DNA of 33,659 bases from Mesohalobacter salilacus. Lineage in GTDB: Bacteria > Bacteroidota > Bacteroidia > Flavobacteriales > Flavobacteriaceae. Below the pieces are notes generated by a model that had not been told where the DNA came from, did no database searches, and saw only the letters and a list, made by a program, of their open reading frames with translations. Location of the stretch: contig RRZV01000035.1 of the NCBI GenBank assembly GCA_003931895.1, positions 1 to 33,659 on the forward strand, written 5' to 3'. Within the stretch, counting starts at the first letter, position 1, and every line of letters starts with the position of its first letter. This document shows, one piece after another, positions 1-33,659 of the stretch. The position numbers and the translations under genes were made by a program.

Positions 1-43
1 TAAAACTATATATAATAATAAGCGAATTAAAAGTTTCATAGGA

Positions 44-199
44 TTAGTCTTTTATGAGGTGTTTTTGGTCTATAATTTGGCCATCTTCTTCTAAGACCAT
101 GATAAATTGGCCTAAAGGTAAGTTAAGGGCATTTAAATTTGACATCATAAAAAGTTTCTTTATTAAAATAAATTTAATAAAAATTGGGCATAAAAGTGT
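44..199 (-). pseudogene. Remnant of a T9SS C-terminal sorting domain
   Basis: An open minus-strand frame ends at a TAA at 44-46. Its last 30 or so residues read like the tail of a type A T9SS sorting domain: LNLPLGQFIMVL, then EEDGQIIDQK, then HLIKD and stop. This matches the usual pattern of a glycine turn, a beta strand, a charged turn and a KLIK-like end. The frame is closed upstream by a stop at 200-202 and the first 15 residues are low-complexity, so the body of a secreted protein is missing. It is probably the cut-off end of a decayed gene. The similarity is short and judged by eye, so this is tentative. Confidence 0.3.
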
Positions 200-629
200 T
201 AAAACTTAACTTAATAGCTGATTTTAACACTTAAAAAATGATAATTAGATGTCATTTTAACCTGCTTTATGAATTAGAAATTCTTTTAATACATAAACGA
301 ATATCGAAAGTATCCTCTTTTGTTGGATACATCAGTACAATTTATAAAACTCTACCTTTTTGGTGTTTTTACAAACATCAAAATGGTGATTTACTATTTC
401 TGGGTTAAACCCAAATAATACTAGCACGCATGCGTCCTGCAGGTAGTTCGGCTCATTCTTCGCCTCCGGCTTGGCTATGAGCAGTAGCGCCTAAATAAGC
501 CATTCAGTTTTGTTTTATTCAGCTAATTTAGCAAATAATCCCGAACTTTCGCTTTTCAATCTTGAACCCGCGCTATTGGTTAAAGTTATTATTACAGATA
601 GGTTTTATTTTCCATTTCTGCTCATTTTA
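200..629. other. Gene-free stretch with hairpins
   Basis: No credible gene is seen here. An 11-bp stem with one G-T pair lies at 358-368 and 373-383 (TTTTGGTGTTT against AAACATCAAAA). A short perfect palindrome around 405-417 reads TGGGTTAAACCCA. The palindromic patch at 426-482 is listed separately. The rest is AT-rich and looks like decayed accessory DNA. Confidence 0.4.
426..482. repeat. GC-rich palindromic patch, possible dispersed repeat
   Basis: Two perfect palindromes sit back to back: ACGCATGCGT at 426-435 and CCTGCAGG at 436-443. A hairpin follows, with GCTCAT at 451-456 pairing with ATGAGC at 477-482 and a small GCC/GGC inner stem. The patch is much richer in G and C than its AT-rich surroundings and encodes no obvious protein. 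Such contrast suggests a dispersed repeat or the edge of a mobile element. No second copy was found in this window. Confidence 0.35.
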
Positions 630-791
630 CTAATTTTCAATTTCAGGCAACTTTGATTTTGAAAGTATATCATTAGCTCTCTTTAATTTTTTTGGAAACA
701 GAACTTTACCTCTATATTTTTCTAGGTTTTTATCAATCGGTATAATCGGTAATTTTGATTTATTCAGTTTATTTATCATTGAATTATCCAT
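630..791 (-). CDS. Small basic protein paired with the DUF6934 gene
   Basis: This 53-residue ORF starts ATG at 791 and stops TAG at 630-632. The peptide is lysine-rich and mostly hydrophilic, with KLPIIPIDKNLEKYRG, then KVLFPKKLKRANDIL, and ends LPEIEN. It has no signal peptide or membrane segment. It begins only 8 nt after the stop of the DUF6934 pseudogene on the same strand, so the two look co-transcribed. From memory, DUF6934 genes in Bacteroidota often have a tiny lysine-rich neighbour of this kind, but I cannot check that here. No function is known to me. Its frame is intact although its partner is broken. Confidence 0.55.
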   Translation of the reverse strand: MDNSMINKLNKSKLPIIPIDKNLEKYRGKVLFPKKLKRANDILSKSKLPEIEN

Positions 792-799
792 AGTTTAAA

Positions 800-1243
800 T
801 TATTTTTTAGTTACTAAAAATGCTTCGTAATTTTCTCCTATCTCGAATCTCACCCATTCCTCTGCTTTAGTATATCCAAAAATATGAAAATCTTCGGATA
901 TTTCGGCAAGATTATTGGTAATTCCCATTCTGTAAAGCCGTGTTCTTGCTTTTGTACTTCCTGTTGCAATAATCCAATAATTTGGGTGTTTTTCCACAAA
1001 GGCATATACAGTTGAAGCTACAGTAGCTAAAATTTTTAAACTATCACCGTTGTTAGTTACGGCTTTGTCATCTATTCCTTTAGCTTCCTCGTTATAATCA
1101 CCAAATGCAAGGTTATAAACATTCTTTTCTGATGTAGGCTGAAACTCTACGACTTTTTTTATAACACCTTTTGGCCCTTCACTTTAAAATTCAAAGTTTT
1201 CTTCACTTTTATACAGGTATTTTTCGTATTTCAATTCATTATT
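800..1243 (-). pseudogene. DUF6934 family protein, interrupted by an in-frame stop
   Basis: Read across one stop codon, this frame gives about 147 residues with the features I associate with DUF6934: SEGPKGVIKKVVEFQP, NLAFGDYNEE, DDKAVTNNGD, ATVASTVYAF, ATGSTKARTRLYRMGI and the end EAFLVTKK. A TAA at 1184-1186 falls between FEF and SEGPKG, where family members read straight through. The 5' end also looks damaged. An ATG at 1237-1239, right below a -7 box, is one base out of frame with the KYEKYLYKSEENFEF segment, as if one T were lost. An in-frame TTG nearby could also serve as start. The gene is probably inactive. The family's function is unknown to me. Confidence 0.7.
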
Positions 1244-1248
1244 TTTTT

Positions 1249-1256
1249 CAAATTTA
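1249..1256 (-). promoter_or_regulatory. Bacteroidota -7 box upstream of the DUF6934 pseudogene
   Basis: The minus strand reads TAAATTTG, a perfect TAnnTTTG. It ends 9 nt before the ATG at 1237-1239. This supports that ATG as the original start of the broken gene. No clear -33 TTTG was identified. Confidence 0.4.
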
Positions 1257-1443
1257 CGAAATCTATTTCTTTCACGATTTTGTTTTGTTAACTTGCCTGT
1301 AACTATTGCATAACTTGGGTTTAACTTATAAACCTGCAAATAAAATATAACATAAATCGAAAGGGATTTACTCAAAGCCACTAATTCACTAATGGATGCA
1401 AGGTGTTTTAGTTACTAAGGAAAAAGCTATAACCTAAATCGTT
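1257..1443. other. Intergenic stretch between operon end and accessory region
   Basis: No convincing gene is seen. An open minus-strand frame runs through much of it into the DUF6934 remnant, but its sequence upstream of that match resembles nothing I recognise. No hairpin with a T tract was found directly after the aromatic operon. Confidence 0.3.
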
Positions 1444-2535
1444 TTATTTTTTACCTTCTGTCAAAACTTTATGTTGATGTGCGATGGATTCTTGGTGGAT
1501 AGCTTTTAAAAATTTAGTCACAAACTCCTCACTTAAACCGTTGTCTTGGCCTTCGTTTATCATTTTGTCTAAAACTTCATTCCAGCGTTTGGTTTGCAAA
1601 ATGGCGACGTTGTTTTTCTTTTTCAAGGCACCAATATCGTCAGCAATTTTCATTCGCTTACCCAATTGATTGATGATTTGATGGTCAACCACATCAATTT
1701 TGGTTCTGAGTGTGTTCAATTTATTTTTAAATTCAGCGGCTTCGCCGTGTTCTTTTCTGATTTTTAAATCTTCAGTCATTTGGTCTAAAGCTTCGGGTGT
1801 GATTTGTTGAGCAGCATCACTCCAAGCTTCATCCGGCGTATGGTGGGTTTCTACCATAATGCCATCGTAATTTAAATCTAAAGCGGTTTGGCAAATATCA
1901 AAAATAATATCGCGTCGTCCAGCGATATGCGATGGATCGACAATTAAAGGCAAATCTGGAAATTCATTTTGTAAATCTACCGCCAATTGCCATTCGGGAT
2001 TGTTTCTGTATCGGGTTTTTTCGTAAGTTGAAAAACCGCGATGAATGACCCCAAGATTTTGAATATCAGCTTTATGTAAGCGTTCTACGGCGCCGAGCCA
2101 AAGTGGTAAATCCGGATTAACAGGGTTTTTGACCAATACAATTTTATCTGTGCCTTGAAGCGCATCGGCGATATCTTGAACGATAAATGGACTCACTGTG
2201 CTTCGCGCGCCAATCCATAAAACGTCAACATCTGCTTCAAGTGCTAACTCCACATGGGTTTTGTTGGCCACTTCGGTAGCGATTTTAAGTCCGGTTTCGG
2301 CTTTGGCTTTTTTGAGCCAATCCAGACCTATTTTGCCCACACCTTCAAAATTGCCCGGTTTAGTTCTAGGCTTCCAAATACCAGCTCGCATAACTGTTGT
2401 ATCAGTATTTTTGAGTTGATGGGCAATTTTAAGCACTTGCTCTTCGGTTTCTGCACTACAAGGTCCTGCAATCACCAGAGGATGCTCAAGATTAAAAGCT
2501 TCGAGCCAGTTTTTAAATGATTTTTGATTTGTCAT
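1444..2535 (-). CDS. Bifunctional DAHP synthase / chorismate mutase
   Basis: This 363-residue protein joins the first shikimate-pathway step (phosphoenolpyruvate plus erythrose 4-phosphate to DAHP) to chorismate mutase (chorismate to prephenate). The N-terminal part is a KDO8P-synthase-like type I barrel with GPCS at residues 24-27, KPRT at 55-58 and a DPSH metal/substrate motif near residue 200. The last 90 or so residues form an AroQ-type helical mutase: LRTKIDVVDHQIINQLGKRM, ADDIGALKKK and a C-terminal QESIAHQ. Synthase-first with the mutase at the C-terminus is the usual Bacteroidota arrangement. It is the last gene of the aromatic operon, 10 nt after tyrA. The mutase domain may make the synthase sensitive to prephenate or chorismate, as in fused homologues; that is inference. 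Confidence 0.95.
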   Translation of the reverse strand: MTNQKSFKNWLEAFNLEHPLVIAGPCSAETEEQVLKIAHQLKNTDTTVMRAGIWKPRTKPGNFEGVGKIGLDWLKKAKAETGLKIATEVANKTHVELALEADVDVLWIGARSTVSPFIVQDIADALQGTDKIVLVKNPVNPDLPLWLGAVERLHKADIQNLGVIHRGFSTYEKTRYRNNPEWQLAVDLQNEFPDLPLIVDPSHIAGRRDIIFDICQTALDLNYDGIMVETHHTPDEAWSDAAQQITPEALDQMTEDLKIRKEHGEAAEFKNKLNTLRTKIDVVDHQIINQLGKRMKIADDIGALKKKNNVAILQTKRWNEVLDKMINEGQDNGLSEEFVTKFLKAIHQESIAHQHKVLTEGKK

Positions 2536-2545
2536 AATTTATGGT

Positions 2546-3400
2546 TTATATGTGAATACCTTTTAAAATGTCTTTTACGATATTGGTATTGTTCATGTCT
2601 TTATATAATTGTTCAAAATCGTCTTGTTTTAAAGCGGTTTCAAAATTTTTCAAATTATGGATATATTCTGATAAGGCTTCCAAAACAAATGTTTTATTTT
2701 GTTTAAAAATAGGCGTCCAGGTTTGTGGATTACTTTTGGCTAACCTTACGGTAGATTCAAATCCACTGCCTGCCAAGTCAAAAATATTCCGTTCGTTTTC
2801 TTCTTTGTCGATTACCGTTTTGCCCAACATAAACGAGCTGATATGTGATAAATGCGAGACATAAGCCATGTGTTTGTTGTGTGCCACGGGATTCATATAT
2901 CTCAATTTCATCTGCATGTTTTCAAAACATTGAATAGCCCGTTGCTGAAGTTTTAAATTGGTTTTTTCGACTTCACAAACAATCATAGTTTTATGATCAA
3001 ACAACTCTGCAAAAGCGGCTTGAGGTCCAGAAAATTCGGTTCCAGCTATGGGATGCGTCGCCATAAATTGATCGCGTTTGGGGTGATTTTTCAAATACGC
3101 ACAAAGTTTAGCTTTGGTTGAACCCGTGTCGATGACTAAAGTTTTTGGACCGATTTGATCTAATAGTTGTTCAATAACATTTGGCGCAACATCAACGGGA
3201 ATGCTTACAATCACCAAATCTGCATTTTTAAAATCTTCCTGTTGAACTTGTCTTGAGATGATACCCAAATCAATGGCTTTTTTTAAATGCTGGGAATTGG
3301 TGTCTTGACCTAAAAATTCTACCTCTGGCCAAAAGCGTTTTAAACTCAATAACATAGAGCCACCTATTAAACCTAATCCTATGCCTATGATTTTTTTCAT
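2546..3400 (-). CDS. tyrA: Prephenate dehydrogenase
   Basis: This 284-residue enzyme oxidatively decarboxylates prephenate to 4-hydroxyphenylpyruvate in tyrosine synthesis, using NAD(P). The Rossmann motif GIGLGLIGGSM opens the protein at residues 6-16. The TyrA signatures VIVSIPVDVAP, DTGSTK, THPIAGTEFSGPQAA and an SHLSHISSFML helix follow. The length fits the single-domain TyrA without mutase or ACT domain; mutase activity comes from the next gene. Its ATG overlaps the stop of the aminotransferase gene by 4 nt (ATGA), which indicates translational coupling. I see nothing abnormal in the sequence. Confidence 0.95.
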   Translation of the reverse strand: MKKIIGIGLGLIGGSMLLSLKRFWPEVEFLGQDTNSQHLKKAIDLGIISRQVQQEDFKNADLVIVSIPVDVAPNVIEQLLDQIGPKTLVIDTGSTKAKLCAYLKNHPKRDQFMATHPIAGTEFSGPQAAFAELFDHKTMIVCEVEKTNLKLQQRAIQCFENMQMKLRYMNPVAHNKHMAYVSHLSHISSFMLGKTVIDKEENERNIFDLAGSGFESTVRLAKSNPQTWTPIFKQNKTFVLEALSEYIHNLKNFETALKQDDFEQLYKDMNNTNIVKDILKGIHI

Positions 3401-4554
3401 GCTTTAAAATGTTTTGTGCGTTCTAAACACGTCATTAATTCGCCTTGACTCACACAAAGTGAAAACCTTAAATAGCCTTGTCCTTGAGAACCAAAGACAT
3501 CACCAGGCGTAACAAACATATTATAATCGTGAAGTAAAATATCTGATAAAGTTTTCGCAGAAAATTGAGACTGAATTTTTGCCCAAACAAAAAGACCTGA
3601 GCTATTTTTATCATAGGTCAATTGAAGCTGATCACAGATTTGCCAAACCAAATCTCGTCGTTTTGAATAAGTGTCGTTGAGGTGTTGATACCATTCTGAT
3701 GATAATTGAAGTGCTTTTTCGCCACCTTTTTGAATCGGGTAAAACATCCCGCTATCCATATTCGATTTTACTTTTATGACTTGTTTTAATAATTCTTGAT
3801 GACCGCAAAGCATACCGACTCTCCAGCCAGCCATATTGAAGGTTTTGCTTAAAGAATTGAGTTCTAAAACGTGATCATTAGGCCATTGATGCTTTAAAAT
3901 ACTAAAAGGTTTATCATTGAGAATTAAGCTATACGGATTGTCATTGACCAATAAAATATTATTTTCTTTGGCAAACTTTACAAGTTTATCAATGGTTTCA
4001 TCATCAGCTTTAGCTCCCGTAGGCATATGTGGATAATTGATCCACATCAATTTGGTTTTTGGTGTTATCAGTTTTGAAAGCTGTCCAATATCCGGCTGCC
4101 AGTTGTGGTTTTCTTTTAAGTCGTAATACAAAGTTTTGGCTTGAACCAAACCCGAAACAGCAGCATAGGTTGGATAACCTGGATTTGGCACCAAAACTTC
4201 ATCGCCAGGATTGAGAAACGCCATAGAAATATGCATAATACCTTCTTTACTGCCTATAAGCGGTAAAATTTGATTGTTTGCAGACAATTGAACGTCGTAA
4301 GTTTTATCGTAAAAGCTTTTGATGGCCCCACGTAAACTCGGAATTCCTGCATAAGGCTGATATTGATGCGCTTTGTTGTGCGATGTTGCTTTAATCATGG
4401 TTTCAACAACAGATTTAGGCGGATTGATGTCTGGCGATCCAATGCCAAGGTTGATAATGGGTTTACCATCATCTATAAGCTGCTTAACTTCTTTCAATTT
4501 TTTGGAGAAGTAATATTCTTTGGTTTGAGCTAAACGGTCTGCAGATTTTATCAT
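3397..4554 (-). CDS. PLP-dependent aminotransferase of the aromatic operon
   Basis: This 385-residue fold-type I, class I/II aminotransferase carries INLGIGSPDINPP near the N-terminus, DNPYSLIL for cofactor binding and SLSKTFNMAGWRVGM, where the lysine near residue 236 is the Schiff-base residue. A C-terminal RFSLC segment supplies the carboxylate-binding arginine. Sequence style is that of the DapL/AspC-like aminotransferases annotated in Bacteroidota aromatic operons. From its place between prephenate dehydratase and prephenate dehydrogenase, I infer that it transaminates phenylpyruvate and 4-hydroxyphenylpyruvate (or prephenate itself) to give Phe and Tyr. It overlaps both neighbours by 4 nt. 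Substrate specificity cannot be read from the sequence. Confidence 0.9.
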   Translation of the reverse strand: MIKSADRLAQTKEYYFSKKLKEVKQLIDDGKPIINLGIGSPDINPPKSVVETMIKATSHNKAHQYQPYAGIPSLRGAIKSFYDKTYDVQLSANNQILPLIGSKEGIMHISMAFLNPGDEVLVPNPGYPTYAAVSGLVQAKTLYYDLKENHNWQPDIGQLSKLITPKTKLMWINYPHMPTGAKADDETIDKLVKFAKENNILLVNDNPYSLILNDKPFSILKHQWPNDHVLELNSLSKTFNMAGWRVGMLCGHQELLKQVIKVKSNMDSGMFYPIQKGGEKALQLSSEWYQHLNDTYSKRRDLVWQICDQLQLTYDKNSSGLFVWAKIQSQFSAKTLSDILLHDYNMFVTPGDVFGSQGQGYLRFSLCVSQGELMTCLERTKHFKA

Positions 4555-5378
4555 TTTTGAGCTTGTTTATAAATTCCGAGGAGTTTAAAATGATGTGTGA
4601 TTGATTTTAGTCTTTTAACTAAATTTTCAAAATCTATTTCGGGTAAAAAAATCATATCTACATAAAACGCATAATTCCATTTAGAAAGAGGCGTTGGAAT
4701 AGACTGAATTTTGGTCATATTGATGTCATAGTCTTGCAGCAAAGCCAACACTTTAAACAAACTTCCCGGCTCGTGAGCCAATTCAAATCGGATTGAAGCT
4801 TTATCGGCAAACTTGTTTGGAAAGGCCTCTAAGTTTCTTTCAACTTTCACAAAACGTGTGGAGTTAAGGTCGTTGTCTTGGATATGAGATTTCAAAACTT
4901 GTAAACCAAATAACTCAGCCGTACCGTCTGGCACTATGGCTGCGGTATGTGAAATTTGTTTTTCGGCAATAATTTGTGCAGGTAAGGCGGTGTCTACGTC
5001 TTCAACCAATTTAAAGTTTTTTTGTTGGTATAAAAAATCACCACATTGTAAGAAAGCCATTTGGTGAGAGTTTACGGTTTTAATATCTTCTAATATTTGA
5101 CCTTTTAAGGCAACTAGATTGTGTTTGATGTCTAAATAATATTCTGCTGTGATTTTTAAATCATGGTCACCAATTAAGGTGTAATTGGGTAAAATACTGC
5201 CAGCAATAGAATTTTCTATCGCCATGATACCGTAATCAACGTCATTAGCCATGATGGATTTTACCAAATTATTAAAACTCATACAAGCTTTGATTTCAGC
5301 TTGTTTTGAAATAAAATCACATACCACTTTATGGTGGTTTGAGCCTTTTATGCCTTGAATGGCGATGCGTTCAGTCAT
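4551..5378 (-). CDS. pheA: Prephenate dehydratase
   Basis: This 275-residue enzyme converts prephenate to phenylpyruvate for phenylalanine synthesis. The catalytic part has GIKGSNHHKV at the start, AIENSIAGSI for substrate binding, LNSTRFVKVER with the catalytic Thr-Arg-Phe triad, and a C-terminal ACT domain (FELAHEPGSLFKVLALLQ, then a QSIP/WNYAFYVD segment) that normally senses phenylalanine. The length matches a monofunctional dehydratase plus ACT. It is the first structural gene of the operon and lies 72 nt after the stop of the leader peptide, directly behind the attenuator terminator. So it is likely controlled twice: by attenuation, and by Phe feedback through ACT (the second inferred from family). 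Confidence 0.95.
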   Translation of the reverse strand: MTERIAIQGIKGSNHHKVVCDFISKQAEIKACMSFNNLVKSIMANDVDYGIMAIENSIAGSILPNYTLIGDHDLKITAEYYLDIKHNLVALKGQILEDIKTVNSHQMAFLQCGDFLYQQKNFKLVEDVDTALPAQIIAEKQISHTAAIVPDGTAELFGLQVLKSHIQDNDLNSTRFVKVERNLEAFPNKFADKASIRFELAHEPGSLFKVLALLQDYDINMTKIQSIPTPLSKWNYAFYVDMIFLPEIDFENLVKRLKSITHHFKLLGIYKQAQK

Positions 5379-5393
5379 GCTTTAGTTTTAATC

Positions 5394-5421
5394 AAAAAAA
5401 AATCCCGAAACAGGTTCGGGA
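5394..5421 (-). terminator. Attenuator terminator upstream of pheA
   Basis: Read on the minus strand, TCCCGAA (5421-5415) pairs perfectly with TTCGGGA (5409-5403) around a 5-nt loop, followed by nine T residues (5402-5394). It lies between the leader peptide and the pheA start, so it cannot end an upstream gene on this strand; none exists within the region. This is the expected position of an attenuator. Confidence 0.85.
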
Positions 5422-5464
5422 CTTTATTTATAAATATTGTTAAAAATTTTCAACAACAGTCCCG
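5417..5464 (-). promoter_or_regulatory. Antiterminator of the aromatic operon
   Basis: On the minus strand CGGGACT (5464-5458), which encodes the end of the leader peptide, is complementary to AGTCCCG (5423-5417). The latter contains most of the 5' arm of the terminator, so the two structures exclude each other. A nested stem, TTGTTGAA against TTTTAACAA, strengthens it. A ribosome finishing the leader ORF would cover CGGGACT and let the terminator form. A ribosome stalled earlier would leave it free. Confidence 0.75.
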
Positions 5465-5521
5465 TATGCTTTTAAAATAAGCATAATAAAAACCGTTCCA
5501 GAAAAAAGTGTTTGTTTTCAT
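5450..5521 (-). CDS. Aromatic amino-acid leader peptide
   Basis: A 23-codon ORF starts ATG at 5521 and stops TGA at 5450-5452, just upstream of the attenuator of the Phe/Tyr operon. Its middle carries FFW at residues 6-8 and FYYAYF at 11-16: eight of eleven consecutive residues are Phe, Tyr or Trp. That density is far above chance and fits a sensor of aromatic aminoacyl-tRNA. A 7-bp hairpin, TATGCTT with AAGCATA (5485-5465), overlaps the Tyr/Phe codons and could be the pause structure. The ORF ends inside the antiterminator. The peptide itself probably has no function after translation. Its size kept it below usual gene-calling cut-offs. Confidence 0.85.
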   Translation of the reverse strand: MKTNTFFWNGFYYAYFKSIRDCC

Positions 5522-5531
5522 AATCAGTGGG

Positions 5532-5562
5532 CTAAATTAGACATAAAATTTAATTGACCAAA
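5532..5562 (-). promoter_or_regulatory. Promoter of the aromatic operon
   Basis: On the minus strand TTTG (5562-5559) is followed after 19 nt by TAATTTAG (5539-5532), one mismatch from TAnnTTTG. The spacing matches the Bacteroidota sigma-factor consensus. Transcription should begin near 5525, only a few bases before the leader-peptide ATG at 5521, so the leader may be read from a nearly leaderless transcript. Confidence 0.6.
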
Positions 5563-5617
5563 TAATTTTGTTGAAAATTCAAATTTCAAATAGGTTTATA
5601 AAAGCGATCTGTAAGTT

Positions 5618-6154
5618 TTAAGTATACTCCGGAACTTTACCAATGGCGTGACTAAAAAACGCTTGAATGTGTCTCAAATCTTTTTCGTAGTTTTCAGTGA
5701 TGTAAAACGGCTCTGATATAGAAACAGTTTTCGACGCATAATCAAAAGCGACACAGGTTATGGGGACATGAGCGTTTTTAGCGATGTAATAAAAACCTGA
5801 CTTCCAAGTGTTGACTTTTTTTCTAGTTCCTTCTGGGGTGATAGCTAATCGGAATTCATTTTTAGCATTAAAAATATCAACAATTTGATCGACTTTATTT
5901 TGTGAAGACGACCGGTCTATGGGTTCTCCACCCATCCATTTAAAATACCATCCAAATGCAGAGTCAAATAATTCCTTTTTGGCTACATAATGTATTGGAA
6001 CATTAATAATTTTTCTTGCCAATGCACCGATATAAAAATCATGCCAGCTTGTATGTGGTGCTACTACAACAACTGTCTTTTTAACCTCTGGCGAAAATTG
6101 TCCTTTAATTTTCCAACCTAATAAGTATTTAAAAAATAATTTTGCTAAAAGCAT
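5618..6154 (-). CDS. Lysophospholipid acyltransferase family protein
   Basis: This 178-residue protein belongs to the PlsC-like acyltransferases, which transfer an acyl chain to a glycerolipid or related acceptor at the inner membrane. The catalytic block reads APHTSWHDF, giving the H-x4-D motif near residues 33-38, and the second block is ITPEGTRKK, matching the EGTR substrate-phosphate motif. The short length and the GGEPIDRS segment resemble the compact forms common in Flavobacteriia rather than a full PlsC of about 240 residues. It is divergently oriented from the next gene and not part of the aromatic operon. The acceptor cannot be deduced; phospholipid remodelling is the family expectation. 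Confidence 0.85.
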   Translation of the reverse strand: MLLAKLFFKYLLGWKIKGQFSPEVKKTVVVVAPHTSWHDFYIGALARKIINVPIHYVAKKELFDSAFGWYFKWMGGEPIDRSSSQNKVDQIVDIFNAKNEFRLAITPEGTRKKVNTWKSGFYYIAKNAHVPITCVAFDYASKTVSISEPFYITENYEKDLRHIQAFFSHAIGKVPEYT

Positions 6155-6225
6155 TTTTCTAAGGAATTAACGTGTTAAAACTAATTAAAAAACTCATTAT
6201 GAAATAAGAAACCATTATAATTTAC

Positions 6226-6233
6226 TATTTTTG
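6226..6233 (+). promoter_or_regulatory. -7 box close to the 6238 start
   Basis: TATTTTTG matches TAnnTTTG exactly and ends 4 nt before the ATG at 6238. If used, the transcript would be leaderless or nearly so. No matching -33 TTTG is visible at the usual spacing. Confidence 0.35.
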
Positions 6234-6237
6234 TGAT

Positions 6238-6438
6238 ATGGAATTACTCATTATAACAATTGTTTTACTCGCTTTAGCCTTTGCTGGAATCGCCATCAAG
6301 ATTTGGGGTAAAAAAGATGGAAAGTTCGCTGGTACCTGCGCTAGTCAAAGTCCTTTTTTGAATAAAGAAGGGGAATCTTGTAGCTTTTGTGGTCGCACTC
6401 CTGAGGAACAAAAAGATTGCGATAACCCAAAAGCTTAA
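6238..6438 (+). CDS. Small cysteine-rich membrane protein, NqrM-like
   Basis: This 66-residue protein has one N-terminal membrane helix (about residues 2-22) followed by a short soluble tail with four cysteines: GTC, then SCSFCG, then KDC. The layout of one helix, a basic stretch and a Cys motif resembles NqrM (DUF539), the small protein needed for flavin or iron maturation of Na+-NQR. In Bacteroidota similar proteins are usually annotated only as membrane or secreted protein. Metal or cluster binding by the cysteines is plausible but inferred. It is followed after 3 nt by the glycosyltransferase gene, so the two may be co-transcribed, but no NQR gene is nearby. Assignment to NqrM is uncertain. 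Confidence 0.6.
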   Translation: MELLIITIVLLALAFAGIAIKIWGKKDGKFAGTCASQSPFLNKEGESCSFCGRTPEEQKDCDNPKA

Positions 6439-6441
6439 ACC

Positions 6442-7551
6442 ATGTTTACTCCGCTCGAGTTGATATGGATTTTGCTTATTTTTTTATACTTTTCTTTTGA
6501 TATTATACTCCTTTTAGCGGTTAATAAAATAAAATTAAAGCCGTTTAATAATAGTTCTCCTTCACCAATTTCAGTAGTCATTGCTGCTAAAAATGAAGCT
6601 GAAAATTTAAAAACAAATCTGCCCTATATTCTAAAACAAAACTATCCTCTATTTGAGGTTATAGTAGTTGATGATCAATCTAAAGACAAAACCTTAGAAA
6701 TTCTAAAACAATTTGAAGAGCGATACCAATTTTTAAAATGCCTCAGCGTAAAATCTTCGTTAAAATCATCAAAAAAAAATGCTTTAGATTTAGGTATTCA
6801 TCATGCTAAATATGAACATTTGGTATTTACAGACGCCGATTGTAAGCCTATTTCTGAGAATTGGTTAATGCATTTACAAAATCATTTCTCACCACAACAC
6901 GAGCTTGTTTTAGGGTTTTCTCCTTATCGTAAACTACCGAACCCTATTAACCCTATTATTCGGTTTGAAACTCTATTAACTGCTATCAATTATTTTGGGT
7001 TTTCTAAAATTGGAATGCCCTATATGGGAGTTGGACGCAATCTAGCCTATACTAAAAGTTTGTATCGAAAAATAGGTGGTTTTAAAACACATCGCCACTT
7101 ATTATCTGGTGATGACGACCTATTAGTCAATCAAGCTGTTAAAAAGACTCAAATAGCTCTATGCCTTAATCCTGATAGTTTTGTAGAGAGTCAACCCAAG
7201 CTTGATTTTAAATCTTGGGTTAATCAGAAAAGAAGACATGTCACTACTGCATCGTATTATCGTTTAAAGCATAAACTATGGCTTGGTTTACAATATATAT
7301 CAAAGGTTTTATTTTGGTTTATAGCTATTCCGTTAAGTGTTGTTTTAGAAATTCAAAATAATTTCCAACTCCAGTTTGTCAGTAATATTTTGTTTTTGCT
7401 CATCTTAAAAAGCTTTTTGAGCTTTAATATTTATAAAATATTTTTAAGCAAAGATTTATGGTTTTGGAGTTATTATTTGGAAATAAAGTTAATATGCTTA
7501 CAGTTTTATATCTTTACGAAGAATTTGTTTTCACCAAAATCAACTTGGTAA
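6442..7551 (+). CDS. Family 2 glycosyltransferase, membrane-bound
   Basis: This 369-residue inverting glycosyltransferase has an N-terminal membrane helix, a GT-A domain (ISVVIAAKNEAENL, VVDDQSKDKTLEIL, FTDADCKP as the DxD metal motif) and further hydrophobic helices near the C-terminus. GDDDLLVNQA supplies the acidic acceptor-site residues, and NQKRRH corresponds to the QxxRW-like motif of processive enzymes. It probably acts at the cytoplasmic face of the inner membrane on a lipid- or polysaccharide-linked acceptor; the sugar cannot be told. The start lies 3 nt after the previous gene, and its stop directly precedes the proposed start of the sigma factor, so the three genes look like one operon. 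Confidence 0.85.
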   Translation: MFTPLELIWILLIFLYFSFDIILLLAVNKIKLKPFNNSSPSPISVVIAAKNEAENLKTNLPYILKQNYPLFEVIVVDDQSKDKTLEILKQFEERYQFLKCLSVKSSLKSSKKNALDLGIHHAKYEHLVFTDADCKPISENWLMHLQNHFSPQHELVLGFSPYRKLPNPINPIIRFETLLTAINYFGFSKIGMPYMGVGRNLAYTKSLYRKIGGFKTHRHLLSGDDDLLVNQAVKKTQIALCLNPDSFVESQPKLDFKSWVNQKRRHVTTASYYRLKHKLWLGLQYISKVLFWFIAIPLSVVLEIQNNFQLQFVSNILFLLILKSFLSFNIYKIFLSKDLWFWSYYLEIKLICLQFYIFTKNLFSPKSTW

Positions 7552-8097
7552 CTGAGTAATTCAAAAAAAGATATCGATTTAGCCAAACAAGGGCATCAAA
7601 AAGCTTTTAACAACTTGTTGGAAAGCCATTGGAGTTACGTCTATAATTACCTTTTAAATAAAACTGATGATGTATATACTACAGAAGAATTATGCATTCA
7701 AACTTTTGCTAAAGCTTTTGATAAAATAGATAAATACAATGAGGAATACAATTTTAAAACTTGGTTAATCACCATTTGTAAAAGGCTTTGGATTGATCAC
7801 CAACGCAAAAAAGAGTTAAAAACAACTAAAATCAATAAACAGGTTTCATTTATAAAAAGTGATGATGCTAGTATTGAAGATGCATTGATTCAGGATCAAT
7901 ATATTAAGACTATAAAATTAGCATTGAATACGTTAAAACCAGATGATAAAAACGCACTTATCAAAAGGTTATTTGAAGACAAAAGCTATGCAGAGATTGC
8001 TGAGGAAATGGATGACTCAGTCAATGCTATTAAAGTAAAAATATTTAGGGCTAAGCGAAAACTTATTAAAATAATTCAAAACCAATATCCTCTATAA
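7552..8097 (+). CDS. ECF-type RNA polymerase sigma factor
   Basis: This is a sigma-70 family factor of the extracytoplasmic-function group. Region 2 runs from KAFNNLLESHWSYVYNYL through CIQTFAKAFDKI and FKTWLITICKRLWIDHQRKK. Region 4 carries LIKRLFEDKSYAEIAEEM with a DDSVNAIKVKIFRAKRKL recognition helix. A start at the TTG of 7615 would cut off the beginning of region 2. The same frame is open back to the stop of the glycosyltransferase, and a CTG at 7552 gives 181 residues beginning SNSKKDIDLAKQGHQKAFNN, which is what the family normally has. No ATG, GTG or TTG lies between. I therefore place the start at CTG, or suspect an ATG lost by mutation. No anti-sigma gene is adjacent. Confidence 0.85.
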   Translation: MSNSKKDIDLAKQGHQKAFNNLLESHWSYVYNYLLNKTDDVYTTEELCIQTFAKAFDKIDKYNEEYNFKTWLITICKRLWIDHQRKKELKTTKINKQVSFIKSDDASIEDALIQDQYIKTIKLALNTLKPDDKNALIKRLFEDKSYAEIAEEMDDSVNAIKVKIFRAKRKLIKIIQNQYPL

Positions 8098-8255
8098 TCA
8101 TTTTAAGTCAAATTTTGAGCAATGTTTGAGGTAGTAATTTAAAATTAATTTTGAACAGGAATAAGCTATTTATAGATAAATACTTGAAAATTTAACAGAT
8201 TTAATTTTCTTAAATTTTTCTAAATATTTAATTTCGTTTTCTTAAATTAATTCTT

Positions 8256-10163
8256 TTGAAAATTCTTTTTTTTTGTTTGTGTGTCTTCACTCTTGAATTA
8301 AGTTCGGGTCAATCTGCAGATTACCAATCATTACTACTCGACAAAAAATTTACTGAGAATGCTAATTCTTGTATTAGAAAATTTTCAACACATATTAGCA
8401 TTGAAGCTCAGGACAAAATGTTGATTACGCACAAACAAATCATCACCGTATTTAACAAGAAAGGAAACAGAGATATTGATGCTTTTTTACATTACGACAA
8501 AAACATCAATGTCAAAAACCTTGAGGCTAAAGTATATGATGCCTATGGTAATGAAATTAAAACATATAAAAAGAGAGATTTTAGAGATGTCAGTGCGGTT
8601 GATGGCGGGACATTGTATAGTGATAGTCGTGTTTATTATTTAGACTATACTCCCATAAATTATCCATATACAATAGAATTTAGTTACAAAATTAAAAATT
8701 CAAATACAGCATTTGTAAGGCCTTGGCGACCGGTCAGAAACTATTATCAAAGTGTTCAATCCAGCGAATTTATTGTCGAAGACCATTCTAACTCAGGTTT
8801 GAGATTTAAAAAAGAAAATTTAGATTTTTATAAAGAAATCAATGTTCAAAGCTCAGGACAGAAAATAAGTTGCAAGGCTCAAGATTTGCATGCTTTAAAA
8901 TACGAAGCTTACAGTCCGAGCTTATATTCTTTTACACCTCAGGTTAATTTTGCTTTAACAAAATTCACTTTAGAAGGTCAAGATGGCCAAGCTTCCAATT
9001 GGGAGGAAATGGGCCAATGGCAATATGAGAAACTCATTAAAGGAAGGGATAAAGTTTCTGAAAAAACTAAACAAGAAATTTTAACGCTAACACAAGGTAT
9101 TGAAGACCCATTAGAAAAAGTAAAGATTGTCTATAAGTATGTTCAAGATAATACCAGATATATCAGTGTTCAAGTTGGTATTGGAGGTTGGCAACCCATA
9201 GAGGCAGAAACCGTTGATGAGGTTAAATATGGGGATTGTAAAGGTTTGACAAATTACACTAAAGCTTTGCTTAAAATAGTTGGAGTAGATGCTAAATATA
9301 CAGTTGTTTTTGCTGGTCGTGAAAAACAAAATCTCGATGAAGATTTTGCTTCTATACAAGGAAATCACGTGATTCTAAATGTTCCACTAGAAAACAAAGA
9401 CTTATGGCTTGAGTGCACCAGTCAAGATATTCCTTTTGGGTTTTTAGGCACGTTTACAGACGACAGAAAGGTTTTAGTGGTTGGCGAAGAAGGTGGAAAA
9501 ATAAAGACAACAGATGCTTACTATTCTAGAGATAATTATCAAAAAATCGATGCTGACGTTACTATAACTAAAGAAGGCAACTTGAGCTTAGATTTTGATA
9601 TTTTATCTCAAGGTACTCAATTTTATAATAAATTCAGCCTAGCAGATAAACCTAAAAATGAGATTATCAAAAACTATAAATCTTATTATAGTCACTTGAA
9701 AAGTATTGAGATCAACGCTTTTAACTTTACATCCCTTAAAGATGAAGTTAAATTTATAGAACACCTTGAAATTGGTTCCAAAAACTATTGCTCAAAATTT
9801 GGAAATCGCTTTATGTTTGTTACTAATATTTTAAATCAAAGTATCAATATTCCTGATAAATACGAGGAAAGAATGACCCCATTTGTAATCAGTCGCGGAT
9901 TTTTTGATGAAGACCAATTGGTGTTTAATATGCCCGAAGGTATGCAAATTGAGTCCATGCCACAACCCATAGAATTCAAGACCAAGTTTGGAAAATACCA
10001 TGCTAAAGTTACTAAAAATGAAAAAGGTCAGTTAATTTACGAAAGAAGTATGTTGTTGAAGCAAGGTGATTTTTCAAAACAGGATTACAATAGTTTTAGA
10101 ACTTTTATGAGTAATGTTCATAAAGCCGATCAATCTAAAGTTATATTGATTAAAAAAACTTAA
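8256..10163 (+). CDS. DUF3857 / transglutaminase-like exported protein
   Basis: This 635-residue protein starts at TTG with a signal peptide (KILFFCLCVF then LELSSGQS). A DUF3857 beta-rich domain fills the first half, and a transglutaminase-like core follows, with KYGDCKGLTNYTKALLK supplying the catalytic cysteine and GNHVILNV the histidine. ECTSQDIPFG follows in the position where a third catalytic acid is expected. The C-terminal part is a beta-rich domain. Such proteins are common in Bacteroidota and are periplasmic or outer-membrane associated; their substrates are unknown. The next gene, 12 nt downstream, encodes a relative with an altered active site, so the two probably work together. 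The 158-nt gap upstream holds no evident terminator. Confidence 0.85.
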   Translation: MKILFFCLCVFTLELSSGQSADYQSLLLDKKFTENANSCIRKFSTHISIEAQDKMLITHKQIITVFNKKGNRDIDAFLHYDKNINVKNLEAKVYDAYGNEIKTYKKRDFRDVSAVDGGTLYSDSRVYYLDYTPINYPYTIEFSYKIKNSNTAFVRPWRPVRNYYQSVQSSEFIVEDHSNSGLRFKKENLDFYKEINVQSSGQKISCKAQDLHALKYEAYSPSLYSFTPQVNFALTKFTLEGQDGQASNWEEMGQWQYEKLIKGRDKVSEKTKQEILTLTQGIEDPLEKVKIVYKYVQDNTRYISVQVGIGGWQPIEAETVDEVKYGDCKGLTNYTKALLKIVGVDAKYTVVFAGREKQNLDEDFASIQGNHVILNVPLENKDLWLECTSQDIPFGFLGTFTDDRKVLVVGEEGGKIKTTDAYYSRDNYQKIDADVTITKEGNLSLDFDILSQGTQFYNKFSLADKPKNEIIKNYKSYYSHLKSIEINAFNFTSLKDEVKFIEHLEIGSKNYCSKFGNRFMFVTNILNQSINIPDKYEERMTPFVISRGFFDEDQLVFNMPEGMQIESMPQPIEFKTKFGKYHAKVTKNEKGQLIYERSMLLKQGDFSKQDYNSFRTFMSNVHKADQSKVILIKKT

Positions 10164-10175
10164 AATCAATAAATT

Positions 10176-12197
10176 ATGAAGTATTTATTTTTATTTATTA
10201 TTCTATCAAGCATTTCATTAAATGCTCAAGAATTCGAATTTAAGGAAGTCACAAAAGCTGAACTTCAAGAAAAATTTCATCCGCAAGATTCAACTGCTCC
10301 TGCTGCCGTTCTGTATGAAAAAGGATACCTCACCATGCGATTTGATGATGGCTGGAATTATCATTTAGATGTCACTAAACGTGTAAAAATTTATAATTCA
10401 GATGGCTTTGATTATGCCACTGTTGAAATACCATATTACTATGGAAGCAACACCAAAAGTAGAGAAAATGTTAAAAGCATAAAAGCTTATATTTATAATT
10501 TAGAAGGCAATAAAATTAAAGACGAAAAATTAAGGAATAGAGATATTATTGATGAAGAGACAACAGAATTTTGGAAAAAGGTAAAATTTACCTTTCCTAA
10601 TGTCAAACCAGGCAGTGTTATAGAATACACATATACATACGAATCTCCTCACATTGATGAATTTCCAAGATGGAATTTTCAAGACGAAATACCCGTTAAC
10701 CACTCTTATTACGAATTAATTTTGCCCAACCATTTTGGCTATAATGAATATTCTAAAGGTTTTCATACCATCAATAAAAATATAGAAAACACTATAATTG
10801 ATGTTAGTTTTAGAGTTGATAATCAAGCTATGAACAGTTACGGGACAGGCTCATTAAGTTCAGAATCAGGCACATCAACGATGGAAGCTCGAAAATATTC
10901 TTATGAAGCTCACAATGTCCCAAAACTTAAAGACGAGCCATTTGTAAACAATCATAATAATTTTATTACTTCAATTCAGCACGAACTTTCATACTACAAA
11001 AATCCATCAAACAACACTTTTAAGGAATTCACAACCAATTGGAAAAATGCAAGTTTAACCCTGCAAAAGTCAGAATCATTTGGAGAAGAATTAGATGAAA
11101 CAAAATACTTTGAAGAGGACGTTAACAAAATTCTAAGTCAACCAAGTTCTGAGGAAGAAAAGATTTTTAATATTTTCAATTTTGTAAAAAATCATATGTC
11201 ATGGAATGATTATGTCGGTATTTACTGTTCGGATAAATTAAAAAAAGTCTATAAAGAACGTATAGGAAATATAGCCGATATCAACTTAATGCTAACCTCA
11301 ATGTTGAGATATGCGGGTTTTGAAGCCCATCCTGTTTTGGTAAGCACAATACAAAACGGAATTCCTAGTCAATATGTTTCAACAGAGAATTATAATTATA
11401 TCATAGCAGCCATTGAATTAGAAAACAACCAGATTTTACTGCTCGATGCTTCTAATCCTTATACAGCACCTAACCTACTTCCAACCAGATGTCTCAATTG
11501 GCATGGTAGATTAGTAAGGCCTAACGGAACTTCAAAGCAAATTCAGCTTAATCCCACTTCAGCTTCTGTTGACAATTTCATAATGAATATTAAGTTAGAT
11601 GCTTCTGGAAAAATTACTGGAAAAATGAGACGCCAATATACAAATCAATATGCTTTTGAATATAGAAACAAGTTTAGCTCTGCTGACCCAAAGAACTATG
11701 TTAGCAAACTTCAGAATGCTTTGAAAGTTAATATTACTGATTATAAAAGTGATAATGTAAAAAATTTATCTAAGCCTGTTGTTGAAACCTTATCTTTTAA
11801 TGTTGAAGGTGCTGTAGATATTATAAATGATAATATTTATTTGTCACCTTTGCTTTTTCTGTCTCAGAATGAAAACCCCTTTAAACAAAATCAAAAAGAA
11901 AGAAAATTACCCATTAATTTCACCTTTCCTAAATCACAAAAATATATGATTAATGTTGATATCCCTGAGGGCTACACCATAGATTATATGCCTGAACCAA
12001 AAGCTATTGCACTTCCTAATGATAAAGGAATGTATAGATTTAACATCCGAAAATCACCAACAGGAGATTTACAAATAATTGTTATAAAAGAACTTAAACA
12101 ATCTATTTTAAGTGCTGACTATTATCAACCTTTAAAAGATTTTTATAAAAATATAGTCAATAAAGAAACGGATAAAATTGTTTTGGTTAAAACCTAA
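10176..12197 (+). CDS. DUF3857 protein with a probably inactive transglutaminase fold
   Basis: This 673-residue protein has a clear signal peptide (KYLFLFIILSSISLNAQ). A DUF3857 domain follows, with TKRVKIYNSDGFDYA and PGSVIEYTYTYESP. The transglutaminase-like core reads GNIADINLMLTSMLRYAGF, where active relatives have a cysteine close to the GN/GD turn. Here the position is isoleucine, so peptidase or transferase activity is unlikely. The later histidine position reads NYNYIIAAIEL, and LLLDASNPYTAPNLLP matches the family's usual third block. As the second gene of a two-gene unit it may be a binding partner of the active-site-bearing protein upstream. The exact role is unknown. Confidence 0.8.
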   Translation: MKYLFLFIILSSISLNAQEFEFKEVTKAELQEKFHPQDSTAPAAVLYEKGYLTMRFDDGWNYHLDVTKRVKIYNSDGFDYATVEIPYYYGSNTKSRENVKSIKAYIYNLEGNKIKDEKLRNRDIIDEETTEFWKKVKFTFPNVKPGSVIEYTYTYESPHIDEFPRWNFQDEIPVNHSYYELILPNHFGYNEYSKGFHTINKNIENTIIDVSFRVDNQAMNSYGTGSLSSESGTSTMEARKYSYEAHNVPKLKDEPFVNNHNNFITSIQHELSYYKNPSNNTFKEFTTNWKNASLTLQKSESFGEELDETKYFEEDVNKILSQPSSEEEKIFNIFNFVKNHMSWNDYVGIYCSDKLKKVYKERIGNIADINLMLTSMLRYAGFEAHPVLVSTIQNGIPSQYVSTENYNYIIAAIELENNQILLLDASNPYTAPNLLPTRCLNWHGRLVRPNGTSKQIQLNPTSASVDNFIMNIKLDASGKITGKMRRQYTNQYAFEYRNKFSSADPKNYVSKLQNALKVNITDYKSDNVKNLSKPVVETLSFNVEGAVDIINDNIYLSPLLFLSQNENPFKQNQKERKLPINFTFPKSQKYMINVDIPEGYTIDYMPEPKAIALPNDKGMYRFNIRKSPTGDLQIIVIKELKQSILSADYYQPLKDFYKNIVNKETDKIVLVKT

Positions 12198-12240
12198 AAA
12201 TCTATTTGATAATAACATAAGTCTACATATTTGTTTTTCG

Positions 12241-12248
12241 TAATTTTG
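12241..12248 (+). promoter_or_regulatory. -7 box upstream of the MazG-like gene
   Basis: TAATTTTG matches TAnnTTTG exactly, 38 nt before the ATG at 12287. No -33 TTTG stands at the usual distance; the nearest is 32 nt upstream. It probably drives the 12287-14084 gene group. Confidence 0.35.
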
Positions 12249-12286
12249 CTCAAACATCTTTTGAAAAAAAGCTTTAAACAGTAAAT

Positions 12287-12613
12287 ATGAGCATAAAAAC
12301 TACCCAACAACAAGTCGATGAATGGATCAACCAACACGGCGTAAGATATTTTAACGAGTTAACCAATATGGCTCAACTGACTGAAGAAGTGGGGGAAGTG
12401 GCTCGCATCATTGCCCGTCGCTATGGCGAACAAAGCGAAAAAGAAAGCGACAAACACAAAGATTTGGGTGAAGAGCTTGCCGATGTTATGTTTGTTGTAT
12501 TATGTTTGGCCAACCAAACTGGGGTCGATTTGCAAACGGCTTTCGATAAAAAAATGGAAGTCAAAACCAAAAGAGATCACAACAGACACCAAAATAACCC
12601 AAAACTAAAATAA
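12287..12613 (+). CDS. MazG-like nucleotide pyrophosphohydrolase
   Basis: This 108-residue all-alpha NTP pyrophosphohydrolase is of the short MazG/iMazG type, which hydrolyses non-canonical or excess nucleoside triphosphates to monophosphate and pyrophosphate. The metal-binding EExxE motif is EEVGEVAR near residue 31, and the second acidic pair is in LGEELADVMFVV. The basic tail includes KTKRD. The length is right for the single-domain form. It is followed directly by a small membrane protein and then aroA with almost no spacing, so the three are likely one operon. No functional link to aroA is evident. Confidence 0.9.
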   Translation: MSIKTTQQQVDEWINQHGVRYFNELTNMAQLTEEVGEVARIIARRYGEQSEKESDKHKDLGEELADVMFVVLCLANQTGVDLQTAFDKKMEVKTKRDHNRHQNNPKLK

Positions 12614-12877
12614 ATGTTTACAAAAGTCATCTGTCACAAAGGATTTTGGCGCTCAGTAATATTTCTTACCCTAATGTTCATAATTATCTACAATCTTGTA
12701 GACTGGGGTATGGCATTTAACTTTGATTTTCAAACCTTTATTAAAGAACGGTTAAATCCTGATAAGCTATTAAAATTTATTTTTGCTAATATCCTAAGTG
12801 GATTTGTCTATGGATTTATCATTAGCTTCTTTAAATTCAGAAAAAAATTAAAACATTTAAATCCTTCTGACCACTAA
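12614..12877 (+). CDS. Small membrane protein, function unknown
   Basis: This 87-residue protein starts at the ATG immediately after the previous stop codon. Two hydrophobic segments can be seen, about residues 12-30 (RSVIFLTLMFIIIYNLV) and about 54-72 (FIFANILSGFVYGFIISFF), followed by a basic tail (KFRKKLKHL). I do not recognise the family. Tight packing between the MazG-like gene and aroA suggests co-transcription. A hairpin-like two-helix topology with both ends in the cytoplasm is likely from the positive charges at the tail. Confidence 0.65.
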   Translation: MFTKVICHKGFWRSVIFLTLMFIIIYNLVDWGMAFNFDFQTFIKERLNPDKLLKFIFANILSGFVYGFIISFFKFRKKLKHLNPSDH

Positions 12878-12878
12878 A

Positions 12879-14084
12879 ATGAACAAAACACTTCGTCAAA
12901 GATTAATAAAAGGAAACTACCCGATAAATATTTGTGGTTCTAAAAGCGAAAGCAACCGATTACTCATCATTCAGGCTTTATACCGCAATTTAAATATTAA
13001 TAATCTCTCAACTTCAGATGATACCGAAGTCTTAAAAGCAGCTTTAGCGTCTCAAAATGATGTTATCGACATACATCATGCAGGTACAGCTATGCGTTTT
13101 TTAACAGCTTACTATGCTTGTTTTACAACCAAAACTATCAAGCTGACTGGTAGCGAACGCATGCAAAACAGACCCATCAAAATATTAGTTGAAGCCTTAA
13201 GACAAATAGGAGCTAAAATTGATTATGTCAATAAAGAAGGTTATCCTCCGTTGAAAATTCAACCTTCTAACATAATAAAAAATGAAGTTTATATACAAGC
13301 GAATACCAGCAGTCAGTACATCAGCGCTTTGATGTTAGTTGCGACAAAACTCAAGAAAGGTTTAAAAATTAATTTCACTTCAAAAATCACTTCTCTACCC
13401 TACTTAAAAATGACTCTAAATATGATGCAAAGTCTTGGTTTTGAAGTTAATTTTAAACAGCAGTCTATTGAAGTTAAACCGCAAAATAATTTTAAAGCAC
13501 AAACTTTTAAAGTCGAATCAGACTGGAGTTCGGCTTCATATTTTTATAGTTTAGTTGCGCTTTCGCCTGAATTAAAATTAAATCTAAGTATTTATAAAAC
13601 TGAAAGTTTACAAGGCGATTCATACCTTTATGAGTTATATAAAGACTTAGGCGTTCAAACCACTTTCGAAAAAAATGTCATTATTTTAGAAAATATTAAA
13701 AATAACGCTATACAGTTTTATCAAAAAAACCTAAATCACACACCAGATTTAGCTCAAACTATTGCGGTTACTTGTTTAGGCTTAAAAATTCCCTGCCATT
13801 TAACAGGTTTACATACGCTTAAAATCAAAGAAACCGACCGGTTGGTTGCCCTAAAAAATGAATTAGAAAAATTTGGCGCTCAGGTTCAAATAGACGACGA
13901 AAGTCTAAAGATGACACCTGCTCATAAAATATTATCTAACCGAAAAGTTAAAACCTATAACGACCACAGAATGGCCATGGCTTTTGCTCCTTTAAGTACA
14001 ACAACAGAGCTTAAAATTGAAAATCCTGAGGTTGTATCTAAATCATATCCAGATTTTTGGAAAGATTTTGAATCATTACAATAG
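12879..14084 (+). CDS. aroA: 3-phosphoshikimate 1-carboxyvinyltransferase (EPSP synthase)
   Basis: This 401-residue enzyme joins phosphoenolpyruvate to shikimate 3-phosphate, the sixth step to chorismate. Visible motifs are GSKSESNRLL near residue 20 (conserved Lys, Ser, Arg), AGTAMRFLTAYYA, LTGSERMQNRPI, SSQYISALML, SDWSSASYFYS, HTPDLAQTIAV with the catalytic aspartate, KIKETDRL, YNDHRMAMAFA and VVSKSYPDFW with the C-terminal lysine. The protein is a little shorter than the usual 420-430 residues. The shikimate-pathway entry enzyme is encoded in the minus-strand operon about 10 kb away. It begins 1 nt after the preceding stop codon. Confidence 0.95.
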   Translation: MNKTLRQRLIKGNYPINICGSKSESNRLLIIQALYRNLNINNLSTSDDTEVLKAALASQNDVIDIHHAGTAMRFLTAYYACFTTKTIKLTGSERMQNRPIKILVEALRQIGAKIDYVNKEGYPPLKIQPSNIIKNEVYIQANTSSQYISALMLVATKLKKGLKINFTSKITSLPYLKMTLNMMQSLGFEVNFKQQSIEVKPQNNFKAQTFKVESDWSSASYFYSLVALSPELKLNLSIYKTESLQGDSYLYELYKDLGVQTTFEKNVIILENIKNNAIQFYQKNLNHTPDLAQTIAVTCLGLKIPCHLTGLHTLKIKETDRLVALKNELEKFGAQVQIDDESLKMTPAHKILSNRKVKTYNDHRMAMAFAPLSTTTELKIENPEVVSKSYPDFWKDFESLQ

Positions 14085-14147
14085 TTTTCAGTAATTTATT
14101 TTAAAATATTAAAATTTTAAGTTAATATTGCATCAAAACAAACTATT

Positions 14148-14489
14148 ATGAAACAAACAATTTTATCACTCGCCATGCTTGCCTTTTTTGCTATAAGCAT
14201 CACAAGTTGCAAGCCAGAAAAAAAAGAAAACGCTGAAGAGCAAGTTGAAGAAACTGCTCAAGATGTTGAAAACGCAACAGAAGAAACAGTAGAAGAAGCT
14301 GAAGACGCTGCTGAAAACGTTAAAGATGCTGCCGAAGAAGGCGCTGAAGATGTAAAGCAAGCTGCAGAAGACACCGCAGATGAAGTTAAAGATGCCGCTG
14401 AAGCAACAGCTGAAGATGCTGAGGACGCTGCTAACGATGTTAAAGAATCTGCAGAAAAAGCAGCTGAAGATGTTAAAGGGAAAATGTAA
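14148..14489 (+). CDS. Ala/Glu-rich repeat lipoprotein
   Basis: This 113-residue protein has a lipoprotein signal (MKQTILSLAMLAFFAIS, then ITSC with the lipidated cysteine at residue 21). The remainder is a highly charged amphipathic sequence of Ala, Glu, Asp, Lys and Val. An 11-residue period can be read: VKDAAEEGAED, VKQAAEDTADE, VKDAAEATAED plus a 7-residue insert, VKESAEKAAED, VKGKM. Eleven-residue repeats of this kind occur in group 3 LEA-like and apolipoprotein-like helices. It is probably a surface or periplasmic helical rod with a membrane anchor. A membrane-stabilising or stress role is a guess. A strong terminator follows 28 nt downstream, so the gene forms the end of its unit. TAATATTG about 20 nt upstream of the ATG is a near-match to the -7 box. 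Confidence 0.8.
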   Translation: MKQTILSLAMLAFFAISITSCKPEKKENAEEQVEETAQDVENATEETVEEAEDAAENVKDAAEEGAEDVKQAAEDTADEVKDAAEATAEDAEDAANDVKESAEKAAEDVKGKM

Positions 14490-14511
14490 TAAATTTTTTC
14501 TTATACAATTT

Positions 14512-14549
14512 AAAAAACCGTATTACAATAATGTAGTACGGTTTTTTTT
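14512..14549 (+). terminator. Rho-independent terminator after the lipoprotein gene
   Basis: CCGTATTAC (14518-14526) pairs with GTAGTACGG (14533-14541) with one G-T pair. It is flanked by six A residues before and eight T residues after, extending the stem and allowing use in both directions. It separates the lipoprotein gene from purM. Confidence 0.85.
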
Positions 14550-14579
14550 ATGAATAAATTTTAATCCCTAAAGTATTCT

Positions 14580-14587
14580 TATTTTTG
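14580..14587 (+). promoter_or_regulatory. -7 box 5 nt before purM
   Basis: TATTTTTG is a perfect TAnnTTTG match ending 5 nt before the purM ATG at 14593. A start of transcription at the usual distance would fall on or next to the ATG, so the mRNA may be leaderless. A -33 element is not clear. Confidence 0.35.
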
Positions 14588-14592
14588 CAACC

Positions 14593-15771
14593 ATGGATAC
14601 AAATAATCAAAACAGATATGCCAGTCGTGGTGTCTCTCATCAAAAAGAAGATGTTCACAATGCCATCAAACATATTGATAAAGGTCTATTTCCTAAAGCC
14701 TTTTGTAAAATTATACCAGATTATTTAACAGGAAGTGACAAACATTGTATTGTTATGCACGCTGATGGCGCTGGCACTAAGTCTTCTTTAGCCTACATGT
14801 ATTGGAAAGAAACTGGAGATATCTCAGTCTGGAAAGGCATTGCACAAGACGCTATAATTATGAATATAGACGACTTGCTTTGTGTCGGGGCAACTGACAA
14901 TATTCTTCTATCTTCTACTATTGGCAGAAATAAAAATTTAATTCCAGGTGAAGTCATTGCCGAAATTATAAATGGTACAGAGCAAATTGCCAAAGAACTT
15001 AAGAAACACGGCGTAAATATCATTACAACAGGTGGCGAAACTGCTGATGTAGGCGATTTGGTCAGAACCATCATCGTCGATTCTACGGTCACTGCAAGAA
15101 TGAAACGCGAAGATGTTATTGACAACGCCAATATTCAAGCTGGCGATTGCATTGTAGGTTTATCTTCTTTTGGTCAAGCCAGTTATGAAAGTGAATATAA
15201 CTCAGGAATGGGAAGCAATGGCTTAACTTCAGCCAGACACGATGTTTTCAACAAGTATTTAGCTAAAAAATATCCTGAAAGTTTTGATGATCTTGTACCT
15301 GAAAGTTTAATTTACTCAGGAAGTCAAAAACTTACCGATTCCCATAAAGATTTAAATATTGATATTGGCAAACTCATCCTCTCACCTACTCGTACTTATG
15401 CGCCGATTGTCAAATCTATTTTTAATGAACTTCCTCGACAAGCCATTCACGGTATGGTACATTGTAGCGGTGGTGCACAAACCAAAATACTTCATTTTGT
15501 AGAAAATCTAAAGATTATAAAAGATAATATGTTTGATATTCCACCGTTATTTCAACTTATCCAAAAAGAAAGCCAAACCGATTGGAGAGAAATGTATCAG
15601 GTGTTTAATATGGGACATCGTCTTGAAATTTACACCCACCCTAACAAGGCTCAAGACATTATAAATATTTCAAAATCATTTGGTGTGGAAGCCAAAATTA
15701 TTGGCCATGTAGAACAGTCACAAAAAACAGAGCTGAACATTTCTTCTGAAGTTGGTCAGTTTAAGTATTAA
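14593..15771 (+). CDS. purM: Phosphoribosylformylglycinamidine cyclo-ligase (AIR synthase)
   Basis: This 392-residue PurM-type enzyme closes the imidazole ring, turning FGAM into AIR with ATP, in purine synthesis. The start YASRGVSHQKEDVHNAI is typical of the Bacteroidota form. Motifs include HADGAGTKSSLAYMYW (ATP/substrate loop), GIAQDAIIMNIDDLLCVGA and ITTGGETADVGDLV. A conserved GxSSxG-like turn is present (VGLSSFGQASYESEY), and the second domain has HGMVHCSGGAQTKI. It is longer than the roughly 345-residue enterobacterial enzyme, as Bacteroidota PurM proteins commonly are. It sits downstream of a terminator with its own -7 box, so it begins a transcript. Confidence 0.9.
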   Translation: MDTNNQNRYASRGVSHQKEDVHNAIKHIDKGLFPKAFCKIIPDYLTGSDKHCIVMHADGAGTKSSLAYMYWKETGDISVWKGIAQDAIIMNIDDLLCVGATDNILLSSTIGRNKNLIPGEVIAEIINGTEQIAKELKKHGVNIITTGGETADVGDLVRTIIVDSTVTARMKREDVIDNANIQAGDCIVGLSSFGQASYESEYNSGMGSNGLTSARHDVFNKYLAKKYPESFDDLVPESLIYSGSQKLTDSHKDLNIDIGKLILSPTRTYAPIVKSIFNELPRQAIHGMVHCSGGAQTKILHFVENLKIIKDNMFDIPPLFQLIQKESQTDWREMYQVFNMGHRLEIYTHPNKAQDIINISKSFGVEAKIIGHVEQSQKTELNISSEVGQFKY

Positions 15772-15791
15772 ATCACTGTCTTTATTTTGAG

Positions 15792-16826
15792 ATGAAGCTA
15801 AAAATTTGTCTTATTTTATGTTGTATATGCAGTATTCCTTTAGCGAATGCTCAAATCCCTATGACTAAAATTCCTAAAGTATTTTTAGAAGCATCTGGAG
15901 CCAAAAAAATGCACAATTTCCATCAGCTTGAACTTAATAGGCATGAACTAGTAAGAATAATTGACATGCCGATATTTTGGAAAGAAGTGAATAAATTTAG
16001 TTTACAAGCCAGTGAAGTTTCATTTACCAATTGGAATGGTGGTGGTGCCAACTCGGTCTCAGGACTTATAGGTATTGAAATTGAAAGAAATTACAAAGAC
16101 CGAAAATTTAAATGGGATAACCAATTGATTATAAAGGTTGGCGCAAATAAACAAAGTGATCAAGATATTAGAAAAACCGAAGATCATTTAGAAATCAATT
16201 CTAAAGCAGGTTTTAGTTTTAAAAAAAATTCAAACTGGTATTATTTAGGTAAGCTCAATTTTAACACTCAGTTTTTTAACGGCTTTAATTTTCCAAATAC
16301 AGACGAAATCATTTCTCAATTTATGGCGCCAGGCTATCTGTTTATGGGACTTGGTGTTGAACATAAAATTAAAAAACAAAACTTTTATATGTATTTATCA
16401 CCTATGACCTTAAAATCTACCTTTGTTTTAAACCAGAAACTAGCAAACGACGGTGCTTTTGGAGTAGATGAAGCTATAAGAGATGAAAATGGAAATATCT
16501 TAAAAGAAGGCGAAAAGGTAAGAATGGAAAGTGGTATTTTAATCAATAATGAGTATGAAAAAGAAGTCTTTGAAAATGTCAATATGAAACACAAATTAAG
16601 CCTTTATACTGACTACATCAATAATTTTGGCAACATAGATGTAGATTGGGAAATCAATTTTAATTTTAAAATAAATAGTTTTTTAAAAGCTAATTTTGGT
16701 TCACATCTAAGGTATGATGATGATGTAAAAATTAGGTTAGAGCAGGAAGACGGCTCTTTTGTTGAAGGTGGCCCACGAGTGCAATGGAAACAGCAACTTG
16801 GCATCGGCGTGACTGTTGAACTTTAA
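15792..16826 (+). CDS. DUF3078 family outer-membrane-type protein
   Basis: This 344-residue exported protein has a signal peptide (KLKICLILCCICSIPLANAQ). The mature part is rich in alternating polar and aromatic beta strands, with FSLQASEVSFTNWNGGG and NSVSGLIGIEIER at the start of the DUF3078 region and an amphipathic last strand (QLGIGVTVEL). This suggests a beta-barrel in the outer membrane. DUF3078 proteins are widespread in Bacteroidota without an assigned function. It lies 20 nt after purM and may be read from the same transcript, while prfA downstream has its own -7 box. Confidence 0.85.
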   Translation: MKLKICLILCCICSIPLANAQIPMTKIPKVFLEASGAKKMHNFHQLELNRHELVRIIDMPIFWKEVNKFSLQASEVSFTNWNGGGANSVSGLIGIEIERNYKDRKFKWDNQLIIKVGANKQSDQDIRKTEDHLEINSKAGFSFKKNSNWYYLGKLNFNTQFFNGFNFPNTDEIISQFMAPGYLFMGLGVEHKIKKQNFYMYLSPMTLKSTFVLNQKLANDGAFGVDEAIRDENGNILKEGEKVRMESGILINNEYEKEVFENVNMKHKLSLYTDYINNFGNIDVDWEINFNFKINSFLKANFGSHLRYDDDVKIRLEQEDGSFVEGGPRVQWKQQLGIGVTVEL

Positions 16827-16864
16827 TTATATTTATCTCACTATACATTTAGGTTTAACTTTCG

Positions 16865-16872
16865 TAAATTTG
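16865..16872 (+). promoter_or_regulatory. -7 box of prfA
   Basis: TAAATTTG matches TAnnTTTG exactly and lies 19 nt before the prfA ATG, leaving a 5' leader of about a dozen bases. The -33 region is not a clear match. Confidence 0.45.
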
Positions 16873-16891
16873 CAAATTATTAAATAAATTT

Positions 16892-17968
16892 ATGTTAGAT
16901 AAACTCAATATACTTAAGCAGCGCTTCGATGAAGTTAGTGATTTAATTATTCAACCTGATGTGATTAGCGATCGCAAGCGTTATGTAGAATTAACTAAAG
17001 AATACAAAGAACTTAAAGATATTAATGAGGAGCGAGATAAGTATATTGAACTTAAAAACAATGTAGAAGAAGCTAAGCAAATTATTGCTGATGGCGAAGA
17101 CGATGAAATGGTAGATATGGCCAAAATGCAACTCGAAGAGTCTGAATCAGCTTTAGAAAAATTAGAAGAAAAAGTCCGTTTTATGCTCATCCCTAAAGAT
17201 CCTGAAGATGAGAAAAATGCAGTAGTTGAAGTCAGAGCAGGTACAGGTGGCGATGAAGCCAGTATTTTTGCAGGTGATATTTATAAAATGTTGACCAGAT
17301 ATTGCGAGTCTAAAGGCTGGAAAGTCAGCACAGTTGATTATAGTGAAGGTACCAATGGCGGTTTTAAAGAAATACAATTTGAAGTTAGCGGCGAAAATGT
17401 GTATGGCACTTTAAAATATGAAGCTGGCGTACATCGTGTTCAGCGTGTGCCACAAACCGAAACCCAAGGTCGAGTGCACACCAGTGCAGCTACGGTAATG
17501 GTGTTTCCAGAAGCAGAAGAATTTGATGTAGAAGTTGATCCTAATGATGTTAGAATTGATTATTTCTGTTCATCAGGTCCTGGTGGTCAATCCGTTAACA
17601 CTACCTACTCGGCGGTGCGTTTAACTCACGAGCCAACTGGCATTGTCGCTCAATGTCAAGATCAAAAATCGCAACATAAAAACAAAGAAAAAGCCTTTAG
17701 AGTTTTACGCTCAAGACTTTACGAAATGGAACTTGCCAAAAAACAAGCTGAAGATGCAGAAAAACGTGGCAATATGGTGACCAGTGGCGACAGAAGTGCT
17801 AAAATTAGAACCTACAATTATCCTCAAAGTCGTGTAACTGATCATCGTATTAATCTAACCCTTTATGATTTAGATAATATCATCAATGGCGATATTCAAA
17901 AAATCATAGACGAGCTCAAGTTGGTTGACAACACAGAGAAATTGGCCAGAATGTCTGATTCTATCTAA
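16892..17968 (+). CDS. prfA: Peptide chain release factor 1
   Basis: This 358-residue factor recognises UAA and UAG in the ribosomal A site and triggers peptide release. [15 protein letters not shown] carries the catalytic GGQ loop. [15 protein letters not shown] contains the P-x-T tripeptide that marks RF1 rather than RF2 (which has SPF). The N-terminal helical domain is acidic, and [18 protein letters not shown] is the standard domain 2 signature. Length is normal and no frameshift, as in prfB, is present. pyrF follows after 8 nt, so the pair is probably co-transcribed. Confidence 0.97.
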
Positions 17969-17976
17969 AATTTATT

Positions 17977-18789
17977 ATGGACATCTCAAAGCTCATCAAA
18001 CAAATACAAATAAAAAAGAGTTTTCTCTGTGTAGGTTTAGACACCGACTTAGCCAAAATTCCTGAACACCTTCACCAACAACCTAATCCCATATTTGAGT
18101 TTAACCGTCAAATTATAGACGCAACTGCTAAATATGCAGTGGCCTATAAACCTAATATTGCATTTTACGAAGCTATAGGTAAAGAGGGTTGGGAAGCTTT
18201 AAAACAAACTATTGATTATCTCAACAGTCAATATCCCGAAATTTTCACCACTGCAGATGCTAAACGTGGCGATATTGGAAATACTGCGTCAAAATACGCC
18301 CAAGCCTTTTTTGACGATCTTAATTTTGATGCCATTACAGTCGCTCCTTATATGGGCAAAGATTCAGTGGAACCGTTTTTGGCATATCAAAATAAACATA
18401 CAATTCTACTCGCACTGACTTCAAATGAAGGTGCGTTTGATTTTCAAACACAGACTTTAAAGAATAAAGATTCGCTATACCAGACTGTGCTTAAAACGTC
18501 TCAAACCTGGAAAAATTCAGAAAACCTAATGTATGTGGTTGGTGCAACAAAAGCTGAATATTTTAAAGAAATCAGACAGATTATTCCTCATTCATTTTTG
18601 TTGGTTCCAGGTGTCGGTGCGCAAGGCGGAAGTTTAAAAGAGGTTTGTCAATACGGCTTGACCAAAGATTGTGGGTTGCTGGTCAATTCTTCACGCGGTA
18701 TTATTTATGCTTCAAATGGAAAAGATTTTGCGCAAGCCGCAGAACTTAAAGCTAAAGGTCTTCAAGAGGAAATGGCAATTTATCTTTAA
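17977..18789 (+). CDS. pyrF: Orotidine 5'-phosphate decarboxylase
   Basis: This 270-residue enzyme decarboxylates OMP to UMP, the last step of pyrimidine synthesis. It is the longer type 2 form: FLCVGLDTDLAKIPEH at the start, AYKPNIAFYEAIGKEGW, and the catalytic ADAKRGDIGNTA with the Lys-Asp charge network. VPGVGAQGGSLKEV is the phosphate-binding turn, followed by LVNSSRGIIYAS. Start at ATG 8 nt after prfA. No other pyrimidine gene is adjacent. The following 99-nt gap carries the operator and promoter of the mercury-type operon. Confidence 0.95.
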   Translation: MDISKLIKQIQIKKSFLCVGLDTDLAKIPEHLHQQPNPIFEFNRQIIDATAKYAVAYKPNIAFYEAIGKEGWEALKQTIDYLNSQYPEIFTTADAKRGDIGNTASKYAQAFFDDLNFDAITVAPYMGKDSVEPFLAYQNKHTILLALTSNEGAFDFQTQTLKNKDSLYQTVLKTSQTWKNSENLMYVVGATKAEYFKEIRQIIPHSFLLVPGVGAQGGSLKEVCQYGLTKDCGLLVNSSRGIIYASNGKDFAQAAELKAKGLQEEMAIYL

Positions 18790-18829
18790 AATCTTACAAT
18801 AATTTTAGTTTTGAATATAATCATAAAAT

Positions 18830-18853
18830 TTATTTAAGTATTTGCTTAAATAA
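18830..18853. promoter_or_regulatory. ArsR/SmtB-type operator
   Basis: TTATTTAAG (18830-18838) and CTTAAATAA (18845-18853) form a perfect 9-bp inverted repeat with a 6-nt centre. The size and AT-rich arms match ArsR/SmtB-family operators. The centre holds the TTTG -33 element, so a bound repressor would block the polymerase. Confidence 0.7.
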
Positions 18854-18873
18854 TAATTTATTTAATATGTTTG
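18841..18873 (+). promoter_or_regulatory. Promoter of the mercury-type operon
   Basis: TTTG at 18841-18844 and TATGTTTG at 18866-18873 match the Bacteroidota -33 and -7 boxes with 21 nt between. Transcription would start near 18880, shortly before the ATG at 18889. The -33 box lies in the middle of the operator palindrome. Confidence 0.65.
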
Positions 18874-18888
18874 TGTCAAATTTTATAA

Positions 18889-19269
18889 ATGATAGATCAA
18901 AATCAAACGTGTATTAGAGCATTTGCTGACAAAGTTCAAATTGACAATTGTCGTAATACCATTATTAATAATGAAAATTCATTTGAAAAACTAAGTCAGT
19001 TATTAGCCCTTGCTGGAAATGAAGTACGACTAAAAATTCTTTACCTTTTAGAAGAAGAAGGCGAACTTTGCCCCTGTGATTTGTCGGATATATTAAACAT
19101 GAGTGTTCCAGCTATTTCTCAACATTTGCGAAAACTTAAAGACAGAAATGTGATTCAAGGTCGTAGAGAAAGTCAAACTATTTTTTATTCCATAAAAACA
19201 GAACAATTAGACATCCTACGACCTCTTTTCAAACAGATTACAAATTTTTCAAAACAAGAATTAGTATGA
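18889..19269 (+). CDS. ArsR/SmtB-family metal-responsive repressor
   Basis: This 126-residue winged-helix repressor reads LALAGNEVRLKILYLLEEEG, then ELCPCDLSDILNM with the paired cysteines that bind thiophilic metals in this family (as ELCVCDL in ArsR). VPAISQHLRKLKDRNVI is the recognition helix and RRESQTIFYSI the wing. A cysteine near residue 8 and another near 22 in the N-terminal extension could add ligands. The MerTP-like neighbour suggests Hg(II), and arsenite or cadmium are alternatives. Its stop overlaps the transporter start by 4 nt (ATGA). It very likely regulates its own operon through the inverted repeat at 18830-18853. Confidence 0.9.
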   Translation: MIDQNQTCIRAFADKVQIDNCRNTIINNENSFEKLSQLLALAGNEVRLKILYLLEEEGELCPCDLSDILNMSVPAISQHLRKLKDRNVIQGRRESQTIFYSIKTEQLDILRPLFKQITNFSKQELV

Positions 19270-19865
19270 GTAAAAATTCAAATAAAGCAAAAACAACTGG
19301 TCTTATAGCGGCATTAGCCGCTTCGTCTTGTTGTATCCCGCCAGTTATTGCTGCTTTAGCTGGCATTGGTGGAATAGCGGGAAGTTTATCTTGGATGGAA
19401 ACTTATCGACCGTATTTAATAGCTGTTGCCATAATCGCTATTGGATATGCTTGGTACACCCAACTAAGACCTAAAAAAGCAGATGACTGTTGTGCCATTG
19501 ACGATAAACCCAAATGGTATCAAACTAAAGGTTTTTTAGTTGGTATTACAATTTTTGCAAGCTTTTCAATTGCCTTTCCTTATTATTCCTCTGTTTTTTA
19601 TTCTTCAGAGCCTAAAAAAGAAATTGTTATTGTTAAAGACACTAATATCCAATCCGTGAATTTTAAAATTGATGGTATGACTTGCACTGGTTGTGCTACA
19701 CATGTAGAATCTGAAGTTAATAAGCTACCAGGTATCATTAAAATAAAAGCCAGTTTTAAAAACGCAAATGCTGTTGTGGAATTTGACCAATCTAAAGTCG
19801 ATGTTAAAACAATAAAAGAAACCATTAACAATACTGGATATAAAATCACAAGCATAAAAAATTAA
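19266..19865 (+). CDS. Mercuric transport protein MerTP (MerT-MerP fusion)
   Basis: This 199-residue inner-membrane protein carries Hg(II) inward. Its first half is MerT-like: a helix with ASSCCIPPVIAALAGIGG holding the vicinal cysteine pair, two further helices, and a second pair in KADDCCAIDD on the loop. The last 70 residues are a heavy-metal-associated domain like MerP, with FKIDGMTCTGCATHVESEV as the GMTCxGC binding loop. This fused arrangement is known from Bacteroidota mercury operons. It overlaps the regulator by 4 nt and precedes a small metal-binding protein by 4 nt. In resistance operons it delivers Hg(II) to MerA, but no merA is present here. Confidence 0.9.
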   Translation: MSKNSNKAKTTGLIAALAASSCCIPPVIAALAGIGGIAGSLSWMETYRPYLIAVAIIAIGYAWYTQLRPKKADDCCAIDDKPKWYQTKGFLVGITIFASFSIAFPYYSSVFYSSEPKKEIVIVKDTNIQSVNFKIDGMTCTGCATHVESEVNKLPGIIKIKASFKNANAVVEFDQSKVDVKTIKETINNTGYKITSIKN

Positions 19866-19869
19866 GAAT

Positions 19870-20076
19870 ATGGAAGTTACATTAACATCTACAATCACTT
19901 GTCCAAAATGTGGACATCAAAAAGAAGAAGCCATGCCAGAAAATGCGTGTGAATTTTTCTATCAATGTGAAAATTGTAATGAGATTTTAAAGCCCAAAGA
20001 AAACGACTGTTGTGTTTATTGCAGTTATGGCACACAACCTTGCCCACCGATTCAACAGAATCAGTCCTGTAGTTAA
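19870..20076 (+). CDS. GDCCVYCSYG-type cysteine-rich protein
   Basis: This 68-residue soluble protein has nine cysteines arranged as a zinc ribbon (ITCPKCGHQ and YQCENCNEIL) followed by DCCVYCSYGTQPCPPIQ, a signature of a small family named after that motif. It is commonly found beside mercury and other metal-resistance genes in Bacteroidota. It may buffer or hand over thiophilic metal ions; this is inferred from the cysteines and context. It lies 4 nt after the MerTP stop in the same operon. There are no membrane segments or signal peptide, so it should be cytoplasmic. Confidence 0.75.
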   Translation: MEVTLTSTITCPKCGHQKEEAMPENACEFFYQCENCNEILKPKENDCCVYCSYGTQPCPPIQQNQSCS

Positions 20077-20159
20077 AGTTTACTTGAAAGCATTCCTTCA
20101 ACTTACTTAAACTTTTATAATCACCTTAAAATCATCATCTTTGCAAAAGAAATGAGATT

Positions 20160-21218
20160 ATGGTTTATGATTTTATCGTTGTTGGTGCTGCACAGGCGGG
20201 TTTGTCTATGGCTTATGAATTAAAGCAGATGAACGCCAATTACATAGTCTTAGACAAAGAAGATGAAATTGGAGCCTCATGGCTTAACCGATGGGACTCT
20301 TTGAAATTATTTACACCTACCGAGTTTAACCACTTACAAGGTCTTGATTTTCCAGCTCCAAAAGGACATTATCCTAATAAATACGAAGTTGCCAATTATT
20401 TCAAAACCTACGTTGATACCTTTGAAATTCCTGTTCAACTTAATACGTTGATCACTAACATCTATAAAAATGATGGTTTGTTTGTTTTAGAATCTGAAGA
20501 TGAAAACTTTGTGTGCCATAATGTGATTTTAGCTACAGGACCATTTCACATTCCTTATACCCCGCCGTTTTATAAAAAAATAAGCCCTAACATCAAGCAG
20601 TGGCATAGCAATTATTACAAAAATCCTGATCAACTACAAGATGGCGATTGTATGGTGGTTGGCGCTGGCGATTCGGGATTTCAAATTTTGGATGAAATCT
20701 CTCAAACTGGCCGAAAAACATATTTTTCAGGACAAACCAAAGTCAAAACTTTACCACAAGAAATACTAGGCAAAACCCTATGGTGGTGGTTTTGTAAAAC
20801 AGGTTACCTGAGTATTCACAAGTATCATTGGTTGGGGAAATTTATCAGTAAATCAAAACAACCTGTTATTGGCGTTGATGTCAAAGGGATTTTAAACCGA
20901 AAAAATGTCATTGCTGTCGGAAAAACCATCGATGCTGAAAATGAAACAATCATCACAGAAAATCAATCTATAAAAGATATCAAAAATATTATTTGGGCTA
21001 CAGGCTACCGCCCAAATTTCAGTTGGATTGTAGGCATAGAGTTAGACAAAGAAGGTTACCCGGTGCACAGACGCGGAGTGAGTAACTCAAAAGGTTTATA
21101 CTTTATCGGTCTACCGTGGCTTCATACTAGAGGCTCAGCAACATTAGGTGGTATTAAAAAGGATGCGAAATATCTTGCTAATCACATTTCAACAATTTCT
21201 GAGCTTGTCGCTGACTAA
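20160..21218 (+). CDS. Flavin monooxygenase-like NAD(P)/FAD-dependent oxidoreductase
   Basis: This 352-residue flavoprotein has an FAD-binding start (YDFIVVGAAQAGLSMAYEL, where the first glycine turn reads GAAQAG), the GASWLNRWDSLKLFTPTEFN block typical of the CzcO/YhiN-like group, and an NADPH-binding GAGDSGFQIL. IWATGYRPNFSWI completes the two-nucleotide-fold signature. It lacks the CxxxxC redox disulfide and the C-terminal Cys pair of mercuric reductase, so it is not MerA. It follows the metal operon after 83 nt, in the position where merA often lies. Relatives occur in arsenic and metal gene clusters; a metal-linked role is only suggested by position. Confidence 0.8.
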   Translation: MVYDFIVVGAAQAGLSMAYELKQMNANYIVLDKEDEIGASWLNRWDSLKLFTPTEFNHLQGLDFPAPKGHYPNKYEVANYFKTYVDTFEIPVQLNTLITNIYKNDGLFVLESEDENFVCHNVILATGPFHIPYTPPFYKKISPNIKQWHSNYYKNPDQLQDGDCMVVGAGDSGFQILDEISQTGRKTYFSGQTKVKTLPQEILGKTLWWWFCKTGYLSIHKYHWLGKFISKSKQPVIGVDVKGILNRKNVIAVGKTIDAENETIITENQSIKDIKNIIWATGYRPNFSWIVGIELDKEGYPVHRRGVSNSKGLYFIGLPWLHTRGSATLGGIKKDAKYLANHISTISELVAD

Positions 21219-21365
21219 TTTTTCCCAACCTTTAAGATGAGTCGGCCAAAGAAAGTAAAAGTGGTGATTTCATTTTATACTTAACTTAATGTTTTTTAGC
21301 TAAGCTTTAACCCTACTCGATAGCAGAAATACTTAGTTTCGCTGTGAATTTTAAAAAAATATTAG

Positions 21366-22463
21366 ATGTCAAATAATCAAGCTTTACTTCAGCCCATAAG
21401 AATCGGCGAATTAAAATTAAAAAACCGTGTCATTATGGCGCCGATGACCAGAAATCGTGCCGATAATGAACACGAAGCACCAACAGATTTACACGTTAAA
21501 TACTATACCCAACGTGCGGAAGCTGGACTCATCATTACAGAAGGCTCACAAGTATCTGAACGTGCTAAAGGTTATATCAATGCAGCCAATATTTATAAGC
21601 AAGAACAAGTTGAAGGCTGGAAAAAAGTAACTGAAGCCGTTCATAATGAAGGGGGTAAAATCTTTATTCAGTTGTGGCATGTCGGTCGAATTTCTCATCC
21701 TGACTTTCACAATGGCGAAAAACCGCTCGCACCCAGTGCAATTAATCCGCACGCTCAGTCTTACACGCCTGATGGTTTTAAAGACACAGTTACGCCAAGA
21801 GCAATGACTACAGAAGAGGTGTTAGAAACTATTCAAGAATTTAAACGCGCTTCTAAAAATGCAGTAGATGCGGGTTTTGATGGAATAGAAATTCACGCCT
21901 CAAACGGCTATCTGTTTCATCAATTTTTTAACCAAACTTCTAACAAACGTGATGATAAATTTGGCGGAAGGAGAGAAAACCGTACGAGATTTTTATTTGA
22001 AGTTTTAGACGCTGTTAAAGTGTTTTGGCCTGAAAATCAAATAGGCGTTCGACTCAATCCATCTTTACACGGTATTTTTGGTATGGAAGCTGATGAAGAA
22101 ACTATTCCAACCTTTGAATATATCGTTAAGCGCTTAAATGATTACGATTTGGCATATTTACATCTTTCTGAGCCTTTTAATGATGTGAGCGATAAACCAT
22201 TTTTAGTTGAAAATATAGCTCAACACTTTAGACCTTTATATAATGGTAATTTGATGATTAATGCCGGGTTTGATCAAAAAAGAGGTAACGATGTCATTGA
22301 CAAAGGCGATGCTGATATGGTAGCTTATGGTAAACCTTTTATTTCTAATCCTGATTTGCCAACCCGTTTTGCAAAAAATGCGGAATTGGCTGAATGGGAT
22401 GAAGATACGTTTTATGTTGCTGGAGCTAAAGGCTACACGGATTATCCTAAGTTAAAAACGTAA
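21366..22463 (+). CDS. Ene-reductase, Old Yellow Enzyme family
   Basis: This 365-residue FMN-dependent TIM-barrel enzyme reduces activated alkenes using NAD(P)H. It starts LLQPIRIGELKLKNRVIMAP with TRNRADNEHEAPTDLHVKYY, as in N-ethylmaleimide reductases. IQLWHVGRISHP and GFDGIEIHASNGYLFHQFF carry the conserved residues of the barrel, including the substrate-binding His and Asn pair. RLNPSLHGIFG and NAGFDQKRGNDVI complete the phosphate-binding side. The gene stands alone between two intergenic regions of about 150-190 nt. It may detoxify electrophiles such as quinones or nitro-compounds, a family expectation. Confidence 0.9.
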   Translation: MSNNQALLQPIRIGELKLKNRVIMAPMTRNRADNEHEAPTDLHVKYYTQRAEAGLIITEGSQVSERAKGYINAANIYKQEQVEGWKKVTEAVHNEGGKIFIQLWHVGRISHPDFHNGEKPLAPSAINPHAQSYTPDGFKDTVTPRAMTTEEVLETIQEFKRASKNAVDAGFDGIEIHASNGYLFHQFFNQTSNKRDDKFGGRRENRTRFLFEVLDAVKVFWPENQIGVRLNPSLHGIFGMEADEETIPTFEYIVKRLNDYDLAYLHLSEPFNDVSDKPFLVENIAQHFRPLYNGNLMINAGFDQKRGNDVIDKGDADMVAYGKPFISNPDLPTRFAKNAELAEWDEDTFYVAGAKGYTDYPKLKT

Positions 22464-22502
22464 TTTTTAGTCTGCTTCTCGGCTTAAGGATTGAGGCATT
22501 TG

Positions 22503-22592
22503 TTGGAGCTCTTGCCACGCTGCAAGCGTGGTAAAGCGACTGCCGAAAGCCTGACGCTGACAACGCTTTGCGTTCGTCAGGGTAAGCTCCAA
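22503..22592. repeat. Branched palindromic element (90 nt)
   Basis: The outer arms TTGGAGCT (22503-22510) and AGCTCCAA (22585-22592) pair perfectly. Inside are two hairpins. TTGCCACGC (22512-22520) pairs with GCGTGGTAA (22526-22534) with one G-T. CCTGACG (22550-22556) pairs with CGTCAGG (22575-22581), with an inner AACGC/GCGTT stem (22562-22566, 22570-22574). This gives a three-way junction. The element is much more GC-rich than its surroundings and lies between the ene-reductase and the aldehyde dehydrogenase. Possible readings are a miniature mobile element, an RNA, or a terminator. There is no T run after it. Confidence 0.65.
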
Positions 22593-22650
22593 ATTATTTT
22601 CAATTGTATTTTAGTGTTTTATATAAAAAGTCTTTGTAATTTTAAATTTT

Positions 22651-24099
22651 ATGAAGACAATATTAAACTACATTGATGGCGAATTCTTGCCTTCGCATTC
22701 AAATGCCTTTTTGGAGAATATCAATCCTTCAACCGGTTATGTTTATGGTGAAATACCTCGAAGCAATACTTCCGACATAGATTTTGCTATTGACAAAGCT
22801 GAAATTGCCTTTAAGACTTGGTCAAATACTACTTTAGAAACTCGCTCTAAAACATTAATGCGAATTGCAGATTTGATAGATGAAAATCTTGATCAGTTGG
22901 CTATGGCAGAATCGAATGATAATGGCAAGCCTTTGCATCTAGCAAAATCAGTTGATATACCTCGTGCATCGGCTAATTTTAGATTTTTTGCTCACGCTTT
23001 AACTCAATTTTACAGCGAAAGTCACGAAAGTCAAGGCAAAAACACGATTAATTATACTTTGCGAAAAGCACTTGGCTTAGTAGGCTGTATTTCGCCGTGG
23101 AATTTGCCATTGTATTTGTTGACGTGGAAAATTGCTCCTGCCTTGGCTGCTGGAAATACTGTAATTGCTAAACCGAGCGAAGTTACACCTATGACGGCCT
23201 TTTTGCTTTGTAAAATTTGTGAAAAAGCAGGCTTACCCAATGGTGTTTTGAATATGATTCACGGTTTAGGGCCTGAAGCTGGACAAGCCATTGTGGAACA
23301 TCCTAAAATCAAAGCGATTTCCTTTACTGGCGGAACAAAAACAGGCGAAAACATAGCTAGAACAGCTGCACCAATGTTTAAAAAATTATCATTAGAACTC
23401 GGAGGTAAAAATCCGAATATCATTTTTGCGGATTGTGATTATGAAAAAATGATGCGTACAACTTTGAAATCTTCTTTTGCTAATCAAGGGCAAATTTGCT
23501 TATGTGGCTCTCGTATTTTTGTTGAAGACAAGCTCTATGAAAAATTTAAAACCGATTTTGTGAATCGAGTTAAAGCTTTGAAAATTGGACATCCTATTGA
23601 AGACAACACTGATTTAGGTGCAATAGTCTCGGAACCACATCTTAAAAAAATTAAAAGCTATATTGATAAAGCCAAAAAAGACCCAAAGATGAAAGTCTTA
23701 TGCGGGGGTGATTTGGCTAAAGTCAAAAAGTTTCCAAATGGATATTATTTAAATCCCTGTGTCATTGAAGTTCAAGATAACCAATGTCAACTCAATCAAG
23801 AAGAAATATTTGGCCCAGTGGTCAGTATGATGTCTTTCAAAACTGAAGAAGAAGTTTTAAAAATGGCAAATGACAGCGTTTATGGTCTTTCATCTACACT
23901 TTGGACTCAAAACCTGAACCGAAGTATGCGTATGAGTCAGGCTTTAGAAACAGGAATTGTTTGGGTAAACACTTGGCTCAATCGAGATTTAAGAACACCT
24001 TTTGGCGGAACTAAGCAATCTGGCGTAGGTCGTGAAGGTGGTTTTGAAGCTTTACGCTTTTTCACTGAACCGAAAAATGTTTGTATTGAGTATAGTTAG
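22651..24099 (+). CDS. NAD(P)-dependent aldehyde dehydrogenase
   Basis: This 482-residue enzyme oxidises an aldehyde to a carboxylate. The pieces seen are VGCISPWNLPLYLLTWKIAP with the oxyanion-hole Asn, SFTGGTKTGENIA for the cofactor, KLSLELGGKNPNIIFADCD with the general-base Glu, and FANQGQICLCGSRIFVE with the catalytic Cys. The C-terminal TPFGGTKQSGVGREGGFEAL is the standard signature. The overall pattern is like 2-hydroxymuconic or betaine-type aldehyde dehydrogenases. No pathway partners flank it except the nearby ene-reductase, so the substrate is open. The start ATG lies 58 nt after the palindromic element. Confidence 0.9.
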   Translation: MKTILNYIDGEFLPSHSNAFLENINPSTGYVYGEIPRSNTSDIDFAIDKAEIAFKTWSNTTLETRSKTLMRIADLIDENLDQLAMAESNDNGKPLHLAKSVDIPRASANFRFFAHALTQFYSESHESQGKNTINYTLRKALGLVGCISPWNLPLYLLTWKIAPALAAGNTVIAKPSEVTPMTAFLLCKICEKAGLPNGVLNMIHGLGPEAGQAIVEHPKIKAISFTGGTKTGENIARTAAPMFKKLSLELGGKNPNIIFADCDYEKMMRTTLKSSFANQGQICLCGSRIFVEDKLYEKFKTDFVNRVKALKIGHPIEDNTDLGAIVSEPHLKKIKSYIDKAKKDPKMKVLCGGDLAKVKKFPNGYYLNPCVIEVQDNQCQLNQEEIFGPVVSMMSFKTEEEVLKMANDSVYGLSSTLWTQNLNRSMRMSQALETGIVWVNTWLNRDLRTPFGGTKQSGVGREGGFEALRFFTEPKNVCIEYS

Positions 24100-24138
24100 T
24101 AGTTTGTAGTTGGTCGTTGAAAATAAAAAAATTAGATA

Positions 24139-24627
24139 GTGAAAGAACAGATTGAACAATTGCCATCAAAAGCTGCAGCTGAGCGACAATCTCATAAAGC
24201 TTTATTTAAAAAACTAAAACGCAAACCTCCAAAAAACTTGGATTATGTAATGCAAGAATTGCATGAGCAAACCTTTGAACGTATCAATTGTTTAGACTGT
24301 GCTAATTGTTGTAAAACCACAAGTCCTTTATTTACAGATCGCGATATTAAACGTATTTCTAAATTTTTAAAGCTCAAACCGCGTCAATTTGAGGATCAAT
24401 ATCTCAAAAAAGATGAAGATGGTGACATGGTTTTGCAGTCTTCACCTTGCCCCTTTTTATTTGAAGATAATAAATGTATGGTTTATGAAGTCCGTCCGAA
24501 AGCTTGTGCCGAGTATCCACATACGAATCGTAAAAAGTTTCATCAAATCACTGTTTTGACTTTAAAAAATATGAGTATTTGTCCTGCTGCTTTTGAAATT
24601 GTTGAGCAATTGAAAAATAAGTTATAA
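24139..24627 (+). CDS. YkgJ-family cysteine-cluster protein
   Basis: This 162-residue protein carries the cysteine pattern of the YkgJ/DUF3109-like Fe-S or zinc cluster family: CLDCANCCKT near residue 52, SSPCPFLFEDNKCMVYEVRP, and KACAEYPH. A last cysteine falls near the end (SICPAAFEIV). The N-terminus is basic and helical. The likely start is GTG at 24139. The family's role is unsettled; metal binding is supported by the cysteines. It lies 40 nt after the aldehyde dehydrogenase on the same strand. No partner gene indicates a pathway. Confidence 0.8.
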   Translation: MKEQIEQLPSKAAAERQSHKALFKKLKRKPPKNLDYVMQELHEQTFERINCLDCANCCKTTSPLFTDRDIKRISKFLKLKPRQFEDQYLKKDEDGDMVLQSSPCPFLFEDNKCMVYEVRPKACAEYPHTNRKKFHQITVLTLKNMSICPAAFEIVEQLKNKL

Positions 24628-24704
24628 GCTTTTAAAACAATCGGTTTTAATTGAATTAGAAATCATTAGTGATTTCAGATAACATTTATTTAATAAATAT
24701 TTAA

Positions 24705-24712
24705 TATATTTG
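24705..24712 (+). promoter_or_regulatory. -7 box of the secreted protease gene
   Basis: TATATTTG matches TAnnTTTG exactly, 23 nt before the ATG at 24736. A short inverted repeat, ATTTATT and AATAAAT with one base between, lies just upstream (about 24684-24698) near the expected -33 position and might bind a regulator. Confidence 0.4.
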
Positions 24713-24735
24713 AAATTATCTATATATAATTATTT

Positions 24736-26199
24736 ATGAATAAAGTTACTATATTTTTATTGCTGACATTTTTCTTTTATACACTTTTTTCACTATCTCA
24801 GGGATTTGTTAATAATCCTGTTTTAGGAACTCAAGAGGTAGCCGTTGTACCGTTTGATTATCTTCAAGATGGCAATGAGCAAAGTTTGACAGATATAGAT
24901 AATGGTTTTTTCACTAGTTCATTTTCTATTAAAAGTTTTATCGAAGAAATTTCTTATGGCAAAGCTTCATTAAATGGCATAGTTTATCCCTATAGGACTA
25001 ATCAACCACCACTTTTTGGGACGGGTTACACAAATTGTTATCCTTTAGACCAAGATATAGTAAATCAACCAGATGTGGATTATAGCATAATAGATGGTAT
25101 AGTCCTTTTGGTGCATTCAAATACTACTGGCTGTGGAGCTGGTGTGAGTTCATTTGAAAAACTTCCGTTTACAACCATTGACGGAGATTTCAATTTTAGA
25201 AGAAGTGGATTTAGAACCAGTTTTTATTTTCCACACGACTTTTCTAAAATAACGAGCAGCACGGTTGCTCATGAAATTATTCACAGTTTTGGTGTTCCAT
25301 ACCATTCCAATGCCTACATAAAAAGCAATGGTCAATGGACTCTACAAGGTTATGGCAATTTGTTCGATATAATGGGGCTGCGATCACAAGCTTCTCATCC
25401 CTGTAGTTTGGTAAAGCAACAGAAAGGTTGGCTTACAGACAATGAAATAGAAAATGTGTCTACTACTGGAACCTATAGAATACATGCCCTTGAAAAGACA
25501 TTACCAGGTCAAACACAATCTATCGTCATAGATTTACCCAACGATTTAGACATTCAGCCTAATGACCCTACCATATTTAGCAAGTTGTATTTAGAATATA
25601 GAGGATTGACAGGTTTTGATTCACGAACTAACCGAAATGTTCCCCTGTCTGACGGAACAATGCATACCATTCAAGATCCACATGGTCTTTTAATTATTGG
25701 AGCAGATTGCCAAACTAATAATGACTATTGTGTACCCGTATTAGTAGACACACATCCCGAACCTATGGGTAATATCGGAACCAATTATGAACCCCACGAA
25801 GCTAGTGATGCACAATTAAACCTAGACGAAACCTATTTTGTAGGAAATAACAGCATATCCATAGAAGTCGTTAATGTAGTTGAAGGCGACTATATAGATG
25901 TTTTTATCGATTTCTCTACGCTTTCTACAAATGAAAATTCAGAGTTGGGTCAATTAAATATTTACCCCAATCCTGCATCAGATAAAGTCACAATAGCTAA
26001 TCCTCTAAACACTTCACTTGAAGAAATCAGCATTTATGACTTATCGGGTAAAAAAATTAAAACCATAACACGAGAAGCTTTTGATAGCTCCTTATCTCAA
26101 ATTAGTGTTGATGTCAGTGATATGACAAATGGCACTTATTTAATTCAAATCAACTCCAAAGAGCATTCGACCACAAAAAAGCTTGTGATATCTCAATAA
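24736..26199 (+). CDS. Secreted zinc metalloprotease with T9SS sorting domain
   Basis: This 487-residue protein starts with a signal peptide (KVTIFLLLTFFFYTLFSLSQ). The protease part has VAHEIIHSFGVPYHSNAY near residues 178-192, giving the zinc ligands HEIIH and a further His after GVPY. A FDIMGL methionine-turn-like motif follows about 25 residues later. The spacing of the third His is one residue longer than in the classical metzincin HExxHxxGxxH. The last 75 or so residues form a type A T9SS domain (LNIYPNPASDKVTI, ISIYDLSGKKI, ending TTKKLVISQ), so it should be exported through T9SS. Substrates are unknown; extracellular protein digestion is likely. It stands in its own transcription unit. 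Confidence 0.85.
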   Translation: MNKVTIFLLLTFFFYTLFSLSQGFVNNPVLGTQEVAVVPFDYLQDGNEQSLTDIDNGFFTSSFSIKSFIEEISYGKASLNGIVYPYRTNQPPLFGTGYTNCYPLDQDIVNQPDVDYSIIDGIVLLVHSNTTGCGAGVSSFEKLPFTTIDGDFNFRRSGFRTSFYFPHDFSKITSSTVAHEIIHSFGVPYHSNAYIKSNGQWTLQGYGNLFDIMGLRSQASHPCSLVKQQKGWLTDNEIENVSTTGTYRIHALEKTLPGQTQSIVIDLPNDLDIQPNDPTIFSKLYLEYRGLTGFDSRTNRNVPLSDGTMHTIQDPHGLLIIGADCQTNNDYCVPVLVDTHPEPMGNIGTNYEPHEASDAQLNLDETYFVGNNSISIEVVNVVEGDYIDVFIDFSTLSTNENSELGQLNIYPNPASDKVTIANPLNTSLEEISIYDLSGKKIKTITREAFDSSLSQISVDVSDMTNGTYLIQINSKEHSTTKKLVISQ

Positions 26200-26217
26200 T
26201 TTATTTTGATTTTTATA

Positions 26218-26250
26218 TCGAACTCTAATTACTATAAAACGAGAGTTCGA
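26218..26250. terminator. Inverted repeat between convergent genes
   Basis: TCGAACTCT (26218-26226) pairs perfectly with AGAGTTCGA (26242-26250) around a 15-nt loop. It lies between the ends of the protease gene (plus) and the alcohol dehydrogenase gene (minus), where a shared terminator is expected. T tracts precede rather than follow the stem in both directions, so Rho-independent function is not certain. Confidence 0.45.
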
Positions 26251-26274
26251 CTCAAAAAATTTAATTCAAACAAA

Positions 26275-27279
26275 TTAATTTTTTAACACCACTCTAAAGC
26301 GCGCTTTACCCTGCTCTAAGTGCTTTATGGCATCGTTGATTTTATCCATAGGAAATTCTTCAACATCGGGATAAATATCATGTCTAACGCAAAACTCAAG
26401 CATGGTTTTGGTTAAAGCCGGGCTTCCAATTGGGCTTCCACCAACTGATTTTTCACCCATGATCAAACTAAAGGCTGGAATCTCCATAGGTTCTAAAACT
26501 GCACCTACGGTGTGAAATTTGCCTTTTGGTGCCAAAGCTGTTAAGTAAGCATTCCAATCTAATGACACATTTGTCGTATTTAATATGAAATCTAATTGAC
26601 CAGCAATACTTTCTAATTCATCTGAAGATTTTGAATTCACGACTTTTGTAGCGCCCATTTTCAAAATATCGTCTTTCTTTTCGGGACTTGAACTAAATGC
26701 AACAACTTCGCAACCCCAGTGTTTTAAAAACTTAAGCGCCATATGACCTAAACCACCTATACCAATCACTCCTACTTTATCTGTGGGTTTTACGTCAGCT
26801 AGAATAATTGGGTTAAAAACCGTAATGCCACCGCACAATAAAGGTCCGGCTTTGCTCCTATCGATGCCTTTTGGTAAAGGAATAGCCCATGACCAGTGTC
26901 CCCGAACTTTATCGGCAAACCCACCATTTCTACCAATAATAGTAGATTCTGCTTCAGCACAAAGATGATGGTCACCTTCCATACATTGTGTGCAACTCAT
27001 ACAAGAGCTAGACATCCAGCCCAAACCGACTTTATCGCCTATTTTTAAATTTTTGACTGCGTCACCAGTTGCAATCACTTCGCCAATAACTTCATGACCT
27101 GGTACGAAAGGGTATTCAGACAAGCCCCAATCGTTATTAATCATACTTAAATCGGAGTGGCACAATCCACAATACTCTACTTTAATATCAACTTGTTCAG
27201 CACCAATTTCATCAAGTTCATAAGTATAAGGTGTTAGTTCTGACTTAGGTTCTTTTGCAGCGTAAGCGTTTACTTTCAT
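26275..27279 (-). CDS. Zinc-dependent alcohol dehydrogenase (YahK/CAD type)
   Basis: This 334-residue medium-chain dehydrogenase has the catalytic zinc site in EYCGLCHSDLSMI and PFVPGHEVIGEVI, the structural zinc cysteines in SSSCMSCTQCMEGDHHLC, and the cofactor motif GVIGIGGLGHMALKFL. Sequence style resembles NADPH-preferring cinnamyl-alcohol or YahK-like aldehyde reductases, which reduce varied aldehydes. The structural lobe keeps its four cysteines. The gene is transcribed alone, convergent with the protease and divergent from the HipB-like gene. It may clear aldehydes, which would fit with the ene-reductase and aldehyde dehydrogenase nearby, but no operon links them. Confidence 0.9.
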   Translation of the reverse strand: MKVNAYAAKEPKSELTPYTYELDEIGAEQVDIKVEYCGLCHSDLSMINNDWGLSEYPFVPGHEVIGEVIATGDAVKNLKIGDKVGLGWMSSSCMSCTQCMEGDHHLCAEAESTIIGRNGGFADKVRGHWSWAIPLPKGIDRSKAGPLLCGGITVFNPIILADVKPTDKVGVIGIGGLGHMALKFLKHWGCEVVAFSSSPEKKDDILKMGATKVVNSKSSDELESIAGQLDFILNTTNVSLDWNAYLTALAPKGKFHTVGAVLEPMEIPAFSLIMGEKSVGGSPIGSPALTKTMLEFCVRHDIYPDVEEFPMDKINDAIKHLEQGKARFRVVLKN

Positions 27280-27562
27280 AGGTTTTATTTAAATTAATTT
27301 TTAGTTTTTATATATTTTGAATAATCTTTTACAGTTGTAATTTAAGTAAAATTATTTGATTTGAGCTTGAAATATTAATACGATTTTTGAGGAAAATATC
27401 TCACTTCAGTAGGATCTATTATTAGAGATTTTGTCTTTAAAACAAAAGCGATTAAAAAGTAATTTTATTATTATAAATGGGTTATAAAAACCGTTAAGTA
27501 GTGAAGAATAGATTCACAACTTAAAAGTATCCCGAATCGGCTTTTTATTTTTTTAATACCGA
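27280..27562. other. Divergent intergenic region, alcohol dehydrogenase to HipB-like gene
   Basis: No gene is seen. The DNA is strongly AT-rich. A weak CCGA/TCGG hairpin followed by a T-rich stretch lies near 27531-27556. The plus-side operator and promoter of the HipB-like gene begin at its right end. A clear -7 box for the alcohol dehydrogenase was not found. Confidence 0.35.
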
Positions 27563-27613
27563 ATGTTGTTTATTATCATCATTAGTGTTATATTTGTTGA
27601 AAATAAACAACAT
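27563..27613. promoter_or_regulatory. 12-bp inverted repeat framing the hipB promoter (operator)
   Basis: ATGTTGTTTATT (27563-27574) and AATAAACAACAT (27602-27613) are perfect complements separated by 27 nt. The left arm covers the -33 region and the right arm covers the expected transcription start and touches the ATG at 27614. This is a natural arrangement for autoregulation by the HipB-like protein, possibly as a looped or paired dimer complex. Confidence 0.6.
27565..27596 (+). promoter_or_regulatory. Promoter of the hipBA-like operon
   Basis: TATATTTG at 27589-27596 is a perfect -7 box. GTTG at 27565-27568 matches three of four bases of the -33 box at a spacing of 20 nt. Transcription should start near 27603, a few bases before the ATG at 27614. 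Confidence 0.5.
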
Positions 27614-27901
27614 ATGAAGACGAAAAGAAATATTGTGTTTCCAAAACATCAGGAGATGTTGGAACGAGTAGGTGAAAACATTAAATTAGCCCGTAAGCGC
27701 AGAAAACTCACTACAATTCAGGTGTCTGAACGGGCTAACATAGACCGATCAACCTTATATAAAATTGAAAAAGGCACTTCTAATGTTTCTATCGGGTCTT
27801 ATTTTAATGTTTTGAGAGTATTAGGTTTACAAAACGATATTTTAAAACTGGCAGCGGATGATGAATTTGGAAGGAAATTACAAGATATTGAGATGCTTTA
27901 A
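27614..27901 (+). CDS. HipB-like XRE-family antitoxin / repressor
   Basis: An open frame allows a start at 27563, but the ATG at 27614 is better: the earlier start lies in the operator and promoter, and the first 17 residues would be an unlikely hydrophobic run. From 27614 the protein has 95 residues with a central helix-turn-helix, VGENIKLARKRRKLTTIQV then SERANIDRSTLYKIEKGTSN. The tail ends GRKLQDIEML. HipB-type proteins bind their own operator and hold the HipA kinase inactive. hipA follows after 22 nt. The exact family placement is by context, since XRE domains are common. Confidence 0.8.
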   Translation: MKTKRNIVFPKHQEMLERVGENIKLARKRRKLTTIQVSERANIDRSTLYKIEKGTSNVSIGSYFNVLRVLGLQNDILKLAADDEFGRKLQDIEML

Positions 27902-27923
27902 AAAATTATAAACTCCAAAATTC

Positions 27924-29174
27924 ATGAAACGCAAAAAACTCAATATATATGTGTTTGCCCACTGGAAACCTATGGAAGAGCCTCAGCTAGTTGGAACCCT
28001 AACCGCAATTTATGCTAAAGGAAAAAAAGCATTTAGCTTTGAATACACTAAAGAATGGCTAAAATCTAAACATCAAATATTACTGGACCCTGATATTCAG
28101 TTTTTTTCAGGACCACAGTTTCCAAATAACAAAGAGAATTTTGGTGTGTTTTTAGATAGTATGCCAGATACATGGGGCAAAACACTTATGAAAAGAAGAG
28201 CGGCTCTTGAGGCAGCTCGTCAAAATCAAAATCCAAAAACGCTTTATGAAGTTGATTACTTATTAGGGGTTTATGATGAGAGCAGAATGGGCGCATTGCG
28301 TTTTAAAACAGATCTTAATGGTCCTTTTTTGGATGACGATCATAAAAACCCAACACCGCCCTGGTCATCTATTCGAGAACTTCAACTTGCAGCAGAACAA
28401 TTTGAAAATGATGGGCAAAGTGAAGCAACAAATCAATGGCTGGCAATTTTAACAGCTCCGGGTTCATCTCTTGGAGGAGCCAGACCTAAAGCTAACATCA
28501 GAGATTTTGATAACAATTTATGGATAGCTAAGTTCCCGGCAAAGAACGATACCACTGATAAAGCCGCATGGGAATATTTAGCTTATAAACTCGCTATTCA
28601 GGCAGGTGTTGAAATGTCTGAGTGTAAAATTCAAAAAGTGATAGGTCCTTACAATACTTTTTTCACCAAACGTTTTGACCGGGATAAAGAAAAACGAATT
28701 CATTTTGTATCGGCCATGACCATGACCGGGAATAATGAAAATACCATAAGAGATAACCCATCCTCATACCTGGAAATCGCAGAATTTATTCAAAATTATG
28801 GAATTAACGTAGAAGAAAACTTAAAACAACTTTGGCGGCGTATCATTTTTAATATTGCTATTTCCAATACTGATGATCATTTGAGGAACCACGGATTTAT
28901 AATTACCCATAATGGCTGGGAGCTGTCTCCAGCATATGACCTCAACCCTTCTATAGACAAAGATGGTCTGGCGCTAAATATCGATATGGATAACAATGCT
29001 TTAGATTATGAGTTAGCAAAACGCGTGGGAAAATATTTTCGGTTAAATAAAAATCAAATGATTCAAATTATAGAAGAAGTCCTCAGCGCTGTTAGTTCCT
29101 GGGACAGAGTTGCTCAACAAATAGGTATCCCTCAAAAAGAAATAGAGTTGATGAATAAAGCCTTTAATGTTTAA
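27924..29174 (+). CDS. HipA-like serine/threonine kinase (toxin-like)
   Basis: This 416-residue kinase of the HipA family phosphorylates a protein target; in the E. coli prototype the target is glutamyl-tRNA synthetase, which leads to growth arrest. An N-terminal beta-rich domain is followed by the kinase core. GSSLGGARPKANI is the nucleotide-binding glycine-rich loop, LWIAKFPA carries the conserved lysine, FFTKRFDRD follows, NTDDHLRNHGF holds the catalytic aspartate, and WELSPAYDLNPS is the metal-binding segment. All key residues appear intact. It is paired with the upstream XRE gene, forming a type II toxin-antitoxin-like unit. Target and phenotype in this organism are unknown. Confidence 0.85.
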   Translation: MKRKKLNIYVFAHWKPMEEPQLVGTLTAIYAKGKKAFSFEYTKEWLKSKHQILLDPDIQFFSGPQFPNNKENFGVFLDSMPDTWGKTLMKRRAALEAARQNQNPKTLYEVDYLLGVYDESRMGALRFKTDLNGPFLDDDHKNPTPPWSSIRELQLAAEQFENDGQSEATNQWLAILTAPGSSLGGARPKANIRDFDNNLWIAKFPAKNDTTDKAAWEYLAYKLAIQAGVEMSECKIQKVIGPYNTFFTKRFDRDKEKRIHFVSAMTMTGNNENTIRDNPSSYLEIAEFIQNYGINVEENLKQLWRRIIFNIAISNTDDHLRNHGFIITHNGWELSPAYDLNPSIDKDGLALNIDMDNNALDYELAKRVGKYFRLNKNQMIQIIEEVLSAVSSWDRVAQQIGIPQKEIELMNKAFNV

Positions 29175-29241
29175 CCCAAGTCATGCAATAAGAGGCGAAA
29201 AATAAGCCGAATTACCTGCCGGTGGGCTTGCATAGTTGGTT

Positions 29242-29895
29242 TTATACAGACGATAAATATCTGTATTTGTTAAAACCCGATATAGAAAACAACCAACTCA
29301 ACTGGTTTTTTTGAGATTTTAAAACAACGTGATGAGGTTTAATTGAAATATTATTCCAGAGCTGTTGCCCAAGATAAAAAGGTCTAAAACTATCGTAGTG
29401 TTGTTTAGCGTGAAGATCAAAATCCAGAACTTTTTCTTTATAAATATTAACCACTAAAAAGTAAAACTTAATATCAAGACCATTCAAATGTTTAAATAAT
29501 CTTTTGATTAATTCAGGTTTGAAGTTTTCACTATTGACAATAATAAAGTAAATATCTATAGATATCTTTTTATAATTAATATCCTCGGAGTCATTAATAA
29601 CAAATCTGCTTGGGTTTTCAACTATATTATTTTTACAGATATAGTTATAAATTGAAGCCTTTACATTGTGTTGCTCTACAACCAGTATTTTTTTAGATTT
29701 TACAATTTGACTGAACCATATCGCTGTTCGAATTGGTGCATGTCCTGCTTGTCCAGTGAGGAGCTGAATGGTATTAGATTTAAAATAATTGAGGATATTC
29801 TCTTTTTCCAAACCAACCGAAAAGCAACTCAAAAACAATTGAAAGTCTTGATGAATTACTTTGTCCAGGCTTAAATTATTGGTGTTTTTATTCAT
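29242..29895 (-). CDS. Uncharacterised protein (217 aa)
   Basis: I do not recognise this protein. It has 217 residues, is rich in Ile, Lys, Phe and Asn, and has no signal peptide. A glycine-containing turn TGQAGHAPIRTAI near residue 47 is followed by KKILVVEQHNVKASIYNYI, an alternating beta-alpha pattern with an acidic residue at the strand end. This could be a degenerate Rossmann-like fold such as a class I methyltransferase, but no decisive motif is present. It converges on hipA and is divergent from the WYL regulator across a 120-nt gap. The ORF has no frameshift, which favours a real gene over a chance frame. Confidence 0.5.
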   Translation of the reverse strand: MNKNTNNLSLDKVIHQDFQLFLSCFSVGLEKENILNYFKSNTIQLLTGQAGHAPIRTAIWFSQIVKSKKILVVEQHNVKASIYNYICKNNIVENPSRFVINDSEDINYKKISIDIYFIIVNSENFKPELIKRLFKHLNGLDIKFYFLVVNIYKEKVLDFDLHAKQHYDSFRPFYLGQQLWNNISIKPHHVVLKSQKNQLSWLFSISGFNKYRYLSSV

Positions 29896-30015
29896 AACTA
29901 AAGGATTTGGGCAAACTTAATTAGAGCCGCAGCCAAAAGTTGTCATTAGAAAAAATAATAACAACGTCATATTTTGTCGTAGTCTATATTTACTTTTACA
30001 TAAAATTTATAAAGC

Positions 30016-30915
30016 ATGGCAAAAACAGAAACCATAATACGTTACAATCTGATTATAAAAAAATTGCGACGAAAATCATGTGATTTTGATGAAATTGCTG
30101 ACTATTTGGCTTTAGAGTCAGAACTTCAAGGTTTAGACCTCCAGGTTTCAAAGCGCACTTTTCAGCGAGATCTTAAAGCTATTTATACGATTTACAATAT
30201 TGATATTCAGTTTGACTTTTCTAAAAGAGTATATTTTATTGATTTTGAACACCAGCCTGAACTCAACAACCGTTTACTTGAAGCTTTTGACATGTTCAAC
30301 GCTTTGAGCATTTCTGAAAGACTCTCTAAAAATATTCAATTTGAACAAAGACAAGCTCAAGGCACTCAATATTTACATGATTTTCTGAATGCCATAAAAA
30401 ATAAAGTTATCATTGAATTTGACCATCAAAAATTTTGGGATATCACACCAGAAACAAGAAAGGTTAAACCCCTTGCACTTAAAGAGTTTAAAAGTAGGTG
30501 GTATGTCATAGCTAAAGACACTAAAGATGATAAAATTAAAAGTTTTGGTTTGGATCGTATCACCAATCCAAAATCTACAAATCAAAAATTTGAGAAACCT
30601 GAAAATTTTGATGTCAACGCTTACTACAAAAATTCTTTTGGGATCACAGGTAGCAACGGTCGTAAGCCTGAAGAAATCATTTTGTCTTTTTATGAATACC
30701 AAGGTAAATATATTAAAACACTACCACTTCATCACTCACAAAAAATTATCAGCGACAATTCAGAGGAATTAATTGTCAAGCTAAAACTCATTATTACTTA
30801 CGATTTTATTATGGAGTTAATGTCTATGGGTGAAAATGTAAAAGTTATCAAACCTCAATCCTTGATTGAAATCCTAAAAACAAAAGCGCAAAAGATTTTA
30901 AACCACTATAATTAA
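30016..30915 (+). CDS. WYL-domain transcriptional regulator
   Basis: This 299-residue regulator has an N-terminal winged-helix-like DNA-binding region (RYNLIIKKLRRKSCDFDEIA and LQVSKRTFQRDLKAIYTIY). A WYL domain follows, with RKVKPLALKEFKSRWYVIAK and KIKSFGLDRITNP. The RWYVIAK block supplies the characteristic W-Y-hydrophobic triplet, and a C-terminal WCX-like part ends the protein. WYL regulators often sense nucleic acids or nucleotides and are frequent next to defence or DNA-repair genes. It lies 27 nt before the AAA+/M41 gene on the same strand and probably controls it. No ligand can be read from the sequence. Confidence 0.85.
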   Translation: MAKTETIIRYNLIIKKLRRKSCDFDEIADYLALESELQGLDLQVSKRTFQRDLKAIYTIYNIDIQFDFSKRVYFIDFEHQPELNNRLLEAFDMFNALSISERLSKNIQFEQRQAQGTQYLHDFLNAIKNKVIIEFDHQKFWDITPETRKVKPLALKEFKSRWYVIAKDTKDDKIKSFGLDRITNPKSTNQKFEKPENFDVNAYYKNSFGITGSNGRKPEEIILSFYEYQGKYIKTLPLHHSQKIISDNSEELIVKLKLIITYDFIMELMSMGENVKVIKPQSLIEILKTKAQKILNHYN

Positions 30916-30942
30916 AAATAACCACACAAAAAACAGATACTT

Positions 30943-32958
30943 ATGAATTTTAAACACCTTCAGCAAAAAACAAACAAACTTAATCATATAAAAACCATCC
31001 TAAAACAAGAGTTTTTTGGTATTGATAACGCAATAAACCAAATTATTGAAAGTATACAACCTTGGTATTTATTTAATGAAACCCAAACACATCCTTTAAT
31101 CATTAATCTTTGGGGATTAACTGGTACGGGGAAAACTGCTTTAGTCAAGCGATTAGTTAAGCTTTTAGACAAAGAGCAAGCATTTTTTAGATTTGAAATG
31201 AATAGTGAAAAACGTAAAGATATAGATCGACAATTATCAGAAGCCATTGATGTTTATGAAAATGAAGATTATATTTTTTGTTTTGATGAATTTCAACATT
31301 TAAGAACGCTTTATGATGATGGAACTGAAAAAGATGTTGACATGGAATTCAATCTTTGGGATTTTCTTGATGTTGGTGAGTTTGATATGCAGCTTCGCAT
31401 TAGAGATGTCAATGGCTATTTAAAATGGTATAAAACCTTACAAATATGGATTGAAAATGGATTTAAGCTTAAAAATGGTTTTATTTATTACGATGAACAA
31501 CCTAAGAAACTTGAACAATATTTACGAAACTTTTACAAGGATTTTAAAAGTAAATCCTATGAGTATGTTGAACGTGTAGAGCGACACAATATTTTTAAAC
31601 TTTTTCAAGATCAGTTTGAGAATATTTTAGATTTTGAATCCTATTTTTTTCAGCTTGATGAAACTCAACTCTTAGGTATTCTTTATGAAGCTTCTAAAAG
31701 AAAACGCAAAACAGCGAAAGGCAATATGCGTAAATCACTCCTGTTTATAATTGGCAACCTTGATGAAGCCTATGAAATGAGTAGTGATTTTAATCCAGAT
31801 TTAAACGCCGATGCTTTTCACAAACAATCTTTAGAAATCAAAATTCCAGAAATTAAAGAAGCATTAAAAAAGCGTTTTAGAAACGAACAGATTGCAAGGC
31901 TTGGCAACAATCACATCATATATCCAGCCTTAAATAAATCGGCTTATCACAACATTATAGAAAGGCATTTACAAAACCTGAAAAATGATTTTGCATCAAA
32001 TTACAAGGTCAAACTAAAATTTGCCTCTTCGGTAAACCAAATGATTTATAACAATGGCGTTTACCCAACACAAGGTGTAAGACCACTTAAGAGTAGTTTA
32101 AAAACTTTTATCGATGCTAATTTAGGGCAGATATTAAGCTATTTGGTTTTAAAGAAGTTTAATGCAGATGAAATAAAAATCTCATATCATACAAATACGC
32201 TTCATATCATCTATATGAACCAAGAAAAAAGCGTTGAAGAATTAGACTTAACAATTGATGCCTCTTTAGATAATATAAGACAATCAACAGATAAAAATAA
32301 ACAGTCCGTTACAGCTATTCATGAATCTGGGCATGCGTTATTGAGCATTGTCTTATCAAACGAAATTCCAACACAACTCAATTCAACAACGGCAAATACA
32401 AGAAGCGATGGTTTTACACATTTAAATTTTGAGGATAAATTAATTGTTAAAAAAGACCTCATCAATTTAGCAGCAAGAGCATTAGGTGGCATAGAAGCTG
32501 AACGTTTAATTTTTGGAGAAGACTTGATCACGTTAGGCTCAAGCTCTGACTTAAAAAAAGTAACCAACCTCATTATAAAGTCTCTTTATGAAAATGCTAT
32601 GGGTTCAAAATTAGGCTTTTATCACATTGAGTCTTTACAGAATAGATATGGTTTATATGAACCTATTTTAGACTTGCAAAAAGAAGCTGAAGTAATCATA
32701 CTAAAAGCGCAAAAATTAGCTAAAGACCTGCTCAGTCGAGAAAAAACTCTACTGCTAAATATGACTCAAAAACTTATAGAACATTCAACCTTAGAATTTT
32801 CAGATATTAAAACTTTGATAGAAAAGCATGCTATAACCACAAGTTTAGTCAGCATAGAAACCAACTCTAATCAACAACCTCATCTGGAAAAGCTAAAGTA
32901 TCAGATTGATGAAATTGCGGATAATGACGTAAAAAAAGAACTGGATTTATTAGTTTAG
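30943..32958 (+). CDS. AAA+ ATPase fused to an M41 (FtsH-type) peptidase domain
   Basis: This 671-residue protein joins an AAA+ module to a zinc peptidase. Residues 58-65 read GLTGTGKT (Walker A), residues 112-116 FCFDE (Walker B), and a GVRPLKSSLKTFID segment near 376-390 resembles the small domain of Clp/HslU proteins. The second half has IHESGHALLSIVL with the HExxH zinc site at 460-464, and GSSSDLKKVTNLIIK, where the aspartate matches the third ligand of FtsH. LGFYHIES follows, as in M41. It has no membrane segments, unlike FtsH, and its AAA+ part is not FtsH-like. It probably unfolds and degrades cytoplasmic proteins. A WYL regulator precedes it. Substrates, and any defence or stress role, are unknown. 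Confidence 0.85.
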   Translation: MNFKHLQQKTNKLNHIKTILKQEFFGIDNAINQIIESIQPWYLFNETQTHPLIINLWGLTGTGKTALVKRLVKLLDKEQAFFRFEMNSEKRKDIDRQLSEAIDVYENEDYIFCFDEFQHLRTLYDDGTEKDVDMEFNLWDFLDVGEFDMQLRIRDVNGYLKWYKTLQIWIENGFKLKNGFIYYDEQPKKLEQYLRNFYKDFKSKSYEYVERVERHNIFKLFQDQFENILDFESYFFQLDETQLLGILYEASKRKRKTAKGNMRKSLLFIIGNLDEAYEMSSDFNPDLNADAFHKQSLEIKIPEIKEALKKRFRNEQIARLGNNHIIYPALNKSAYHNIIERHLQNLKNDFASNYKVKLKFASSVNQMIYNNGVYPTQGVRPLKSSLKTFIDANLGQILSYLVLKKFNADEIKISYHTNTLHIIYMNQEKSVEELDLTIDASLDNIRQSTDKNKQSVTAIHESGHALLSIVLSNEIPTQLNSTTANTRSDGFTHLNFEDKLIVKKDLINLAARALGGIEAERLIFGEDLITLGSSSDLKKVTNLIIKSLYENAMGSKLGFYHIESLQNRYGLYEPILDLQKEAEVIILKAQKLAKDLLSREKTLLLNMTQKLIEHSTLEFSDIKTLIEKHAITTSLVSIETNSNQQPHLEKLKYQIDEIADNDVKKELDLLV

Positions 32959-33077
32959 CATAAAATTAAAAGCTAAAATTAATCAGAACTTTATAAGAGG
33001 TTTTGGGGTTTTGACAATAATAAATTAAAATCGTAAATGTGAATTATCCGATTGTAACTATATTTAAACTTAATATT

Positions 33078-33602
33078 ATGAATGAAATATGCCAAGAAGA
33101 AATTTTTTTCAATTATTTAATTGAAAAAACAAAAAAAACTTATAAGCAATCTCCTGTTTATGAAAAATATAATGGTGAAAATTGGAACTACGCTATTTGT
33201 GATACTCCAATAAAGAAAAATGCACCAGTCCTGTTTGGCTTAAACTGGGGTGGCAAGAATCATAATACCCAAGATAAGATGCCAAAAAAAAACTACCTAA
33301 GAAAATTTAAATTGGCTAAACATGCTAACAAGTATTTGAAAAAGTACTTTTTGGTTGAAATTGATAATATAAATTATACTAATTTGTGTTTCTTTAGAAC
33401 ACCATCTACAAAACACTTAACACACAAAGATTGGGAATTATCATTCCCGTTATTCAAAGAATTTATTGAATTTATTCAACCGCCATTTTGTATCATGCTT
33501 GGAAAGCCTAATATGATTTTAAAAAAACATATTAAAAATTTCAAAACCATTGTATATGAATCAAAGGGCGAAAAAAAGGCTTATGCTTACGTTGGTATAT
33601 AA
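33078..33602 (+). CDS. Uracil-DNA-glycosylase-fold-like protein, possibly truncated
   Basis: I prefer the ATG at 33078 to the upstream GTG at 33039, because the 13 extra residues look like intergenic DNA; this gives 174 residues. The sequence has VLFGLNWGGKNHN near residue 53 and INYTNLCFFRTPSTK. A helix FPLFKEFIEFIQPPFCIMLG then ends in a strand and glycine. This order resembles the uracil-DNA-glycosylase superfamily, with a GxNxG-like loop and a late hydrophobic strand ending in G. The typical C-terminal HPS-like motif is absent: the protein stops at AYAYVGI. The gene may be truncated or a divergent member. I could not assign an activity. It follows the AAA+/M41 gene by 119 nt. Confidence 0.45.
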   Translation: MNEICQEEIFFNYLIEKTKKTYKQSPVYEKYNGENWNYAICDTPIKKNAPVLFGLNWGGKNHNTQDKMPKKNYLRKFKLAKHANKYLKKYFLVEIDNINYTNLCFFRTPSTKHLTHKDWELSFPLFKEFIEFIQPPFCIMLGKPNMILKKHIKNFKTIVYESKGEKKAYAYVGI

Positions 33603-33659
33603 TACCTCGATAATTTCGGACCATTGTTTAAGTTGAAAATTTATTAACTTTAAACAAAA

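Follow-up and report, generated by a model that had tools for sequence, protein, structure and literature searches.

A conserved, probable leader-peptide attenuator before pheA in Mesohalobacter salilacus and other Bacteroidota

Results

A probable leader-peptide attenuator before the pheA operon

The pheA leader of Mesohalobacter salilacus is real, well conserved and ordinary in principle, and it is well supported as a leader-peptide attenuator. Judged from the sequence, we regard it as very probable that this element is a ribosome-mediated transcription attenuator which controls the Phe/Tyr operon, and regulation by it is predicted here. By direct reading, the whole element runs on the minus strand from 5562 to 5394 of the window (the complete stretch of 33,659 nucleotides that was analysed). 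Its parts, their conservation, their mutually exclusive pairings and their spacing were established by sequence and comparison, as described below.

The genes behind the leader all lie on the minus strand. The first, pheA (4551..5378), encodes a prephenate dehydratase with an ACT domain (PF00800, E 7.9e-49). It overlaps by 4 nt a class I/II aminotransferase gene (3397..4554; PF00155, with NCBIfam models below their cut-off), which in turn overlaps by 4 nt the prephenate dehydrogenase gene tyrA (2546..3400; NF006307 over its cut-off, and PF02153). A gene for DAHP synthase fused to chorismate mutase follows (1444..2535; PF00793 and PF01817). According to the Pfam and NCBIfam matches, these genes serve Phe and Tyr synthesis. 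Because the genes from pheA to that of DAHP synthase either overlap by 4 nt or lie 10 nt apart, they very likely constitute one Phe/Tyr operon.

The promoter consists of a -33 element, TTTG (5559..5562), and a -7 element, TAATTTAG (5532..5539), which resembles the TAnnTTTG sigma-A box. The two are separated by 19 nt, as an earlier reading of the letters alone (hereafter the sequence-only reading) had claimed and direct reading of the minus strand confirmed, and TAATTTAG lies 10 nt from the leader ORF. Setting the box at -12 to -5, its placement in a report on F. psychrophilum (PMC9723704), predicts a transcription start near 5527 and hence about 6 nt of 5'UTR ahead of the leader in this species. 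The median 5'UTR of 24 given there for F. psychrophilum is longer than this prediction. Among 140 leaders of relatives and the window (described below), TAnnTTWG stood 8-24 nt ahead of an in-frame ATG, GTG or TTG in 117, a count made without shuffle control, and its commonest distances to the start codon were 10 and 16-19 nt. Inspection by eye, without a count, showed TTTG or TTG similarly spaced in many relatives. Also by eye, the -7 boxes of the relatives are mostly TAnnTTAG, compared with the TAnnTTTG consensus.

The leader ORF, MKTNTFFWNGFYYAYFKSIRDCC (5450..5521), has 23 codons from the ATG at 5521 to the TGA at 5452-5450. Eight of the 23 codons are aromatic, including the FFW and FYYAYF runs that had been noticed before, and the frame, the start and the aromatic codons are conserved.

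Three mutually exclusive helices (computed) follow from the folding of the window sequence. Helix 1:2 covers the Phe/Tyr codons (5457..5495; -10.2 kcal/mol, z -3.8). Its inner part is a 7-bp hairpin of TATGCTT and AAGCATA (5485-5479 with 5471-5465), the pause hairpin on the Tyr/Phe codons that the sequence-only reading had proposed. It is refined here as part of a larger helix: the outer part (5495-5489 with 5463-5457) reaches into the antiterminator arm, and helix 1:2 hence competes with helix 2:3. A version in which the pause hairpin adjoined the arm without overlap was rejected as an artefact of folding a stretch that ended at the arm; when folding was carried to the arm's end, at least 3 arm nucleotides were paired upstream in 112 of 137 leaders. 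The arm itself, CGGGACT (region 2, 5458..5464), overlaps the last leader codons and pairs with AGTCCCG (5423-5417). This outer stem, together with an inner hairpin, makes up the antiterminator 2:3 (5417..5464; -16.3 kcal/mol, z -4.0). The intrinsic terminator 3:4 (5399..5425; -12.5 kcal/mol, z -4.0) has a stem of 7 bp, extendable to 11 with A-U pairs, and ends in a tract of nine T (5394..5402), with the pheA ATG 15 nt beyond. Both the pairing of CGGGACT with AGTCCCG to the exclusion of the terminator and the perfect 7-bp terminator with nine T before pheA had been asserted earlier, and both held at these positions.

Conservation among relatives

For comparison we used 148 pheA upstream regions from the same order, comprising those of 40 genomes matched among 60 (our own included) and 108 from the same family; the latter were drawn from the best matches listed for 268 genomes, and the set leans to closer relatives. 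In an automatic test, which looked for a leader containing five or more aromatic codons together with a terminator and an arm, 140 of the 148 regions passed; arm pairing contributed to the score by which the terminator was selected, and the arm was itself selected by pairing. A strict test required six or more aromatic codons in the leader, at a share of no less than 25%, as well as a terminator and a complementary arm. It was passed by 131 of the 148 regions compared with 0 of 1480 dinucleotide shuffles of those regions, and by 0 of 2000 dinucleotide shuffles of the window's own region. Among the eight regions that failed the automatic test, one (L100) has a leader by eye and another (L107) has its terminator about 240 nt upstream. 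In two (L039 and L040) the match started inside the gene and less upstream DNA was covered, and four (L030, L071, L117 and L135) have no element within 320 nt upstream of pheA.

Aligning the pheA upstream regions of relatives and looking for covariation had been recommended in the sequence-only reading. Across Flavobacteriaceae, the small ORF, its Phe/Tyr codons and the stems proved to be conserved, and compensatory changes were found in both the terminator and the antiterminator.

The idea that the element is confined to Flavobacteriaceae was dropped, as aromatic leaders also occur in other Bacteroidia. In named genomes (Flavobacterium, Maribacter, Tenacibaculum, Winogradskyella, Chitinophaga and others) a looser test found an aromatic uORF at 78 of 80 loci; one of the two misses had no upstream DNA, and one match (L181) gave an atypical ORF. 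When 119 class-level genomes were searched, 31 had a prephenate dehydratase, of which 22 showed an aromatic leader, one was doubtful and eight showed none. Outside the class, 4 of 14 regions from the phylum (G408, G470, G359 and G492) carry an aromatic leader and 10 do not.

Judging from the Pfam search, with matches in 31 of 119, prephenate dehydratase seems to be undetectable in many members of the class, and a class-wide PheA profile search gave matches in 65 of 247 genomes. Within the genus, PheA was unmatched in 7 of 26 relatives (G003, G016, G018, G019, G020, G022 and G023), six of which are listed as at least 99% complete. Possibly these seven are Phe auxotrophs, use a different enzyme or represent missed matches.

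Codon content of the leaders

The aromatic fraction was 0.41 in frame 0 of the leaders versus 0.14 and 0.18 in the other frames. Phe was present in all 140 leaders, Tyr in 139 and Trp in 86, so that Phe and Tyr occur together in 139 of 140. The peptides vary widely among relatives outside the aromatic run. A set of 37 aligned leaders (type A) shares the consensus MTKQYFWNGFYFYFFFKRGTGLL and has very similar peptides. Within their aromatic block, variation by codon position was 0.029, 0.077 and 0.167, i.e. mostly at the third position; in the 14 rows of type B, third positions are no more variable than the others. The open frame, the start codon and the type A pattern would fit a translated leader, while the type B rows lack that pattern.

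Codon 7 of the type A leaders is Trp in 23, Phe in 8 and Tyr in 6 (n=37). As the motifs which define the type A set and the tree rows partly favour an aromatic residue in this slot, we recounted leaders picked without any slot condition, and the slot was aromatic in 42 of 44 (24 Trp, 9 Phe, 9 Tyr). The two exceptions (one Asn, one Thr) look either shifted by one codon or like members of the other leader type. When mapped onto a tree of 45 PheA rows, the slot requires a minimum of 7 switches between Trp and Phe/Tyr, and a minimum of 11 when all three residues are told apart; the rows were 46 picked by motif less one doubtful case (L064), and the tree was built by a quick method that leaves 16 of 42 inner branches open. 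Since a change from Trp to Phe or Tyr requires at least two base changes, the slot seems to be kept aromatic rather than kept as Trp. The suggestion that one leader may sense more than one aromatic tRNA thereby gains comparative support from the 42 of 44 aromatic slots and the at least 7 switches.

Selection and covariation in the helices

The helices were compared over 137 leaders (the 140 minus 3 with odd spacing). In 134 of 137, helix 1:2 is more stable than its synonymous-codon shuffles; the extent to which it pairs into the arm lies above the synonymous mean in 100 of 137. Pairing of the arm with its own region 3 scored 17.5 versus 13.7 when permuted among species, a value reached by 0 of 2000 permutations, although part of this difference arises by construction (terminator and arm selection) and relatedness is also a caveat.

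The 137 gave 82 non-redundant segments of up to 115 nt, of which 65 entered a joint alignment (A2) and 17 were excluded by hand before counting. In these 65 rows the terminator is paired in 99.6% of cells, and cells changed on both sides number 41 versus 7.8 in shuffles; versions of the terminator slid along the alignment reach at most 58.4% paired and 10 both-side cells. The antiterminator is paired in only 76.5% of cells, with all 7 of its pairs changed on both sides at least once, compared with 60.2% paired and 25 both-side cells when slid by +1. Its register differs between rows: 17 of the 65 pair better one column over, where most of their pairs hold in their own register, and one row pairs better one column the other way.

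Spacing, folding and the proposed mechanism

In 101 of 137 leaders, 12-14 nt separate the first base of the last aromatic codon from the start of the antiterminator arm. This spacing has a standard deviation of 2.1, versus 5.0 for the distance to the stop codon. From the codon in its A site, a ribosome should extend some 12-13 nt downstream. Given this reach, the arm would barely escape a ribosome stalled at the last aromatic codon, and a ribosome on the stop codon would cover it.

Masked folding agreed with this arrangement. With the ribosome on the last aromatic codon and before region 4 exists, helix 2:3 formed in 137 of 137 leaders, a result that is partly by construction because the arm was picked by pairing. 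With the ribosome on the stop codon, helix 3:4 formed in 135 of 137. Without a ribosome and before region 4 exists, 2:3 formed in 82 of 137. When the full-length RNA with a stalled ribosome was folded to equilibrium, 113 of the 137 leaders contained 3:4 and 30 contained 2:3; the window's own sequence formed 3:4. The outcome must therefore be set by which helix folds when, in line with what models of attenuation assume: in view of the equilibrium preference for the terminator, the model needs 2:3 to form first and to persist long enough.

The untranslated full-length RNA (5521-5399) of the window's own sequence folded into 1:4 plus 2:3, while 135 of 137 rows formed 3:4. In the own fold, the leader codons pair with the 3' side of the terminator around helix 2:3. 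As a mechanism the 1:4 pairing was set aside, because only 2 of 137 leaders retain the antiterminator when folded free.

From these features we infer leader translation, ribosome stalling, an order of folding and a change of read-through with aromatic supply, which would work together as follows. RNA polymerase would start about 6 nt before the leader AUG, with the ribosome following. If Phe-tRNA, Tyr-tRNA (or Trp-tRNA) is uncharged, the ribosome would stall on the aromatic codons and open helix 1:2. The freed arm CGGGACT ahead of the stalled ribosome could then pair with AGTCCCG as soon as the latter is transcribed; with 2:3 in place, the terminator would come too late, and pheA and the downstream genes would be transcribed. 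If the aromatic tRNAs are charged, the ribosome would arrive at the stop codon and cover the arm, 3:4 would form, and transcription would end before pheA.

Alternative explanations

The same arrangement might be read as an arrest peptide of the TnaC kind, in which stalling would be caused by the nascent chain itself, its ligand being a free aromatic amino acid. The close similarity of the 37 peptides behind consensus MTKQYFWNGFYFYFFFKRGTGLL is in its favour. Elsewhere, however, the peptides diverge widely outside the aromatic run, the aromatic slot swaps among W, F and Y, and no feature is as tight as the spacing between the last aromatic codon and the arm. These three observations fit codon sensing better, and we consider an arrest peptide very unlikely. 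Even less probable is another type of RNA sensor (a T-box, a riboswitch or a protein-bound antiterminator) beside which the ORF would be incidental. Any antiterminator/terminator pair could serve such a sensor, yet no Rfam family, amino-acid operon leaders included, reached its gathering score in the window; the T-box covariance model gave no match at gathering there and none to E 10 for 5350-5640. The best sub-threshold Rfam matches in 5350-5640 include two leader-peptide attenuators, Thr_leader (E 0.012, 24.6 of 55 bits) and Trp_leader (E 0.041, 21.3 of 41), along with unrelated sRNAs. Moreover, conservation falls on ORF content and spacing.

A hairpin with a T tract between genes on the same strand is commonplace, and the element could in principle be a constitutive terminator or promoter spacer with a chance ORF, e.g. 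the terminator of the upstream acyltransferase gene. But that gene ends at 5618, and promoter-like boxes and the leader separate it from the terminator; the full set of features appeared in none of the 1480 shuffles, arm and terminator covary, and the conservation already contradicts this explanation, which is the least credible of the three. A ribosome-mediated attenuator, by comparison, accounts for an ORF rich in codons for the operon's products, for the computed exclusivity of 1:2, 2:3 and 3:4, and for an intrinsic terminator between leader and pheA, all of which were found here.

Tandem units and other leaders

Among 136 loci with at least 300 nt upstream, a loose test without shuffle control counted one unit in 132, none in 2 and two units in 2, in a set that holds some genomes twice (G013 appears as both L019 and L150). 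The two loci with two units are from Chitinophaga (L217 and L228), and in both of them Trp occurs in the first leader and is absent from the second. Two units in series also precede pheA in G675 (L335) and G502 (L338). Two more cases were partly read by eye, G414 (L339) for its first unit and G380 (L274) for both terminators. At L340 (G059), three Phe-rich leader/terminator units lie between 432 and 21 nt before pheA. Salmonella mgtCBR, as far as the accessible text of PMC3641672 describes it, likewise has two leader ORFs in one leader mRNA. Its units sense different signals (ATP and proline), whereas the tandem units of the relatives share their class of aromatic codons.

Elsewhere in the M. 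salilacus genome, a Trp leader, MKFNIINNWWWSYTFYMS, followed by a terminator lies before trpE (L301, contig C100), and by eye the first arm of this terminator can pair with the leader end; it is likely a trp attenuator. Before hisG (L299, contig C12) there is a short ORF, MKKQWLHFHNFLNAVKR, with two His codons, followed by a terminator with a complementary arm (by eye), which is likely a his attenuator. The ilvD upstream region of the same genome has no clear branched-chain leader.

Discussion

The element shares its plan with the enterobacterial pheA, trp and his attenuators (for the principles see PMC1183508): a leader with control codons, exclusive 1:2, 2:3 and 3:4 helices, and a terminator before the first gene of a biosynthetic operon. 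Unlike those leaders, it carries mixed Phe/Tyr/Trp codons over a joint Phe and Tyr gene run, reaches the gathering score of no Rfam leader family, and is served by a Bacteroidota promoter whose predicted start leaves a 5'UTR of about 6 nt, too short for the usual Shine-Dalgarno site.

A 2004 comparative study of attenuators reportedly touched on Bacteroidetes/Chlorobi. The sequence-only reading knew of no described Phe/Tyr leader in this lineage; earlier hints do exist in the phylum, and what stands of the statement is that a detailed description of the pheA leader was found nowhere in the literature searched, which mostly excludes subscription papers. The first hint dates from 2005, when Table 7 of PMC1173090 listed the pheA operon of Bacteroides thetaiotaomicron as preceded by a predicted attenuator. 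That operon, in the same phylum, also begins with pheA and includes the aminotransferase, DAHP synthase/chorismate mutase and tyrA genes; its entry, in the part of the source available, is a database-derived listing without a stated sensor type. Small ORFs resembling leader peptides have also been reported in B. thetaiotaomicron, with pheA unnamed in the text seen (PMC7366714). For F. psychrophilum, the accessible text of PMC9723704 (2021) reports a structured 5' element before pheA that is kept in other Flavobacteriaceae genera and has no Rfam match, as well as strong clues of leader-peptide attenuation before amino-acid operons. The gene and the family are the same as ours; for pheA that text presents neither a leader sequence nor helices, nor an analysis of codons and spacing, all of which are given here. 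The element is hence not wholly new; what is added is its breadth, the interchangeable Trp/Phe/Tyr slot and the tandem copies of two or three stages.

A broader interpretation can be offered only tentatively, and we hold it somewhat less likely to be right than wrong: an ancient pan-aromatic attenuator of Bacteroidota that pools the sensing of Phe-, Tyr- and Trp-tRNA, is near-leaderless without a Shine-Dalgarno site, and in several lineages has been multiplied to two or three serial units for one signal, where it may act as a steeper, AND-type switch. The mixed aromatic sensing and the tandem copies of relatives are the parts most worth experiment, and the latter provide a natural setting in which to ask whether attenuators in series make a metabolic response sharper.

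For annotators, the element provides a clear model of a leader that matches no Rfam family at threshold. In M. salilacus, the operon is most likely switched on only when aromatic amino acids run short. Since an attenuator of this type works only with the ribosome close behind RNA polymerase, the fact that it is kept in much of Bacteroidia points indirectly to coupled transcription and translation in this phylum, whose promoters are unusual and which makes little use of Shine-Dalgarno sites.
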